Source: Candidatus Methanosuratincola sp. (GTDB taxonomy: Archaea > Thermoproteota > Methanomethylicia > Methanomethylicales > Methanomethylicaceae). Taken from it: a stretch of 64,000 nt of DNA. Of this stretch, positions 1-64,000 are shown one piece after another. Position 1 is the first letter of the stretch; every line of letters starts with the position of its first letter. The DNA is taken from positions 62,001-126,000 of the forward strand of contig JBBFLR010000003.1 in assembly GCA_037478935.1 (NCBI GenBank). The letters run 5' to 3'. The notes beneath the pieces were generated by a model. It did no database searches. It was not told where the DNA came from and saw nothing but the letters and a program-made list of their open reading frames with translations. The translations under genes and the position numbers were made by a program.

Positions 1-300
1 CCGGTGCGCATATCTGACCTCAGGTATGCTGACCTCTTTGTTGTCTACACCCACGAAGGAGGCAGGATATCGGAGAGGCTCGTCTACGGAGAAGGATGGA
101 CAATCTCCTCTGTGATGACTGGCGGGGTCGCAGGGGAGGCCGTTAATCCGATTAACTTGGAAGCTGGTACTGGTCTTTGGGACCCCGGTGAGACGGTCTG
201 CATCACCGTCACACCAACGGTGCCTTTTAGCGGAGGCGTATGGGCAGTTTTATTGGCGCTGCCTGACGGATCGGTATGCAGCAGGAGCTTTGGAGGTTGA
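1..300 (+). CDS. arlG: Archaellum protein FlaG/ArlG-like, C-terminal part (truncated by window edge)
   Basis: The reading frame is open to the left edge, so the gene begins upstream and only about 99 residues are visible. The piece resembles the beta-sandwich of archaellar FlaG/FlaF proteins, which form the periplasmic stator that links the motor to the S-layer. Supporting signs are the start of a strand-rich domain (DLFVVYTHEGG), a YGEGW segment, and a WDPGE turn followed by alternating hydrophobic strands and a closing LPDGS segment. The next gene, arlH, starts five bases after the stop, which fits the usual fla/arl gene order. FlaF cannot be excluded because the N-terminal membrane helix is missing. 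Confidence 0.7.
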   Translation, partial: PVRISDLRYADLFVVYTHEGGRISERLVYGEGWTISSVMTGGVAGEAVNPINLEAGTGLWDPGETVCITVTPTVPFSGGVWAVLLALPDGSVCSRSFGG

Positions 301-304
301 CCTG

Positions 305-1024
305 ATGGCAGATATGCAGAAACAATCGATGGTAAGGCTCGGAACAGGCGAACTAGACCGGCTCATAGGGGGGATACCGATGCCCTCGATGAACCTCATA
401 GAAGGGGAGAATGACACTGGCAAGAGCGTCTTCGCTCAGGACGTCGCTTGGGGTGCCCTTATGTCCGGATTCACAGTCCGCTACATAACGACCGAGATGA
501 CGGTCGAGTCCCTCGTCTCCCAGATGGAGAGCCTCTCCTTCAACGCCTCCCCGTTCTTCATCAAGGGGATCTTCAAGATAACCGCCTTCCACGCGAAGGG
601 AATCAATTGGGACGAGAGCATAGCCTCGAATTACCTGACGGTGATGCTCAATTTCATAAAGAAGAAGGGGGACGCCAACGTCGTCATATTCGACTCGCTC
701 ACGTATATAGCAACACACTCATCGGAGAAGGATCTCCTCAACTTCCTCTCGGAACTCAGAAACTACGTGGATCAGAGGGGGAGGATAGTCTTCGTAACCA
801 TCCACCCGTTTGCCTTCGACTCCAACCTCCTGATCCGGATTCGGTCTATCTGCGACGGTCACATGGTCTTCAAGGTCAAGACCCTTCCCAGCAACGAGAC
901 TGCGAGGACCTTGGAGATCCTCAAGCTGAGGGGTGCAGCTAAGGCGACTAACAATCTTTGCACGTTCAAGGTGGAACCGGGGCTAGGCATAAGGGTTCTG
1001 CCGTTTACACAGGTGAAGGCATAA
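305..1024 (+). CDS. arlH: Archaellum motor ATPase-like protein FlaH/ArlH
   Basis: KaiC/RecA-like protein of 239 residues that binds ATP and regulates assembly of the archaellum motor with ArlI and ArlJ at the membrane. Walker A is GENDTGKS at residues 34-41 and Walker B is VVIFDSL near residue 125. The length matches the family. ATG 305 is chosen because GGAGGT lies about 10 bases upstream inside the end of arlG; the same frame extends back to 188 but that would overlap arlG by over 100 bases. The Walker A has Asn-Asp-Thr in place of the more common small residues, as is seen in other FlaH proteins. Role is by family; the motifs are visible. Confidence 0.92.
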   Translation: MADMQKQSMVRLGTGELDRLIGGIPMPSMNLIEGENDTGKSVFAQDVAWGALMSGFTVRYITTEMTVESLVSQMESLSFNASPFFIKGIFKITAFHAKGINWDESIASNYLTVMLNFIKKKGDANVVIFDSLTYIATHSSEKDLLNFLSELRNYVDQRGRIVFVTIHPFAFDSNLLIRIRSICDGHMVFKVKTLPSNETARTLEILKLRGAAKATNNLCTFKVEPGLGIRVLPFTQVKA

Positions 1025-1085
1025 GCAGGTCGGGGGAAGGCTAGCATAGGGACGGGTTAAAAGAAAGAATCGTGGTTGGATAGGG

Positions 1086-2865
1086 GTGAAAAGAGCTGGC
1101 TAACGAGGTCTCAGGTGGAGGGGCAGCAGGCCTTAAGGCAGACAACGGTCTCAACTGCTCCCTCGCCGACCTCCTTGGCAACGAGTACGGGGAATATGCG
1201 GCGAAGGCACCCCACCTCCACGAGTACGCACACGCTGCCCATAAGGATCCCGCCTTGGCTGGTGTCCAGCTCCAGTTCAAACCCTCGCTCTCGAGGGACC
1301 TCCGCCTCCTCAAGAAGTTCAGCATCATATACCCTGCCTCGGATAACATATTTATCCATGTCTTCAAGGGTGTCAGGGACGCCTACGGCAAGTACCGCCC
1401 CATAGAGCCGCGGCTGCCACCTGACAAGAAGGATCTCATAGACAGGACAGAGGTATTGCTTGCTTCGATGATAAACGACAAGACTGCCCAGCAGATAGCC
1501 GAGAAGAGGGAGGCTATGCTTAAGGAACTCTTTGAGGAGGTCGTTAAGATTGAGGGGTCGCCGATCCCGTCCGGAAAGAAGGGCAGGACACCGTCCCCTA
1601 TGGTACTTAACAGGGATCTCTACGAGCGACTCAAGTACGAGATAATGACCGATAAGATCGGTATGGGGCCGATCGAACCCCTGATAAAGGACCCGTACAT
1701 AGAGGATATCTCCTGCGATGGTGTAGGGCCTGTTTTTGTCGAGCACAAGATATTCGGGCCGATGACCACGACAATAGAGTTCAAGACCGTCCAAGATCTC
1801 GACACATTCGTGGTCAAGGTCTGTGAGAAGATCGGCAGGCCTGTTAGCCCAAGGAGACCGATAGTTGACGCCTCTCTTCTGGACGGGTCGCGCCTCAACG
1901 TCGTCTTCGGGACCGACGTCAGCAGGCGGGGGAGCAACTTCACAATTAGAAAGTTCTCAAAGATACCTCTCAGCATCACCCAGCTGGTCAAATTTGGAAC
2001 ACTCGATGCCAGGATGGCTGCTTATCTGTGGATGATGCTGGAGTCGGGCATGTCCATGTTCATCTGCGGTGAGACTGCCTCTGGGAAGACGACGACCCTC
2101 AACGCCATCACAGTCTTCATAAGGCCAAACGCAAAGGTGATCACAATAGAGGACACCCCTGAGGTCTACATCCCACACCCTAACTGGGTCAGCGAGTGCA
2201 CGAGGAGGGGAGAATCTGAGTCCTCATCTGTTGAGCTATTCGACTTACTAAAGTCCGCTTTGAGGCAGAGGCCGAACTATATCATTGTCGGCGAGATCAG
2301 AGGTAGAGAGGGAAACATCGCCTTCCAGGCCATCCAGACCGGGCACCCGGTAATATCCACATTCCATGCAGCATCGATGCAGAAGCTTATCCAGAGGATC
2401 ACCGGCGACCCGATAAACATCCCAGCTGCCTATGTCGACAACCTGAATGTCGTGCTCTTCCAGAGCAGCGTGAAGAGCCCCAAAACTGGCAAGTTCGAGA
2501 GGAGGGTCACCGGTATCTGCGAGATTATCGGTATAGACCCTGTTGAAAAATCCTACAACTTCATCGAGATCTTCTCATGGGACCCGGTTACAGACACGCA
2601 TACGTTCAGGGGTGTAGGGAACAGTTATCTCCTCGAGTACAAGGTTGCACCTGCAAAGGGCCTCTCGCCTAAGGATGCGAGAAAGATATACAACGAGCTT
2701 GAATTGAGAACATACATAATAAAAAAACTGGTCGAGCTAAACATAATGGACTACTATGACGTCTACAACGCCCTCTCTAAGGTATACGACAACCCGTACA
2801 TTGCGGACATGAACTTTGACAACTTCGCCACCAAGGCGATTGACAAAATTCTAAAGGGTGAGTGA
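1086..2865 (+). CDS. arlI: Archaellum assembly/rotation ATPase FlaI/ArlI (start one base out of frame)
   Basis: Secretion-type ATPase of the VirB11/FlaI family that drives both assembly and rotation of the archaellum. Walker A GETASGKT starts at base 2068, the TIEDTPE Asp-box follows near 2147, and Walker B IIVGEIRGRE lies near 2281. The first ordinary in-frame start is TTG 1255, but the frame is open and protein-like back to 1090 (LADLLGNEYGEYA around 1165-1203), so TTG 1255 would delete real N-terminus. A GTG at 1086 with a purine-rich leader sits one base out of frame; removing one A from the AAAA run after it would give a clean start. CTG 1096, six or seven bases after GGGGTGA, is the other option. 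Confidence 0.9.
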
Positions 2866-2898
2866 TTTGGGCGATAAAAAACCGGGGGTAAGTAGCAG

Positions 2899-4512
2899 AT
2901 GACGCAGGTACAGGCCGAGACGAAGGAGATCCCGCTATGGATGCCCCAGAAGAGCGTCGAGGAGCTCCAGAAGATAGAGGCAAAGAAGGCAAGGGAGCGT
3001 TTCCGCCTGTCCTTAAGGGATCAGCTCGAGTCGCTTTTGTTTGCCAGAACTAACAAGAAGATCTGGCACTCTATGCCCTTTTTCATAATGCACATCCTCG
3101 CTTGTTCTTATGCCGAGGTCTCCTCCATAGAGCTCGTTAGAGTCAGCAGCAGGACCAGATACGGAGCTATCACCAGGGTGATGAAGCGTATAGGCGCACT
3201 CGTTGACCTGGGAATAGAACTCCAAAGGGCGTGCGAGATATCGAGAAAGGATATGAAAACCCCTTACCTGAGGGACTTCCTCCAGCGCTTTTCGCAGATA
3301 GCCAAGATGGGAGAGGATATGATCACCTTCTTGACTAAGGAATACAATTCCTTTATGACCATGTATACCAGTGAGATGGAGAGGACGCTGACAAGACTCA
3401 AGAGATTCACGGAGGCCTACAGCGCAATACTGTCTTCCTCGGTGCTTATAGTCCTGATTCTGGTCTTTACGAGCGTGCTCTGGGGCGCAGGTGTGGAGGC
3501 CACTGGCTACGTCATGCCTGCGATCCTCGTTATTTACGCAATCTTCGCGTTTATCTTCTACGTCTCCTCGCCCTGTGCGAGGAGGATCTCTCCCCACTAT
3601 TTGGAAAAGGATCTGGCAAGCACAATCAGGTTAAGCAGGCTTGTCTTGAAGATCACAGTCGGGGTCAACCTCCTCCTGATCATGATGCTGACTTTACAGC
3701 TGATCCCATTGGCAGTCGGGTCCCTCGGTGCTGCTCTTTCTGGCCTCCCCGCTCTCCTCATAGGTTATATGGGCCTCAAGAGAACCAGGGGAATGTCATC
3801 TTTAGACGAACGGTTTCCTGAGTTCGTGACGATGCTCACGACCTCGCTTTCAACGACCGGAACTTCCCTTACCTATGCTTTCAGGGAGATCTCAAGGCTC
3901 GACTTCGGTTCGCTGAGCCGCTTCATAAAGAAGATGTACTCGAGACTCGAGATCGGTATAGAAAAGGCAATTGCATGGGACGCACTTAAGAAAGAAATCT
4001 CCAGCGATCTGATATCCATTCACTCCGAGGCGATAGCAGAGGCAAACAGGCTTGGGGCACCGGCGAAACTTTACGGTCCGCTTATCGCAAACTCATCCCT
4101 CTTTTCACTGACGCTCAGGAGACGAGTTGAGGAAACCGCGGCCCTTATGAAGGGAATCGTGGTTCCAATGCATCCGATCCTTTGTGCGATAATGGGATTA
4201 ATTATGGCCATCCTGACACAGTTCATAGCAATCTTCTCCCAGTTTGAGCAGCAGGGTCTCCCAGTCATATTTGCCACAGTGCCTTCGTTGGCATCTATAG
4301 AAGCGTACATATACATCGTCCTAGGAACACTCACTTTCGTCAACGCATTCGTACTGCACGAGATAGGTGGCGAGCAGGAGTTCGACCTCACCTTCTACCT
4401 CGGCCTGTTCATAACGACCGGATGGCTTACCTACTTCTTCTGCTTCACATCCGTCTCGGCGTATCTCGAGAGCATTGGCCTGGGGAGGATGATCAATATT
4501 ATAGGAGCATGA
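2899..4512 (+). CDS. arlJ: Archaellum membrane platform protein FlaJ/ArlJ
   Basis: Polytopic membrane protein of 537 residues that forms the platform on which ArlI and ArlH act and through which archaellins are inserted. It has an N-terminal soluble stretch, hydrophobic segments near residues 175-225 and 245-295, a large cytoplasmic loop containing FVTMLTTSLSTTGTSL (T2SF-like domain) and a C-terminal cluster of membrane helices near 415-535. Length is typical for archaellar FlaJ. It starts 33 bases after arlI with a GGGGGTAAG ribosome site. Position after arlI supports the call. Confidence 0.92.
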   Translation: MTQVQAETKEIPLWMPQKSVEELQKIEAKKARERFRLSLRDQLESLLFARTNKKIWHSMPFFIMHILACSYAEVSSIELVRVSSRTRYGAITRVMKRIGALVDLGIELQRACEISRKDMKTPYLRDFLQRFSQIAKMGEDMITFLTKEYNSFMTMYTSEMERTLTRLKRFTEAYSAILSSSVLIVLILVFTSVLWGAGVEATGYVMPAILVIYAIFAFIFYVSSPCARRISPHYLEKDLASTIRLSRLVLKITVGVNLLLIMMLTLQLIPLAVGSLGAALSGLPALLIGYMGLKRTRGMSSLDERFPEFVTMLTTSLSTTGTSLTYAFREISRLDFGSLSRFIKKMYSRLEIGIEKAIAWDALKKEISSDLISIHSEAIAEANRLGAPAKLYGPLIANSSLFSLTLRRRVEETAALMKGIVVPMHPILCAIMGLIMAILTQFIAIFSQFEQQGLPVIFATVPSLASIEAYIYIVLGTLTFVNAFVLHEIGGEQEFDLTFYLGLFITTGWLTYFFCFTSVSAYLESIGLGRMINIIGA

Positions 4513-4522
4513 GGTGGGTTAG

Positions 4523-5695
4523 ATGGAGTCAATATCTTCTATAATGATGCTCGCAGCGATCGCAGCTGCGGTACTAATGGCCGCCTCTATCTTTCTGATG
4601 GTTTTGATTGACTTGGTTAGGACGCTTAGGGCGAAAAGTATGCCCAAAAACCCGTCTGTTGTCCCCGTTCAGTCCCAACCGACATCTGTAGCGCAGGCAA
4701 CCACCGTTAATCCGACGGGAGAAAAGAGGCGGATCATATTCAGGCGCACCCTCTTTACCGTCTGGTTCAACAGGAGGGGGAGACCTTCAGGAACCATCAA
4801 AATTACCAGGGCAGAAGTCGACCCTTCCTCTGACGCAGCTGCTGCTCCATCTACAGGTGCTGTAATCGAGCCTCAGGCAGTCACAAATGTTGCTGCTGAT
4901 ACGGCTGCAGTTACTGCTGCGACCGACGCTGTCACATCTCCTGCATCTGCAGAGTCGCAGGATGCCGTCCCTCTTGCCAGCCCGCCGGATGCACCAGCAG
5001 ATGCGCCCTCTGCCCCGGATGCAGCAGGGTCATCTGAGAAAGAACCGCCGCTCGTGCCCCCTCAGGCACCCGTGCCGCCCAGTCCAGCAACCGAAGGCCC
5101 CCCTCCTACGCCTTCCGCACAGGTTACTTCTTCTTCAACCATGGGCCCCATGCCCAAGCAGACGCCAGCAACCACTCTTGGGGTGGGCGAAGGAAAGCCG
5201 GAGGACGGTCCCACAACAGGAGAGCAAAACGGCGAAGCCGAATCACAGGGAGAGGCAGAGGTCAAGGTCAAGGTGAAGCCCATAGCCAGCCTCTCTGAGG
5301 CGAGAAAGATAATTGAGGAGAAGGCCAAGCGTTCGACCAGCGCCCCTGCGCCTCCTCCGGACGTTTCGGCCACTGATGATGTGGCCTCGCTGCTCGGAAT
5401 ACCTGCAGACAGTAACGTAAAGGGAGTTGAGAGTAAGCCCAAACCCCAGCCCCAACCGACACCGAAAATCTCGGATAAAAGCGGTTCCGTTTCATCTCCA
5501 GATCTGGAAGAGTCCAAGGTGCAAAATGGAGATGAAATAACGGCACGCTTCTCACCAGACGACCCTGCTGCACTGCTCGAGAGGAGGGATGCTTCGACAG
5601 AAGCCATGGATATCTCAAAGCAGCTCATTGAATTAAAAGATTCATTGTTAAAACTAGAAAAGAAGCTGAAGAGCCTGAAGCACGAAGAGGTGTGA
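4523..5695 (+). CDS. Pro/Ala-rich membrane protein with C-terminal coiled coil, end of archaellum operon
   Basis: Protein of 390 residues that I do not recognise. Residues 5-35 are a single hydrophobic helix followed by basic residues, so the rest is probably cytoplasmic. Residues 100-330 are low-complexity, rich in Pro, Ala, Ser, Thr and acidic residues, with short KVKVK and PQPQP stretches. The last 30 residues (MDISKQLIELKDSLLKLEKK region) form a predicted coiled coil. It starts ten bases after arlJ with GAGGTGGG before ATG, so it is cotranscribed with the motor genes. One transmembrane helix plus a coiled coil is reminiscent of crenarchaeal FlaX, but no sequence similarity was identified. 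FlaC/D/E homology is not evident. Confidence 0.75.
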   Translation: MESISSIMMLAAIAAAVLMAASIFLMVLIDLVRTLRAKSMPKNPSVVPVQSQPTSVAQATTVNPTGEKRRIIFRRTLFTVWFNRRGRPSGTIKITRAEVDPSSDAAAAPSTGAVIEPQAVTNVAADTAAVTAATDAVTSPASAESQDAVPLASPPDAPADAPSAPDAAGSSEKEPPLVPPQAPVPPSPATEGPPPTPSAQVTSSSTMGPMPKQTPATTLGVGEGKPEDGPTTGEQNGEAESQGEAEVKVKVKPIASLSEARKIIEEKAKRSTSAPAPPPDVSATDDVASLLGIPADSNVKGVESKPKPQPQPTPKISDKSGSVSSPDLEESKVQNGDEITARFSPDDPAALLERRDASTEAMDISKQLIELKDSLLKLEKKLKSLKHEEV

Positions 5696-5763
5696 TTACT
5701 GCAGATTTTTTACTGGAATCACTTCGAATGAACTTTACCAACGTCACCATTCCAAAAGACAAC

Positions 5764-5772
5764 TTATAAATA
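5764..5772 (+). promoter_or_regulatory. TATA box of ybjQ-family gene
   Basis: CTTATAAAT lies 34-42 bases before ATG 5806, giving a predicted transcript start near 5794 just before the ribosome site. It separates this gene from the archaellum operon that ends at 5695. Confidence 0.6.
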
Positions 5773-5805
5773 ACTTCTTCAGCCATGTGTTAAAAGGTGT
5801 CGATA

Positions 5806-6135
5806 ATGGTAGACTTTTTCGTGACTACAACCGACCAAGTTCCAGGCTACAGGGTGGTTAAGATACTTGGAATAGCAAGAGGTGCAACGGTAAGGGCAAA
5901 GCACCTTGGGAAGGACATTGTGGCCGGTCTGAGGAACATCGTAGGCGGAGAAGTGAAGGAGTATACAGAAATGCTCGCAGAGGCTAGAGACATCGCCCTT
6001 AATGGGATGGTGCAGAACGCGAAGGAGATGGGTGCTAACGGAGTCATCGGAGTGCGGTTTATGACCTCTTCTGTAGCTGCAGGCGCCGCGGAGGTCTTTG
6101 CCTACGGGACAGCGGTCATGCTCGAGAAAGAGTGA
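5806..6135 (+). CDS. YbjQ/UPF0145 family protein
   Basis: Small protein of 109 residues matching the YbjQ (UPF0145, DUF74) family, which forms pentameric beta rings; the function is not established, although heavy-metal binding has been suggested. Visible family traits are the N-terminal strand pair with VPGY, the GATVRAKHLGKD stretch, the amphipathic helix with EMLAEARDIAL and the closing GANGVIGVRF motif. ATG 5806 is preferred over GTG 5797 because AAAAGGTG sits about seven bases upstream. It has its own promoter and a hairpin terminator, so it is a single-gene unit. Confidence 0.85.
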   Translation: MVDFFVTTTDQVPGYRVVKILGIARGATVRAKHLGKDIVAGLRNIVGGEVKEYTEMLAEARDIALNGMVQNAKEMGANGVIGVRFMTSSVAAGAAEVFAYGTAVMLEKE

Positions 6136-6157
6136 TTGATTAATCACTTCATTTTTT
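6132..6157 (+). terminator. Hairpin plus T-run after ybjQ-family gene
   Basis: A perfect 6-bp stem, GTGATT and AATCAC with a four-base loop, overlaps the stop codon and is followed by a run of six T at 6152-6157. This looks like an intrinsic-type terminator; in archaea the T-run alone may suffice. Confidence 0.5.
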
Positions 6158-6461
6158 ACATGCGTTCCAAACTTCTGGGGATCATTTGCACTAAAGTTAA
6201 ATCGGGTGAATTCCGACCTTTGCTTCTGCCCTGCTTTCCGCCAAATGGAACCGATGCGATCTTGCCAAAATGCTATATGCCTGTTTCATACAGAAAGAGT
6301 TCTGCATTAGATGTTTTTTAGGGAATTGCCTTTTTAAATGGAATTTTGTATTGTATTTTACAGGAGATCAGAATTTCATTCGTTTTTTGCCGGAATTGTT
6401 TGAATCGCCTCAACCCAAAACCCTAAATCCTCCCCGTGCAGAGTAGTATCAGGTGCAGCAG
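6158..6461. other. Gene-free stretch
   Basis: About 300 AT-rich bases between a ybjQ-family gene and a hypothetical gene. The only open frame (to 6321) has no ribosome site and no protein-like character. A TATA-like TTTTTAAAT at 6331-6339 could be the promoter of the next gene, with an approximately 100-base leader. Nothing else is recognised. Confidence 0.5.
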
Positions 6462-6824
6462 ATGCCCAGGCGGAAGACGAGAAAGTCGCTTAAGAAGATA
6501 ATCGACGAGGCTGAGGAGCAGGCAGAAAAGAGGGAACTCTCCTTGGGGCGCCCGCTGGTCGAGGAGATCGACGACCTAGTCTGGCACGAGGACGAGATCG
6601 TCATATACTCCCCCACGATGATAGACCTCCCGGCAAAGGTCTTCAAGATGATGGCAGGGGGGCTCAAGCGCCGCGGCTTCAAGGTCTACAGGCAGAAGGG
6701 CGTCGAGCTCAGGAACGACCGCCTGGTAAAGACGGACAGGTACATCGTAGAGGGCGAGGGGGCAGCCGAGGAAGCTGCGATCTGCGCGAAGCTGAACAAC
6801 CTCTCGATTGTCGAGTCTTGCTGA
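6462..6824 (+). CDS. Conserved-looking hypothetical protein
   Basis: Product of 120 residues that I do not recognise. It has a basic N-terminus, then a charged helix (residues 10-30, rich in Glu and Lys), then a mixed alpha/beta region with EIVIYSPTMIDLP and a Lys/Arg-rich segment GLKRRGFKVYRQKG, ending in a helix EGAAEEAAICAKL. GC content and codon choice match the neighbours, so it is likely a real gene. ATG 6462 is preferred to GTG 6453 because CAGGTG lies just upstream. The basic centre could bind nucleic acid, but that is only a guess. Confidence 0.65.
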   Translation: MPRRKTRKSLKKIIDEAEEQAEKRELSLGRPLVEEIDDLVWHEDEIVIYSPTMIDLPAKVFKMMAGGLKRRGFKVYRQKGVELRNDRLVKTDRYIVEGEGAAEEAAICAKLNNLSIVESC

Positions 6825-7159
6825 ATGCAATGAAGTAAGGCACAAAATACTGATTAAATTTTTGACACACACTAATTTAAATTATATCATTTAATTCAGA
6901 ATTTGTCGATCAAAAAGTTCCTGTGCGGCCAATCTTTCAGTTAATGATCTGTTGAAGAGAGTTTTGGGCGCTCGCTTCTAAGACACCCGCCTCATTTCTT
7001 TTAATTTTATTTCCTTCTTCTTTCTTTCCACCCTCTCCCATCTTGTTCAGCCTGAATATGCTTCTTTTCCAAAACTGATGGCAACAGTTCACTCCAGTGT
7101 ATTAACGTCTAGCGAATTTTAGCCGTGAGCATTTTAAAATAAGCGAAAGGGGCGTATGC

Positions 7160-7690
7160 ATATTGGATCGAACCAGCGCAACGGCAACAAAGCCGGGAGT
7201 TGCACCGTGAGCATGATGGGCGACGTCTGGAAACAGCATGCACAGAACGTGCAGCGGAATGAGGTACCAGCGTTAACACGAGCACCAGAAACCGGAGGCG
7301 GACGGGAAGAAAAAAAGAGGTCTTGATAGAATGAGCCTGACACAGAGGAACCAGAAGGGGAGCATGGCGAACGGCGGGTAGCGAAGTCAAAGCAAAGCGA
7401 AGGAAACGGGGGGCGCACAGGAGAGGAAAATAAAAAGCAGGTTGCCGCGCGGGAAGGATCGCCCGGCGTCGTGGGCAGATGGGAAAAGGAGGGGAAGAGG
7501 ACGATACGCGGCCACTCATGGATGCATAGCACGGTAAGGACATGTCAACGCCGGATTTCAAACCGTAACTACCCATGGGGAAGGAGGTAAGGCAGGGGGG
7601 AGTAGAGCATTATAGAGTAAAGTAAAACGGGGCGACAGAGCCGGCCGAAGCTGAACCGCCTCGGGACGGATGTATCTGAACACTTTCGCT
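7160..7690 (+). ncRNA. Candidate structured noncoding RNA (unproven)
   Basis: A purine-rich tract lies between a TATA-like element near 7138 and the promoter of the sensor kinase near 7716. It holds repeated GGAAAC/GAAA elements and short hairpins typical of structured RNA. I checked by eye for RNase P and SRP RNA signatures and did not find them. The call rests on composition only. Confidence 0.25.
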
Positions 7691-7711
7691 TGCCCATAAA
7701 TCCATGAAAGA

Positions 7712-7720
7712 GTTTTTAAA
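7712..7720 (+). promoter_or_regulatory. TATA box of sensor kinase gene
   Basis: TTTTTAAAT at 7712-7720 predicts transcription from about 7742, which argues against TTG 7729 as the start of the kinase gene. Confidence 0.5.
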
Positions 7721-7755
7721 TCCCCTTCTTGGATAACTTTGGGAAGGTGTATCCG

Positions 7756-9600
7756 TTGGAAGAGCACAAGATGGCGCGCCTAGTAGCGCTCCTCCTCCGG
7801 GTTGAGTTCGACCTCGAGGAGGTCTCCGACGCGGTGCTGGAGGAGGCGAAGAGGGCGACTGGGAGCACCCTCGGCTTCGTCGGGACTATAGACCCGAAGA
7901 CGGGAGCGCTCGTCGGGCACACGACAAGGAAAGTGCCTGGGTGCGCGGTGCAGGGCGTCCCGGCGAGGGAGCCCGTGGCCCTTAAACCGGGTTCGGACGG
8001 GAAGTACCCTGCCCTGCTGGGACATGCATTGAACACGAAGATCCCGTTCTACACGAACTCGCCTGGGGAGCACCCAGCCTCGAAGGGGACGCCCGCGGGG
8101 CACGTCCCGATAAGGCAGTTCCTCGCCGTGCCCGTGTCGATGGACGCCCACTTCCTGCCGATGGGCCTGATCGCGTTGGCCAACCCGGAGAAAGGCGAGT
8201 ACAACGGGGACGACCTCGAGCACGTCTGCAGGGTTGCCTACTTCTTTGCCCTGGCGCTCCAGAGGAGGCTCCTCGAGGACGCGGTCAGGAGGAGCAGGGA
8301 CCGCTACATGGGCCTCTTCGAGGGGGCGCCGGTACCGCTGTTCGTCATAAGGGAGGACGGGGTCTTCGAAATGGTCAACAGGACGTTCTGCGCGCTCACG
8401 GGCTACACAAAGGAGGATATCGAGGGGAAGAGTAGCTGGCAGGAGTTCGTCCACCCGGAGGACCTGGAGAGGTTGCGCGGCTACCGGAGGAGGCGGCTCG
8501 CTGGTGAGGAAGCGCCCAATTCCTACGAGGTGAAGGTGATGAGGAAGGACGGTACCGTAGTCGAGTGTCAGCTGTACATAGTGTCACAGAAGGGCGGCGA
8601 GATATTGGGCGCGCTGGCGGACCTCACCGAGGTGAAGAGAGCCAAGAGGGAGCTGGAGAGGGCCAATAAAGAGCTCGAGAAGTACTCGGAGCATCTCAAG
8701 GAGCTCGTGGAGGAGAAGACCCGCGAGTTGGTGGAAAAGGAGAGGCTCGCCACGGTAGGCCAGGTGGCGCTGATGGTCGGACACGACCTGAGGAACCCGC
8801 TCCAGGCGGTCATGAACCTTGCGTTCATCATGAAGGAGGCGGCGGAGGAGGCGAGGATGTGCGCCGAAGAGCCCGCCTGCGCCGGCAGCGAACAGGGAAC
8901 CTATGCCTTATCTAGGCAGGAGGGGGCGTTGAAGGAAGGGTCCAGCGCTGAGCCTCAGGAGACTGCTCGGGAGCATCTTTTCAGGTTCGCGGATACCGTT
9001 TCGGGCCTGGCTGAGAAGCTAGAGAAGGGCGCCCGGTACATGGACAAGATAGTGTCGGACCTCCAGGAGCTTGGGAGGCCGTTCAACCCAGAGCGGGATC
9101 TCTCCCGGGTCAGTCTAAGGTCCGTGCTGGACCTCGCGCTCTCGGGCGTCGACGTGCCGGGGAACGTGGAGCTCTTGGTGGAGGGCGGGGAGGATGAAGA
9201 TGTGGTCATCCCCCAGCAGCTCACAGCGAGGGCGCTCAAGAACCTCGTGATAAACGCGGTGCAGGCTATGCCGGACGGCGGGAGGCTGACACTAGGCGCC
9301 AAGATCCTACACACTCCTGCTCCCGCTGAGGGGAAAGCTACCACCGACACAAACGCCACTGGGACTGGTGCCGCGGAGGCGGTCTTCACGGTCTCGGACA
9401 CTGGCGCTGGCATCCCTCCCGGGGTCATGAAGGAGCTCTTCAAGCCCTTTAGGACGACGAAGGCCAAGGGCACCGGGCTGGGGCTGGCGATAGTCAAGAG
9501 GATAGCCGACGCAGTCGGAGGGTCGGTCGAGGTGGAGTCAGCGCCAGGGAAGGGGACGAAGTTCACGCTGAGGGTGCCAGTCAAGTTCGCTCCTTGCTGA
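7756..9600 (+). CDS. GAF-PAS sensor histidine kinase, soluble
   Basis: Cytoplasmic two-component kinase of about 614 residues with no membrane helix. A GAF-like sensor occupies residues 1-175, PAS follows at about 185-300 (APVPLFVIREDG, then YTKEDIEGKS), then a coiled coil, the phospho-acceptor helix VGHDLRNPLQAV, and a C-terminal HATPase with N-box NLVINAVQAM, G1 DTGAGIPPG and G2 GTGLGLAIVK. A Gly/Ala/Glu-rich insert of about 45 residues interrupts the two dimerisation helices. The start is uncertain: TTG 7756 follows GGGAAGGTG by six bases, while TTG 7729, GTG 7747 and ATG 7771 are also possible. No response regulator is adjacent. The H-box is nearly identical to that of the kinase at 53283. 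Confidence 0.9.
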   Translation: MEEHKMARLVALLLRVEFDLEEVSDAVLEEAKRATGSTLGFVGTIDPKTGALVGHTTRKVPGCAVQGVPAREPVALKPGSDGKYPALLGHALNTKIPFYTNSPGEHPASKGTPAGHVPIRQFLAVPVSMDAHFLPMGLIALANPEKGEYNGDDLEHVCRVAYFFALALQRRLLEDAVRRSRDRYMGLFEGAPVPLFVIREDGVFEMVNRTFCALTGYTKEDIEGKSSWQEFVHPEDLERLRGYRRRRLAGEEAPNSYEVKVMRKDGTVVECQLYIVSQKGGEILGALADLTEVKRAKRELERANKELEKYSEHLKELVEEKTRELVEKERLATVGQVALMVGHDLRNPLQAVMNLAFIMKEAAEEARMCAEEPACAGSEQGTYALSRQEGALKEGSSAEPQETAREHLFRFADTVSGLAEKLEKGARYMDKIVSDLQELGRPFNPERDLSRVSLRSVLDLALSGVDVPGNVELLVEGGEDEDVVIPQQLTARALKNLVINAVQAMPDGGRLTLGAKILHTPAPAEGKATTDTNATGTGAAEAVFTVSDTGAGIPPGVMKELFKPFRTTKAKGTGLGLAIVKRIADAVGGSVEVESAPGKGTKFTLRVPVKFAPC

Positions 9601-10059
9601 TCCTGGCTGGAATGCCATTTAAGGCGCAGCCGTTTTTACTCGAATTCTCATGCGTGGATTGTCCTCGGAGTGCAGTCGGCGGTGTTAGCTGAGTGTTTCG
9701 GGTGTGTAGTTAATCTTGTAGTTGTAGATGCATCCAATTTAGTTGATTTTGTATTTATTATGAATGACGGATCTCAGTGCAGTTGATGGATAGAATGCCC
9801 ATCCGAAGTGCAACTGCAGCATCTTGTGTTCTTCCTCGACGTAGGCTGCCCCGAGACATGTAGGTGAGTCTACAGTCCGGCGTTCCAGGTGAAGGTTATC
9901 CTGTCATAGCCGACCGACTGCGCCTCTGTAGATTTAATTGCAATTGAGTACATCTGATGCTGAACTTTGCATGCTGGCAAGGACCGAATCCTTTTTTTGT
10001 CTGTTACCCCCTCATTCTCCGTAATCTATTCGATTCTATTGTGGTTGGCTGGTGTGCCT
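9601..10059. other. Gene-poor stretch with a possible broken small gene
   Basis: About 460 bases between the sensor kinase and the dihydrolipoamide dehydrogenase-like gene. The only protein-like signal is on the minus strand at 9739-9953 and is interrupted by a frame change (see separate entry). No RNA gene was recognised. Confidence 0.5.
9739..9953 (-). pseudogene. Possible frameshifted small gene of unknown function
   Basis: On the minus strand an ATG at 9953 opens a 27-codon frame with protein-like content (SVGYDRITFTWNAG) that hits TAG at 9870. In the next frame a stretch of about 50 codons follows immediately (GAAYVEEEHKMLQLHFGW, then AFYPSTALRSV) and ends at TAA 9739. One missing base near 9872 would join them into a protein of about 70 residues. 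This may be a decayed gene or a base-calling error; no family was recognised. Confidence 0.35.
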
Positions 10060-11535
10060 ATGGAGCGTTCATTCGACGTTGCTGTGATAGGTGGCGGGCC
10101 TGCGGGATACGTCTGCGCCCTCAGATCCGCGCAGCTAGGGAAGAGGGTCGCCCTCGTAGAGAGGGACCAGATCGGCGGGACCTGCTTGAACCGCGGTTGC
10201 GTCCCGATGAAGGCCTTCCTTTCGGTCGCAAAGACGATCAGGGACGCGAAGAGGGCTTCTCGGTCCGGGCTTGACGTCCAGATGAACCTGAACTTCGAGA
10301 AGACAGCTTCATGGACTAAATATGTTGTTGAAAGGTCTAGGAAGGGTATAGAGTTCCTTCTCAGGTCAAGGGGCGTAGAGCTCCTGAAGGGCGAGGCCAG
10401 GTTCGTCTCACCAGGTAAGATAGAGGTCATGCCAGACGGCGGGTTACTTGGCGCCGACTCCTTCGTCGTGGCTACCGGGTCGAGGCCCTACGACCTGCCA
10501 GACGTCAGGTTCGACTCTGCTGGGGTGATCAGCTCAGACGAAGTCTTCTCGCTGAGGGAGCTCCCCAGGTCGATATGCATCGTGGGCGGAGGGGTGATCG
10601 GCGTTGAGATGGCGACCGCGCTCTCGGAGATGGGATCCAAGGTGACGATTGTGGAGATAATGGATCAACTGCTCCCTGGGTGGTGCACCGAAGTGGTGAA
10701 GCCAGTCTACGACTCTCTCGGCAAGCTCGGCGTGGACATGCGGATCGGGAAGAGGATAGTCAAGCTCGAAAGGGTCGGAGGGGCGATCGCAGAGGGGGCA
10801 AGGAATGGCGGTGAAACGGCGGGTGAAGGTAGGTGCGGCTGCATGAGCGGCAGCAGATATGTGGCTACCCTCTCGGACGGGGGCACCGTCGAATGCGACT
10901 ATGTCCTGGTGGCTGTCGGGAGAAAGCCGAACACCGACGGGATCGGGCTTGGGGAGATAGGGGTCGAACTCGACCAGAAGGGCTTCGTCAAGGTCAACGA
11001 GAGGCTCGAGACTTCAGTGCCCGGCGTATACGCGGCTGGGGACGTTATCGGGGTCCCTTACCTGGCCCACCGCGCTTCGGACCAAGGCTACCAGATCGCG
11101 GAGATCATATCCGGCAGAAGGGACAAGTTCGAACCGCTCCCGGTGCCTTCCGTTGTATACTCTGACCCGGAGATCGCGGTCGTTGGGATGGACGAGGCAG
11201 GGGCTACAAAGATTGGTGTAGAGACCGTGACGGGAACTTTCCAGCTTGCCGCGCTCGCGAGGGCGATGACAATGAACCGCCCGGAGGGCTTTGTGAAGCT
11301 GGTGGCTGATAAGGGGAGCCGAAGGATAATTGGGTGCCAGATCGTCGGTGCGAACGCGTCTGACATCATAGGCGCATGCGTCCTGGCAGTCCAAACGGGG
11401 ATGGCGCTTGAGGGGCTGGCTTCGTCGGTGATGCCCCACCCGACGCTGGTAGAGTCGCTGATGGAGTGCGCGAGGGTTGCAGCGGGGGAGCCGCTCCATG
11501 GGCCGCCTAGCGAAAGAAAGGAGAGCCTGAGATAG
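10060..11535 (+). CDS. Dihydrolipoamide dehydrogenase-like flavoprotein disulfide reductase
   Basis: FAD-dependent disulfide oxidoreductase of 491 residues. FAD-binding GGGPAGYVCAL is at residues 11-21, the redox pair C42/C47 lies in GTCLNRGCVPMK, the second dinucleotide-binding motif is GGGVIGVEMA, and AAGDVIG marks the FAD site. The C-terminal interface segment MPHPTLVESL corresponds to the His-Pro-Thr-x-x-Glu active-site motif of E3 enzymes. A 30-residue Gly-rich insert with Cys-Gly-Cys lies in the NAD domain. ATG 10060 is chosen because GGCTGGTG precedes it; upstream residues are hydrophobic but unsupported. No 2-oxoacid dehydrogenase or glycine-cleavage gene is adjacent, so the partner is unknown. 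Confidence 0.88.
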   Translation: MERSFDVAVIGGGPAGYVCALRSAQLGKRVALVERDQIGGTCLNRGCVPMKAFLSVAKTIRDAKRASRSGLDVQMNLNFEKTASWTKYVVERSRKGIEFLLRSRGVELLKGEARFVSPGKIEVMPDGGLLGADSFVVATGSRPYDLPDVRFDSAGVISSDEVFSLRELPRSICIVGGGVIGVEMATALSEMGSKVTIVEIMDQLLPGWCTEVVKPVYDSLGKLGVDMRIGKRIVKLERVGGAIAEGARNGGETAGEGRCGCMSGSRYVATLSDGGTVECDYVLVAVGRKPNTDGIGLGEIGVELDQKGFVKVNERLETSVPGVYAAGDVIGVPYLAHRASDQGYQIAEIISGRRDKFEPLPVPSVVYSDPEIAVVGMDEAGATKIGVETVTGTFQLAALARAMTMNRPEGFVKLVADKGSRRIIGCQIVGANASDIIGACVLAVQTGMALEGLASSVMPHPTLVESLMECARVAAGEPLHGPPSERKESLR

Positions 11536-11764
11536 GACACGGTTGGTCGATCAGGCTGAAACAAATCCAAAAGGCGATCGAATCGATCCTGCTGCCCACC
11601 TTGCCTGTAGAAAAAAATCCCTTGGGCTCGTTGGGACCCCTAGTCGGCTTTGAGCGTCCGCTCGGCCGGGCTCCATGAGTTGCGCACATGCAATAATAAA
11701 CGACACGGTTAATAGTAATCGCTGCCCATACCTGCTTACTTGAAGGGCCGGAGGGAGAACGCCT

Positions 11765-12859
11765 TTGGGGACCAGGTTTCATTTAAGCCCTAAGAAGCTG
11801 GCGGTAATAGCCGGGGTAGCCATCCTCCTGATCTACCTTTATTTCGTCGGCTTCTGGGAGGTCGTCCAAATCATAATGACGCTCGACCCGAGAACAGCCG
11901 TACTTGCCATACTGATCGACGTCCTCTGCATCTCGCTCTTCACGCTGAGCTGGAAGGTCCTGCTCGCTCCTCCAGGTATGAGTTTTCTCCGCTCCTTCGA
12001 GGTCGTCCTGGTCAGCATCTTCGGGGACATGATGATACCAACCGGGTCCGTCTCCGGCGAGATCGTTCGTATCACCATGACTACGAAGAAGTCGCGCCTG
12101 AGCCTCGGCGAGGCTACCGCGAGCGTCGTCCTGCACCGCCTCATCCTCGCGGTCACATTCTGCGGGGTCCTCGGGCTGGGCATAGCCTTCCTTGCCACGA
12201 CCGATACGAAGCCGCTGAGTGCATTCTACTCATTCATCGTACTGGGGGCTGCGACAATAGCCGTCAGCGTCGTTGGGGCTTACCTGGCGGTCAACTCGAA
12301 GAAGTTTGAGAAGCACCTCTGCGCCTTCATATCCAAGGTCGCCCCGCTTATCAAACGCGTAAAGCGCGGCTACGATGCCGAGAGGAGCACCGCTAAGGCG
12401 GTGAGCGCCCTCTGCGCCTTCCAGGGATCGATGAGGGGGGCAAGAAAGCGGGTCCTCTTCGCATCCGCCGCGATTGCGACTGTTAGGTACTTCTTGGTCG
12501 CGCTGATACCCTACCTGATGTTCCAGTCCATAGGATACCCGGTCTCCTACTGGGTCGTGCTCGTGGTCTCGATCTTCGTCAGCATGGTCCAGCTTATGCC
12601 TATAGGCATCCCGGGCCTGGTCGGGGTTATCGAGGTCTCGATGACCGGTTTCTTCATTGGCTTCGGCATCCCGGCCGGCATCGCAGCCTCTGTTACCATA
12701 CTCTCCAGGCTGGTCATGTTCTGGTTCGAGCTCTTAATAAGCGGCATAACCACCTCATATGTTGGCGTTAAGGTCGCTCTCGAGAACGGAAAAGGCAACG
12801 GTTTGGAGACAACTGTTTCTTCTGAAAAATCCCTCCCTGATCCATCGGTATCCGCCTGA
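11765..12859 (+). CDS. Flippase-like membrane protein, UPF0104/LPG-synthase transmembrane family
   Basis: Integral membrane protein of 364 residues resembling the transmembrane domain of lysylphosphatidylglycerol synthase (UPF0104), a family implicated in lipid or glycolipid movement. About eight hydrophobic segments are visible, beginning with residues 13-33. The SGEIVRITMTTKK segment and the C-terminal PIGIPGLVGVIEVS stretch match the conserved loop pattern of the family. TTG 11765 is accepted because GGAGGGAGAA is about seven bases upstream and no better start exists. The soluble synthase domain of bacterial MprF is absent, as is usual in archaea. Substrate is unknown. Confidence 0.8.
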   Translation: MGTRFHLSPKKLAVIAGVAILLIYLYFVGFWEVVQIIMTLDPRTAVLAILIDVLCISLFTLSWKVLLAPPGMSFLRSFEVVLVSIFGDMMIPTGSVSGEIVRITMTTKKSRLSLGEATASVVLHRLILAVTFCGVLGLGIAFLATTDTKPLSAFYSFIVLGAATIAVSVVGAYLAVNSKKFEKHLCAFISKVAPLIKRVKRGYDAERSTAKAVSALCAFQGSMRGARKRVLFASAAIATVRYFLVALIPYLMFQSIGYPVSYWVVLVVSIFVSMVQLMPIGIPGLVGVIEVSMTGFFIGFGIPAGIAASVTILSRLVMFWFELLISGITTSYVGVKVALENGKGNGLETTVSSEKSLPDPSVSA

Positions 12860-13062
12860 GCGTTCGGGTCTGCACTGCTTGACGCAGGCGAAGAGCCTCC
12901 TCCGACAAGCGGGATGGTTATTTCACTGCTCCACTAATGCGTATGAAAAAGCCAAGCCCCAACGGGAGATGACCTATTGCAAATTGTAATAAAATGCAAA
13001 TAATGATGAAAAATATAAAAATGATAAAGTAAAATAATAATAATATAGGGTAAATTTTACTT

Positions 13063-14028
13063 ATGGCAAAGATCAGGAAGCTCCCTCCCAAGAAGTACCT
13101 GTCCACGCTGAAGTATGCTTCCCTAAACTACTTGTGTAGGGACTTCCGTTACCCTTTCTATTGCACCTTCAAGGTTATCCAGCGCTGCGACTCAAGGTGC
13201 GAGTTCTGCGACGTCTGGAGGAAACGGATGCCGGACATGCCCACTGAGAAAGTCCTCAGGATCATCGATAATGTGGCGAACTCGAGCGTAGTCCTCCTGA
13301 GCATGGAGGGGGGAGAACCGCTCCTCCGGAAGGACATCGGTGACATACTCGAGTACGTGCACACGAAACCACTGTACCTCCTCTTCACCACCAGCGGCAA
13401 GCTGATAGACCGGGTACCGATGAGGGATTACGCAAAGTCGATAGACTTCCTCCATGTCAGCATCGATGAGGGCCACGGTAACCTCGACCTCTTAGAGAGC
13501 CTCCCCGAATACGTCACGTGGGGCCCCACGGTGTGCGCCCAGATCGTCGTTATGCGGGAGCACTTGAAAGACTTGGAGTGGAAGGTGAGGCAGTGCCACA
13601 GGGTTGGCGCTAAGGCAGTCGTGATGCCCGCATGCCACCTGCCGGGCACTGACAACTACCTGCCTGAGATCGCTGCTTTCAGGGACGAGGTCCTCCGTCT
13701 GAAGAAGAGATATCCCCAGACCATCATAACCACGGAGCGGTACCTACGGACACTCGACGTCCCCCACAGCTGCAACACCGCCTCGGTGCTGGTTGACGCC
13801 GACGGGAGGCTATACTACCCGTGCAACATCAACCCGGTCTGCAGCATAGACGCCTCTGAAGAGCCGATCATGGACTTCCTCGTCTCGGAGAGGGCTAGGG
13901 AGTGCAGGGCGAGGATGAGGCTCTGTGACAGGAACTGCCACTGCTACCTCTACTTCGCGATGGACTCCCATCTCTCGATCAGGAGTACAGTCTCGGCGCT
14001 TGAACCGTACCTGAGCGGGCTATTCTGA
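13063..14028 (+). CDS. Radical SAM protein with C-terminal cysteine-rich (SPASM-like) region
   Basis: Protein of 321 residues. The radical SAM [4Fe-4S] cluster ligands C42, C46 and C49 are in RCDSRCEFCDVW, followed by the MEGGEPLLR motif that contacts S-adenosylmethionine. The C-terminal third has further cysteines (HSCNTAS, YYPCNINPVC, RLCDRNCHC), suggesting an auxiliary Fe-S cluster as in SPASM or twitch enzymes. The substrate is unknown. No precursor peptide gene is obvious next door, and the next gene on the same strand is a flavodoxin. The gene is preceded by a very AT-rich stretch containing AATATAAAAATG near 13011-13022 as a probable promoter. Confidence 0.88.
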   Translation: MAKIRKLPPKKYLSTLKYASLNYLCRDFRYPFYCTFKVIQRCDSRCEFCDVWRKRMPDMPTEKVLRIIDNVANSSVVLLSMEGGEPLLRKDIGDILEYVHTKPLYLLFTTSGKLIDRVPMRDYAKSIDFLHVSIDEGHGNLDLLESLPEYVTWGPTVCAQIVVMREHLKDLEWKVRQCHRVGAKAVVMPACHLPGTDNYLPEIAAFRDEVLRLKKRYPQTIITTERYLRTLDVPHSCNTASVLVDADGRLYYPCNINPVCSIDASEEPIMDFLVSERARECRARMRLCDRNCHCYLYFAMDSHLSIRSTVSALEPYLSGLF

Positions 14029-14162
14029 ATCCTCGGGCATCGCAAAGGCGCTTTTCCATGCCTTCCCTATCAATTGCTGGGTGTGCTAGTGGCACGAGGC
14101 TTCCTGCCGACCTCGCAAAATTTCAATCTTTCTTTTAGAAGTTTGCCGCTGCCGCCGTCCAA

Positions 14163-14173
14163 TTTTTTTATAG
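14163..14173 (+). promoter_or_regulatory. TATA box of flavodoxin gene
   Basis: TTTTTTTATAG at 14163-14173 is 36-46 bases before ATG 14209, consistent with a short leader. Confidence 0.55.
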
Positions 14174-14208
14174 ATTACTAAATAAGGCACGAAGACCAGC
14201 CATAGCGT

Positions 14209-14757
14209 ATGCAGAATGCTTTGGTAGTTTACGGAACCAGGACCGGTGCCGCCGCGTTCACTGCTCATGAGATTGCCCAGGAGCTCCAGCGCTTGGGTGT
14301 TGAAACAAGGGTCATAGACGCCAAGAAGGAAGAGGTTCGGTCTATAGACCAGTACGACCTGATAGTCGTGGGGAGCGGCATCCAGATGGGCAGGTGGACT
14401 GGGGACGCCGACTCGTTCCTTAAGAGGTTCAGGAAGGAGCTGGCAAAGAAGAAGGTGGCACTCTTCGTCAACTGCGGATCCGCCGTCGAGTCAATGAACG
14501 AGGGCAAGCCTGAAGTTGCCACAAACGCAAGGAGGAAGTACTTGGAGGAGAAGGCTACCCAATACGGTTTGACCCCTGTGGCACTGGGCTTCTTCGGCGC
14601 AGTCTACAACTTCAACGAGATGCCGTGGATAATAAGGAAGGGTATGGAACATGAGCGCCCAAAGCTCGCTTCCTACAGGCAGCCGGAGCTTGGTGTTTAC
14701 GATACGCGGGACGTAGAGGGCATCAGGGATTGGGCAAGGAATCTCTTGGCGAGATAA
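14209..14757 (+). CDS. Flavodoxin-domain protein
   Basis: Protein of 182 residues with a flavodoxin fold. The FMN phosphate loop is YGTRTGAAAFTA at residues 8-19, the central strand DLIVVGSGIQMG follows near residue 50, and a third FMN-contact loop is FVNCGSAVE. This pattern matches stand-alone flavodoxins of the protoporphyrinogen oxidase HemG type. It may supply electrons to redox enzymes such as the radical SAM protein encoded 180 bases upstream on the same strand, but it has its own TATA box, so coupling is only a suggestion. Confidence 0.85.
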   Translation: MQNALVVYGTRTGAAAFTAHEIAQELQRLGVETRVIDAKKEEVRSIDQYDLIVVGSGIQMGRWTGDADSFLKRFRKELAKKKVALFVNCGSAVESMNEGKPEVATNARRKYLEEKATQYGLTPVALGFFGAVYNFNEMPWIIRKGMEHERPKLASYRQPELGVYDTRDVEGIRDWARNLLAR

Positions 14758-14952
14758 AGGGGACTTCGCCCTCCTGGAAGGAACCAGATTTGTTGTTTGA
14801 TACATGAATCTTTGGCCTTCTCCCGTAGGGAAGCTTCCTATCCGTGTTTATTTGATACACTATTCTATCTGGACTGATCTGAGCGGATAAACTGCCATGG
14901 CATCGCATCTGATTTGAAGAGCAGTGCTACATCTTTAACTTAACTAGGCACT

Positions 14953-14978
14953 ATCCTGCCAAAAAATCCTGCCAAAAA
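14953..14978. repeat. 13-base perfect tandem duplication
   Basis: The unit ATCCTGCCAAAAA occurs twice in direct contact. It lies about 75 bases before a TATA box. Meaning unknown; probably replication slippage. Confidence 0.8.
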
Positions 14979-15049
14979 CAAGGGAAGAGTGCCTCTGACC
15001 AATTTTTGACTGGAGGGATGAACAGTGACCACGCTGGCTAAAAATAAAT

Positions 15050-15057
15050 TTTTATAA
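15050..15057 (+). promoter_or_regulatory. TATA box of small membrane protein gene
   Basis: TTTTATAA lies about 26 bases before TTG 15079 and about 58 before ATG 15112, so the mRNA probably has a short leader that carries the ribosome site GGAAGGTGATG. Confidence 0.5.
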
Positions 15058-15111
15058 TGCTAAGGCTCCCGTAGTTAGTTGCCGTCAGGCATTCAGGAAG
15101 GTGATGCAGTC

Positions 15112-15345
15112 ATGGGCGCCGATCTTGCTCCAATCCAGTTGCTCGGGGCCCTCCTTCTGGTTCTCGGGGTCATCCTCTTCGTGATGCCCTTCCTTCTCGA
15201 GAGGATCCCATCGCTTGAGAACGTCCCTTGGATCCTGATCTATGTCTATAGGAGCGACGGTTTCGTCTTCATAACCTCCCCGATCCTGATCATCATCAGC
15301 CTGCTGTCGATCCTGTGGTACTTCCTCAGCAACGCCCGGGTCTGA
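15112..15345 (+). CDS. Small two-helix membrane protein
   Basis: Product of 77 residues with two hydrophobic segments (residues about 8-27 and 50-72) separated by a short loop with LERIPSLENVPW. I do not recognise the family. ATG 15112 is chosen because GGAAGGTGATG is just upstream; TTG 15079 would be almost leaderless and adds 11 residues. A promoter, ribosome site and membrane-like composition support it as a real gene. The next gene converges from the other strand. Confidence 0.65.
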   Translation: MGADLAPIQLLGALLLVLGVILFVMPFLLERIPSLENVPWILIYVYRSDGFVFITSPILIIISLLSILWYFLSNARV

Positions 15346-15723
15346 ATAATGGTAAATTAACTGTGTTATCGTTTGATGTTTCCATGAAAAATAACATTCT
15401 ACCTACAGATCGCCCCCTTCTATGACAGGGAACCCAGTGACTATCCCACACTGTCGTATGGGGACTCCCCACCGAATAAGTTAAATGATATCCGTTTCAG
15501 ACCGGATGATCTTATCTGATCTAATCTAAACGCGATTCTATTAAGTTCGCAATTGCGACTTTGGAGCCGGTGGAAGACAAGATTCGCCGCCTTTCAAAGA
15601 AGCCCTAACTGAAGCCGGCTTCTGTCCCCGCGACCTCCATTGTCGCTCGAAGCAGGAACCCGATCCACTGTGGCACAGTTTCCTGCGCATACAGCTGATT
15701 CAACTGCAGTTTGAAAGCTGGAC
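15346..15723. other. Gene-free stretch between convergent genes
   Basis: About 380 bases between the small membrane protein and the 3' end of the PAP2 gene. I see no protein-like frame, RNA gene or clear terminator in it. Confidence 0.5.
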
Positions 15724-16473
15724 CTACTCTTTCCAGAGGCGGTCGAAGAGCAGCTTCCCGACCACGATCGCCAATGCAACTCCCGCGATCTCGTCGGCTA
15801 TGTAGTGCTGCTTAACAAAGAGGGTCGAGAGGACGACCCCCGCAGCTATGAATGCGGCGGCAAGCTCGGCGCCCCTCGTCTTGACGCTCGGCTTCACCTT
15901 CCTGTACCTGTGCCAGGCGTACGCGCATATCGTGGACACCGCAGCGTGGAGGGACGGGAAGCAGTTGAATGACGTATCCCCCTCCCAGAACGCATAGACC
16001 TGTTCTGCCCAGAAGCCTTGCACCGGGTCTGCCAGGAACTCGAGGCGCCACCAGTAGGTCGAGACTGGGAAGACGACATAGACGGCGAGGGCTATCGCAT
16101 TAATCGCAACGAGGGCCCACCCGAGCGCATACCCCCTTCTGTACTCTACAAGCCCGAAGAAGACCATCGTGGCGGCGGCGAACGGATAGAACAGAAAGAC
16201 ATAGAAGACCACGAACTCCGGCACGAATGGTATGCCGTTCTCCAGCCCTCCCGTTAGGAAGTCGAGGCGGTACCCTGCTCCGGGCGGGTAGAGCTGCCCT
16301 GTCCAGTCATAGCCGATGTTGTTAAGCAGCACGAAGAAGACGATCAACATCAAAAAGACATTCCCGAGCGCGTAGCTAAGGTACTCGCTGAGTCGTGTCG
16401 ACCTCCCGCCGAAGAACGCCCTCTCGACGGTCCCCTGCAGCCTTTCGTGGATACCCATCTCAAGCGCACCCAT
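15724..16473 (-). CDS. PAP2-superfamily membrane phosphatase
   Basis: Integral membrane protein of 249 residues with about six hydrophobic segments. The phosphatase signature is visible as FPSLHAAVS (motif 2, catalytic His) and STLFVKQHYIADEIAG (motif 3, nucleophile His and Asp). A basic stretch upstream stands for motif 1. Substrates in this superfamily are lipid phosphates or inositol-phosphate lipids; which one cannot be said here. A TATA-like ACTTATACA on the minus strand at about 16499-16507 predicts transcription near 16476, so ATG 16473 would be leaderless; ATG 16458 is an alternative. Confidence 0.85.
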   Translation of the reverse strand: MGALEMGIHERLQGTVERAFFGGRSTRLSEYLSYALGNVFLMLIVFFVLLNNIGYDWTGQLYPPGAGYRLDFLTGGLENGIPFVPEFVVFYVFLFYPFAAATMVFFGLVEYRRGYALGWALVAINAIALAVYVVFPVSTYWWRLEFLADPVQGFWAEQVYAFWEGDTSFNCFPSLHAAVSTICAYAWHRYRKVKPSVKTRGAELAAAFIAAGVVLSTLFVKQHYIADEIAGVALAIVVGKLLFDRLWKE

Positions 16474-16498
16474 GGTGATGTCAATACTCTGCCAGTTT

Positions 16499-16507
16499 GG
16501 TTGTATA
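16499..16507 (-). promoter_or_regulatory. TATA box of PAP2 gene
   Basis: ACTTATACA, read on the minus strand, lies about 27-30 bases before ATG 16473, the spacing expected for a leaderless archaeal mRNA. Confidence 0.5.
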
Positions 16508-16593
16508 AGTAGATTGCTCCGCCCGACTTCTCAACCCCGCCCCGTTACGCGTTCAGCCGGGCTTGGCAATCCTTTAGTGATTTCAGGGTAATA

Positions 16594-16603
16594 CTTTATA
16601 AAT
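16594..16603 (+). promoter_or_regulatory. TATA box of V4R gene
   Basis: CTTTATAAAT is 29-38 bases before ATG 16632. It faces away from the PAP2 promoter about 90 bases to the left. Confidence 0.6.
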
Positions 16604-16631
16604 GCCTTTTATCCACTAAAAAGGACTAATA

Positions 16632-17525
16632 ATGCAGGGTGAGCATGCCGCTAGGAAAAGGAGAAAATCCGAGGAAAACGGGCAAGAAAAAGAAACTAAT
16701 TATCCGAGGTTGATCGGTGCTGTCAGCACCTCGCCCGAGACTTTTCTGATCGAGTTAACATCCAAAAAAGGTTGCACACCGTCATCTGCGCTTCTCGAGT
16801 TTTTGGACGCCTCAGGCATCTGGGCGGAGTGGATCAGTGCGGTAGACCTCAGTCCAAATACCGAAAGCGGGGTTGGCATCGACGGCGGCGATTCTGGGGA
16901 AGCTTCGGACAAGGACAGCGGCTTGGTCGAGGTCTCTGCTCTAGTGCGCTCAAAAAATCCGATCGACGAGGGCGTCTTGGCTTCCTCATTGAAGAGGCAT
17001 CTGGGGGATCGGCTGCTCAACGCAAAGGTGATCCGCGCCCCTGCGATGAGCCAGGGCTTTCCGCCGGTGCTGAAGATCAACGGAAAAGAGAGACGCTGCC
17101 TTCTGCTTAACGAGTCGGATCTCTCAGCCCTCTTCAGGGGCATGCAGGAGCTATTCGGCACCGGTGCAGCGGTTGTGCTATACAACCTCGGGAAGGACAT
17201 GGGGGTCCGTTGCTACGCGGCTTCCTACTCGCTGGTGACGGGTGAACGTGAAACACTCGAGCTATGCCTGAGGATGAGGCAGCTACTGGGTTTCGGTAGG
17301 TTCAAGATACTAAGTTGGGAGGGTGGAGTTCCCCGAGAGGTTCTCGTCGAGGACAACATCGAATGCCGCCTGACAGGCAACATCCCGGGGCAGGAGTCTG
17401 CACTGGTCAGGGGTTACCTCGAAGGTGCCATAAGCGCTGCTACCGAAGTGAACGTGAGGGCGGTGGAGGAGCAGTGCTTGAGGAAGGGCGACCGATGCTG
17501 CACCTTTAGGATCGAGCGGGTATAG
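16632..17525 (+). CDS. V4R-domain protein
   Basis: Soluble protein of 297 residues. The C-terminal half (about 160-297) matches the V4R (4-vinyl reductase) domain, which is thought to bind small hydrophobic ligands; visible parts are LFGTGAAVVLYNLGKDMG, the central FGRFKILSWEGG, and the Cys-rich end EEQCLRKGDRCCTFRIER. The N-terminal half (residues 25-140) has strands like an ACT or ligand-binding regulatory domain but was not identified. A stretch rich in Gly, Ser and Asp links them. Such proteins in archaea often act as sensors. It is divergent from the PAP2 gene. Confidence 0.85.
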   Translation: MQGEHAARKRRKSEENGQEKETNYPRLIGAVSTSPETFLIELTSKKGCTPSSALLEFLDASGIWAEWISAVDLSPNTESGVGIDGGDSGEASDKDSGLVEVSALVRSKNPIDEGVLASSLKRHLGDRLLNAKVIRAPAMSQGFPPVLKINGKERRCLLLNESDLSALFRGMQELFGTGAAVVLYNLGKDMGVRCYAASYSLVTGERETLELCLRMRQLLGFGRFKILSWEGGVPREVLVEDNIECRLTGNIPGQESALVRGYLEGAISAATEVNVRAVEEQCLRKGDRCCTFRIERV

Positions 17526-17895
17526 GGCGCTTCGGCCTGGAAACGGTACCGTCTTCTTTTCATTATATTTTGACTTGGATTGGAAGAGCCTAGATAAATA
17601 AAGAAGGCGCCAGGAATGCTATGTTCTTTTCATACATAGAAAAAGGCCGAATCCTGGTCCAGTAGCAAGTTCTTGCGGAGCTGGTGCTTCAACAAACTGA
17701 ATATCTGGCACTCCGCATCCGGGCTTGACTAAATTCCTTTGAACTACTGTTTGTTGGCATGCCTGGCGTCACCGATCGCTGTTTTCAATTTAAAAGGAGG
17801 GCAGGCACCTTCACGCAGCTCCTTATCCCTCTAATTCGGACCAAATCTCCCTGACACCGATGGAACCAGTTAGCCCGTTCCCCAGCCACGCACAT
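17526..17895. other. Gene-free stretch between convergent genes
   Basis: About 370 bases between the V4R gene and the 3' end of rad50. Nothing beyond AT-rich patches was recognised. Confidence 0.5.
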
Positions 17896-19971
17896 TCATG
17901 CTGTGGTGGCGCGAACCCTCGATTTTCCGCCCTCCTTCTGTATCCTGAAGATGTGGTCTACCGCGCCCTCGAGTTCCCTCTCGTGCGAGACTATCACAGC
18001 CTGCCTCAGCCCAAGTCCCCTCAGCAGGTCGCCCATCTTACCGATCTGGTCCTTGCTGAACCCGTCCGTAGGCTCGTCCAGGATAAGGAGATCTGCTCCT
18101 ATCCGAGAGTTCCTCTGGACGACCCTGTTAAGAGCCAGCCTGTAGGCAAGGGCGAGCGAGGTCCTCTCCCCGCCGCTCAGGTTCCCGACGTCCTGCTCGT
18201 ACGAGTCCTGGGTCACGAGCGGAGTGAAGTCCTCGTCTATCCTGACGCCCTTCGAGGGGTCGTCTACAAGGTAGGAGAACCACCTGCTGAACTCCTCCTC
18301 GAACTCCACTCTCACCGCGTTCATTACCGTCAGCTCTATCCTCTCCAGCGCTGCCGCGAAGTACTTCACAAGCCAATCGGCATGCCCGCCGAGGACCTCA
18401 GCCCTCCTGAGCTTGCCCTTCAGCCTCTCCGCCTCCGCCTGCAGGTCCTCCAGCCTCTCCCTCCCGACTGCGATCTCCTTCTCAAGCCCTGCTTTCCGGG
18501 CAAGGAGCCTGTCCCTCTCTGTTTCTTTCTTCCTGATCTCCGCCTCGCACTCCCTGAACGCCCTCTCGGCATCCCTGTACTTCTCGGCCGCCTCCGATGC
18601 CCTCGCCTTCATCTCGGCGAGATCCTTCTCCGATGCCCTCGCCGCCTCGAGCCTTTGCTCTGCCACGAAGACGCCTTCCTCTATCTCGGAAGCCGTCTCT
18701 TTCAGCAGCTCCAGCTGCTTCTTCTTCGTGGCGTACTCTTTGATCTCGCCCCTCGTCCTCTCCAGGTCCTTGATCTCCTCGGCAGCCTCTTGGCGCCTCC
18801 GCCTCGCCTCCTCGAACTTCTCCTCAGCCTCCTGCAGGTGCGCCCTGTACTCGGCCCCATCGATGGACCTTTTGCACGTCGGGCAGTAGCCCTTCATAAC
18901 CAGTGACCTGATGGTGTCCAACTGCTCCCGTAGCCTGCCCAGGTCCGTGTCGTGCCCGCTCAGCCGCGCCTTCGCCTCCTCGAGCATCCCTTCGACCTCA
19001 TCCTCAGACATGGGCGGCTCCCCCCCGGGATCGGTCTCATTTATCCTCGCCAGTATCTCCGCGAGTCTCCTCCTGTTTTCAGCGATCCTTCTCTCAAGCT
19101 CAGAGATCTCCTCCCTCACCTTCTCGAGGTCTGATTCGATCTTCTGGACGTCCCTCGCCTCCTTTGCGCGAGCCAGCAGCTCCTTTTGGAGCCTCTTGCG
19201 CTCTTCCTTCAGCCCTCCGAGCTCACTTTCGACAACCTCGGCCTCCGAGGCAAGCTGTTGCAAATCCTCCTCGAGCCCGGGGAGCCGCTCCTCGATCCCC
19301 CTGATCTCATCCAGCACCCCGGGGAGCCTCTCCGCCTCCTTCCTGATGTACTCGGCTTCCCTCCTCAGGTCAGCTGCGATCGACCTCGCATTCTCCACCG
19401 CCGTCTTGTACTCTTCGATCCTTAGTGCCTTCCTGATCGTCTGGAGCCTGAGGTCCGCCGGCTGTGAGAGGATCTCCTTCATCTCCTCCTGCGGCGTATA
19501 GACCGCATACCTGAATATGACGCTCTTGGCCTTCGGGTCCATCGGCTCGTTGTAGTTCAGTATCCTGAGGACCTGCTCCTTCATCTCCTTGGGGGAATAG
19601 GAGGTGCGCACGCCGTCGACCTCGATCCAGCACTCCCCCTGCTTCACACTCGCCGGTACGAGCAGCCCCTGGTGCAGGGCTCCCGCCCCGGATCCGGCAG
19701 CCTTCCTGCTCCTCTCAAGCCCCCTGTGCACCTTAACCTCCTTGCCGCCCGTCTCGAACGTCAATTCAACGCTCCCTGAGTTCTTGCCTATGCTTAGGAG
19801 GGTCGTCCCCTTCTCGTTCCCGAGCCCGAAGAGCGCGAACTCTATCGCGAGCAGGAGCGTGGACTTCCCTGCGCCAATCCCCCCCTCGAACAGGATAACC
19901 CCCTCCGGGAGGCTGACCTCTTCCTCCTCGTAGGTCCTTATGTTCTTCAGCTTGACCGACTTGATTATCAT
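17896..19971 (-). CDS. rad50: DNA double-strand break repair ATPase Rad50 (short coiled coil)
   Basis: SMC-like ATPase of 691 residues that works with Mre11 to process DNA ends. Walker A GGIGAGKST is at residues 30-38; the Q-loop region follows; heptad-rich coiled coil runs from about 170 to 560; the zinc hook CPTC is near residue 364; the signature NLSGGERTSLALAYR and Walker B LLILDEPTDGF close the head. Archaeal Rad50 proteins are usually about 850-1000 residues, so the arms here are short. The start overlaps the mre11 stop by four bases (ATGA), meaning translational coupling. Confidence 0.95.
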   Translation of the reverse strand: MIIKSVKLKNIRTYEEEEVSLPEGVILFEGGIGAGKSTLLLAIEFALFGLGNEKGTTLLSIGKNSGSVELTFETGGKEVKVHRGLERSRKAAGSGAGALHQGLLVPASVKQGECWIEVDGVRTSYSPKEMKEQVLRILNYNEPMDPKAKSVIFRYAVYTPQEEMKEILSQPADLRLQTIRKALRIEEYKTAVENARSIAADLRREAEYIRKEAERLPGVLDEIRGIEERLPGLEEDLQQLASEAEVVESELGGLKEERKRLQKELLARAKEARDVQKIESDLEKVREEISELERRIAENRRRLAEILARINETDPGGEPPMSEDEVEGMLEEAKARLSGHDTDLGRLREQLDTIRSLVMKGYCPTCKRSIDGAEYRAHLQEAEEKFEEARRRRQEAAEEIKDLERTRGEIKEYATKKKQLELLKETASEIEEGVFVAEQRLEAARASEKDLAEMKARASEAAEKYRDAERAFRECEAEIRKKETERDRLLARKAGLEKEIAVGRERLEDLQAEAERLKGKLRRAEVLGGHADWLVKYFAAALERIELTVMNAVRVEFEEEFSRWFSYLVDDPSKGVRIDEDFTPLVTQDSYEQDVGNLSGGERTSLALAYRLALNRVVQRNSRIGADLLILDEPTDGFSKDQIGKMGDLLRGLGLRQAVIVSHERELEGAVDHIFRIQKEGGKSRVRATTA

Positions 19972-21335
19972 TGCAGGCGTCCCCTCCCACCATCACCCGT
20001 GCGTGGCCTCGTGCCTCCGCGCTCGTCGACGGATTCGGAGGCTGCCTTCCCGTACCCCTTGGAGTTAGCCCTTTTCATTTCCTCTCCGTTGCCTCCAGCG
20101 GCGACGAGCCCCAGGACCGACCTGGCCTCCCGCTCCAGCCTGGAGAGGTAGTCTTCCTGGCTTTCACCCTCCTGCTTGGGGACCCTCAGTATTGAGAGCA
20201 GCCTCGCAGCAGCCTCGGTCTCGTCCTTGACCACCAATTCCCCGTCCCTTCCCTTGACCGAACCAGCCATCTCCCTGAAGACCTTCCCCTCGATCTCCTC
20301 GGCGCTCTCGCCAATGACCGTCACCGTTTCCATCTCCCTAGTCCTCAGCGCGTTCCTGTTAAGGTGTAGGTAGATCGCCCCGCTCTCCGCGAGGATATCC
20401 CTGACCAGGCCGAACTCGACGTCGCTAGTCCTCCCCGAAGACAGCTCACCGTGCACCTTTAGGAGGACGACCTTCCCCTCCGCGTCTACCTCGGTCGCCC
20501 AGACCCTCAGCTCGTCGTTGACCTCCTCCGCAGTCTTACCCGTCACATCTATCTCCTTGTAAACCCCCTCGAACGGCTTCAGCCCCACGAACTCGAGCTT
20601 TGGCTCGCCGCCCTTCTCTGCCTCGATGATGAAGAATCCCCTCTCCTCGCCCAGGACGGTCGCCTCCAGGTCCGCGCCCCACCCCGTGAAGAGGGGGCCA
20701 GGGAAGACTACCCTGCCGGTAGTAGGGTCGCGAAAGACCCTGTGGACGTGCCCCCCGGCGTAATAGTCGAACCCCTCGGGGAGCGCGCTCTGGGAGATCC
20801 CGTCGAACTTCTCGCCCTCTTTCCGCATCTCCAAGAGCCCGGTGTGGAAGACGAAGATCTTGAAGCCCTCCACAGACTTCAGATAGTCCCTGTCGAGGTC
20901 TACAAACGCCTCCTTCTCAAGCGAGGCCCTCCTCCCCGAGATCCCTGTGATCTTCGCACCGGTCCTTCCGTCCGTGACAACCTCCGGCCTCAGCTTGCCC
21001 TCCGCAGCAGCGGGCTTCCCGACCCTGACGACGACCCCTGCAGCCTCAAGTATGTCGATGATCGAGGTCGAGTTCGGGGAGAAGTCGTGGCTCCCGTAAA
21101 CGACGTATATCTTCCTCCCTGTGTCCGCGAACCTCTTGAAGATCTCGACGGCCTCCTTCACGACCGCAAGATCCGGGATGTTTATGTGGAATATGTCCCC
21201 CGCTATAATGACAAAGTCAACGCCCCTCTCCTCGCATATCCTGAACGCCCTCTCTAGGGTCGATGACTCGAGCACCTTCATCTTCGGGTCAGAGACTGCC
21301 CCGAGGTGGAGGTCTGCCATGTGTGCGAACTTCAT
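19968..21335 (-). CDS. mre11: DNA end-processing nuclease Mre11
   Basis: Metallophosphoesterase nuclease of 455 residues, partner of Rad50. Metal-binding motifs are ADLHLG (D8, H10), GDIFH, YGSHDFSP, FHTG and GGHVHR. The third motif reads Gly-Ser-His-Asp rather than the classic Gly-Asn-His-Asp. ATG 21335 has GGAGGAGATC eight bases upstream. The C-terminal 120 residues are charged and probably include the Rad50-binding helices. It forms one unit with rad50 (four-base overlap) and follows herA at 110 bases. Confidence 0.94.
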   Translation of the reverse strand: MKFAHMADLHLGAVSDPKMKVLESSTLERAFRICEERGVDFVIIAGDIFHINIPDLAVVKEAVEIFKRFADTGRKIYVVYGSHDFSPNSTSIIDILEAAGVVVRVGKPAAAEGKLRPEVVTDGRTGAKITGISGRRASLEKEAFVDLDRDYLKSVEGFKIFVFHTGLLEMRKEGEKFDGISQSALPEGFDYYAGGHVHRVFRDPTTGRVVFPGPLFTGWGADLEATVLGEERGFFIIEAEKGGEPKLEFVGLKPFEGVYKEIDVTGKTAEEVNDELRVWATEVDAEGKVVLLKVHGELSSGRTSDVEFGLVRDILAESGAIYLHLNRNALRTREMETVTVIGESAEEIEGKVFREMAGSVKGRDGELVVKDETEAAARLLSILRVPKQEGESQEDYLSRLEREARSVLGLVAAGGNGEEMKRANSKGYGKAASESVDERGGTRPRTGDGGRGRLQ

Positions 21336-21445
21336 CTAAGATCTCCTCCTTCCCCTAATCCCATAAGTCATAATTCCTTCCGCTACAGACCTTTCTGTTC
21401 TTTCCTCTCTATTTCTTCCCATCCCACGGATGATCCCTTCCAATC

Positions 21446-23035
21446 CTAGAAATACCTCTTCGCCGGGGCGGGCAGTACCCTCGACTGATCATTGCCCGAT
21501 GCACTCTTTCCCCTCGCCACGATGTCATCGAACTTCGGGACCTTGACCGGGACCGGGAACTTGGAGAATATCGAGCTGACGATCGCCTCGCCCACCTCAA
21601 GGCCTGCGATTATTCGGTCGAAGTCGCTCAGGTCTTGCGCGGCGCTCTCGGCGATCGCCTTCCTCTCGAGCGCCATCTCGTTACCCATTATCACCTTCGT
21701 CCCGATGTTCGCAAGGATCTCCCTCGGTATGACCGAGGCGAGCTGTGTGATCGCTATGAGGCCGATCCTGAACTTCCTGCCCTCTCGTGCTATCCTGCTG
21801 AAGACATTGTCCCCGTACGCGCCGGAGAGGAGCCTTGGCGCCTCTTCGAGCACAACCCCAACCTGGGCCTTCTCCCTGAGGATGCCGGTGGACTTGTAGT
21901 AGTCGTACCTGTCGAAGACCTTCCTCAGGACTGCAGAGGCGATTACGAGTCCCGTGTCGTCTGAGATCGACGACCCGTCTATGAGGACTACCTTTCCCCC
22001 CTCGAGCGCCTCCGCCATGTCGTTGATCGTCTCCTCGCCCATTCCTTCCAAGTCGAAGATGCCGTCGGCGCTCTCGTATCCTGCTCCAGTCTCCCTTAGG
22101 TTGAATATGTTGCAGATCTTCCTCTTCAGTGCGCGGATCGTGCCTTTCTTATCCCTGGAGTCCTTGCTCTCCGCGTCTATCGAGAGGAGCTCTGAAACCC
22201 AATCCGCTCCGTGCTGCCTCCTGAGCTGCTCAAGCGTCTCCTCCTGCGCGTTGCTGAACTGGACGACGCCCATTAGGTCCTCCGGGTCTATGGACTTGAG
22301 GTTGATCTTCAATTGCTGCTGCCCGGGGGGCGGGTGCCTCGAGTAGAAGACGAGTGCCCCCTTCGCGTCCGGGTGGTCCTTCAGCCCCGGAGAGACAGGG
22401 GTGCCATAGTACTCATTGTGGACGTCCATAACCAGCACGCCGAACTTCCCGTGTTTCATCGCCTCCCAGAGGAGGACCTTAACCAGGTTCGACTTCCCCC
22501 TCCCTGTCTGCGCGGAGACAAGAACGTGGTGCGACAGGAGCTCCTCCCCGTCCATGCCGAACTCCACCGGGAGCGTCTTCGACCCGCTCCTTATGTTCCC
22601 GATGAATACCTCCGCCCCATGCGCCTCCAGGAATAAAAAGTCCTCCGCCGCAGCCATCCTCGCCTTTGACATGAACTCGGGGATGCTCCTCGGCGCCCTC
22701 GCCGCCAGCTTGCCGTTCTGGGACGCAACCTCGAGGAGCGGCTTGACGTGGACCTGCCTGAATATCCTGAGATCCCTGTCGGGGAACTCGAGCCTTGGGT
22801 TCACCCCTTCGAGGACGCTCCCTGAGCTCGTGAGGATCCTGTCCGGGTGGATCAGGCTCCCGTAAGTGAGCTTCGAGACCATGCAGATGTACTTCAGCCT
22901 CTCGTTGTCAACTACGACGAGGTCGCCGAGTTCAAGCTTGGCCCCCTGTTTCTCCCTCAGCACGAGTTCTCCGTCGTCCCCTTCGACTATCTGCCCTACG
23001 TAATCCGTCGTACCCGTCCCAAGCCCTCTTTCCAT
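21446..23035 (-). CDS. herA: Bipolar DNA helicase/translocase HerA
   Basis: Hexameric FtsK/HerA ATPase of 529 residues that feeds DNA to NurA during 5' end resection. An N-terminal HAS-barrel occupies about residues 1-110. Walker A AQTGRGKSN is near residues 174-182, Walker B VLVMDVHNEY near 205, and an Arg-finger region with GLIAITQLASVIP lies near 450. ATG 23035 has GGAGGG seven bases upstream; an earlier ATG is out of frame. Located between nurA (49 bases) and mre11 (110 bases), the classic archaeal arrangement. Confidence 0.95.
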   Translation of the reverse strand: MERGLGTGTTDYVGQIVEGDDGELVLREKQGAKLELGDLVVVDNERLKYICMVSKLTYGSLIHPDRILTSSGSVLEGVNPRLEFPDRDLRIFRQVHVKPLLEVASQNGKLAARAPRSIPEFMSKARMAAAEDFLFLEAHGAEVFIGNIRSGSKTLPVEFGMDGEELLSHHVLVSAQTGRGKSNLVKVLLWEAMKHGKFGVLVMDVHNEYYGTPVSPGLKDHPDAKGALVFYSRHPPPGQQQLKINLKSIDPEDLMGVVQFSNAQEETLEQLRRQHGADWVSELLSIDAESKDSRDKKGTIRALKRKICNIFNLRETGAGYESADGIFDLEGMGEETINDMAEALEGGKVVLIDGSSISDDTGLVIASAVLRKVFDRYDYYKSTGILREKAQVGVVLEEAPRLLSGAYGDNVFSRIAREGRKFRIGLIAITQLASVIPREILANIGTKVIMGNEMALERKAIAESAAQDLSDFDRIIAGLEVGEAIVSSIFSKFPVPVKVPKFDDIVARGKSASGNDQSRVLPAPAKRYF

Positions 23036-23084
23036 TCATTTGCCCTCCTTCTTTTGACATTTCTTATGACCGTGCATATCTAAT

Positions 23085-24140
23085 TCATCCCCCTAGCGAA
23101 TCCAGGACCTCGTGGGGTTTCCCGGCCCGCTCCATGAGCTCAAGCTTCTCCGCCTCCTCCGAGCCCAGCCTGTCCATGATCTGCCCTTTCAGGCTTTCGA
23201 CTTCATGCCTGCCCACCTTGGCGTAGGTGTGCGCGTCGATCAGCGGGTAGGGGTAGCCCGGATACCAAATGTAAGCGGAGCAGACAAGTAGCCCCCTCAG
23301 GAGCGACTCCAGCTGCGTTTCCGTTGCATCTTCGCAGACGTCCAGCCTGTACCCCCTGTCAGCCGCCTCGTGTAGCTTTGCGTAGTAGACCGTCGCGCGG
23401 TGAGCCCACTCCTCGGACCTCCCGAGCCGGATTATCCACCTGTCATAACGTTTTTCCCTAGCCATGAGGTCTACGGTGCCTGCGATCGGGTAACCGTTCT
23501 CAAGGTAGATGGTCGTGCCCTTCGAGAGTCCTGCAACGACCGCACCGCATTCCTTCGCCCTCTGGTACAGCCTGTTAGCGTCTCTCGTCTCGTCCTTGAA
23601 CGCGGTCTGGAGCGCACCGTCGATAAGGACGCACTCCGCTCCGGACTCGACGGCCCTCTCTGCCATTCTCCACTCGCAGAACCTCCTGGCGACTGAGACC
23701 ACCCGGGTCATATCCCCGTACATGTTCCCGACCATCAGGGATCGGTCTCTGGTGTCGATCTCTATCGGGCCGAGCGGGCACTTCCCCAAGAGCGGGTATA
23801 CTTCAGTCCGGAAGACGGTCTTATCACCCTTCTTCGTGACCTCGGTCTTGGAGATGAACTCCACTGTCTCACAGTGGTCCATCTTCCTCATCCCGAGGAA
23901 TTGGTTGTAGTAGACCCTGTTCAAAACAACAGCGAATGTAGGTGTCATGAACACGGTGTTGGACCCGCCGTCGACCGCAGATATCACCGGGGTCTCTTCC
24001 GTCCCAGGTAGTGGGAGCTCCTCAAGGTCATCCTCCTTCAACACTCGGTCAAACCCGGAGACTATCCCCTCCCTGGGGAGCACCAGGTGCCCCCTCAGCG
24101 ACTCGCAGATTTCTTCCAGCGGCTCCCGCAAGCCACGCAA
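23085..24140 (-). CDS. nurA: 5'-3' nuclease NurA
   Basis: RNase H-fold nuclease of 351 residues that resects DNA ends with HerA. The first catalytic Asp is in VISAVDGGSN near residue 55; the second acidic strand ECVLIDGALQTAF is near 175; the late family motif GYPYPLIDAHTYA is near 300. TTG 24140 and TTG 24131 are both in frame; GAGGT lies eight bases before 24131, whereas the TATA box near 24170 predicts a transcript start around 24143. It is the first gene of the nurA-herA-mre11-rad50 cluster. Confidence 0.93.
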   Translation of the reverse strand: MRGLREPLEEICESLRGHLVLPREGIVSGFDRVLKEDDLEELPLPGTEETPVISAVDGGSNTVFMTPTFAVVLNRVYYNQFLGMRKMDHCETVEFISKTEVTKKGDKTVFRTEVYPLLGKCPLGPIEIDTRDRSLMVGNMYGDMTRVVSVARRFCEWRMAERAVESGAECVLIDGALQTAFKDETRDANRLYQRAKECGAVVAGLSKGTTIYLENGYPIAGTVDLMAREKRYDRWIIRLGRSEEWAHRATVYYAKLHEAADRGYRLDVCEDATETQLESLLRGLLVCSAYIWYPGYPYPLIDAHTYAKVGRHEVESLKGQIMDRLGSEEAEKLELMERAGKPHEVLDSLGG

Positions 24141-24164
24141 CCTCAGTTATTAAACCATGCGACC

Positions 24165-24175
24165 ACGTATATATA
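24165..24175 (-). promoter_or_regulatory. TATA box of nurA-herA-mre11-rad50 cluster
   Basis: Minus-strand CTATATATACG about 30 bases before the nurA start. No equally good element is seen in the gaps before herA or mre11, which suggests one main transcript. Confidence 0.55.
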
Positions 24176-24288
24176 GATGATTAATTTAATTATTTTAATT
24201 TATTTAATTACACAAAGCAACGACTCTGAGTTTTTTCCTGTCCTCACGGTAGGGCTGACCAAAAAATTGTATCCGATGACCGATCTCA

Positions 24289-24573
24289 TCAAATCTTGAA
24301 CTCAGGGCTGTTCTCGTAGAGCTCAAGATAGAGCTTCGTGAACAGCTCGACGAACTCCTTAGCCGCTCGCGTCGTGGAGTAGAGGGTCTTGCCTCCTTCA
24401 CTACTACGGACAATGTACCCTTTCTTCTCCAGAAAATTCAGGTACTCCTGACCGTTCTTTGAGTTGAGGTCGCACCTTTGAATAACTGATGTGAAGAGTC
24501 TCGGGCTCTCGCAGTACGTGAGTATCTCCCAGTAAATCTCGTACTGCGTCCTCTTAATCCCCCGGCGGGCCAA
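24289..24573 (-). CDS. Archaeal winged-helix regulator
   Basis: Small protein of 94 residues with a winged-helix DNA-binding pattern: helices at 9-22 and 26-34, recognition helix around NGQEYLNFLEKKGYI, then a beta wing (VRSSEGGKTLYSTT) and a C-terminal helix that may dimerise. It begins with TTG directly after the TAG of the upstream membrane protein gene, with GGGGGGAG as ribosome site, so the two are translated together. It may regulate its own operon. Confidence 0.8.
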   Translation of the reverse strand: MARRGIKRTQYEIYWEILTYCESPRLFTSVIQRCDLNSKNGQEYLNFLEKKGYIVRSSEGGKTLYSTTRAAKEFVELFTKLYLELYENSPEFKI

Positions 24574-25194
24574 CTATTCTCCCCCCATCAGACCTGAGAG
24601 CCTCTCCTCAGCATGGGAGATCCCTTCAAGTCTCTCCTCCCAGCACCGGGAGTAACCGATAAAAAAGCGGGGGACGGAGAGCCCCGCTGCCCCAACGCCA
24701 AAGTTTACAACCGCAGCCGCGACAGCCCCTGCCAGTCCGGCCCATTCGGCCTGACCATTCAGGGCTGACTGCAGAAGTACGAAAACTCCGTTGGCTACGA
24801 AGCATAATCCAGCCGCCCTGGTGAGCAGGATCACCCTTGATATCGTCTTCCTATTCGAGCGGTAGTGCGCTGCCAGCCTAGCCACCAGGCCCGCCAGTAC
24901 ACGCCGGTCCTTTCCCCCATTCTCCCTCGCATACTCGTCCCTGATCTCATCAACCCCATCAAATAGCTCTACGACCGACACAAGCCACCTCATCGCCAGG
25001 ACAAATCCTGCTACCCCGGCTGCCGAGACCGCTAAATTGAGAGCATTCCACCCTGATAGGAGGGCTTGGATATTGGCGACCGCGAGGGCTACGCCTAGGG
25101 CCATCGCAACTCCGCTGAAGGCTATGTTTATCAGTAACAGTGACGAGAAGCTCCTGAGCTCCCTCAAAAACTTGTCTTCTACACCTGACTCCAT
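24574..25194 (-). CDS. Membrane protein of unknown function, paired with winged-helix regulator
   Basis: Product of 206 residues with four hydrophobic segments (about 20-40, 50-75, 130-150 and 160-185) and a charged cytosolic loop between the second and third (DEIRDEYARENGGKD). ATG 25194 is chosen because GAGGTGATA is three bases upstream; the same frame extends 15 codons further to ATG 25239 without a ribosome site. I do not recognise a family. Direct coupling with the winged-helix gene suggests the pair senses a membrane or envelope signal. Confidence 0.72.
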   Translation of the reverse strand: MESGVEDKFLRELRSFSSLLLINIAFSGVAMALGVALAVANIQALLSGWNALNLAVSAAGVAGFVLAMRWLVSVVELFDGVDEIRDEYARENGGKDRRVLAGLVARLAAHYRSNRKTISRVILLTRAAGLCFVANGVFVLLQSALNGQAEWAGLAGAVAAAVVNFGVGAAGLSVPRFFIGYSRCWEERLEGISHAEERLSGLMGGE

Positions 25195-25363
25195 TTCTAT
25201 CACCTCATGCAGTGATGGGGTTGCATTAAAGTAAAGCATTGTGAAACAATCTTACATCTTTTTTCCTGCGCCCGCCCTATCCTTCCAGAGCTCAAATTCA
25301 GCTATCAATCCAACCCTGCCTTCCTAGCGCCTTCCATCTTTAGCCCGTCTGATCACCCTTCGT

Positions 25364-26434
25364 TCATTTGACAATGCGCAACCCCTTCAGATCCTGCCAG
25401 AGATAGTAGACCTCTTTTTTGCTCCCATCGGAACTTTTCAGCGATATCGATGCGGTTCCAGGGTCAACTACTGATCCGACAGCGTCTTTAATTTCAATTT
25501 CATGCAAGAAGAGCCAATTGACCATTTCTATTTCGAGACCACCGGTCAGTTCCAAGAACCGCAAGAGGAACTCTGCCTGCTCTTTCTGAGAGCCGCCGGA
25601 GTCCTCAGATGAGGTCCAACCAATCTCGGTGAACGCGACCGTCTTGTCAGTGTAGTCCATTATCCTCAGGTAGTAGTCGTCCGGTATTTCCCCGGGGCTA
25701 TCGAAATGCTTCCAAGGATATGTCGTGAGCCCGATAAGGTCGGTCCTGTTTGAGAAATGAGCCAGCATCCAAAACTGACCGTTATCGATCATATGGTTAT
25801 ACGAAAATACTACCATCACCTTCGTTCCTTGTGACACGCTTTTTACCGCGGGGTAGGCAACGTCGAGCAATTCTAGGTATGCCTCAAAGTCGCCCGGATG
25901 GAGGGTGAAGTAGTCGTTTACCTCGTTCCCAAGCGACAAATACTCCGGCTTGAATTCCTCTGCGATTGCCTTTGCCTCCCCGACCCAGCGATCTATGAAG
26001 AGGGGATCAGAAAGTTTTGCAGGCACCCCGGGCGGGGCATCGATCAGGTACTCTAGCCCCCTGTCGGTATTGACAATTGTGGCGAAGTTCAATGTGATTA
26101 CAGGCTTTAGACCATATACCCTGGCCCCCTCGACAACCCTTGTGCTTTTGAGCTGATCGAACTCGCCGATTCCTGGTTTTGAGGCCCATATCATCACAAC
26201 CTCTCCCAGCGAAGCCGCCTCCTGGTATGCGTTCACGATGTCGCTGAAGGTGGTTTCCGGCTCGCTCTTGGGAGTGGGGACCATGCCTATCAGGAACCGC
26301 CTCTCAGTGATAGGGAGCGTTTGGTCGCTCTGTTGCGCGTCCTGCGCTGGCTGATTCCAGAACCTCAGGAAGCCTCCGCCGACGGCGATGAGGGCTACCA
26401 CCAATATGGTTGCAAAAAGCGATTTCTTGTGCAT
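25364..26434 (-). CDS. Secreted or membrane-anchored glycosidase-like TIM-barrel protein
   Basis: Protein of 356 residues with a single N-terminal hydrophobic helix (residues 5-24) that exports or anchors it. The remainder looks like a clan GH-A glycosidase (GH53-like): LSLGNEVNDYF carries the Asn-Glu acid/base pair near residue 165, and VAFTEIGWTS carries the presumed nucleophile Glu near residue 270. Strand-like segments (LKPVITLNFAT, KVMVVFSYN, LIGLTTYPW) match barrel strands. Substrate cannot be inferred. It is divergent from a PfkB-type kinase, with the two start codons about 100 bases apart. Confidence 0.72.
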   Translation of the reverse strand: MHKKSLFATILVVALIAVGGGFLRFWNQPAQDAQQSDQTLPITERRFLIGMVPTPKSEPETTFSDIVNAYQEAASLGEVVMIWASKPGIGEFDQLKSTRVVEGARVYGLKPVITLNFATIVNTDRGLEYLIDAPPGVPAKLSDPLFIDRWVGEAKAIAEEFKPEYLSLGNEVNDYFTLHPGDFEAYLELLDVAYPAVKSVSQGTKVMVVFSYNHMIDNGQFWMLAHFSNRTDLIGLTTYPWKHFDSPGEIPDDYYLRIMDYTDKTVAFTEIGWTSSEDSGGSQKEQAEFLLRFLELTGGLEIEMVNWLFLHEIEIKDAVGSVVDPGTASISLKSSDGSKKEVYYLWQDLKGLRIVK

Positions 26435-26465
26435 ATTACCAGTCAGTTTAAGGTTTTATCTAACA

Positions 26466-26476
26466 GATATTTATGC
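26466..26476 (-). promoter_or_regulatory. TATA box of glycosidase-like gene
   Basis: Minus-strand GCATAAATATC, about 32-42 bases upstream of ATG 26434. Confidence 0.5.
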
Positions 26477-26504
26477 TCTGGGCGCTTTTGGTCATATCTC
26501 AAGC

Positions 26505-26514
26505 TTTTTTATAG
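26505..26514 (+). promoter_or_regulatory. TATA box of PfkB-family kinase gene
   Basis: TTTTTTATAG, centred 28 bases before GTG 26538, which indicates a leaderless mRNA and decides the start of the gene. Confidence 0.6.
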
Positions 26515-26537
26515 TGGGTCCGTCCCTGTTAAATCCA

Positions 26538-27503
26538 GTGATATCCTTGGCAGAGCTCGTCTTCGTTGGGCACACATCCATCGACAGGGTCAGGAACCCC
26601 AATGGTGAAAGAACCCAGCCCGGCGGAGCTGCCCTTTACGCGGCCTACGGCGCAAGGACGCTCTGCAGGGACGTCTGCCTGGTCACCGCCGTGGGCAGCG
26701 ACTATAATTTCTGGGATGCCATCTCAGAATTCCCTGGCAAGTTCATCGCCCGCCGCAAGGGGGGTAGTACGAGGTTCGACATCACCTACGACTCGGACTG
26801 GAACGCATATTACCGTTCCTCCGATCCTGGACCTGCCTCCGCGATCACCACGCACACGCTCCTCAAGGCGGTACGGAACGGGGCTGATTTCGTTCACGTC
26901 GCACCGATGAACCCACCCAAGGTGGAGCGGATGGTCTCTGCGCTGAGGGAGTCAGGGCTCGACGTGAGGATCTCCGTCAACTCGTGCATCAATTACATGG
27001 ACAGCAGCCTAAACCGGAAGGCAATTATGAGGGCTGCGTCGATGGCTGATATATTCATACTGAACGAGCGTGAGCTCCACGCCCTTACCGGGAAGGAGGT
27101 GGTGGCCGAGGCCATCAAGACAATAAAGTCAAAGACCCTGGTTCTGACCCTAGGCGAGATCGGGACAATGATCAGATCCGAGGGGACGAGGGACCTGATC
27201 CCGGCGCTGGCTGCGATCACAAGGAAGGCGGTTGACGTGACAGGGGCCGGAGACACATGGTCCGGTAGCTTTCTGGCAGCATTCCACAGGACGGGGAGCT
27301 GGATAAAGGCAGTTTCGTATGCTTCATTCGTCTCGGCGGTAAAGTGCACGGGATGGAACTTCGAGAAGGTGAGGAAACTCCGCTTCGAATCCGTAGATGA
27401 GGTTTATGATTTAATCATTGCGATGAAGGAGAAGGGCAGGCAGCTCCGTCTCACGGAGGCTCTTAAGAAGGGGCTAGAGCTCAATGGCACAGCTGGGCCG
27501 TAA
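26538..27503 (+). CDS. PfkB-family carbohydrate/nucleoside kinase
   Basis: Ribokinase-like kinase of 321 residues. The N-terminal strand VFVGHTSIDR and the glycine motif PGGAALYAAYGA match PfkB signature 1; the C-terminal VDVTGAGDTWSGSFLAAF is signature 2 with the catalytic Asp. The substrate (sugar, nucleoside or other) cannot be named. GTG 26538 is chosen because the TATA box is centred 28 bases upstream; the frame remains open to 26388 but this would run through the promoter and into the divergent gene. Convergent with the histidine operon at its 3' end. Confidence 0.85.
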   Translation: MISLAELVFVGHTSIDRVRNPNGERTQPGGAALYAAYGARTLCRDVCLVTAVGSDYNFWDAISEFPGKFIARRKGGSTRFDITYDSDWNAYYRSSDPGPASAITTHTLLKAVRNGADFVHVAPMNPPKVERMVSALRESGLDVRISVNSCINYMDSSLNRKAIMRAASMADIFILNERELHALTGKEVVAEAIKTIKSKTLVLTLGEIGTMIRSEGTRDLIPALAAITRKAVDVTGAGDTWSGSFLAAFHRTGSWIKAVSYASFVSAVKCTGWNFEKVRKLRFESVDEVYDLIIAMKEKGRQLRLTEALKKGLELNGTAGP

Positions 27504-27586
27504 CCGATCTCATCGGTGCTGGTCGAGCGCTGTTAAATCTGGCAGACTTACCGACTGCATGTTTTTCCCATTCTGCACGGACTTCA

Positions 27587-28264
27587 TTATCGCCTTCTCT
27601 TCCTGAGCTCCCTGTATACGTCTCCCAAGCCAAGTCCCTTCATCTTGAGCAGTATGATCAGGTGGTAGATCAGGTCGGCAGCCTCGCTTACTGTCCTCTC
27701 CTTGCCCTCTGCGACCCCTGCCAAGGCCACCTCGACGCCCTCCTCGCCGACCTTCTTTGCTGCTTTTGAAAGTCCGCCAGAGGCTATCTTTGACGTGTAC
27801 GACCCCTCGCGTGGGTTCATTATCCTGTCTTCAACCACCCTCTCAAGCTCTGCGGGAGCCTCCCAGGCTGCCAGGTGCTCGACCACCGGCCTGTGGAAGC
27901 AGGTCTCTTCCCCAGTGTGGCACGCGTTCCCTGACTGCCTCACCTTGAAGAGGAGGGAGTCAGAGTCGCAGTCTACGTACACCCCCAAGACGTGTTGGTG
28001 GTGTCCGGACTCCTCGCCCTTCATCCATAGCCTCTTCCTGGATCTCGACCAGTAGTGCATCAACCCGGTGTTGAGGGTCCTCCGCAAGGCCTCCTCGTTC
28101 ATGAAAGCGAGCATCAGTACCCTCCCGTCCTCGCCGACAGCTACTGCCGGGATGATGCCCCCCAGCTTAGCGAAGTCTAGGGACTTGACTAGCCTTTCGA
28201 TCTCTTCCCCTTCCAACCTCACGCCTTCGGATTTGTCCGCCTCCATCCTACGCATCTCCTCCAT
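27587..28264 (-). CDS. hisIE: Bifunctional phosphoribosyl-AMP cyclohydrolase / phosphoribosyl-ATP pyrophosphatase HisIE
   Basis: Histidine biosynthesis steps 2 and 3 in one chain of 225 residues. The HisI part (about 25-130) has LMLAFMNEEALR, WSRSRKRLWMKGEESG, the VDCDSD metal site and SGNACHTGEETCF. The HisE part (about 140-225) has the KVGEEGVEVALA metal-binding helix and AADLIYHLIILL. Fusion of the two is common in bacteria and some archaea. It is the last gene of the operon, 51 bases after hisF. ATG 28264 is the first start; ATG 28246 is possible. Confidence 0.94.
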   Translation of the reverse strand: MEEMRRMEADKSEGVRLEGEEIERLVKSLDFAKLGGIIPAVAVGEDGRVLMLAFMNEEALRRTLNTGLMHYWSRSRKRLWMKGEESGHHQHVLGVYVDCDSDSLLFKVRQSGNACHTGEETCFHRPVVEHLAAWEAPAELERVVEDRIMNPREGSYTSKIASGGLSKAAKKVGEEGVEVALAGVAEGKERTVSEAADLIYHLIILLKMKGLGLGDVYRELRKRRR

Positions 28265-28315
28265 ATTTCTCCTGTACTCACCAACCGCGCATCCCGTCTA
28301 TCAGCAATGCGGCGC

Positions 28316-29101
28316 TCAATTTTTTACTTTCCCAGCCCTTGCGACCCTCACGGGAACACCCCTCTCCGCGAGGTACGCCTTGACCTCTCCTACGGTGTAC
28401 TCTCCGTAGTGGAATATTGACGCAGCGAGGGCTGCATCGGCCCTTCCTGCGGTGAGCGCTTCGTAAATGTGGGCAGGACTCCCGGCCCCTCCTGAAGCAA
28501 TAACGGGTATGTTTACGCTCTCCGAGACCAGGCGCGTCAGCTCGAGGTCGTAGCCGTCCTTTGACCCGTCAAAGTCCATGCTGGTCAGGAGGATCTCACC
28601 GGCGCCCATCTCCTCCGCCTTCACCGCCCAAGTTATCGCGTCGATGCCTGTCGCCCTCCTCCCCCCGTGCGTGTAGACCTCCCATCTGCCGTCTCCGACC
28701 CTCTTTGCATCTATCGCGACGACCATGCACTGGCTCCCGAAGATCTCGGCCCCTTCGGCGATGAGCCTTGGGTTCTGGACCGCGGCCGTATTGAGCGAGA
28801 CCTTGTCCGCCCCCGCCATCAGCACCCTCCGAACGTCTGCGTAGTTCCTTACGCCCCCTCCCACTGTGAACGGGATCGACAGTTCATAGGCGGTCTTCCT
28901 CACCATCTCTATCACGGTCTCCCTGTTGTCAGACGACGCGGTGATGTCAAGGAAGACTATCTCGTCCGCCCCCTGCCGCTCGTACTCGAGCGCCTGCTCT
29001 ACCGGATCCCCTGCGTCCCTCAGGTTCACGAACTTTATGCCCTTGACAACTCTGCCCCTGTCGACGTCGAGGCACGGAATGATCCGCTTTGTCAGCGTCA
29101 A
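28316..29101 (-). CDS. hisF: Imidazole glycerol phosphate synthase cyclase subunit HisF
   Basis: TIM-barrel enzyme of 261 residues that, with HisH, makes IGP and AICAR. Catalytic Asp residues are visible in [14 protein letters not shown] (near 12) and VVAIDAKR (near 130); phosphate-binding loops GGGVRN and SGGAGSP are present. The start overlaps the hisA stop by four bases. Confidence 0.96.
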
Positions 29102-29811
29102 ATTACCGCCCCCATCGCTTCTTTCAGCGTGAACGCGCCCTCGTACAGTGCTTTGCCGACAATAACCCCTGCGGCTCTGGATTCCCTGAGCATCGCCAGG
29201 TCGTACAGGGTCGAGAACCCCCCTGCAAGGTAGACCTTGCCTTTGATCTCTGAGGCCGCCCGGAGCGAGTACTCGATGTTCGGGCCCTTCATCGTCCCAT
29301 CCCTGTCAATTGCTGTCATCATGAAGATCTTCACGCCTACCTCCTCCAGCCTTCGGCACAACAGGGTGGCGTCGATGCCAGCCATCTCCTTCCATCCCTT
29401 CACAGCCACCCTCCCTGCAAGGTGATCCACTGCTGCCATTACGCTGTCCGCTCCAAACTCCCTTATGCCTGCCCTCATCAAGTTAGCGTCCAAAGCCCCA
29501 GTTCCAAAGATGATTCTCCCTGCACCCGCCCTGATGTAATCCCCGGCAGTTTCGAGGCTCCTTATACCTCCCCCGACCTCTACCTTCACGCCAACGTTCT
29601 TTATTATGCGCTTTATCTGGTCTGCGTTGCTCCCTATGCCTATAGCCGCGTCCAGGTCGATTGCGTGTATCCAGCTTGCTCCTTCGCCCTCCCACTTCAT
29701 TGCTGCCTCTAGCGGATCCTCGAAGTATACCTTAGCCTCGTCGATCCTGCCTTTAGTGAGCCTGACGCACTTCCCCCTCGATATGTCCACGGCAGGTATG
29801 ACTTCGATCAA
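29098..29811 (-). CDS. hisA: ProFAR isomerase HisA
   Basis: TIM-barrel isomerase of 237 residues converting ProFAR to PRFAR. Asp9 in [14 protein letters not shown] and the second catalytic Asp in [10 protein letters not shown] are visible, as are the phosphate loops VGGGIRS and LAGGFST. It overlaps hisH by four bases upstream and hisF by four bases downstream. Confidence 0.95.
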
Positions 29812-30458
29812 CGTTTGGCCGCCTCCAGGAAGTTCCTTATGACCGTTCGCCCTGCCTCGCCGCTCTTCTCGGGGTGGAACTGCGTCCCAAAGACCGCTCC
29901 CTTCCCTACAATCGCTGGAATCGGCACGCCGTATTCTGTCTCGGCAATCGTCACATCGCCCCCATCTGGCCTGCAGTAGTACGAATGGACAAAGTAGAAG
30001 TACTCCCCATCTGCGATGTTCTCCGTCAACACGGACTGCTTAATCACCCTGACGCTGTTCCAGCCCATGTGGGGGACCTTTACAGTCTCCGGCAGTCTCA
30101 CAACGTCACCCCTTATTATCCCGAGGCCTAGGTATTCCCCGCCCTCGAAGCTCCTCGTGAACAGCAGCTGCATCCCGAGGCAGACCCCGAGCGCTGGGAC
30201 CGTGCCGCTACGGATCCGTTCGGCCGTCCCGCCGAAGCGCTCCAGGAGCGCCCTTGCCCCGTCCCTGAAGGCCCCGACGCCCGGGATAACGACCGCGTCT
30301 GCGCGATCCGCATCACTGTCGCTCTGTGCTATGACCACCTCGACTTCAGCGCTTGTACTGGTGTTCGCGCTCCCAGAAACGCCCATGCCTGCCCTCTCGA
30401 ACCCCCTCCTTATGCTCAGGAGGTTCCCCAGCCCCATGTCAAGCACAGCAACCCTCAT
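29808..30458 (-). CDS. hisH: Imidazole glycerol phosphate synthase glutaminase subunit HisH
   Basis: Class I glutamine amidotransferase of 216 residues that supplies ammonia to HisF. The nucleophile Cys93 is in GVCLGMQLLF, and the His-Glu pair is in TQFHPEKSG. The oxyanion loop PGVGAF is near residue 60. It starts five bases after hisB. Confidence 0.95.
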   Translation of the reverse strand: MRVAVLDMGLGNLLSIRRGFERAGMGVSGSANTSTSAEVEVVIAQSDSDADRADAVVIPGVGAFRDGARALLERFGGTAERIRSGTVPALGVCLGMQLLFTRSFEGGEYLGLGIIRGDVVRLPETVKVPHMGWNSVRVIKQSVLTENIADGEYFYFVHSYYCRPDGGDVTIAETEYGVPIPAIVGKGAVFGTQFHPEKSGEAGRTVIRNFLEAAKR

Positions 30459-30462
30459 CCGC

Positions 30463-31077
30463 TCAGATCGCCCCCTTCGCGCTCGGTATATCCGCCCTCC
30501 CAGTGAGCGACACCGCCTCCCTCAGTGCAACCGCGAGGGCCTTTACCGCCGCCTCGACCTTGTGGTGGTCGTTGCTGCCGTACAGGACTTTTATGTGGAG
30601 GTTACACCTCAGCGAGGAGGCAAACGACTCTAGGAAGTGGAGGATGTCTTCGACCTTTGTGTCCTCGATTGAATCGCCCTTTGTCTTGAGGCTTATCCTG
30701 CTGTAGGTCCTGCCCCCAAGATCTATCACTGCCCTGGCCAGTGCGTCGTCCATCGGCACGTATGCGTGCCCGAACCTTTTTATCCCCTTTTTGTCGCCGA
30801 GCGCAGCCTGTACCGCCTCCCCGAGCACAAGGGCGGTGTCCTCGATGATGTGGTGCTTCAGATCACCGACCGCCTCAAGGTCTATCCTTAGTGAAGAGTG
30901 CTTCGCGAGCGTCCTGATCATGTGGTCCATGAACGCAGACCCCGTGCTGCCGGTGAACTCGCCAGGCCCCTCAAGGCAGACCCGTGCCCTGATCTGAACC
31001 TCGGTCGTCATCCTGCTACAGGACCACTCCCTTTTTTTCGACCCATCACCAATTCCGATTTTTCTGTCCATGCTCAT
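30463..31077 (-). CDS. hisB: Imidazoleglycerol-phosphate dehydratase HisB
   Basis: IGPD of up to 204 residues with the two metal-binding motifs HHIIED and DHHKVEA that coordinate Mn. Only the dehydratase is present; the histidinol-phosphatase domain fused in enterobacterial HisB is absent. The start is uncertain: ATG 31077 overlaps hisC by four bases, while ATG 31011 would match the usual N-terminus more closely and remove 22 basic residues. Confidence 0.94.
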   Translation of the reverse strand: MSMDRKIGIGDGSKKREWSCSRMTTEVQIRARVCLEGPGEFTGSTGSAFMDHMIRTLAKHSSLRIDLEAVGDLKHHIIEDTALVLGEAVQAALGDKKGIKRFGHAYVPMDDALARAVIDLGGRTYSRISLKTKGDSIEDTKVEDILHFLESFASSLRCNLHIKVLYGSNDHHKVEAAVKALAVALREAVSLTGRADIPSAKGAI

Positions 31078-32174
31078 GCGAGATCCCTCATGGCCTCCTT
31101 AAGCATCTCGATGAAATTCAGGTTGTACTCCCTCGTGGAGACCGTCACCCTGATGCAGTTCTCGAGGAGCGGCAACCCTCCCCTGTCCCTCACGTCTATC
31201 CCCGCTTCACCAAGTCGCCTGACCACATCGCCAGAGTCGATGCCCTGCGGCAGCCTGAAGAGTATGAAGTTTGCGTCGGACTCGTAAGCCTCGACCCCGC
31301 TCAGCATCTCGAGCTCGGCCATGAGGTAGTTTCTCTCCTCGATCACCTGCCTTATGAACGACTCGTAAACCTTCCTGTTCTCGAGTACGAGCCTGATCAT
31401 CTCCTGCGCGACCGAGTTGACACTGAACGGGCTCTGCGCCGCCCTGAGCCACTCCAACAGCCTCGCATTCCCGACGCAGTACCCCGCCCTGAGCCCAGCC
31501 ATCCCGAACGCCTTCGAGAAGGTCTTCATGACCAGCAGGTTCTCATATTGGGTGCACTCGCCCATAAGAGAGTAGGGCGCGAAGTCGACATAAGCCTCGT
31601 CCAGCACTACGATTTTGCCGCTCTCCTCGACGACTCTCAGAACTTCGTCCCTGTTGAACTGCCTCCCGGTCGGGTTGTTTGGCGAGCAGATGAATATGAC
31701 CTTTGTAGAGTCGCCTGCGGCTGAGAGAACGCTCTCAGCGCTGAGGTCAAAGTCCACAGTGGTCAGAACCTGCCGCACATTCCCCCCTGCAACCCTGGTG
31801 TAGAACCTGTACATCTCGAAGGTCGGGTCGACGACTATCGCCTCGCGCCCTTCAGAGGAGAGGAAGACCTTCGCTATCAGGTCAAGTATCTCGTCGGATC
31901 CGTTTCCGATCAATACCTCGTCCTCCCAAAGACCGAGATTCTCTGCTATGGCCCTAGCGGCAGCCCAGCCCTTCGGCGGCGGGTACTCCCTCACGTCCAC
32001 CCTCTTCACAGCCTCTGCCAAGAGCGTATCTGAGAAGAACTTGTTCACCAGCATATTCTCGTTTAGCCCCATCCTTGCCCTTCCTTCGCCTGACATGGAT
32101 GCATAGGCGTCTTTCCCCCTCTTTTCGCTCAAGAGCCCCCTGAGGCGGTCCACCACGAAGTCGTTGTCGTCCAT
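31074..32174 (-). CDS. hisC: Histidinol-phosphate aminotransferase HisC
   Basis: PLP-dependent class I/II aminotransferase of 366 residues. Visible landmarks are GLNENMLVNKF, the PLP-contact GNGSDEILDL, the FICSPNNPTGR strand, VLDEAYVDF with the PLP-binding Asp, and KTFSKAFGMAGLRAGYC with the Schiff-base Lys. ATG 32174 overlaps the hisD stop (TAATG) with GGGGGGAGG before it; an upstream in-frame extension to 32363 lies inside hisD and is rejected. Confidence 0.95.
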   Translation of the reverse strand: MDDNDFVVDRLRGLLSEKRGKDAYASMSGEGRARMGLNENMLVNKFFSDTLLAEAVKRVDVREYPPPKGWAAARAIAENLGLWEDEVLIGNGSDEILDLIAKVFLSSEGREAIVVDPTFEMYRFYTRVAGGNVRQVLTTVDFDLSAESVLSAAGDSTKVIFICSPNNPTGRQFNRDEVLRVVEESGKIVVLDEAYVDFAPYSLMGECTQYENLLVMKTFSKAFGMAGLRAGYCVGNARLLEWLRAAQSPFSVNSVAQEMIRLVLENRKVYESFIRQVIEERNYLMAELEMLSGVEAYESDANFILFRLPQGIDSGDVVRRLGEAGIDVRDRGGLPLLENCIRVTVSTREYNLNFIEMLKEAMRDLA

Positions 32175-33463
32175 TACCTCCCCCCCTCGTTCTGGGCGCC
32201 CATCCTCGAGGAGACCGCCCGCGCATGGTTCAGTAGCCCCTCCGCAGTGGCCAGTATCACCGCGTCGCCCCCTATTCGCATGAGCCCGTCCCTCGTGCAC
32301 TTCAAGTACTCCCTCGACCTCATAAAGTCCCTGACAGAGAGCGGAGATGCCCTCTTCGCCCACCCCATGGTCGGGAGCACGTGATTAGTCCCTGCCGTGT
32401 AGTCTCCGAGCGGGACTGGGGTATACTCGCCGATGAACACCGCGCCCGCGTTTCTGACCATCCTGAATACCTCCTCGGCGCCCTTCCCGACGAGCTCAAG
32501 GTGCTCGGGCGCGATCTCGTTTATCGCTTTTGCCCCCTCCTCGCGGCTCCCCACAACAAGCGCAATAGCTTGGGCAGCACTCTTCTCCAGTATCTCCCTC
32601 CTAGGCGAGCTGGCAACCAATCTGTCAACGGCATTCGCGACCTCCTCCGCGAGCCTTGCGTCCGTGGTAACCAGAACGGACTTAGCCCTTGGGTCATGTT
32701 CGCACTGCGCCAGCACGTCGAAAGCCAGCCACTCCGGGTTCTCGAACCCCTCAGTATAGACTAGGAGCTCGCTCGGGCCCGCCGGCATGTCCACCGCTAC
32801 ATCCCAGGAGACGAGCATCTTCGCGACGGTGACATAGATGTTACCTGGGCCGAAGATCTTCTCGACCCTCTTCACAGTGCCGGTCCCGTAAGCCATCGCC
32901 GCTATCGCCTGGGCGCCCCCAACCCTGTAGACCTCATCCACCTCTGCGAGGTAGGCTGCTGCCAGTATCGCCTCCGGAACCTTCCCGTCCTTACCGGGGG
33001 GCGTAAACACGGCACACCTGTCGACCCCGGCGACCCTTGCTGGGATGGCTGTCATCAGCACGGTCGAGGGGTATGCCGCACTCCCCCCTGGGACATAGAG
33101 CCCCACCGACTGTATCGGGTCAAACTTGATCCCTGCCGAGACGCCTGGAGCTATCGCGGCAGTGAAATCCAGCGGCTTCTGAAGCTCTTGGAACGTGCGT
33201 ATCCTCTCAGCGGAGTTCCTCAGCGCACATCTGAGCCCCTCCGGAATGGCGTTGTATGCCCTCCTCAGCTCTCCCCACTCGACCCTGATTTGATCAGGAT
33301 CCAGCTTTACCCTATCGAACCTCTCCGTGTACTCCAGCAATGCAGCATCCCCGAAATCCCTAACCCTCCCCACTATTGATGAAACCTGATCAACGATCTC
33401 CCTGGGCACTTGGAACGGCTGCACCATGGCGGACGAGTACTCGCTGTACATGATCACCTTCAA
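32174..33463 (-). CDS. hisD: Histidinol dehydrogenase HisD
   Basis: Zinc enzyme of 429 residues oxidising histidinol to histidine in two steps. Visible motifs are YVPGGSAAYPSTVLM, the GGAQAIAAMAYGT stretch, the dinucleotide region GPGNIYVTVAK, DMPAGPSELLV, the AQCEHDP zinc region and TAGTNHVLPT. ATG 33463 overlaps the hisG stop by four bases. Confidence 0.96.
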   Translation of the reverse strand: MKVIMYSEYSSAMVQPFQVPREIVDQVSSIVGRVRDFGDAALLEYTERFDRVKLDPDQIRVEWGELRRAYNAIPEGLRCALRNSAERIRTFQELQKPLDFTAAIAPGVSAGIKFDPIQSVGLYVPGGSAAYPSTVLMTAIPARVAGVDRCAVFTPPGKDGKVPEAILAAAYLAEVDEVYRVGGAQAIAAMAYGTGTVKRVEKIFGPGNIYVTVAKMLVSWDVAVDMPAGPSELLVYTEGFENPEWLAFDVLAQCEHDPRAKSVLVTTDARLAEEVANAVDRLVASSPRREILEKSAAQAIALVVGSREEGAKAINEIAPEHLELVGKGAEEVFRMVRNAGAVFIGEYTPVPLGDYTAGTNHVLPTMGWAKRASPLSVRDFMRSREYLKCTRDGLMRIGGDAVILATAEGLLNHARAVSSRMGAQNEGGR

Positions 33464-34104
33464 GGACTCAACCCCTTCAGCTTGTTAGTTATCGTTTCGA
33501 CCTTATCATACTTTGTCTTGTACGCAATCTTGTTGCAGATCAGCCTTGCCGAGGAGCTCATGACCTTTCCGACGGCGACCAGCCTGTTCTTCTCGAGGGT
33601 TGCACCGGTGCTCGAGATGTCCACGATTGCTGTCGCGAGACCGAGTCTCGGGGCTATCTCGACAGCCCCCTTGAGGGTGATCGTCTCGACTTGGATCCCG
33701 AGTTCGTCGAAGTACGCCTTCGTGATATTCGGGAACTCAGTCGCGACCTTGGAGCCGTGGGGGATCTCTGAAGGGTTACTGATCCCGCTCTCCCTGCCGA
33801 CCGCTATAACGAGGTCGCAGCATCCGAAACCCAGGTCGACGAGCTCGTAGACCTCGAGTCCGGTCTCAGCCACGATGTCCCTGCCTGTTATCCCGAGGTC
33901 AGCGATCCCGTAGTATACATATACCGGGATATCGGCAGCCCTCACAGAGAGGAGATCGATGCCAGGATCCGTTGTCTTCGAGAGGTAAGCCCTCTCCTCG
34001 CCAATCCCCTTTATCCCTGCCGACTCGAGGAGGGTCAGCGCCGGATCCCGCATCCTCCCCTTGTTTGGCAGGGCGAATATTATCCTCCCCCCGTCAAGGC
34101 TCAT
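33460..34104 (-). CDS. hisG: ATP phosphoribosyltransferase HisG, short form
   Basis: First enzyme of histidine synthesis, 214 residues from ATG 34104. The motif FALPNKGRM and the PRPP loop IVDISSTGATLEKN are clear. The length corresponds to the short HisG that lacks the C-terminal regulatory domain and requires HisZ, whose gene is directly upstream and overlaps it by 11 bases. GGTGAGGAG precedes ATG 34104; ATG 34116 is an alternative. Confidence 0.94.
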   Translation of the reverse strand: MSLDGGRIIFALPNKGRMRDPALTLLESAGIKGIGEERAYLSKTTDPGIDLLSVRAADIPVYVYYGIADLGITGRDIVAETGLEVYELVDLGFGCCDLVIAVGRESGISNPSEIPHGSKVATEFPNITKAYFDELGIQVETITLKGAVEIAPRLGLATAIVDISSTGATLEKNRLVAVGKVMSSSARLICNKIAYKTKYDKVETITNKLKGLSP

Positions 34105-35249
34105 ACTCCTCACCACTACCGATCACGACAGCCCTCTCGCCCACGAGTATGCCGCTCCGCTCTCCCCTGTAGATGTCAAGCGTGCAGCACCTCCCCTTCT
34201 TCCTCAACAGTCTTGCTAAGCCGATCGCCTTCTCCCTGAACCCTTCCTCGTAGTAAACTTTCAGTGTGTCGTTGTTCTTGCCGTTATCAGCCACACCAAT
34301 CGCCTTTATGCAGAGGTCTATGCTCAGGGCGAATCCGGTCGCGGTTGTGTCGATCCCAAAGTCCTTCATCATGGCATCGTACCTCCCGCCCCCGCCGATT
34401 GGGAGCCCCATACCTGGGGTGAAGATCTCAAAGACCAGCCCATTGTAGTATGCCATCTCTCTGATCGTGCTGAGATCGACAAAGACCCTGGATGCACACC
34501 CATAGGCCTCGAGCGCCCTGTAGATGCCTTCGAAGTATGCGCGCTCCTCTTCGAGGCACCCTGCCCTCTCGTCGACCGCCTTTATCAGATCTGTACGCCC
34601 TCTCTTGGTCATTAGAATCGTGAACACCTCGAGGGCGTCCATGTCGCAGGTCACCTTCCTCAAATCATCGATCGACTTCGAGGCTATCGCCCTCACCAGC
34701 CTCTTGTAGTCCCTTATCCTGTACTTCTCCATGAGCTTCCTGATCACGCCCATGCTCCCGAGGTCGACGCTTGCCCTGATGCCCACCGAATCGAGCATCT
34801 CGAGCGCCAGTGCCACCGCCTCTGCGTCCGCTCCGACCCTCTCGCCACCAATCAGCTCGGCGCCAGCCTGCCAGTACTCCCTGAGGGACAGGTTCCTCGA
34901 CTCAAGGTACCTGATGCAGTTTGTGATGTAGCAGAGCCTGCCCTCGTCCTTCGCCTTGGAGGCCAGCATCCTCGCTATCTGGGTTGTAACCTCCCCCCTC
35001 AGCGAAAGCAGCCTGCCGTCGTAGTCCTGTACCTTGAAAATCGAGTCTGTGAACCCTTCGCCTGCCCCGCCTCTTATTATGTCAAAGTAGTCGAGCGTTG
35101 AGGTCCTGACTTCCTTGTAGCCCCACTTCTTGAGTGTTTCCCTGAACCTACCTTCGACGAGAAGGTAGAGCCTGACCTCCTCGGGACCCAGATCCCTGAA
35201 TCCCCTAGGCGTCTGGAGCCTTGTGAACCAAATTCCTCCTTTCCATCAT
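34094..35249 (-). CDS. hisZ: ATP phosphoribosyltransferase regulatory subunit HisZ (start one base out of frame)
   Basis: Histidyl-tRNA synthetase-like regulatory subunit of about 380 residues that activates short HisG. HisS-like motifs are TPRGFRDLGPEE at the N-terminus, LRGEVTTQIARM (motif 2-like) and GGGGRYDAMMKDFG (motif 3-like); a full anticodon-binding domain is not seen. The first ordinary in-frame start, ATG 34969, would remove conserved N-terminal sequence that is open up to 35245. ATG 35249, just downstream of the operon promoter, lies one base out of frame; losing one T from AATTTGG near 35231 would give a normal start. HisS proper is less likely given position and length. Confidence 0.85.
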
Positions 35250-35275
35250 GCTCCCCTGGAGCCGGAAGCCCTTTT

Positions 35276-35289
35276 AGCTATATAAGCTT
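35276..35289 (-). promoter_or_regulatory. TATA box of histidine operon
   Basis: Minus-strand AAGCTTATATAGCT predicts transcription near 35256, a few bases upstream of ATG 35249. All nine his genes follow with overlaps or short gaps, so this is probably the operon promoter. Confidence 0.6.
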
Positions 35290-35390
35290 TTCCCACTTCT
35301 TTCCCACTTAAAAGGAAATCGATTGGGAACTCGATTTTCCGTCATATAACCTTTAAAAAGGTTCCGGGGGAGTTGATTTCTGGTGTGCTT

Positions 35391-35711
35391 ATGCGGTCTG
35401 CGACCAGGAGCCTCGTCGAGTCTGCTACAGACGCAGGCTCTGCGGCTGCCGACATTGAGCTCGGCCTCCGGTCACTACGGGCTCTGGTCGGTGAGCCTGG
35501 GAAGAGGCGGTCGTTGGGGAACCTCAAGAAGGTCGGCTGTGCCCTGCTGCTGACCCCAACCCCTGAGCCGTTCAGCGATATAGCGGGGCTGGCACTCATT
35601 GGGATCGGGGCTCTGGCTGAACGCTGGTTCTGCCCAATGACCGTCTCTGAAATGTCCCGCGAGGCGGGTTTCATTTTCAGGTCGATCCTCACCACGCCTG
35701 GTACCCTCTGA
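35391..35711 (+). CDS. Small hypothetical protein with a hydrophobic helix
   Basis: Product of 106 residues from ATG 35391. An acidic-basic N-terminal half is followed by a hydrophobic segment LLLTPTPEPFSDIAGLALIGIGAL (residues about 50-75, shown in parts: LLLTPTPEP, then SDIAGLALIGIGAL). TTTAAAAAGG at 35351-35360 may be its promoter and CTGGTG lies just before the start. The Thr-Pro-Glu-Pro-Phe motif looks like one I associate with small archaeal proteins of unknown function, but I cannot name the family. Confidence 0.6.
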   Translation: MRSATRSLVESATDAGSAAADIELGLRSLRALVGEPGKRRSLGNLKKVGCALLLTPTPEPFSDIAGLALIGIGALAERWFCPMTVSEMSREAGFIFRSILTTPGTL

Positions 35712-35834
35712 ACCTTTTATATAGCGACTTGAATATTGAGGGTGTATTCAAGCTGCAGTTTATCTGGCGATATGAAAAAAGGACACAGTGTGTTGGACAA
35801 ATATCAATTTTTTTAAACATTTTACTCTAAAAAA

Positions 35835-35844
35835 CCTTATAAAC
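35835..35844 (+). promoter_or_regulatory. TATA box of nrdD
   Basis: CCTTATAAAC, about 66-75 bases before GTG 35910, implying a leader of about 45 bases. Confidence 0.5.
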
Positions 35845-35909
35845 CCTGCATCCGATAAGAATAAAACGCCGGTAACCGTTTGAATTGAACTCGTATCGGG
35901 GGTCTGGTT

Positions 35910-38081
35910 GTGACAGAAGTTATCATGAACGGGAAACTCCCTCCACCCGTGAGGCGGAGCGACGGAGTTATTGTTCCATTCAATAAGGAACTTATAGTGA
36001 AGAGCCTTCTCAGGGAGACGCAGCTCGTGAAGGAGCTGTATGGCGAAAGGCCCCTCACGGAGGATGAGGCTAAGAGGATAGCTGACGAGGTGCAGGACGA
36101 GATTCTCGGGATGCGCCTCAAGATGCTCAGCGGTCCCCTGATACGGGAGATAGTCAACGTCAAGCTCCTTGAACACGGCTTCGCCAAGCACAGGAACGTC
36201 TACACAAGGGTCGGAATGCCCCTCTATGAGGTGTACAAGATAGACAACTCGGACGGCTACGAGTCCAGGGAGAACGCTAACCTCCAGCCGAACCCAGAAA
36301 CCTTCCACAAGAAGAAGGCCGACTTCCTCAGCAAGGAGTCATATCTGCTCATGATCCCATCCCACATAGCGGACGCACACCTCCGCGGGGACATCCACCT
36401 CCACGATCTGGAGTACTGGGGGACACGGCCGTTCTGTCAGGACTGGGACCTGAGGTACTTCTTCCACTACGGCCTGATGCCGGACGGGACCGGGACGCAC
36501 ACCTCGGTGGCAGGACCAGCGAAACACGCCGAGGTCGCGATCCTGCATGCCGCAAAGGTGCTCGGGGCAGCGCAGACCAACTTCGCCGGAGGTCAGGGCT
36601 TCTTCAACTTCACGGTCTTCATGGCGCCATACCTAAAGGACTTTGACTCTAAGCGGCTCCACCAGACCGCGCAGATGTTCCTCTACGAGATGACCCAGCT
36701 CTACGTCGCCCGTGGTGGTCAGCCCGTCTTCTCCTCGATACAGATCGAGTCGGGGGTTCCGAAGGTCTGGCAGGACGCACCAGTGGTCTCTCACGGCAAG
36801 AAGTGGACCGACCTCAGGTACGGGGACCTCGAGGACACTGTCCACGCCTTCGCAGTTGCGCTCCTCGAGGAGTACTTGAAGGGCGATGCGATGGGCAAGA
36901 TGTTCAACTTCCCAAAGCCCGAGGTCGTCCAGAGGGTGAGGTACTGGGACGACAAGGAGTTCGAGGATGTGATGCTCAGGGCAGCCGAGCTTTCGGCTAA
37001 GTTCGGCTCTACCTACTACGACAACATGATCCCCGCCTACAGGGGAGGGGAAGACGGGGTTTCCTGCTTCCAGTGCTGCGCATACTCATTCTCAGAGGAC
37101 GGCAAGTCCGAGAACTTCCATAAGAAGGTCATGTTCGAGGACGGGGCACACTTCTCGATGGGTGGCATGCAGGTGGTCACCGTCAACCTTCCGAGGGTCG
37201 CCTACAAGTCAGGTGGGGACGAGGCCAAGCTCATAGAGGTGCTCAAGTCCACCATGGACATCGCCAAGGAGGCGCTCATGCTCAAGAAGGCGACGATAAA
37301 GAGGCAGTTCGAGAGGGGACTCATACCGTTTGCATCCCAGCACCCTCGAGGCGCACCGCCTGCAGTCGACATCGACAACCTATCGCTCACGATCGGGTTC
37401 GTCGGGATGAACGAACTCGTCCAGCACATGACTGGATACGAGATCCACGAGGATCCGTCCGCACAGAAGCTGGCCCTCAAGGTCCTGATCGAGATGGACA
37501 AGATAAGGAAGTCATATAGCGACGAGACGGGGGAGAAGTTCTCCATCGCGAGGACTCCTGCCGAGTCCGCCGCACAGCGCTTCGCAGTCGCAGACCTGAT
37601 ACACTACCCCAAGTTCGCGAGGGAACTGGTCAAGGGGGACCTCGAGAAGGGGATCTCCCTGCTGAACGACACGAAGGACATACCCGTCTACTACTCAAAC
37701 GGTGCACACGTGAATGTCGCCGCACAGCTTTCTCTGGACCAGCGCCTCTCGATCGAGCAGAGGTTCTTCCCGATACTGAAGGGAGGGGACATCTTCCACG
37801 TCTGGCTCGGCGAGGCGAATCCGGACCCGGAGGCCCTGATGAAGCTCAATATGAGGCTTGCTAAACAGTCGTGGGTTGGCTACTGGTCGCACACGAAGGA
37901 CATCACCGTCTGCAGGGACTGCGGTTATGTGGGCGGCGGGCTGAGTTCGAACTGCCCGACCTGCGGGAGCCCCTCCGTGAAGAGCTACTCCAGGATCACC
38001 GGCTACTACCAGGACATCAGCTCCTGGAACGCTGCCAAGAGGCAAGAACTCAAGGACAGGTACAGAGTCAGGCTCTCATGA
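35910..38081 (+). CDS. nrdD: Anaerobic (class III) ribonucleoside-triphosphate reductase NrdD
   Basis: Glycyl-radical enzyme of 723 residues making deoxynucleotides without oxygen. An ATP-cone regulatory domain spans about residues 11-115 (RRSDGVIVPFNKELI). The catalytic core contains the FCQDWDLRYFF and GGQGFFNFTVF stretches and the active-site Cys pair in FQCCAYSF. The C-terminus has a zinc ribbon (CRDCGYVGGGL, CPTCGSP) and the glycyl-radical loop RITGYYQ. GTG 35910 is preferred; ATG 35925 is possible. Its activase is encoded 66 bases downstream. The gene shows an anaerobic lifestyle. Confidence 0.95.
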   Translation: MTEVIMNGKLPPPVRRSDGVIVPFNKELIVKSLLRETQLVKELYGERPLTEDEAKRIADEVQDEILGMRLKMLSGPLIREIVNVKLLEHGFAKHRNVYTRVGMPLYEVYKIDNSDGYESRENANLQPNPETFHKKKADFLSKESYLLMIPSHIADAHLRGDIHLHDLEYWGTRPFCQDWDLRYFFHYGLMPDGTGTHTSVAGPAKHAEVAILHAAKVLGAAQTNFAGGQGFFNFTVFMAPYLKDFDSKRLHQTAQMFLYEMTQLYVARGGQPVFSSIQIESGVPKVWQDAPVVSHGKKWTDLRYGDLEDTVHAFAVALLEEYLKGDAMGKMFNFPKPEVVQRVRYWDDKEFEDVMLRAAELSAKFGSTYYDNMIPAYRGGEDGVSCFQCCAYSFSEDGKSENFHKKVMFEDGAHFSMGGMQVVTVNLPRVAYKSGGDEAKLIEVLKSTMDIAKEALMLKKATIKRQFERGLIPFASQHPRGAPPAVDIDNLSLTIGFVGMNELVQHMTGYEIHEDPSAQKLALKVLIEMDKIRKSYSDETGEKFSIARTPAESAAQRFAVADLIHYPKFARELVKGDLEKGISLLNDTKDIPVYYSNGAHVNVAAQLSLDQRLSIEQRFFPILKGGDIFHVWLGEANPDPEALMKLNMRLAKQSWVGYWSHTKDITVCRDCGYVGGGLSSNCPTCGSPSVKSYSRITGYYQDISSWNAAKRQELKDRYRVRLS

Positions 38082-38147
38082 GCATCGGCCGCAGCAATCA
38101 GACCGGCGGTTCCGGCGAAGGGTCGGAGACTGGGGAGGGATCGCGAA

Positions 38148-38927
38148 GTGTGCGAAGAAGCCTGTGTCTATGCCCCTGAGGTCATTCCCCTCTCCCTCTG
38201 CGACTACCCGGGGGAGCCTGCGATAGTCATCTTCTTCTCCGGTTGCAACTACCGGTGCGGTTACTGCCAGAACTGGAGGATAAGGGACCAAGATAGGTCG
38301 CACCTCGTGAGGCTCGACCGAATCGAGAGGGTGCTCGAGGGCGGGAGACTAGTCACAGCATGCAAAGTGACAGGCGGGGAACCGCTGCTCCAGCCTGGGG
38401 CGCTGATGAGGATTGCGAAGAAGGCGAAGTCGCTGGGCTACAAGTTTGGGATCGATACGAATGGGACATTCCCAGAGCGGCTATCTGCGGTACTGCCGAT
38501 GATCGACCTCGTTTCGATCGACGTGAAGACTGCCCTCAACGACCTTGAGTACAGCAAGGTGACAGGGGTGGAAAAACCTATGGCAGCGCGCGTTATCGAG
38601 TCGATAAGGATCGCGCTGGAGTCTGAGGCATTCGTGGACCTGCGCATGGTGGTCATCCCGGGGGTAAATGACAACGCTGAAGTGATCAGTTCAATAGGCC
38701 GGGATCTGAAGAGGATGGGCTATGCTGAGAAGGCCTCGGCAGGGAGGGCCAGCTTCACCCTAGTTGAGTTTGTCCCAGAGAATGCTGGGAGCAGAGAATA
38801 CGCTGCGATGCGGAGCCCATCGGTCGACGAGCTCTTAGAGCTGGGCAGGGCAATGCCGCTGCACAACGTGCGGGTCTCGCACCGCGCGCTTGGCTATTGC
38901 GTCAGCATAGATAGAATTCTGCATTGA
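38148..38927 (+). CDS. nrdG: Anaerobic ribonucleotide reductase activating enzyme NrdG (radical SAM)
   Basis: Radical SAM activase of 259 residues. The cluster ligands C33, C37 and C40 are in GCNYRCGYCQNW and the SAM motif is VTGGEPLLQ. It is longer than enterobacterial NrdG (about 154 residues) and resembles the archaeal PflA-like NrdG type (TIGR02495). GTG 38148 has GGGGAGGG about ten bases upstream. Position directly after nrdD supports the call. Confidence 0.9.
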   Translation: MCEEACVYAPEVIPLSLCDYPGEPAIVIFFSGCNYRCGYCQNWRIRDQDRSHLVRLDRIERVLEGGRLVTACKVTGGEPLLQPGALMRIAKKAKSLGYKFGIDTNGTFPERLSAVLPMIDLVSIDVKTALNDLEYSKVTGVEKPMAARVIESIRIALESEAFVDLRMVVIPGVNDNAEVISSIGRDLKRMGYAEKASAGRASFTLVEFVPENAGSREYAAMRSPSVDELLELGRAMPLHNVRVSHRALGYCVSIDRILH

Positions 38928-38956
38928 CTTCCGGCCATCTGGCGGTCTGACAGTAT

Positions 38957-38969
38957 AAAAAAAGAAAAA
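38957..38969 (-). terminator. T-rich terminator of beta-propeller gene
   Basis: On the minus strand the stop of the beta-propeller gene is followed within about 15 bases by TTTTTCTTTTTTT, typical of archaeal termination. Confidence 0.45.
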
Positions 38970-38983
38970 GGCTGGAGAAAGAA

Positions 38984-40756
38984 CTACCGGAGTTGGATCG
39001 CCTTTATCAGATCCAGCGTACCGAAGTCGCTTATCCGGAGTTGGTCGTCAGAGACTGTGTAGAGAGCGTTTTCAATGTAAAGTATACGCCTGACCGTGAA
39101 GCTCCAGTAACTCTGTGACATATCTGACTGGTGCACTATTATGCCTCTGAGGACGAACCCCTCCTCTGCGCTCGCCTTGAAGACGAACGCCCCTTGGAAG
39201 TATTTCCATGCTCCGTAGTCCTCACTCCATCCGACGGGGATCGCGAGGATCTGCCTCGAGGCGCTGAAGAGGAATGCCTTTGGGTCGTAGAGTGCCTCCG
39301 AGTCCGAGTAAGCGTACTCAAGCCCGAACTTCGCGACCTCCTTGGGTGCGCTCACGTTCTCCACATTGAAAAGCGAGAGCTTCAGGTTGTTCCCCTCCTT
39401 GCCTAGACCGATTATGTGGTCCTCGTCCAGCGGGTGTAGGTAGCTTGAGTATCCTGGGATCTTAAGGTACCCTAGTATAGACGGGTTGAACGGATCCCTC
39501 AGGTCAATCACGAAGAACGGGTCGACCTGCCTGAAGGTGACGAGGTAGCACCTGTCGCCCATGAACCTGGCCGAATATATCCTCTCGCCGGGGGCAATCC
39601 CCTCGATCGACCCAACGATCTCCATCTTCAAGTTCATGACATAGAGCGCGTTCTTGCTGCCATTTGAGGTCCACTCGGTCGTGGCGACCCTGAAGTACCC
39701 GTTGTGTTCGTCCATGCTGTACTGGTTCAGTACGCCGCCTGGGACAGTGCCGCTCGCCTCGAGTGCAACCTTCCCGTCCTTAAGGCTAAGCCTGTAGATA
39801 AGCGTCTCCTCTCTCCAGTCCTCGGCGTTGGTGCTCGGCGAGATGATCATTATCCTCACCGGGTAGGATCGGTGGGCAACGAGGTACATGTTCTCTGCTG
39901 AGACGTACATCGTCGAAGAGATGCCTGCCAGAAAGGTCTCGTCCGACGGCGGGACTGAGTCGTCGACAACATTCAGGGAGATCACGGTCATGAACCAGTA
40001 GTATGTTTCTTGGGATTCTATGTAGTAGACCTCCTCAGGCTTTATCTCCTTGGTCGTGCCTTCGCACGTATAGGCCGGAAGCTCGATCCTGTAATCCTGT
40101 TCTTCAGAGTCGTATACGTATGGGTACTTCTGCGTGACTACGTAGACATAGTTGCCTATCATCCTCGAACCGCTGATGGTGCCGTTTACAACGAGCTCTC
40201 TCGCAAGCTCGGGGGAAGACCTGTCGGTGATGTCGTAGACCCTTACGAATGAATTGGCAATCGAAACGGGGTAAGCCTTGAAGGCAACAACCGAGTAGCC
40301 GTTCCCGATGACAACGAGCCGGTCTCCGTTGATGTAAACGTCAAGGGCGTAGGTATTGTTGAGGACGATCTTTGAGACGACTCTTGCCTCCTCAGGGGGG
40401 TAAGCCTTCACTATGTATATGGTGTCCCCGGAGGCGACGTAGAGGTACTCCCCGTCGCTCTTGACGATGTCTGCTTCATCGACGCCTGCGACCTGTATGT
40501 TTGTTGTCGAATAGTCCTTCATTCCGCCCTCGGCGGTGGTCGCTTGGAGCCTGTTTGCGTCATTACTGAAATAGAAGATCGGCAGCCAAGAGGGGGCGGT
40601 GCCCTTCAGGTAGCTCTTGATCTCGTCCATGCTGGAGAAACGCTTAAGGTTCGGGTCGGGGGGCTGTCCCATCATGTACGCTGTTGCAACAAAGGCAATG
40701 AGTAGCAGGGGAATTGCGACAGCTATTGCTTTTTTGTAGGATGCAATCTGCTTCAT
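38984..40756 (-). CDS. Secreted beta-propeller domain protein (PF09826 type)
   Basis: Surface protein of 590 residues. A hydrophobic helix at about residues 8-30 anchors or exports it. The YSTTNIQVAGVDEADIVK signature followed by repeated DGEYLYVASGDTIYIV and NGDRLVVIGNG blades matches the archaeal/bacterial Beta_propel family. Further blades run through to the C-terminus (residues to 590). ATG 40756 is preferred over 40786 because CAGGTAAATG lies just upstream and a TATA-like CATAAAATT is at about 40792-40800. Function unknown. It is divergent from the pilin gene, with 125 bases between the two starts. Confidence 0.88.
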   Translation of the reverse strand: MKQIASYKKAIAVAIPLLLIAFVATAYMMGQPPDPNLKRFSSMDEIKSYLKGTAPSWLPIFYFSNDANRLQATTAEGGMKDYSTTNIQVAGVDEADIVKSDGEYLYVASGDTIYIVKAYPPEEARVVSKIVLNNTYALDVYINGDRLVVIGNGYSVVAFKAYPVSIANSFVRVYDITDRSSPELARELVVNGTISGSRMIGNYVYVVTQKYPYVYDSEEQDYRIELPAYTCEGTTKEIKPEEVYYIESQETYYWFMTVISLNVVDDSVPPSDETFLAGISSTMYVSAENMYLVAHRSYPVRIMIISPSTNAEDWREETLIYRLSLKDGKVALEASGTVPGGVLNQYSMDEHNGYFRVATTEWTSNGSKNALYVMNLKMEIVGSIEGIAPGERIYSARFMGDRCYLVTFRQVDPFFVIDLRDPFNPSILGYLKIPGYSSYLHPLDEDHIIGLGKEGNNLKLSLFNVENVSAPKEVAKFGLEYAYSDSEALYDPKAFLFSASRQILAIPVGWSEDYGAWKYFQGAFVFKASAEEGFVLRGIIVHQSDMSQSYWSFTVRRILYIENALYTVSDDQLRISDFGTLDLIKAIQLR

Positions 40757-40850
40757 AACATTTACCTGATATGATGTACTTTCCATGTAATTTTATGCTA
40801 TTGATCTGATCGCCCATTCTAATGATTAGAACGCCCCAAAGGCTGCAGGA

Positions 40851-40860
40851 TTTTTATAAC
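40851..40860 (+). promoter_or_regulatory. TATA box of pilin gene
   Basis: TTTTTATAAC centred about 25 bases before ATG 40881, so the pilin mRNA is probably leaderless. Confidence 0.6.
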
Positions 40861-40880
40861 GCCTAGTTTTGCGAGGAAAA

Positions 40881-41294
40881 ATGTCCACAAACAGGAACAA
40901 AAAGAGGATGAGGAGCAAAAGAGGAGAGATCTCGACACCAATAATAACCATCCTGGTCACCGTGGCCGCGCTGGCTGTCACGGGGATCGCGGTCAGCTGG
41001 ATGCTCTCAACCGGGGCTGCAGCTGCGAACCAGGGGGCTCTTATGATCGTTGGATCACCTGTAGTCCAGAACGATACGCTGTACTTGACAGTGAGGAACA
41101 TAGGGAACGCCAACGCTTCTGTAACATCGTGCCTCCTAGGGAACCAAACTCAGATCCTCAACAGGATAATCCAGGCCGGCCAGAGCCAGGTCATTAACAT
41201 CAGCTTCGGAACCAGCTTCCTCACAGGGACGATCCTGAAGGGCTCCTTGAACACTGACCAGGGAATCTTGCCTTTCAGCGCCTTCGTCCAGTAA
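40881..41294 (+). CDS. Type IV pilin-like protein (class III signal peptide)
   Basis: Small pilin of 137 residues. A strongly basic N-terminus ends in RSKRG, after which prepilin peptidase would cut before EISTPIITILVTVAALA, the hydrophobic assembly helix with the conserved Glu/Ile at the start. The remainder is a small beta-rich domain with NGT/NAS sequons. It stands in front of a secretion ATPase and a platform protein, so it is probably the major or an accessory pilin of that machine. The peptidase is not in the window. Confidence 0.85.
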   Translation: MSTNRNKKRMRSKRGEISTPIITILVTVAALAVTGIAVSWMLSTGAAAANQGALMIVGSPVVQNDTLYLTVRNIGNANASVTSCLLGNQTQILNRIIQAGQSQVINISFGTSFLTGTILKGSLNTDQGILPFSAFVQ

Positions 41295-41300
41295 CTCCTC

Positions 41301-41309
41301 TTTTTTATC
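41301..41309 (+). terminator. T-run after pilin, also TATA-like
   Basis: TTTTTTATC follows the pilin stop by a few bases. It could end the abundant pilin transcript, and the same sequence resembles a TATA box placed about 26 bases before TTG 41334 of the ATPase gene. Either role is possible. Confidence 0.4.
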
Positions 41310-41333
41310 TTGGTTCATCGGTGGGGTATACAT

Positions 41334-43037
41334 TTGCGGTTGGTCGGCAGGCGGAAAAATAGGATCGGGATCGGCTCAAAGTCCTTTGAGAGCCTCGAGG
41401 ATGAGGTCTTTGAAGGGATAGAGAAACGCTACAGCTCCTCAAAGGCCAGGTTCGACCTGCCCGCTTTCAGCATAAAGACCTCATACGTGCGCCTCTCTAA
41501 CTACGAGGTCATCGAGAGCTACCCTGTAGGGCTGGCTACCGTCTACATCACAAAAGACATGGAGTACTTGATAAACGACCCGCCGCTGACCCCTGAAGAG
41601 CACAGTAGGTTAGGGGACATCGCCTCAAAGCTCCTATTCATAATGCCTTCATCGGCTGTGGGGGACGAGAGGGAGTTCGACGACTACCTCAAGAGGGCGG
41701 GGCTCAGCGACCAGCGGTACAAGTACTTCATCAAGAGGGAGATTGTCGGCTATGGTCCGCTAGACCCGATGGTCTCTGACCCGAAGGTTGAGGATATTGT
41801 TGTAGCCTCCTCGAGTAGCCCCGTCTCTTGCGGCCACTCCGACTACGGAACCATGCCGAGCAATGTCCGTTTCAGACCGGAAGAGATCGACAGGTATGTA
41901 GAGAAGCTTGTCCACCTCTCCGGAAAGTCAGTCTCGCTCTTCAAGCCCCTCCTGAGCATTAGGCTACCGAACGGTTCAAGGCTCTCTGCCTCTTACAAGA
42001 AAGAGGTCTCGGTCGAGGGGTCGAGCTTCATTATCCGGAAGTTCCCAGAGAAGCCCTGGTCGATCACCTCCCTGATGCTGATGAACACCCTCTCCCCGGA
42101 GATCGCAGCCTGGCTGATGATGCTGGAGGAGCACCGCAAGGCATTCCTCGTCTGCGGATCGATGGGGACTGGAAAGACCTCGACGATAAACGCGCTCTGC
42201 AACCTCATCCCGGAGAGGGCCGTGATAGTGACGATAGAGGACACGCCCGAGCTAAGGCTGGCGCACCCCAACAGGCTCTCCCTGGTAGTCAGGGAGTCGG
42301 CGACATTGGACGAGCGCGGCGAGATAGGGATGTTCGCGCTTGTCAAGGAAGCCCTGAGGATGTCTGCAGACTATATCATCGTCGGGGAGGTCAGGGGGGA
42401 GGAGGGCAGGATCTGGGCGCAGGCGATAATGACAGGTCACGGGGGGATCACGTCGCTCCACGCCGAGAGCCCCTCCTCAGCGCTCGAGCGCCTCCTCTCC
42501 CAGCCTATCTCCGTCGACAGAGGCGCGCTGAAGTCGCTGGGGGGTATACTCTGCCTAGGGAGATCTACCTTTTTCTCGGAGGGGCGTCAGAGGCAGCGGA
42601 GGCGGGTCCTCAACTACTATGACTTGAACCCCGACCTGAGCCTCACGCCGATCTTCTCTTATTCATACGAGGAGGACCGGTTTTGTCATGATGAGTCAAG
42701 GATCCTCTCCTCCAACTCCGCAAGGAGGATAATGCAGGAGACTGGGCTATCCGAAAAGGTATTCCTAGAGCGGTACCGCAGGCGGGTGATTTTCCTTAAC
42801 AGGCTGCTCCAGATCGCCAAGGTTAGACCGGAGTACAGGGAGTACCTGCTGGTGGCAAAGGCAGTCTGGCTCTTCCAGTCTTCCCCAGACGACTTCGACC
42901 CGGAGGACATGGTCTACTCGGTGGGCCCCCTCGGGGTGGGTTCGGAGGCACTCTCAGCAGGCCTGCGTGAGGAGGCGGGGAACCATAGATCGGGGTATAG
43001 AGTAGCCAAAGCTCGGGTGAGGGCGCTTGATGCCTGA
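41334..43037 (+). CDS. Type IV pilus assembly ATPase (TadA/VirB11/FlaI family)
   Basis: Hexameric secretion ATPase of 567 residues that powers pilus assembly. Walker A GSMGTGKTS is at about residues 275-283, the Asp box TIEDTPELR follows, and Walker B is YIIVGEVRGEE; a His box TSLHAESP lies after it. TTG 41334 is chosen because GGTGGGG ends seven bases before it; TTG 41310 is possible. Only moderate resemblance to arlI is visible, mainly in the ATPase core, so it is a separate machine. The end overlaps the next gene by eight bases. Confidence 0.9.
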   Translation: MRLVGRRKNRIGIGSKSFESLEDEVFEGIEKRYSSSKARFDLPAFSIKTSYVRLSNYEVIESYPVGLATVYITKDMEYLINDPPLTPEEHSRLGDIASKLLFIMPSSAVGDEREFDDYLKRAGLSDQRYKYFIKREIVGYGPLDPMVSDPKVEDIVVASSSSPVSCGHSDYGTMPSNVRFRPEEIDRYVEKLVHLSGKSVSLFKPLLSIRLPNGSRLSASYKKEVSVEGSSFIIRKFPEKPWSITSLMLMNTLSPEIAAWLMMLEEHRKAFLVCGSMGTGKTSTINALCNLIPERAVIVTIEDTPELRLAHPNRLSLVVRESATLDERGEIGMFALVKEALRMSADYIIVGEVRGEEGRIWAQAIMTGHGGITSLHAESPSSALERLLSQPISVDRGALKSLGGILCLGRSTFFSEGRQRQRRRVLNYYDLNPDLSLTPIFSYSYEEDRFCHDESRILSSNSARRIMQETGLSEKVFLERYRRRVIFLNRLLQIAKVRPEYREYLLVAKAVWLFQSSPDDFDPEDMVYSVGPLGVGSEALSAGLREEAGNHRSGYRVAKARVRALDA

Positions 43038-44739
43038 GGGCGGCTCCGGCCTGTTGGACAGGCTCTCCAGTCCTATCGCCAACCACCTCTCTCTCCGCCT
43101 TTACCAGGGTGAATTGGGGATCTCTCCAGACTCTTACGGCAGGAAGATAGCTGCTACCGCCCTGTTCTCAACCGCCCTCTCCTCCGTGCCGGTCGCCCTC
43201 TTGGTACTGCAGCTGTGCAGCCCAAGGGCTGCGGCTCCTTGGTTGTTGTTTGCGACCGCGGCGGTCGCCCTCTCCTCATGGGTTTTAACCGCTTATCTCT
43301 TCGCCAGACCTGCCCTCTCGGCTCAAAGGAGGAAGAGTGCATGCGAGAGGGAGCTCCCCTTCCTTACTGCCTTCCTTGCCATTGCCTCCGCCTCAGGCAT
43401 CCCGATCCAGGTTGCGCTGGAGCGACTCAGGCATTCGGCATTCTTGAACGGGTTCAGGGGCGAGGCCCAGAGGATCGAAAAGGTCAGGCGACTGTATGCC
43501 CTCCATCCGTACGATGCCATGGTCTTCGAGGCAAGGAACCACCCTTCGGAACGCGTGAGGGATCTCTATTTCTCTGTGGTCGCCGCCCAGAGGCAGGGAG
43601 ATGCGGTCCCTTCTGTGCTCAGGGATGAACTGATGAAGGTCTTCTCGCACCTACAGGGGGCTGTGAAGACCCTTTCGGACAAGTTCTCCATGATCGCGTC
43701 TGCAGAGATGATAGCTTTCATACTTGTCCCGATGGGCGTCCTCACGCTTGGCACGGTATTCAGCTCGACGATCTCTCTGCCCGCACTTGTGGGTGCCTGC
43801 ATTGGGCTTCCAAGCATCACTGCTCTTCTCCTGAGTATTATGATCGACTCGTCACTCCCAAAGGAGCTCACGACTCCCGTCCCGCTGAAAGCTTTCTCAA
43901 TGGCCCTTACTGCCATTCCTGTCGGAGCAGCTTTCTCTGGGCTTCTGTGGTTGGCAGGGATCCCCGTGCCTCCTTACCTTGTCTTCGGGGCGATCCTGCT
44001 CTCCTCGCTTGCAGCGGCCTCGTTGTACTACCGCCCTATGCGTAGGGAAGTCAGCCAGATCCTTGCGGCACTCCCTGCCTTCACTAGGCTAGTGGCTGAG
44101 GAGGTCAAGAAGGGGAGTTCTCCAGGCATGTCCATAATACACTTCTCTGAGGCAAGGGCCTTCAACCGGCACTTTGACATGTTCCTGCACAGGATCTCGG
44201 CATTCCTGAAGATAGGGGTTCCAGTGTCGGAGGTCGCAGAGGCCGTGCACGCTCCCTGGGTAGTAAAAGCAGCATTCGAGCTGATAGACGAGTCGGAGAG
44301 GATGGGATCCGAGCCGAAGAGCCTTGATCACCTCTCTGAGCTCATCTCTAACCTTACCCTCTGCATGAAGGCGTTATCGTCCCAGACCCGTCTCTTTACA
44401 GCTGTGAGTTACATGAATACGCTCGTGCTGACTTTTACTACGGTGGTTGCTGTCGATGTGATTGGAAGGCTCTTCGCCGGGGCACTCGGCAGCGTGAGCA
44501 TAGGTCTGCCATTCGGGCTGTCATTCATGACGGGGTTCCAGTTCGAGCTTGCTGCAGGAGTTGCATACTTGGCAGTGATCTATGACTCATTCCTGCTGGG
44601 CGTACTCGGAGGCAAGCTCAGCAGAGGTGGGTCGGTTGCGGACGGATTGCTGCCCGCAGCAGCATGTGTAGCCCTCTCCATAGCCGGCTTCTTGGCGTTC
44701 AGGGAACTGGGTCTGATAAGGCTCATATTTGGGGTATGA
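43030..44739 (+). CDS. Type IV pilus membrane platform protein (TadC/T2SF family)
   Basis: Membrane protein of 569 residues, the platform for the ATPase encoded just upstream. It appears to hold two T2SF-like modules: helices near 40-95 with the ELPFLTAFLAIASASG cytosolic segment, helices near 220-280 and 285-335, a second cytosolic segment LAALPAFTRLVAEEV, and terminal helices near 455-565. This double arrangement is known in archaeal FlaJ/TadC proteins. ATG 43030 has GGTGAGGG eight bases upstream and overlaps the ATPase stop. Confidence 0.88.
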   Translation: MPEGGSGLLDRLSSPIANHLSLRLYQGELGISPDSYGRKIAATALFSTALSSVPVALLVLQLCSPRAAAPWLLFATAAVALSSWVLTAYLFARPALSAQRRKSACERELPFLTAFLAIASASGIPIQVALERLRHSAFLNGFRGEAQRIEKVRRLYALHPYDAMVFEARNHPSERVRDLYFSVVAAQRQGDAVPSVLRDELMKVFSHLQGAVKTLSDKFSMIASAEMIAFILVPMGVLTLGTVFSSTISLPALVGACIGLPSITALLLSIMIDSSLPKELTTPVPLKAFSMALTAIPVGAAFSGLLWLAGIPVPPYLVFGAILLSSLAAASLYYRPMRREVSQILAALPAFTRLVAEEVKKGSSPGMSIIHFSEARAFNRHFDMFLHRISAFLKIGVPVSEVAEAVHAPWVVKAAFELIDESERMGSEPKSLDHLSELISNLTLCMKALSSQTRLFTAVSYMNTLVLTFTTVVAVDVIGRLFAGALGSVSIGLPFGLSFMTGFQFELAAGVAYLAVIYDSFLLGVLGGKLSRGGSVADGLLPAAACVALSIAGFLAFRELGLIRLIFGV

Positions 44740-44765
44740 CCGCCCTGCCCTATGGTTCTATCTTG

Positions 44766-44796
44766 TCCTATCCTATCCCATCCTATCTTTATCCTA
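44766..44796. repeat. Degenerate pentanucleotide repeat TCCTA
   Basis: About six units of TCCTA/TCCCA stand in tandem shortly after the platform protein gene and before the convergent small membrane protein. It is a pyrimidine-rich simple repeat and may aid termination. Confidence 0.6.
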
Positions 44797-44872
44797 CCTG
44801 TGTCCCTCGTGGGTGGCTTGAGAGTGTGCTGTGACACTCTGCTGAGCTAGACCACAAATTGGTACGCATCGG

Positions 44873-45136
44873 TCAGAGTACAGAAAGGATCATGCTTACT
44901 ATCAATAGGGCCCAGCCCAAGAGTATTATTATCCCCAGGATCTTCTTCCCAGTACTAACCACCACTAGCAGGATGTACGCTGCGGTGAGCGAGATGAGGA
45001 GTGCTATGGTGCTCGCAAACCCTTCAGAGAGTTCCGGCCTCACCTGGAAAAGCGTCATGTTCAGTATGCTCTCAATAACCCACTTTAGCCCGTTGAATGC
45101 AAGTCCGATCAGGTTGATGATCCATCCGAAGTCCAT
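44873..45136 (-). CDS. Small membrane protein
   Basis: Product of 87 residues with an amphipathic N-terminal part (WIINLIGLAFNGLKWVIES) and two hydrophobic helices near 45-62 and 68-87. No family was recognised. ATG 45136 is taken because a TATA-like GGTTATATTGG at about 45163-45173 is centred 32 bases upstream; the open frame continues to ATG 45211, but that extension runs through the promoter. Confidence 0.6.
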   Translation of the reverse strand: MDFGWIINLIGLAFNGLKWVIESILNMTLFQVRPELSEGFASTIALLISLTAAYILLVVVSTGKKILGIIILLGWALLIVSMILSVL

Positions 45137-45241
45137 TTTGATCCAACCTATAAAAACACAGAGCCAATATAACCCTAACGGATGTGAGGCCTCTCGGCAT
45201 CTCGCCTCCATGGAATGGCATCGAACTCGGATTGCGTGCCC

Positions 45242-45754
45242 TCAAAAAGTGAGCTCCTTTCCCTTTTCCTTCCTGACCTTTTCTATCATCTCGTTAAACC
45301 ACGCAGGGAACCTGACCTCATCACCAATGTATTGTGGGACGTAGGGTTTAAGATCGAGCACAGGAGTACCGTCATACAGGTCGAGCCCTTCGACCTCGAG
45401 GACATTCCCGCTTCTACTGACAAGCCTAACCAAACTCAGTGCAATTGGGTTCGGTCTATGGGGCGACCTTGTGTTGAAAACACCGACCTCTGGTACCTCT
45501 CTAGGGTCATCGGCGTATTTTGCAAGCCACCTCGGTCTGACCTTGAGCACCTTCCTTTCGGCATCCTTCACCCTGTCCAAGAAGGCAATGACTATAAGGT
45601 GTGAGAATCCCTCAATGCCTCCGAGCCCCTCTGCGTACTCCTCGAAGATCTCGATCTTCCCTGGCACTCCGTCGAAGCTCTCGTTGACATCCGAGTCGGC
45701 GTATCCAGTCCTGACAATCCCAACCGGCTTAAGCAAAATTTCCTTGCCCTGCAT
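45242..45754 (-). CDS. trmO: tRNA N6-methyltransferase TrmO (TsaA/VirR family)
   Basis: Beta-barrel SAM-dependent methyltransferase of 170 residues that in bacteria methylates threonylcarbamoyl-A37 of tRNA-Thr. The family motifs PVGIVRT, FNTRSPHRPNPIALS and LDLYDGTPVLDLKPY are complete. Start ATG 45754. The substrate in archaea is assumed from the family. Confidence 0.9.
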   Translation of the reverse strand: MQGKEILLKPVGIVRTGYADSDVNESFDGVPGKIEIFEEYAEGLGGIEGFSHLIVIAFLDRVKDAERKVLKVRPRWLAKYADDPREVPEVGVFNTRSPHRPNPIALSLVRLVSRSGNVLEVEGLDLYDGTPVLDLKPYVPQYIGDEVRFPAWFNEMIEKVRKEKGKELTF

Positions 45755-45792
45755 TCGACCTCAACCCTCCCCTAACATGCCATGCACCGAGC

Positions 45793-46122
45793 TCACCTTT
45801 CCTCCCCTGAACCATAACCGATCCGACCCGATTCCGCCCTGCCTTTGTCACCTAATCTTTCTCGCAGAAACTCGAAAAACTCCTCCCCGACTTTCCCCTC
45901 ATATCTCTCACCTGAGACGAAGATCGCGGGAGTCGCCTCGACGCCCCTCTTCTGAGCTTCCCTGAAGCCCTCTTCTGTGTCTACGTCGTAATTGATTAGC
46001 CGGATGGTCTCCTGGTCAGAGTTCAGTTCCATTATTATGGAGGATATTATCTTCTCAGCAGCCAGGCAGCCTGCACAGTTCTCGGTCTTGAAGAGCACTA
46101 CCTCTATCGGCACCCTTGGCAT
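45793..46122 (-). CDS. Thioredoxin/glutaredoxin-like protein
   Basis: Small redox protein of 109 residues. The active-site pair is CAGC at residues 16-19 in FKTENCAGCLAAEK, and the cis-Pro loop is ATPAIFVSG. The C-terminal 20 residues are an extra charged tail. It is divergent from the ZPR1-like gene and both start about 34-35 bases from one shared TATA-like element. Confidence 0.85.
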   Translation of the reverse strand: MPRVPIEVVLFKTENCAGCLAAEKIISSIIMELNSDQETIRLINYDVDTEEGFREAQKRGVEATPAIFVSGERYEGKVGEEFFEFLRERLGDKGRAESGRIGYGSGEER

Positions 46123-46152
46123 TTCTGGTCACATTACTGGTCATGTGCAAAC

Positions 46153-46161
46153 GATATATAT
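46153..46161. promoter_or_regulatory. Symmetric TATA element shared by two divergent genes
   Basis: GATATATATC is a palindrome centred near 46157. ATG 46122 (minus) is 35 bases away and ATG 46191 (plus) is 34 bases away. No other TATA-like sequence is present in the 68-base gap, so it may serve both directions. Confidence 0.55.
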
Positions 46162-46190
46162 CTTGCTTTGATTAATGCGTCTGGGTCTCT

Positions 46191-46697
46191 ATGGAGAAAA
46201 AAGAGCATTTTTCATACAAGGCCATCTGCCCTGGCTGCGGCGAAGAGACTCTTGCAGTCGAGGAGCTCTACGACGAGATCCCGGGGCTGGGGATGGCCGT
46301 CCTTGTCTCGATGTTCTGCCAAAAGTGCGGTGTGAGGGCATACCACGAGATCCCGTTGGAGAACCGTGGTATTCGGAGGGTCGAGTTCCGTGTCTCCGGC
46401 GGTAAAGACCTCAATGCGAGGGTTATACGGTCACCTACCGGGAGGATAATGATACCTGAGCTGGGGCTCGAGCTCAGCCCCGGCTCAAGACCGGTTGGTT
46501 TCGTGACGAACATCGAGGGGGTCCTGCAGCGTTTCCTCGAGGTCGCCGAGCAGCTCGCAGGGATCGAGGATGGCCCAAAGAAGGTAGAGGCAGAAACGGC
46601 AGTTAAGAGGATAAGGGCGGCGATCTGTGGCTCGCTCCCGTTCACGATCATAATTGAGGATGATCTCGGGAATAGCGCAATAATCCCGCCTGAGTGA
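46191..46697 (+). CDS. ZPR1-related zinc-finger protein
   Basis: Protein of 168 residues with a Cys4 zinc finger (CPGCGEE, then FCQKCGVRAYH) followed by a ZPR1-type beta-sandwich, visible in RVIRSPTGRIMIPELGLELSPGS and FVTNIEGVLQRFLEV. Archaeal proteins of this type are single copies of the module duplicated in eukaryotic ZPR1, which acts with translation elongation factor 1A. Whether that role holds here is inference. It converges with the PLP enzyme gene. Confidence 0.9.
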   Translation: MEKKEHFSYKAICPGCGEETLAVEELYDEIPGLGMAVLVSMFCQKCGVRAYHEIPLENRGIRRVEFRVSGGKDLNARVIRSPTGRIMIPELGLELSPGSRPVGFVTNIEGVLQRFLEVAEQLAGIEDGPKKVEAETAVKRIRAAICGSLPFTIIIEDDLGNSAIIPPE

Positions 46698-47834
46698 TCA
46701 GGCGGTCGCAAGCGCCTCTTCGAGATCCGCAATTAGGTCTTCCGTATCTTCTAGCCCTACAGAGAGCCTTACGAGCCCATCGGTGATCCCGAGCTCTGCC
46801 CTTTCCTCTGGGCTTATGTTTTTGTGCGACGATGAGACAGGGATCGTCACTAATGTCTCAGCTCCTCCAAGGCTAGGTGCGGTCTTGATTAGCTTGAGCC
46901 TACCTAAGAAACTCATTGCACTCTCCAGCCCTTCGAGCTCAAAGGATAGTACCCCTCCGAACCCTTGCATTAGCTCTTTTGCCCTCTCGTGGTGGGGGCT
47001 CGATTTCAACCCAGGGTAGTGAACCCTCTTGACCTTCCGATGCTGCTCAAGGTACTCGGCAATCGCCTGTGCCTTCCTGTTCTGCTCCTCTACTCTGAGC
47101 TTAAGGGTCTTCAAGCCCCTTATAACCAGGTATGCCGCGAACGGGTCCAGGCTTCCCCCAAGGTTCCTCCTCCACTCCCAGGCATTCCTTATCCCTCCCT
47201 CCGGTCCGATCAGTACCCCTGCGACCGCGTCGTTGTGTCCGCCCAAGTACTTCGTTGCGCTGTGTATGACATATTCTGCCCCCGCTTCGATCGGCCTGAA
47301 GTTTATTGGTGTGGCGAACGTGTTGTCGATGACTAGCGTGGCCCCCCTCCGGCGGCACGCCTCAGCGATCCCCTTTACGTCAGGGACTTTTAGAGTCGGG
47401 TTTGTTATCGACTCCAAGAAGACGAGCTTAGTCCCGTCCCCGATCTCCCTTTCCAACTCCTCGTTCAGGACACACTTGACCCTGATGCCGAACTTCCCCA
47501 GCGACCTCATCAGGATGAGGCTCGCCCCATAGATCTCCTTCGAAGTCACGATCGTATCGCCCTGCTGGGTCAGGCTGAGCAGGAGTGTCGAGATCGCTGC
47601 CATGCCCGAAGAAAAAGCCAGGCAATCTTCTCCTACCTCGAGGGCCGCCATCTTCCTCTCCAGCAAGTTGACCGTGGGGTTGTCCTCTCTGCTGTACTTG
47701 AGGTCCCTTCCCCTGATCTGCTTTCCATTTGGGTGTTTGAAGATGGTGGTCTGGTAGATTGGCGCTATTATGTCATCTCCTTCTAAAAGCCCGTGGTGGA
47801 TCGCAGTAGTGCTCAACCCCCTTCTTCTTGCCAT
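46698..47834 (-). CDS. Cys/Met metabolism PLP enzyme (cystathionine gamma-synthase/lyase family)
   Basis: Fold-type I PLP enzyme of 378 residues. Landmarks are the YSREDNPTVNLLE active-site segment, FSSGMAAISTLLLSL, the Asp-containing TLVIDNTFATP, and the Schiff-base Lys in HSATKYLGGHND. The exact reaction (cystathionine synthase or lyase, methionine gamma-lyase or homoserine sulfhydrylase) cannot be told from these motifs. ATG 47834 has GAGGTG five bases upstream; ATG 47849 is possible. Promoter-like AAAATATAATATC lies near 47857-47869. Confidence 0.9.
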   Translation of the reverse strand: MARRRGLSTTAIHHGLLEGDDIIAPIYQTTIFKHPNGKQIRGRDLKYSREDNPTVNLLERKMAALEVGEDCLAFSSGMAAISTLLLSLTQQGDTIVTSKEIYGASLILMRSLGKFGIRVKCVLNEELEREIGDGTKLVFLESITNPTLKVPDVKGIAEACRRRGATLVIDNTFATPINFRPIEAGAEYVIHSATKYLGGHNDAVAGVLIGPEGGIRNAWEWRRNLGGSLDPFAAYLVIRGLKTLKLRVEEQNRKAQAIAEYLEQHRKVKRVHYPGLKSSPHHERAKELMQGFGGVLSFELEGLESAMSFLGRLKLIKTAPSLGGAETLVTIPVSSSHKNISPEERAELGITDGLVRLSVGLEDTEDLIADLEEALATA

Positions 47835-48023
47835 ATTCGCACCTCGCATAATACTAACGATATTATATTTTAATCTATCTATTTATTATCTGTAGTAATA
47901 GGAGTTGCATCCACTGTGATTCCTTGGCCCAGCACAGGCGACGTCCTGCCATTGCCAGCACTCTGTCTAATGCCGATGGCGTTAAAAGCCCATCCTACCA
48001 ATTACTTGGGGAGTGAAAAGCAA

Positions 48024-48488
48024 GTGATCACGCTCTATTTCGATGGTCTCTGCATGCCCAAAAACCCGGGTGGTGTGGCCACCTTTGGGTATGCTGTTTA
48101 CGTGAATGGAAAGAAGCTCAACGAAGGGCACGGCTTGGTCGGTGCCGGCATGCTCGGCGACGACGTCTCAAACAACGTTGCGGAGTACCATGCACTGATC
48201 AGGGGACTCGAGTACATCCTCTCTACTGGGTACAATGGTGAGGTCGAGATTAGGGGCGACAGCCAGTTGGTCATAAAGCAGCTTTGCGGCAACTATGCGG
48301 TCAGGGCACGTCGTTTAGTGGGGCTCTACACGAGGGCAAAAGACCTCTTGAAGCTATTCAGCAAAACCACTCTCCGATGGATCCCCCGGGAAGAGAATGC
48401 TGAGGCAGACCGGCTAAGTAGGATGGCTTTTGACGATTTCCTTAGGGAGCACCACGCTGATTACAAAAGGTACTACAATGTATCGTAA
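48024..48488 (+). CDS. rnhA: Ribonuclease HI
   Basis: RNase HI of 154 residues cleaving RNA in RNA-DNA hybrids. Catalytic acids appear in YFDGLCMP, NNVAEYHAL, GDSQLV and EENAEADRLS, in the usual order. GTG 48024 is chosen because GGGGAGTGA is seven bases upstream and the family begins at this strand; the frame is open to 47916 but the extra residues are not protein-like. The C-terminal tail is short as in other archaeal RNase HI proteins. Confidence 0.9.
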   Translation: MITLYFDGLCMPKNPGGVATFGYAVYVNGKKLNEGHGLVGAGMLGDDVSNNVAEYHALIRGLEYILSTGYNGEVEIRGDSQLVIKQLCGNYAVRARRLVGLYTRAKDLLKLFSKTTLRWIPREENAEADRLSRMAFDDFLREHHADYKRYYNVS

Positions 48489-48565
48489 ACTTCAGTGTAA
48501 ATTCCAAACCGATTCGAGCAGGCCAATTAATCCTCTAGAAAGGGTTATAACAAAAAAGGGCTTTT

Positions 48566-51031
48566 ATGATAATTGTGATGTTGATGCAGCACAAGGGATG
48601 CTTGGTTGCGATTTTGCTCCTCCTCTCTATCAGCAACATTGCCCCGCCTGTGGGCTCCGACCTTAACGGATCTTTTATCGAGTCGAGTATTGTTATTGCG
48701 AATGCCTCCGTTATTGTTTCTGGCGATAATGGTTATGCCGTGACTGCAACATCCCAGTTAGGGGACTTTTCGATAATTGATGGGCTTGCTGTAGGCACCT
48801 ACGACATAGAGGTATCCGCACCTGGATACATCAACGCATACCTCAGCGGTGTAAACATATACGCCGGTTACCTGAAGGATCTCGGCGTTATCAGCCTGCG
48901 CCCCTCAGCAAGAATCGAAGGAATGGTCGTGGGCCCGAATGACGAACCCATATCAAACATATCCTTGCACCTTGTGGACGAGGAGAGCGGCTCGGTAGTG
49001 GCAGTCAGCAGGTCCTCCGCCTCCGGCACATTTGCCTTCGATTCCAACGTGAGGACTGGCAACTATTCAATAACCGGATATATAGATCCGTACTTCCCTG
49101 AGTCGGGCTTTGGGTACATCACAGGATCAGTCAGTGGCATCGCTGCGACTGAGGGGGGTACAACATCAGGGATCCTCCTCCGCCTGAATGCATCGGGCAT
49201 AATTGCTGGAACGGTCAAGGATGAATACGGGTCGCCTGTGTCTGGAGTGACCTTGAGGGCTTTCAGCATCGACGGGCAGTCTAGGTTCGCTTTCGGAAAG
49301 ACTGATAGCCTTGGGCGGTTCAACATATCGACGAACCTTCCCAGCGGCAGGTACAACCTGACGATTTACGGTATAACCGGATTAATTTTTGATACAGTTT
49401 CGGACTCGGCGACTGTGAACTTGACTGCCGGATCGACGTCGACCGTTGACTTCGTCCTCAAGCGTTCAGGGATCATCTCGGGCAGGGTCGTATATTCGGA
49501 CAATTCTCCGGCAGAATCAATACTGGTTTATGCCTTCACCAGTGACAACAGGTACTTTGGCTACGCCTACTCCAATGCAGATGGGACCTACTCGATAAAC
49601 ACAGGACTCGGCACGGGGACCTATACTGTCATAGCTAACAATGAATTCTCAAAGTCCAAGACAGTATCCGTCAGATCCGGTGAGGAGACTAGGAACATCG
49701 ACTTCAAACTTTCAACCATTGAGGTTGAAAAAATAATCGTTACAGGAAGGGTCCTTGACTCCATGAACATGCCAGTATCTTCAGCTACGGTATTCTCCCC
49801 GTACGACTACACAACGAGCTCGGATGACGGAGGATACACAATCAAGATCGACCTGCCCGCCGGCCAGAATTCCACTACAGTGCAACTGACCGCATCGAAG
49901 AGGGGGTATTACGACGGCAAGATTAACGTGACCGTCGTTGCCGGTCAGGGGCCGGTCCAAGCAGATATAACCATGATTGAGATGCCGAAGGGGTCTGTCA
50001 CAGGAAAGGTTCTCTACGGACCTCAAAAGGAGAACGCGGCCCTTAACATCAGATCTGAATACTCAAACGTCATGGTAGGACAAGAATTCATTGTATCCGG
50101 TTCGTCCCAGCCTTCCAGAAACGGGACGGTGGTGTACTTTGTCTCCAAGAACGGAACGGGTTTTATAAACGCCGGGAACTCGTCCATGGCTGAAGGCAGG
50201 TTCGCATTCAGCTTCGTCGCAGACGCTCCTGGCACGATTCAGATAAGGGCGTACTGGTCAGGCGACAATCAATACAACCCTGTCGAGTCGAACACCTTAT
50301 CCATCGAGGCATCCCCCCCTTCCTCGAAGACACCCGTAGAGATAATGATGTCTGCCACGGCTGCAAACGTCCCCCCTGGATCAAAGATAAAATTGACTGG
50401 AACTGCCACCCCGCTCAAGGGGGAGGCGTTGCGGCTGTACGGGTCAGTGAACGACTCGGTCTCGGATGAGATCGCCAACCTTACCCTGATCGAAGGCGTC
50501 TTCTTCCACACGGTAGTGCTTAACGAGGGAGGAATATACTCATTTTATGCCGTATATCCGGGTGATGCCAGCCGCTTCGCCAACAAGTCAGGGGCCGTCA
50601 CTGTTACAGTGAACCCTGGGGTGAAGGTCACCCCCGTGGTTACACTCAACTCCTCCAAGACGACGATTACACTCTCGGAGAATGTGTCCTCCGTTCCAGT
50701 TACCATCTACGGCAGGATCTACCCGCCGGTTGCCGAGACCCAAGTCATAATCACAGTCGTCGACCCCGCAAACTCTAAAACTAACATGACCGTCAACACA
50801 AGCGATTCTGAGTTCATCCTTCAGCTGAACTTAAACAGGCGGGGAACCTGGTCTGTGGTAGCCGGCATACCCGAGGGTCAAATATATGCCTCCTCTAACT
50901 CTTCGCCCTTGGTGATCACCGCTGTATATGCTGGGGCTCCCGACAATACGATGTTTTATATCATCGGGGTTGGGATCGTCATCTTGGCACTCGCAGTAGT
51001 CCTGCTGATCGTATTCTCGAAGGGGAGATGA
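48566..51031 (+). CDS. Large surface protein with carboxypeptidase-regulatory-like and Ig-like repeats
   Basis: Protein of 821 residues. A signal peptide occupies about residues 8-30 and a C-terminal membrane helix (IIGVGIVILALAVVLLIVF region) with basic residues anchors it to the membrane. Between them are about five carboxypeptidase-D regulatory-like modules (patterns such as GIIAGTVKDEYGSPVSGVTL and SGIISGRVVYSDNSPAES) followed by two or three Ig-like modules. Many N-x-S/T sequons suggest glycosylation. It may be a surface or adhesion protein. The start is uncertain: ATG 48566, GTG 48575 and ATG 48578 are all near a TATA-like GTTATAAC at 48545. Confidence 0.82.
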   Translation: MIIVMLMQHKGCLVAILLLLSISNIAPPVGSDLNGSFIESSIVIANASVIVSGDNGYAVTATSQLGDFSIIDGLAVGTYDIEVSAPGYINAYLSGVNIYAGYLKDLGVISLRPSARIEGMVVGPNDEPISNISLHLVDEESGSVVAVSRSSASGTFAFDSNVRTGNYSITGYIDPYFPESGFGYITGSVSGIAATEGGTTSGILLRLNASGIIAGTVKDEYGSPVSGVTLRAFSIDGQSRFAFGKTDSLGRFNISTNLPSGRYNLTIYGITGLIFDTVSDSATVNLTAGSTSTVDFVLKRSGIISGRVVYSDNSPAESILVYAFTSDNRYFGYAYSNADGTYSINTGLGTGTYTVIANNEFSKSKTVSVRSGEETRNIDFKLSTIEVEKIIVTGRVLDSMNMPVSSATVFSPYDYTTSSDDGGYTIKIDLPAGQNSTTVQLTASKRGYYDGKINVTVVAGQGPVQADITMIEMPKGSVTGKVLYGPQKENAALNIRSEYSNVMVGQEFIVSGSSQPSRNGTVVYFVSKNGTGFINAGNSSMAEGRFAFSFVADAPGTIQIRAYWSGDNQYNPVESNTLSIEASPPSSKTPVEIMMSATAANVPPGSKIKLTGTATPLKGEALRLYGSVNDSVSDEIANLTLIEGVFFHTVVLNEGGIYSFYAVYPGDASRFANKSGAVTVTVNPGVKVTPVVTLNSSKTTITLSENVSSVPVTIYGRIYPPVAETQVIITVVDPANSKTNMTVNTSDSEFILQLNLNRRGTWSVVAGIPEGQIYASSNSSPLVITAVYAGAPDNTMFYIIGVGIVILALAVVLLIVFSKGR

Positions 51032-51098
51032 CCGTCCCCTTCCTACCCAATCTTTTTAAAGATCCACCATGATAGACTTTGAAATCGCAGGTGTTGAT

Positions 51099-52001
51099 AT
51101 GAAATTTGCCACATTTGAGCGAGATTCAAAGCTATTCTCTGGCGTGGTAGTCGGAGAGTACGCAGTCCGACTTGACTCGTTTGGAACGATCAGGAAGCTC
51201 GTAAGCGGAGGCTCTCTCTCACTACTCTCCTTCATAGAAATTGCAGATGCGACGCTACTCTCGGCTCTTGAGAGGGAGATCGATTCCCTTTCAGAAAGCG
51301 AACTGCTTAGGATGGCAGAAAGGGAGGAGGCGTTCGGGATTAATGAAGTAAGGCTAAGGGCACCGATCCCGCGGCCCCCTGCAGTATTCTGCCTCGGCTT
51401 CAACTTCAGGTCGCATGCGCCTGAGCTCAAGAGACCGGTTCCTGAAGTGCCGGTTGTCTTCATGAAACCTTCGAAATCTGTAGTGGGTCCTGAAGATGAG
51501 ATTGTACTGCCTAAAGACTCGGCGAGGGTCGACTACGAGGTTGAGCTCTGCGTTGTGATTGGGAAGGGCGGGCGATACATCCCTCGCTCTGAAGCCTATT
51601 CTAGGATATTCGGCTACACCGTGCTCAATGACATAACTGCAAGGGACATCCAGCAGAGAGACTTTTCGCTCGCGCGCCCATGGTTGAGGTCGAAGGGATT
51701 CGACACATTCGCTCCGATCGGGCCTTTCGTCGTCACCGGAGATGAGGTTGGGGATCCGATGTCACTCTCCCTCTCCCTGAGCGTTAACGGTGAGGTCAGG
51801 CAGAGCTCGAGGACGGGCGAGATGATATTCGACGTGCCCTCTGTGGTCGAGTACATCTCTTCTTTCACGACGCTGGAGCCCGGGGCTCTCATTGCGATGG
51901 GGACACCGGAGAAGATAGGGCAGCTCCACGACGGGGACCTGGTCGAGGCTACCGTCGAGAGGATAGGCACGCTTAGGAACAGGGCAGTGCTAGAGAAATG
52001 A
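51099..52001 (+). CDS. Fumarylacetoacetate hydrolase family protein
   Basis: FAH-fold enzyme of 300 residues that cleaves or hydrates 2-oxo acids such as acylpyruvates; substrate unknown. Motifs are FCLGFNFRSHA, the metal site VDYEVELCVVIGK, the TVLNDITARDIQ strand, the FDTFAPIGPF segment and GTPEKIG. ATG 51099 is chosen because GGTGTTGAT is just upstream and the N-terminus then matches the family; ATG 51069 is the first in-frame start. Promoter-like CTTTTTAAAG lies at 51048-51057. Confidence 0.9.
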   Translation: MKFATFERDSKLFSGVVVGEYAVRLDSFGTIRKLVSGGSLSLLSFIEIADATLLSALEREIDSLSESELLRMAEREEAFGINEVRLRAPIPRPPAVFCLGFNFRSHAPELKRPVPEVPVVFMKPSKSVVGPEDEIVLPKDSARVDYEVELCVVIGKGGRYIPRSEAYSRIFGYTVLNDITARDIQQRDFSLARPWLRSKGFDTFAPIGPFVVTGDEVGDPMSLSLSLSVNGEVRQSSRTGEMIFDVPSVVEYISSFTTLEPGALIAMGTPEKIGQLHDGDLVEATVERIGTLRNRAVLEK

Positions 52002-52008
52002 CCATTGA

Positions 52009-52018
52009 TTTTTATATA
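52009..52018 (+). promoter_or_regulatory. TATA box of geranylgeranyl reductase gene
   Basis: TTTTTATATA, about 36-45 bases before ATG 52054. Confidence 0.55.
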
Positions 52019-52053
52019 CAAGCAAGCTTATCATTTACGGGGGTTTAATTGGA

Positions 52054-53217
52054 ATGGACTATGACGCCGTGATCGTGGGCGCGGGCCCAGCAGGCCTTAT
52101 GGCTGCGAGGAAGATCGCTTCCAAGGGATTTTCGGTTTTGATCCTTGAGAAGGAGAAGGACCTCGGATCTAGGGCATGCGCCGAGGCGGTCTCGGTCTCG
52201 GCCTTCGAGACGGCTGAGATCCCTCCGTCACAATCCCTCATCTCCAACACAATAAACGGGGCACATGTCTTCCCGCCCGACGAGACGAAAGGGGTCAGGA
52301 TCTCTGGGGGTGACTATCGGGGGTACATACTAAACAAGCAGCAGTTCCTGTATGCCCTGGCGAGCCAAGCTGTCTCTGCGGGTTCTGACCTGAAGATGCG
52401 CTGCGAGGTCAAAGACGTGAAGATGGAAGGGGGAACCGCAAAGAGCCTCGTCTATTCCCACAAGGGCGAGGACAAGGAGGTTACATTCAAATATCTTGTT
52501 GGTGCGGACGGAGTCGGATCAAGGGTTGCCAAGTCATGCGGCTTTGACCTTTCCGGATTTGAGATCATCCCGACGATCCAGTACGTGATGGTCAATTGCA
52601 AGGTCCCAGAGAGAGACGTCATCCGCATCTACATGGGCAATGAAATCGCCCCACTTGGATACGCGTGGATATTTGCGAAGAACGAGTATGTCGCCAATGT
52701 CGGTATAGGCGTCAGGGGCAAACCCGCGAAGCCATACTTGGACAGGTTCATCTCGTCCCACCCTGATATTTTTGAGGGGGCAATTGTCGTGAAAGAGGGG
52801 GGCGGCGGCGTACCCGTCGGCGGCCAGATCAGCGAGGTGGTCAAGGGGAACGTCGTCCTCTGCGGCGACTCTGCCGGGCAGGTGATTCCGATCACAGGCG
52901 GAGGGATTAGGACCAGCATGGGGGCGGGCAGCATCGCCGGTGCCTGCGTAGCAGAGGCCCTGGAATCAGGAAACTCCGGGGCGCTCGGGAAATACCCTCC
53001 AGCGTACGCAGAGTACTGGGGGACGAGGATCAGCAGGAGCCTCAAGGTGCTCAGGGCCCTCGAGTCGCTCAGCGACGACGACCTGAACCTCCTCGGTTCG
53101 ATTATGAGCGGCGACGACATTGTGGACCTGGCAAACGGCCTTGATGTTAAGAGAGTAGTGGCAAAGTTCTCGAGGCACCCCATCCTTGCAATGAAGATCG
53201 CCTCAAAGATCCTCTAA
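52054..53217 (+). CDS. Geranylgeranyl reductase family flavoprotein
   Basis: FAD enzyme of 387 residues that saturates the isoprenoid chains of archaeal membrane lipids. The FAD motif GAGPAGLMAARK starts at residue 9, LVGADGVGSRVAK and LCGDSAGQVIPITGGG are the two later FAD contacts, and the family motif PLGYAWIFAKN lies near 195. Role is by family; assignment to digeranylgeranylglycerophospholipid reductase is likely but not certain. Confidence 0.88.
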   Translation: MDYDAVIVGAGPAGLMAARKIASKGFSVLILEKEKDLGSRACAEAVSVSAFETAEIPPSQSLISNTINGAHVFPPDETKGVRISGGDYRGYILNKQQFLYALASQAVSAGSDLKMRCEVKDVKMEGGTAKSLVYSHKGEDKEVTFKYLVGADGVGSRVAKSCGFDLSGFEIIPTIQYVMVNCKVPERDVIRIYMGNEIAPLGYAWIFAKNEYVANVGIGVRGKPAKPYLDRFISSHPDIFEGAIVVKEGGGGVPVGGQISEVVKGNVVLCGDSAGQVIPITGGGIRTSMGAGSIAGACVAEALESGNSGALGKYPPAYAEYWGTRISRSLKVLRALESLSDDDLNLLGSIMSGDDIVDLANGLDVKRVVAKFSRHPILAMKIASKIL

Positions 53218-53237
53218 AATCTTCCTTATGTTAAACA

Positions 53238-53247
53238 CTTTTTATAC
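53238..53247 (+). promoter_or_regulatory. TATA box of membrane sensor kinase gene
   Basis: CTTTTTATAC, 36-45 bases before ATG 53283. Confidence 0.55.
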
Positions 53248-53282
53248 GCATATGACAATAGAAAGTCTAATTAACGGTTTGT

Positions 53283-54431
53283 ATGCATACTTATAGCCGA
53301 AGGTATAGGGTCATGCGAAGCGAGCGCATTATCTATCCGACTGTTGCATCCGCAGCATTCGCTCTTTTGGTTGCCTGGCTCTCGATATTCCCGCCGAGCG
53401 CACAATTCGACTACATCCGCCTCTTCGTCGAGAGCCTGGTACTCGCAGCGCTCCTGTTGGGCAGCCTTTATTGGCGCGTTACGGGCGCCTACCTGAAGCT
53501 CGGGTGGGCAGCTTTAATGTTGGGGTTCTTCGTTGAACTCCTCCAAGAGTTCACGGTAGGGCCCCAGGTCGCAGGCATACTCATGGGCGGCCTGCTCAAA
53601 GCAGCCGGCTTTATCCTGATCCTCTACGGCCTGATGAAGATGCAAGCTAAGATGAACGAGGGGGCGCCACCTCGAAAGCCAATGGAGTTGCTAAAATCCA
53701 AAGACGGATATCTTACAGAGACGCCTGGGGACGAGCAGTCCAATCTTGATGTCAAGCGGCTCGCGACGATCGGTCAAGTCGCGGCAATGGTGGGCCACGA
53801 CCTCAGGAATCCGCTTCAGGCAATTATTTACTCCGTTTACGACACCGAAGAGGAGATAAAGAGTCTTCCCGATGACACGAGAAGGTTGCTGGAGGAACGT
53901 GGCTTCATTACCTTCCTTGAGAAGCTGAAGAAACAGATAGATTGCATGAACAAGATGGTTGCTGACCTTCAAGATTATTCTAGGTCGACTAAGCCCGAGT
54001 TCATTGAAATAGACCTCCAGCAAATCGTCGGAGATGCCCTGAAGACGGTGAGCAAGCCCGACAACGTCACGGTATCTGTAAATCCTGACCCGACACTCGG
54101 CCGAATAAGAGGCGACCCCCAACTCCTCAGAAGGGTGTTCATAAACCTGATAACCAATGCCTTCCAGGCAATGCCGGAAGGCGGCTCCCTCGAGATCTCG
54201 ACTAGGAGGGAAGGGAACCGTGCGCAGGTATCCTTCAGCGACACAGGGGTCGGCATGTCCCCTGAAAGCATCAAAAAACTGTTCGACCCATTCTTCACCA
54301 CAAAGGCGAAGGGGATGGGGCTGGGTCTGGTCATATGTAAAAAGGTCATAGATGCGCACCGCGGGTCGATAGAGGTGCATAGCGAGTTGGGGAAAGGTTC
54401 ACGCTTCACTATAATGCTCCCGATCGAATAG
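53283..54431 (+). CDS. Membrane sensor histidine kinase
   Basis: Kinase of 382 residues. Four hydrophobic segments lie within residues 18-120, with no obvious extracellular domain, so the membrane part may itself be the sensor. The phospho-acceptor is in VGHDLRNPLQAI, the N-box is NLITNAFQAM, G1 is DTGVGMSPE and G2 is GMGLGLVICK. The H-box is nearly the same as in the soluble kinase at 7756, so the two are related. ATG 53313 with AAGGTA upstream is an alternative start. No receiver-domain protein is nearby; a TPR protein follows. Confidence 0.9.
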   Translation: MHTYSRRYRVMRSERIIYPTVASAAFALLVAWLSIFPPSAQFDYIRLFVESLVLAALLLGSLYWRVTGAYLKLGWAALMLGFFVELLQEFTVGPQVAGILMGGLLKAAGFILILYGLMKMQAKMNEGAPPRKPMELLKSKDGYLTETPGDEQSNLDVKRLATIGQVAAMVGHDLRNPLQAIIYSVYDTEEEIKSLPDDTRRLLEERGFITFLEKLKKQIDCMNKMVADLQDYSRSTKPEFIEIDLQQIVGDALKTVSKPDNVTVSVNPDPTLGRIRGDPQLLRRVFINLITNAFQAMPEGGSLEISTRREGNRAQVSFSDTGVGMSPESIKKLFDPFFTTKAKGMGLGLVICKKVIDAHRGSIEVHSELGKGSRFTIMLPIE

Positions 54432-54513
54432 CGGGGTCCATTCGCCGAAAAGGATGCAATCCTTATTAGCTAATGGAGACAGATAAAATATTATCATCTT
54501 CTAGGGTGTTCTG

Positions 54514-54936
54514 ATGAGCGCATTAAACGAGATGATCACAAGGGGGAGGATCCATCTGGAACTCGGGAAGAACGAGGATGCGATCGTCTATTTTGATCTA
54601 GCCTTGGAGATGGATCCCGATAACGCGATCGCTTGGGCAGGAAAGGGAATCGCCTTCGTCAACCTCGGAATGTACGACGAGGCACTCGAGTGCTTCGACA
54701 AGGCGATCTCTTACGACGCTGAACTTGCTTTTGCTTGGGAGGGAAAGGGGATAGCCCTCATGAGAAAAGGACGGGTCGAGGAGTCAATCCCATTCTTCGA
54801 CATGGCGCTCAAGATAGAGCCGGGATTCGCCAGGGCCGCACAGAACATGGCGGTCGCACTCGAGAAATTGGGCAGGAAGGAGGAGGGCGAGAAGTACCGC
54901 TCCCTAGCCGAATCCCTCAAATCCTCCCGGGGATGA
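54514..54936 (+). CDS. TPR repeat protein
   Basis: Protein of 140 residues made of about three and a half tetratricopeptide repeats (for example LGKNEDAIVYFDLALEMDPD and LGMYDEALECFDKAISYDAE), a scaffold for protein contacts. Nothing else is present in the chain. It lies 82 bases after the sensor kinase and has its own TATA-like TAAAATATTATC, so a functional link to the kinase is only suggested. Confidence 0.88.
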   Translation: MSALNEMITRGRIHLELGKNEDAIVYFDLALEMDPDNAIAWAGKGIAFVNLGMYDEALECFDKAISYDAELAFAWEGKGIALMRKGRVEESIPFFDMALKIEPGFARAAQNMAVALEKLGRKEEGEKYRSLAESLKSSRG

Positions 54937-54942
54937 AATGAA

Positions 54943-55365
54943 TTACTGACCAATCACTTGGACGACGACCCTCCTGCCTGGGCGGGGGCCGTCAAGTTCG
55001 AGGAAGAATATGCTCTGCCACGTACCCAAGGTCAGCCTGCCGCCAACGATTGGGATCGTCACCGAAGGTCCGAGGTAAGTTCCTGCCAGGTGCGCATCAG
55101 CGTTGTCGTCTATCCTGTTATGTGCCCAGCCCCCGTCTTCTGGAAAGTCCTCTGCAGTCTTCCTGAGGATATCTGATTTGAGCCCTTCCTCGTCCTCGTT
55201 GACTATGATCGCGCTTGTGGAGTGGGTCGTGAAGATTATGCAGAGTCCTGCGGAAATCCCACTCTCGGTTACTGCCCCCTGGACCCCCCTGGTGATGTTG
55301 ATCGCTTCTCTCCTCTTTCCCGTGTCGAGGACCAAGTGCCTTGTGAATGTCTTCAGATTTGACAC
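54943..55365 (-). CDS. YjbQ/UPF0047 family protein
   Basis: Protein of 140 residues with the whole YjbQ pattern: FTTHSTSAIIVNEDEEG, WAHNRIDDNADAHL and GTWQSIFFLELDGPRPGR. The family is annotated as secondary thiamine-phosphate synthase on the basis of weak activity; true function is unsettled. It converges with the TPR gene and lies 47 bases downstream of the creatininase-family gene on the same strand. Confidence 0.9.
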   Translation of the reverse strand: MSNLKTFTRHLVLDTGKRREAINITRGVQGAVTESGISAGLCIIFTTHSTSAIIVNEDEEGLKSDILRKTAEDFPEDGGWAHNRIDDNADAHLAGTYLGPSVTIPIVGGRLTLGTWQSIFFLELDGPRPGRRVVVQVIGQ

Positions 55366-55412
55366 CAGAAATAACTAGGGAAAGGCGGCGTAAAAAGTTG
55401 AGGTTTCTTTTA

Positions 55413-56123
55413 TCAGAGCTCGAGGATCGCGCGCAGATCCGCAATAACTTTGGCCAGGTCCTCGACCGCGGCGGAGATGAGCTCTTCGCCCTTCTCCTTT
55501 GTCGCCTTCTTAGCGTCTCCGGTGAGGGCGATCTCGTAGAGCTTTTCGTCTATCTTCTTCGAGTACACCCTTACCTCGGGGTACGAGACCTCGTGCCTGC
55601 CCGCAAGGTATATGTTGACCCTATTCTCGGCGACCGCCAGCATCGCACTCGTCTCGTCCTCACCCGCGTGACCCGGAGAAGTGAAGAGGTCTTTCTTGCT
55701 GGCTCCAAGATCCTTCCACCAATCGATCACTGCCACAGAGAGCCCGTTTCTGCTAGTTGCCTGCCTGGCTGCCATCTGTATCGGGGTCGTATTCCCCCCA
55801 TGACCATTCAGAACAACGACTAACCTGATACCGTTGCGCCAAGCTTCCTCGAGGACGCATTCGACATATTTGAAGAGAACCTCAGAGTCTATATCGAAGG
55901 TCCCCGGAAACCCTCGCATCGCATGGCAGGATCCATAGAATATCGTCGGCAGAACGATCACACCGGTCATCTCGGCAACCCTCCGCGCGATGTACTCTGG
56001 CAGCTCACTGTCAGTGCCCAGGGGGAGGTGGTCGCCATGCCTCTCTATGCTGCCGACAGGTAGTATTGCGACCGTTTTGTCCGCCTTCTCAAAATCGAAG
56101 CCGTTAGCGTCCTTAAGGATCAT
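55413..56123 (-). CDS. Creatininase-family amidohydrolase (possible ArfB-type deformylase)
   Basis: Metal-dependent amidohydrolase of 236 residues. Metal-binding motifs are VGSIERHGDHLPLGTD and VLNGHGGNTT, with HAGEDETSAML later. In archaea this family includes ArfB, which deformylates a riboflavin and F420 precursor; creatinine degradation itself is unlikely. The specific reaction is inferred. ATG 56123 has GGGTG seven bases upstream, and a TATA box on the minus strand is at 56161-56168. The frame is open to 56174 but those residues overlap the promoter. Confidence 0.82.
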   Translation of the reverse strand: MILKDANGFDFEKADKTVAILPVGSIERHGDHLPLGTDSELPEYIARRVAEMTGVIVLPTIFYGSCHAMRGFPGTFDIDSEVLFKYVECVLEEAWRNGIRLVVVLNGHGGNTTPIQMAARQATSRNGLSVAVIDWWKDLGASKKDLFTSPGHAGEDETSAMLAVAENRVNIYLAGRHEVSYPEVRVYSKKIDEKLYEIALTGDAKKATKEKGEELISAAVEDLAKVIADLRAILEL

Positions 56124-56160
56124 CGCGAAACACCCTACGCAATAGCTCTGCAGGCAGACA

Positions 56161-56168
56161 TATAAAAA
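56161..56168 (-). promoter_or_regulatory. TATA box of creatininase-family gene
   Basis: Minus-strand TTTTTATA, about 38-45 bases before ATG 56123. Confidence 0.5.
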
Positions 56169-56244
56169 AAGCATCGTTCAGGCTTGCATTTCGGCACGCA
56201 AGGTAATATATCGGTCGATGCCGGTTATTAGTTGAGGACTACTT

Positions 56245-57462
56245 ATGGTAAGGATCGGCATCATAGGGAAGACAAACGCCGGCAAGACAACGCTCTTCAA
56301 TGCCATTACGATGATGAACGCAGAGATCTCGAACTACCCCTTCACCACGAAGGACCCGAACGTCGGAATCGGCTACGTCAAGACCGCCTGCATGTGCAAA
56401 GAGCTCGGGGTAAAGGATAACCCGCAGAACTCTGCCTGCGTAGACGGCTGGCGCTTTATACCCGTAGAGGTAGTGGATCTTCCGGGCCTCATAAAGGGGG
56501 CATCCGAGGGCCTCGGACTCGGAACGCGCTTCCTGTCGGTTGCAGCCCAGGCGGATGTGATCCTGCATGTCGTGGACGCTTCAGGGAGCATAAATGCGAA
56601 GGGCGAGATCTGCGAGCCTGGGATGGGATCGCCCTTGGCTGATTATTACGACATCGAGGAGGAGCTGGTTAAGTGGTACGCCAAGAACCTCTTGGAGAAC
56701 GCCGACAAGGTGAGGAGGGCACTCCAGAACAAATCGGTCACGCTACCTTCGGCGCTTTATGACATACTCTCTGGTATAAAGGTCACCTATGCCCAGATCA
56801 CGGAGGCCCTTTCCAAGACCAGGCTCGATAATCTTCCATTCGAGGATTGGGAAGAGGATGAATTCAAGGCGTTTGCGGCCGAGATAAGGTACCTCTCAAA
56901 GCCGACACTTATAGTTGCGAACAAGATGGACAGACCCGTGGCTGAGAAGAACCTGAACGGCCTCATTGAGACCTTCGGCAGGAGCTTCGTTATCCCCGTT
57001 TCTGCAGAGGTCGAACTCCTGCTGAGGCGGGCAGAGAAGGCGGGGGCAGTATCGTACACGCCGGGGGACGAGAAATTCGTCGTCAAAGATGCCAGCAAGC
57101 TCACGCCCAAACAGAAGTGGGCTCTCGAGTACATCCAGTCGAGGGTCTTTGACAAATGGCTCCGGACCGGAGTTGACCTCGCCATCACGACTGCTGTCCT
57201 CAAGCTCCTCAAGATCAACGTCGTCTACCCGGTCGAAGATGCGAAGAAGTACTCTGACAGGAAGGGGAACGTCCTTCCTGACGCGTACCTGATGCCGCAG
57301 GGATCCACTCCGAAGGATCTAGCAAGGCAGATCCACTCTGAGCTCTACGACAACTTCCTGTATGCGATCGACTCTGTGAGCGGGATCAGACTCCCGAACG
57401 ATTACGAGCTGCGTGACCGTGATGTTATCACGATAGTCACAGCCCGTAAGAAAAAACCCTGA
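56245..57462 (+). CDS. YchF/OBG-family GTPase (archaeal type)
   Basis: Translation-associated GTPase of 405 residues of the archaeal/eukaryotic OBG-related branch. G1 is GKTNAGKTT at residues 8-16, G3 is VDLPGLIKGA, G4 is NKMD, and G5 is VSAE. The C-terminus (VYPVEDAKKYSDRKGNVLP to YELRDRDVITIV) is a TGS domain that probably contacts RNA or the ribosome. It starts a plus-strand run. TATA-like TAATATATC is at 56204-56212. Confidence 0.92.
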   Translation: MVRIGIIGKTNAGKTTLFNAITMMNAEISNYPFTTKDPNVGIGYVKTACMCKELGVKDNPQNSACVDGWRFIPVEVVDLPGLIKGASEGLGLGTRFLSVAAQADVILHVVDASGSINAKGEICEPGMGSPLADYYDIEEELVKWYAKNLLENADKVRRALQNKSVTLPSALYDILSGIKVTYAQITEALSKTRLDNLPFEDWEEDEFKAFAAEIRYLSKPTLIVANKMDRPVAEKNLNGLIETFGRSFVIPVSAEVELLLRRAEKAGAVSYTPGDEKFVVKDASKLTPKQKWALEYIQSRVFDKWLRTGVDLAITTAVLKLLKINVVYPVEDAKKYSDRKGNVLPDAYLMPQGSTPKDLARQIHSELYDNFLYAIDSVSGIRLPNDYELRDRDVITIVTARKKKP

Positions 57463-57510
57463 GACCAATTTTTATTAACTCTGGGACCTTACTTTCAAAA
57501 GGGATAGATA

Positions 57511-58203
57511 ATGGAATATGAGATAAGATACAAACCTTCCTACTCGATGGTTGTACTGAAGATGAAGGATGGGGAGTCTGTTGTCGGGGAGTCCGGTGCA
57601 ATGACATACATGACGCCGAACATCGAAGCCCGCACACGGTCAAGGTCAGGGGTGCTCGGCTCGCTCGGTCTAAAGCTGCTCGGGGGTCAATCCTTCTGGG
57701 TAACCGACTACTCCGCGAAGGGCGGATCAGGCGAAGTCGCCTTCGTATCAGCCCCGCTGGGAGACATAGACCACCTCGCGCTTGATGGTAAAAATGGCTG
57801 GATCATACGCAAGGAGTCCTATGTGGCATCCTCGCCGACCGTCGATCTTGACATCAAATGGGAGGGGTTCACGAGGGGGCTCTTTGGTCAAGGGTTATTC
57901 ATGATTAAGGTCACCGGTACAGGGGATCTCTTCATTAACACATTCGGTGCTATTGACCGGCACACCTTGGGACCGGGCGAACAGCTGATAGTGGACAACT
58001 TCCACCTGGTCGCATTCAACAACACGTGCACTTACAGGGTCGAGCGCTTCGGTGGCCTTAAGGAGACGCTGCTCAGCGGCGAGGGTCTCGTAACCCGTAT
58101 AACAGGTCCAGGGGAGATCCTCCTCCAGACAAAGAACCCGAGGGAATTCGCAGACTGGATATGGACCCTGATAGAGCCGCGCGTCCAGTCACGAGCAAGA
58201 TGA
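57511..58203 (+). CDS. AIM24 family protein
   Basis: Beta-rich protein of 230 residues of the AIM24/TIGR00266 family. Typical features are the GESGAMTYM segment, the Gly-rich loop RSGVLGSLGLKLLGGQSFW, the GLFMIKVTGTGDLFINTFG core and LGPGEQLIVDNFHLVAF. Biochemical role unknown; the yeast member is mitochondrial. It overlaps the next gene by four bases (ATGA). Confidence 0.9.
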   Translation: MEYEIRYKPSYSMVVLKMKDGESVVGESGAMTYMTPNIEARTRSRSGVLGSLGLKLLGGQSFWVTDYSAKGGSGEVAFVSAPLGDIDHLALDGKNGWIIRKESYVASSPTVDLDIKWEGFTRGLFGQGLFMIKVTGTGDLFINTFGAIDRHTLGPGEQLIVDNFHLVAFNNTCTYRVERFGGLKETLLSGEGLVTRITGPGEILLQTKNPREFADWIWTLIEPRVQSRAR

Positions 58204-58748
58204 AGGTGGTCTTCTTGGAAGAGGCTGACTCATCCTCCCAAATTTTTTCTGGGAGGGCTATCTCCATCCAGGTCGAACGAGTTCGGCTGCCCAGCGGAAG
58301 GCTAGCAAGCAGGGAGACCGTGGTCCACCCTGGCGCCGTGGCTGTAGTTGCGTTGGAAGGGGAAAAGATCCTCCTTGAGAGGCAGTATAGGCACACTGCA
58401 AGGAAGCTAATCTGGGAGCTCCCAGCTGGGACGATCGAAAAAGGGGAGGCGCCGGAGGACTGCGCCAGGAGAGAGCTGACCGAGGAAACCGGATACACCG
58501 CGGACAAGATGGAGCAAGTGTTCAGATTCTATGTTGCGCCAGGGTACAGCACAGAGGTCATCTACCTCTTTCTGGCCGATGGTTTGAAGAGATCCTCTAA
58601 AAGACTCGATGATGACGAGGAAATAGAAACGGTTTTTGTCCCGATCTCGAAGGCTGTTGAGATGGTCAGAGAAAATCAAATAGAGGACGCAAAGACTGCG
58701 TTAGGGATCCTGTTCTATGAGAGGTTCTTGGGCAAGACCAAGGGGTGA
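58200..58748 (+). CDS. NUDIX hydrolase (ADP-ribose pyrophosphatase type)
   Basis: NUDIX enzyme of 182 residues hydrolysing nucleoside diphosphates linked to another moiety. The full box GTIEKGEAPEDCARRELTEE followed by TGY is present, preceded by WELPA as in ADP-ribose pyrophosphatases. ATG 58200 overlaps the AIM24 stop by four bases; an upstream extension to 58161 is rejected. It overlaps hjc by four bases downstream. Confidence 0.9.
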   Translation: MKVVFLEEADSSSQIFSGRAISIQVERVRLPSGRLASRETVVHPGAVAVVALEGEKILLERQYRHTARKLIWELPAGTIEKGEAPEDCARRELTEETGYTADKMEQVFRFYVAPGYSTEVIYLFLADGLKRSSKRLDDDEEIETVFVPISKAVEMVRENQIEDAKTALGILFYERFLGKTKG

Positions 58749-59239
58749 GAGGATTGGGCGAAGATAGCGTGCACGTTTCCCGCATCAGGAAGAGCAGGGG
58801 ACAGGGCTTCGAGCGCGAACTCGTGAAGAGGTACCGGGAGGCTGGGTGGTGGTCGTACCGAACTGGGGGGAACAGCGCATACCTTCCTGACGTGATGGCT
58901 ACAAACGACAACACTGGTGAACTCGACATCGTGGAGGCGAAAGCTGGTGCAAAGGATCACCTTTATGTCGAGTGGGATCAGATCGAGAGGGACATCTTCC
59001 TCATCAATGGATTCAAGCTCTATCCAAGGCGTAGGATCGTTCTTGCCTTCAAATTCCTCTCGAAGAAGCGAAAAGGGGATGGCTACCTCAGGAGGGAACT
59101 CAGGGAGTTCTACAAGCTGGTCCCTGAGGAAATGTGGGACTCGCTGAGGGGACAAACGATATGCTGCCACTATGAGAGGGGGAACGAACTGCCCGACTAC
59201 TCTCCGCCGTTCAAGGTCAAGGGCCAGAAGGGAAAATGA
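58745..59239 (+). CDS. hjc: Holliday junction resolvase Hjc
   Basis: Archaeal junction-cleaving nuclease of 164 residues. The catalytic pattern of the family is visible: FERELVKRYREAG with the first Glu, RTGGNSAYLPDVMA with Asp, and LDIVEAKAG with Glu-x-Lys. It is some 30 residues longer than the usual 130-residue Hjc because of a C-terminal tail with CCHYERGNELPDY. GTG 58745 overlaps the NUDIX stop; TTG 58754 is an alternative. Confidence 0.88.
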   Translation: MRGLGEDSVHVSRIRKSRGQGFERELVKRYREAGWWSYRTGGNSAYLPDVMATNDNTGELDIVEAKAGAKDHLYVEWDQIERDIFLINGFKLYPRRRIVLAFKFLSKKRKGDGYLRRELREFYKLVPEEMWDSLRGQTICCHYERGNELPDYSPPFKVKGQKGK

Positions 59240-59416
59240 ATCAGAGGGCGGCTTCGGAAGGATTTGCTGAGGTGGAAGCGGGTACCCACTGCCCCATTTT
59301 GCCGCCTCGCGGTCAGTATTGCCTTACAAATCTGCGGTGCATATGCTCGGGCTTTAAAAGCATCAAAAATTAAAGCTTATTTCTGACCGATACAATTATC
59401 TCGGAGGGCATCCGTT

Positions 59417-59809
59417 ATGACCGCCGGCTCTGACGACGAGATCGAGAATATAAAAAAGCGCAAGCTCCTCGAGATGGAGCGCAGGCTTGCAGCGATGAAA
59501 AAGGAACAGGCTGAACCCCCTAAGAAAGTCGAGGAGGATCCCCTGTCCGTCGTCAAAAGGCGCCTGGTCGGGAGGGGGCTAGAGGTCTTGGAGGCAGCAC
59601 TATCCCAGTACCCGCAGGCGACAATGGAGGTCGTCAAGTACATCGCCAGGCTGTACAAGACAGGAAAGCTCACCGAGGACATCCCAGGGGAGGATCTCTA
59701 CGAGCTCTTCTGCAACCTTGGCATGCATGTCAGGCTCGAGACGTCGATAACGTACATAAAGGATGGAAAGCGTATCCCCCTCAGCAAGAAGTTCAAGGGC
59801 GAGGATTAA
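59417..59809 (+). CDS. PDCD5/TFAR19-like DNA-binding protein
   Basis: Protein of 130 residues with a charged N-terminal helix (IENIKKRKLLEMERRLAAM), a central three-helix bundle and a basic end (YIKDGKRIPLSKKFKG). This overall plan resembles archaeal PDCD5-type DNA-binding proteins, but the match is only moderate by eye. GGAGGG lies eight bases before ATG 59417. Confidence 0.6.
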   Translation: MTAGSDDEIENIKKRKLLEMERRLAAMKKEQAEPPKKVEEDPLSVVKRRLVGRGLEVLEAALSQYPQATMEVVKYIARLYKTGKLTEDIPGEDLYELFCNLGMHVRLETSITYIKDGKRIPLSKKFKGED

Positions 59810-59859
59810 TTTCCTTTTTCCAAGCCACAAATAAAATAAATAAAAAAATAAATAAACAA

Positions 59860-60969
59860 TCATTTTTTGAGATTTTCAAGGACGAGCTGTGAGAGCGTCT
59901 TCAAAGGCGGGAATCCAGCCTCTTTGGGTAGCCCTCCCATGTGGTACATGCAGAATACACAGCCTACGCCGACATCCGCGCCCTTCTCTTTCGCTTCGCT
60001 CATCAGCATCTCGGCTAGCCTGTTCGCCATCTCCGGGTAGAGCGGCTTGACGCCTGCAGGGGCCCCGCAGCAGACTGCGTCCTTCCCATTTTCCTTGTAC
60101 TCGACAAGCTCACCGACCCTCTTGACGACATCCCTCGGGGGCTGTATTATCCCACACCTCCTTGCGAGTGGACATGGGTCTTTGTAAATGATCTTCTTTG
60201 ATCTTGACTCCTCAAGGTTTATCCTGCCCTCTCTGATCATCTGCTCGAGCATCTCAGAAATGTGCACGACCTCATATTCGGGCTTCCTGAAGAGCGCCGG
60301 GTATACGTTCTTGAAGACGTCGTAGCACGAGGGGCACTCCGTGATGACGGTCTTTGCTCCCGTGGACTCAAAAAGCAGGGTGTTCTTCTCAGCGAGCTTC
60401 TTAGCCTCGTCAAGCATCCCTGTGTCGATAACGAAGAGGCCGCAGCACCACTCCTTCTCCCCGAGTGTGGTGAAGTCTATTCCGGCCCTGATCAGGATCT
60501 CCATGGTCGCCTTTGCGGTTTCGGGGAGCTTTATCCCTGACCAGCATCCCGGCACATAGAGGTATTTTGCCCTCTCCGGCGGCTTGAACCCTTCCGGCAG
60601 GCAGGCGGTCCGCTTCTCCGGAGGCGCCGCCATGGGCGAACCCATCTTGATTATGGCATCTGCTATCGTCTTGTACTTCTCGGGAACCATGTTCCTCTTC
60701 CTCAGCTCCGCCCTCGCACCCTGGACGACCACCGAGATCGGAATGTCCATGGGGCAGGAGCTGTGGCATCCGTCACACCTGGTGCAGAGGTAAAGTGTCT
60801 TCAAATCATCCTCTTTCAAGTCTTTGCCTTCGAAGAGGGAAATGGCCGCCTCTACCTTGGCCATCGCCCCGTACTTGGGGTTGTTTGATGCTTTGAAGAA
60901 AGGGCAGACCTCGACACAGGCGCCGCAGAGGGTGCATGTTGAAGCTATCTCTGAAACATTCTCAAGCAT
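59860..60969 (-). CDS. HdrD/GlpC-like iron-sulfur oxidoreductase
   Basis: Protein of 369 residues with two N-terminal [4Fe-4S] ferredoxin motifs (CTLCGACVEVCP and CTRCDGCHSSCP) and two CCG domains, in the order CWSG...EWCCG...CPSC and CPLA...AVCCG...CVFC. This is the architecture of HdrD, the heterodisulfide-reducing subunit, and of related GlpC, LutA and SdhE-like proteins. No HdrE-type cytochrome or other partner gene is adjacent, so its electron donor and substrate are unknown. It is divergent from grpE. Confidence 0.88.
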   Translation of the reverse strand: MLENVSEIASTCTLCGACVEVCPFFKASNNPKYGAMAKVEAAISLFEGKDLKEDDLKTLYLCTRCDGCHSSCPMDIPISVVVQGARAELRKRNMVPEKYKTIADAIIKMGSPMAAPPEKRTACLPEGFKPPERAKYLYVPGCWSGIKLPETAKATMEILIRAGIDFTTLGEKEWCCGLFVIDTGMLDEAKKLAEKNTLLFESTGAKTVITECPSCYDVFKNVYPALFRKPEYEVVHISEMLEQMIREGRINLEESRSKKIIYKDPCPLARRCGIIQPPRDVVKRVGELVEYKENGKDAVCCGAPAGVKPLYPEMANRLAEMLMSEAKEKGADVGVGCVFCMYHMGGLPKEAGFPPLKTLSQLVLENLKK

Positions 60970-61050
60970 TTACTACACCCGTGATCTATTCCCTTTGCGG
61001 ACTATTATCCTTTAACTGGCCGGGAGCGGATATTCCACCGCACATGCGTG

Positions 61051-61063
61051 AAATATATATATT
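61051..61063 (+). promoter_or_regulatory. TATA box of grpE-dnaK
   Basis: AAATATATATATT centred about 51 bases before TTG 61108; predicted transcript start near 61083. Confidence 0.55.
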
Positions 61064-61107
61064 TGACTGCGATATAATTGTCTGCTTTTTGCGGGGAGGG
61101 CTATACT

Positions 61108-61719
61108 TTGGGAATCGAAGGATCCGGCGGCAATGTGCACGTAGACGGTATCGCCAAAGGCGAAAGGTCGGTGGACTCGGAGGAGGAAAAAAGCAGGGAT
61201 CTGGAGCGTCTGCAGGACGAGATCTGCAGGTATAAGGAGCAGTTGGACGCCCTACAGAGGGAGCTTGCAGAGTCAAAGAACAGGCTTAGGTACATGCAGG
61301 CGGACTGCGAGAATATTCGGAAGCGGTCAGAGAGGCAGATGGAGGAAGCCAGGCTAACCGCCAGCATGCCGCTGGTGTGCGACCTGCTTGAAGTGGTCGA
61401 CGAGCTCGAGCTGGCATTGAAGAGCGCCTCTGAGTCAGACACGCAAGGGGCATTAGTCCAGGGAGTGAAGATGACGCTGAAGAAAATGAAGAAAGTCCTT
61501 GAGAAACACGGCGTCTCCCAGATCGAATGCCTCATGAAGCCGTTGGATCCGGAAAGGCACATGGTCGTCTCCAAGGAGGAGCGGGATGACCTCGAGGAGA
61601 ACACCGTCGTAGAGGAGATAAGGAGGGGTTACTCCTTCAGGGGGATAGTGATTAGACCGAGCGTAGTGAAAGTCTCGGTAAAACCATCAGGGTCAACAAA
61701 ACAAAAGGAGGAAGATTGA
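61108..61719 (+). CDS. grpE: Nucleotide exchange factor GrpE
   Basis: Co-chaperone of 203 residues that exchanges nucleotide on DnaK. A long N-terminal helix runs from about 35 to 100 ([19 protein letters not shown] region), with [16 protein letters not shown] marking the usual conserved segment, and a C-terminal beta domain includes [12 protein letters not shown] and [21 protein letters not shown] 61108 is selected because GGGGAGGG ends seven bases upstream; TTG 61078 is possible. dnaK starts two bases after the stop. Confidence 0.92.
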
Positions 61720-61720
61720 T

Positions 61721-63604
61721 ATGAGTTCAAACATACAGCCAGGAGAGAAAATTATAGGGATCGACCTAGGCACGACAAACTCTGCGGCTGCCATCTTCGA
61801 GGGTGGCAAGGCCACAGTGATACCGAGCGCAGAGGGGCCTACTGCCGCGGGAAAGATGTTCCCTTCGGTGGTTGCCTTCACCAAGGACGGGCAGCTCCTC
61901 ATAGGCGAACCTGCAAAGAGGCAGGCCGTTGCAAACCCGGAGGGGACTGTCTTCGAGATCAAGCGGAAGATGGGCACCGACTATAAAGTCAGCATGTACG
62001 GCAAGGAGTACACGCCGCAGCAGATCTCTGCTTTCATACTGCAGAAGATCAAAAAGGATGCAGAGACATACCTCGGGACCACAATTAAGAAGGCTGTGAT
62101 CACCGTGCCCGCTCACTTCAATGACAACCAGCGCCAGGCAACGAAGGACGCTGGCGAGATCGCCGGCTTCGAGGTCCTGAGGATAATAAACGAGCCGACG
62201 GCTGCCTGCCTGGCGTACGGGGTTGACAAGCTTGACAAAGAGCTCAAGATTCTAGTCTTCAGCTTCGGCGGCGGTACGCACGACGTCACAATCATGGACT
62301 TCGGGAAGGGCGTCTTCCAGGTTCTCTCCACCAGTGGCGACACTGAGACCGGTGGCGCAGACATCGACAAGGCGCTCATGGAATACCTAATTGAGGAGTT
62401 CAGGAAACAGACCGGAATTGACCTAAGGGGCGACCGGATGGCGATGGCCAGGCTGAAGGAGGCTGCAGAGAGGGCAAAGATAGAACTCTCGACCCTCCTC
62501 ACAACGGACGTCGACCTCCCGTTCATCTACGCAGATGCATCCGGACCGAAGAACCTTCACATGACGATAACCCGGGCAAAGCTCGAGGAGCTAGCCACCC
62601 CGATCGTACAAAAGACCGAGCGCACCATCATGAGGGCCCTCGAAGACGCGAAGCTGACCCCTGCCCAGATCGACAAGATAATACTGATCGGGGGCACAAC
62701 AAGGATGCCCTTGGTCCAGCGCTTCGTCGAGAGGATACTCGGAAAGCCCGCCGAACGGGGCGTGGACCCGATGGAGTGCGTCGCGATCGGCGCAGCGATC
62801 CAGGGGGCGGTGCTCTCGGGCGAGGTAAAGGACATCCTTCTACTCGACGTCACGCCCCTTTCGCTGGGCGTCGAGACGCTTGGGGGAGTATTCACTAAAA
62901 TAATCGAGAGGAACACCACCATCCCGACGAGGAGAAGCCAGATCTTCACGACTGCCGCCGACTTCCAGACCGCAGTCACAATACACGTCCTCCAGGGAGA
63001 GAGGGCGATGGCTAAGGACAACGTCTCGCTCGGCATGTTCAACCTGGAGGGGATACCGCCGGCACCGCGCGGTGTGCCGCAGATCGAGGTGACATTTGAC
63101 ATCGATGCGAACGGGATCCTCAACGTCACGGCAAAGGACCTGGGCACGAACAAGGCCGCTTCGATCAGGATCACCGCCTCGACCAAGCTCTCCAAGGAGG
63201 AGAAGGAGAGAATGGTCAAGGAGGCCGAGCAGTTCGCTGAGCAGGACAGGAAGAAAAGGGAGGAGGCCGAGCTGAGGAACAACGCGGACAGCCTGATCTA
63301 CACTGCTGAGAAGACAAAGAAGGACCTCGCTGACAAGCTGAAGCCGGATCAGGTGAGCAGGATCGACGCCGCAGTGGCTGCCCTGAAGGAGGCGCTCGCA
63401 GGCACCGACGTCGAGAAGATAAAGGCAAAGTCAGAGGAGCTGACGAAGGTGCTGCAGGAGGTCGGCACTGCTATTTACCAGCAGGCGGCAGCCGAGTACC
63501 AGCGGCAGCAGGCCGGAACCCAGGCTGGGCAGCAGCAGTCAACAACGGGCGGGGGGCAAGCCCAGGACAAGAAGGTCTACGACGCCGACTACAAGGTCGG
63601 CTGA
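61721..63604 (+). CDS. dnaK: Hsp70 chaperone DnaK with altered active-site residue
   Basis: Hsp70 of 627 residues. Phosphate-1 motif [12 protein letters not shown], connect-1 [13 protein letters not shown], adenosine motif [13 protein letters not shown] and the substrate-binding segment with [14 protein letters not shown] are normal. The phosphate-2 motif reads [11 protein letters not shown]: Ser181 stands where nearly all Hsp70s have Asp (VFDLGGGTFDV). The second Asp of this motif (D188) is kept. The lid helices end in a Gln/Gly-rich tail; there is no EEVD. ATG 61721 has GGAGG about ten bases upstream. Together with GrpE and DnaJ it forms the usual chaperone set. Confidence 0.96.
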
Positions 63605-63625
63605 CCTCTTTCCATCAATATCTTC

Positions 63626-63634
63626 TTTTTTTTT
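63626..63634 (+). terminator. T-run after dnaK
   Basis: Nine T residues 22 bases after the dnaK stop, followed by a run of A; a plausible terminator, while TTTTAAAAAAAC here could also act as TATA for dnaJ. Confidence 0.45.
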
Positions 63635-63689
63635 AAAAAAACCAGCAAAATGCTGAAATACCCACCGTACAAGCTGAGGATCGGTAGAG

Positions 63690-64000
63690 ATGGCGACAAA
63701 AAGGGATTACTACGAGATTCTTGGCGTCCCAAGGGACGCGACGCCGGAGCAGATAAAGGACGCGTACCGTAAGCTCGCCCTGCAGTACCACCCCGACAGG
63801 AACAAGTCCCCGGACGCCGAGGAAAAATTCAAGGAGATCTCTGAGGCTTATGCCGTCCTCTCTGATCCTCAGAAGAGGAACCAGTACGACATGCTCGGAC
63901 GTACAGGGTTCAACCAGCAGTACACCCAGGAGGACATATTCAGGGGCGTCGATTTCGAGACCATATTCAGGGACTTTGGCTTCGGAGGGTTCGGAGACCT
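63690..64000 (+). CDS. dnaJ: Co-chaperone DnaJ, N-terminal part (cut by window edge)
   Basis: Start of a type I or II Hsp40. The J-domain begins at [13 protein letters not shown] and contains the HPD tripeptide ([11 protein letters not shown]); the Gly/Phe-rich linker begins at [11 protein letters not shown] at the window end. ATG 63690 is preceded by GAGGATCGGTAGAG. The zinc domain lies beyond the window. It is separated from dnaK by 85 bases. Confidence 0.93.

Follow-up and report, generated by a model that had tools for sequence, protein, structure and literature searches.

Among the accessory proteins of the archaellum motor, ArlX (FlaX) is described as membrane-tethered and ArlCDE (FlaC/D/E), the cytoplasmic ring/switch complex, as having no tether in two reviews (PMC12024892, PMC8978795), and ArlX and ArlCDE were related to each other with HHpred by Makarova and others (PMC4858521). 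ArlX has one N-terminal membrane helix, a Pro/Gln-rich linker and a coiled coil, is reported to form rings of about 30 nm that bind ArlI and ArlH, and is thought to act as a motor scaffold; its gene lies between arlB and arlG/F and is the only ring gene of its operon. CheF, the archaeal adaptor between CheY and ArlCDE, is given as the link of chemotaxis to the motor in one of these reviews (PMC8978795). Bacterial CheY binds the EIDALL motif of FliM and FliY, while CheF uses another face of CheY, according to a further paper (PMC9126983).

The open reading frame (ORF) directly after arlJ in the archaellum operon analysed here, which we call X, resembles ArlX in having one N-terminal membrane helix, a Pro-rich linker and a coiled coil, and resembles ArlCDE in being an accessory protein of the archaellum operon with a coiled coil. 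Unlike ArlX, it is encoded after arlJ and in operons that have a separate ring gene upstream of arlF, and unlike X, ArlCDE is without a membrane helix. With CheF it shares only a proposed role in linking CheY to the motor, and X has no match to the CheF family PF04283 (Pfam, E<=1).

The window, a stretch of 64,000 nucleotides from a Candidatus Methanosuratincola contig, contains X together with arlH, arlI and arlJ (see the table). Candidatus Methanosuratincola subterraneus was the closest named relative identified, which puts the host in the Methanomethylicia. The reading frame of X opens with an ATG at 4523 and closes with a stop codon at 5693-5695. It begins on the same strand 10 bp after the stop of arlJ (4512) and is preceded by GAGGTG, the last base of which lies six bases before the ATG. 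The first-pass annotation had given the coordinates, strand and length of this ORF exactly, and the short gap bears out its description of the gene as tightly linked after arlJ. X matched no family in Pfam and NCBIfam at E<=1 and no PDB sequence at E<=1. Beyond the window, in the upstream part of its contig (locus L029), Pfam or profile matches identified genes for CheA, CheY, CheX/CheC, CheB, CheD, CheW and a receptor, and an archaellin-type protein gene that was taken as arlF. CheR, arlB and an ArlCDE-type ring gene of this locus were named from gene order and likeness to neighbours; the ring gene had no Pfam match. Near the che genes, L029:6525-6854 encodes a 109-aa protein without a Pfam match, and similar ORFs were recognized by eye in L030 and L033.

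Coordinates of the archaellum genes, of the segments of X and of the compared genes. Positions without a locus prefix refer to the window.
Feature	Position	Strand	Remarks
X (post-arlJ gene)	4523-5695	+	ORF, 390 aa; putative motor tether in the membrane
X N-terminal transmembrane helix	4526..4639	+	residues 2-39; AlphaFold2; N-out, C-in by the positive-inside rule
X basic-hydrophobic juxtamembrane segment	4724..4789	+	residues 68-89; possibly membrane-lying; p=0.003 against shuffled linker
X motif A KVKPIASLSEARKIIEEKAK	5264..5323	+	residues 248-267; short helix within the disordered arm
X motif B TDDVASLLGI	5372..5401	+	residues 284-293
X C-terminal heptad helix	5591..5686	+	residues 357-388; AlphaFold2, heptad score; part aligned in the best between-family comparisons
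arlH (KaiC-like)	308..1024	+	start picked within ORF 188-1024; NCBIfam NF004723 above cut-off, 8.9e-75
arlI, motor ATPase	1255..2865	+	NCBIfam NF058587, 663.8 bits, above cut-off; real start possibly further upstream
arlJ, platform protein	2899..4512	+	top NCBIfam match NF004705, 6e-64, below its cut-off; operon position
ArlCDE-type ring gene of the window's operon	L029:16219-17280		named by likeness to a G023 gene in a profile search
Thaumarchaeal rings with EIDALL motifs in the linker	L134:11716-13095; L136 ring ORF; L129:4659-5996; other f12 loci		
Thaumarchaeal CheC-like proteins with the motif	L129:14899-15660; L124:10205-10936; ORFs in L128, L130, L131, L133		

The architecture of X was modelled with AlphaFold2 from three sequences, the window protein and two relatives of its genus. 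The N-terminal and the C-terminal helix had block pLDDT values of 76-91 and, from residue 361 on, of 78-91, respectively, while weaker helices were placed at residues 66-85 (block pLDDT 50-63), 257-271 and 283-290 and the confidence was low elsewhere (mean pLDDT 50.6). A second model, of the relative in L002, gave the same order of helices with one extra at 346-353, the mean of both models being about 51. By reading of the sequence, the hydrophobic residues 364, 368, 371, 375, 378, 382 and 385 form a regular heptad, giving a coiled coil of about 30 residues. C-terminal heptad scores were higher in 26 X-type proteins than in 1182 control C-termini (Mann-Whitney p=8.5e-16), in a comparison where the relatives are not independent and the controls were not cleared of X proteins. 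The model and the hydropathy agree with the single N-terminal helix of the first-pass annotation, and the heptad helix with its C-terminal coiled coil; the linker is as rich in Pro, Ala and Ser as it had said (14.7, 13.8 and 11.2% of residues 36-355), at a length of about 315 residues instead of 200.

Since Lys and Arg are more numerous after the membrane helix than before it in 23 of 23 single-helix X proteins, the bulk of X should be cytoplasmic; the N-terminal flanks of these 23 proteins contained no class III signal pattern. Among the ten members of family f1, to which the window's operon belongs, the basic-hydrophobic segment stood out from shuffled sequences at p<=0.033 in seven (the window's own, G020, G023, G021, G017, G016 and G027) and was not above shuffles in G028 (0.12), G011 (0.75) and G012 (0.97). 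Within the three genus members, 13 of the 20 columns of motif A and 9 of the 10 columns of motif B were invariant. The motif A segment of G016 also matched that of the window (p=0.016), and in pairwise comparisons of linkers only pairs of the genera g1 and g4 beat shuffles, by way of motif A. Whole-length identity of the window protein with its two own-genus relatives was 29 and 38%. For the seven pairs whose dS is below 2, dN/dS lay at 0.19-0.39, indicating that X is under selection; another two pairs (0.12 and 0.13) exceed a dS of 3, and for one pair no value was obtained. In a few X proteins the start codon was trimmed manually.

An ArlJ match at E<=1e-10 was obtained in 18 of the 40 genomes of the class, and X lay directly after arlJ in 10 of the 40. 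In f1, each of the ten operons that share the window's type and have a readable arlJ end had X in this place (the window's own, G023, G021, G017, G020, G016, G027, G028, G011 and G012; L002 and L003 apparently come from the same genomes as G023 and G021 and were counted once), so that the check proposed by the first-pass annotation, a search next to arlJ in relatives, gave a positive answer. When the class was searched for homologues of X, 6 of the 40 genomes gave a match, every one next to arlJ. The other, divergent Methanomethylicia arl operons had no X after arlJ (L038-L043, from G009, G006, G030, G026, G029 and G038); of these, the G038 operon clusters in the ArlI tree with operons of f11, possibly a sign of operon transfer.

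Across the phylum, we surveyed the ORF after arlJ at 112 loci with an automatic criterion (an ORF on the same strand, no more than 200 bp away, with one or more N-terminal membrane helices and with C-terminal heptads) that was fixed after a first look at the survey loci. Of these loci, 23 passed, 78 failed and 11 were unreadable, and the passing loci belonged to the families f1, f17, f22, f33 and f47. The window and G020 are two more positives, the latter coming from the class survey and being absent from the automatic survey and from both trees described below. A sixth family, f16, is a single copy (G046) cut by a contig end, which fails the automatic criterion and was counted as positive in the ArlI tree and in the ring count.

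In the ArlI tree, which has 109 rows and lacks four of the surveyed loci (G009, G229, G266 and G149), all 24 X-positive rows fell into one clade of 32 rows with a support of 98. Of the rows of this clade, 25 were readable, 24 of them positive and one negative (G303, f18), and seven were unreadable; outside it, X was found in none of 72 readable rows. The tree tool's own count of label changes was 8 since the seven unreadable rows entered as negatives. The ArlJ tree (98 rows after removal of seven long rows) needed two label changes, of which well-supported branches force only one. X was not found after arlJ in either f18 genome (G303 and G229), and G229, placed with f17 and f22 by the ArlJ tree, forms a second negative there. 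Both trees came from quick searches and retain long branches; they fit, without proving it, a single origin of X followed by one loss in f18.

Comparison of the family sets by hhalign aligned the C-terminal helices of f17 and f22 at 84%, of f1 and f17 at 26% and of f22 and f47 at 25%, whereas f1-f33 reached 9% and the remaining pairs did not exceed 1.4% (f1-f22 1.4%, f47-f33 1.1%, f1-f47 0.6%, f17-f47 0.5%, f17-f33 0.5% and f22-f33 0.2%). As these between-family matches span only 21-26 columns, gene position and the trees are the main grounds for regarding X as homologous across families. Taken together, the data support X as a dedicated archaellum component that is linked to the arl genes and restricted, in the survey, to one arl clade. 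In f47 and f16, the linker of the post-arlJ protein is preceded by six predicted membrane helices (L049:5315-6592, L052:5807-7030 and L065:1-1033); downstream of the X-type gene of L052 come a receptor-like gene (by eye), CheW and, again by eye, CheY-like genes.

A separate ring gene was found in 23 of the 24 X-positive loci. None of these 23 rings has an N-terminal membrane helix, as against 31 of the 68 rings identified at X-negative loci, where the helix occurred in all nine ArlX of Sulfolobales (f27), all 16 thaumarchaeal rings (f12), all four f44 rings and one of two f48 rings. X and a membrane-anchored ring were never found together in one locus. Because the rings of X-positive operons are without an N-terminal membrane helix, we propose that X is a single-pass component of one archaellum branch that tethers the helix-less ring in trans, a reading to which we give about an even chance. 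The membrane helix of X would sit beside ArlJ, and the C-terminal coiled coil would bind a cytoplasmic part of the motor, most plausibly the ArlCDE-type ring or ArlH, thereby anchoring in trans a ring that has no membrane helix of its own. ArlX and most thaumarchaeal rings have the anchor helix in the ring protein itself, whereas here it would be a separate polypeptide. We infer both the binding of the ring or ArlH and tethering as the job of X. Across complete members the linker measures between about 90 and about 380 residues, a spread that fits a tether but not a rigid strut. The first-pass annotation had suggested a motor scaffold or a switch adaptor; the scaffold was the better half of this suggestion, with data that agree better with a flexible tether and its putative contacts than with a rigid scaffold. 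A ring likewise without a membrane helix was present at 37 X-negative loci, meaning that a ring of this kind can do without X, and a strict rule by which X supplies the helix missing from the ring was rejected in favour of a relation that holds one way only. Euryarchaeal ArlCDE functions without any known tether. X marks a whole arl clade and thereby offers a defined candidate for how a cytoplasmic ring is held; no report of a post-arlJ tether was found in a literature search whose scope mostly excluded subscription papers.

We consider it rather unlikely, at about one chance for every four against, that X is instead an assembly, placement or polar-cap factor that recruits or positions the motor. 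The long disordered arm, the several short motifs and the basic, possibly membrane-lying segment would suit a recruiting hub, and the che-arl region includes a gene for a ParA/MinD-like ATPase, but that gene lies at the che end and not next to X.

Marginally less probable still is a specific form of the second suggestion of the first-pass annotation, by which X would be a switch adaptor in chemotactic Methanomethylicia, with CheY-P docking on arm motifs (TDDVxxLLG, SEVExLLK) that resemble the EIDALL motif of FliM, in replacement of CheF. Within the class, X does track chemotaxis: the che operon adjoins the arl operon, X was present in 7 of 7 CheW-positive genomes, and CheW was found in none of the 30 genomes without a found X, while the X-positive genomes without CheW (G020, G016 and G028) are 77, 59 and 92% complete. 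Outside the class this association did not persist, as all 12 f17 and f22 genomes with a readable X had no CheW match, and the view of X as a chemotaxis-only protein was rejected on this ground; in one f22 genome, G184, CheW is present and the arlJ end is unreadable. Similarly, CheF (PF04283) was unmatched in all 40 class genomes while three control genomes were matched, but it was also below the cut-off in 80 of 80 archaellated genomes of the phylum (with one sub-cut-off match, G260, at 21.6 bits), and its absence was therefore rejected as a special clue. The CheW and CheF status across the phylum refers to 80 of the 96 chosen genomes, from which 16 near relatives, ten of them thaumarchaeal (f12), were omitted.

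The motif B pattern [DEN][DE]Vx[AGSTL]LL, picked after viewing the proteins, occurred in 9 of the 10 f1 X proteins and in 7 of 7 from CheW-positive class genomes, and the match to EIDALL beat shuffles in the CheW-positive G011, G012 and G027 (genera g3 and g6; p 0.012-0.016). In some relatives the order of acidic and hydrophobic residues in motif B is close to that of EIDALL (TDDVEALLKG, SEVESLLK). The window's TDDVASLLGI, on the other hand, was no more similar to EIDALL than its shuffles (p=0.42) and lies inside the linker, unlike the N-terminal motif of FliM/FliY; G023, G021, G017, G020, G016 and G028 were not above shuffles either. Outside f1, only G154 exceeded them (p=0.002), and because this f22 genome is CheW-negative, EIDALL-like matches are not tied to chemotaxis. 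Starting from the window protein, a motif search corrected for choice was not significant (55 of 200 shuffles were as good), and the f47 X proteins of two CheW-positive genomes have no motif. A motif model built from thaumarchaeal rings ranked the G011 motif eleventh outside its training proteins among 513,684 positions but scored the best stretch of the window protein below zero. CheF-less thaumarchaea do have plain EIDALL motifs in the ring linker and in CheC-like proteins. A broader scenario, which we regard as slightly more doubtful than the adaptor role by itself, would join these observations: in one clade of archaella the crenarchaeal design would have been split, with a ring that lost or never gained its helix anchored by a separate post-arlJ tether, and in chemotactic Methanomethylicia the tether arm would have gained repeated FliM-type CheY-docking motifs that replace CheF, in parallel to the CheF-less thaumarchaea with EIDALL in a membrane-anchored ring and CheC.

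It is improbable that X is a highly diverged ArlX, hence a cytoplasmic ring-former, or the detached N-terminal part of one, relocated behind arlJ. The first-pass annotation had named FlaX as the closest protein in plan, and the order of helix, linker and coiled coil agrees with this, as does the mutual exclusion of X and membrane-anchored rings noted above; profile homology did not. An iterated profile search merged ArlX with the ArlCDE ring proteins, and the f1 X proteins were not among the matches to the ring profiles. By hhalign, the best alignment of the f1 X set with f1 rings covered 11 columns at 0.1%, that of the 10-member f1 X set with nine Sulfolobales ArlX covered 6 columns at 8%, and the f17 X set reached 5% against the same ArlX. 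The f22 X set gave 80.5% against Sulfolobales ArlX over 10 columns only, which was taken as a chance match between coiled coils. Also against this reading stand the presence, in 23 of 24 X-positive loci, of a separate ring protein that profiles join to ArlX, and the coiled coil of X with its length of only about 30 residues. With no convincing homology of the f1 set to ArlX or ArlCDE and with its place beside arlJ in relatives, X agrees with the first-pass view of a new component distinct from FlaX and FlaC/D/E. The least credible reading makes X a bystander that evolves fast, sits in the membrane and merely shares the operon; the low overall identity and the absence from f18 speak for it, but it is disfavoured because, within the ArlI clade, the linkage is conserved in 24 of the 25 readable rows, with the dN/dS range of the seven unsaturated pairs and the conserved ends and motifs of X pointing the same way.

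In the thaumarchaeal f12 loci, the stretch from the membrane helices to the coiled coil holds between one and four EIDALL-type motifs in 13 of 16 rings, and none of the f12 genomes tested had a CheF match. Judged from the sequences, these motifs are a possible CheF-independent docking site for CheY. The f12 che operons encode 11 CheC-like proteins found by pattern, all of which have the motif or a close variant at or near the C-terminus (six with the strict motif and five with variants judged by eye; the CheC assignment is Pfam-based for one), as expected if the motif is for CheY docking. EIDALL-type motifs were absent from the rings of CheW-positive f44, f48, f47 and f10 genomes. A literature search, with subscription papers mostly outside its scope, found no report of the motifs in thaumarchaeal rings or CheC. 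CheF-less genomes with motif-bearing linkers make a chemotaxis-to-motor route outside Euryarchaeota directly testable. Finally, crenarchaeal arl operons with a helix-less ring encode, near arlB, small proteins in which two hydrophobic segments were seen by eye (L050:14275-14544 and L085:4933-5175); these could be another kind of anchor.
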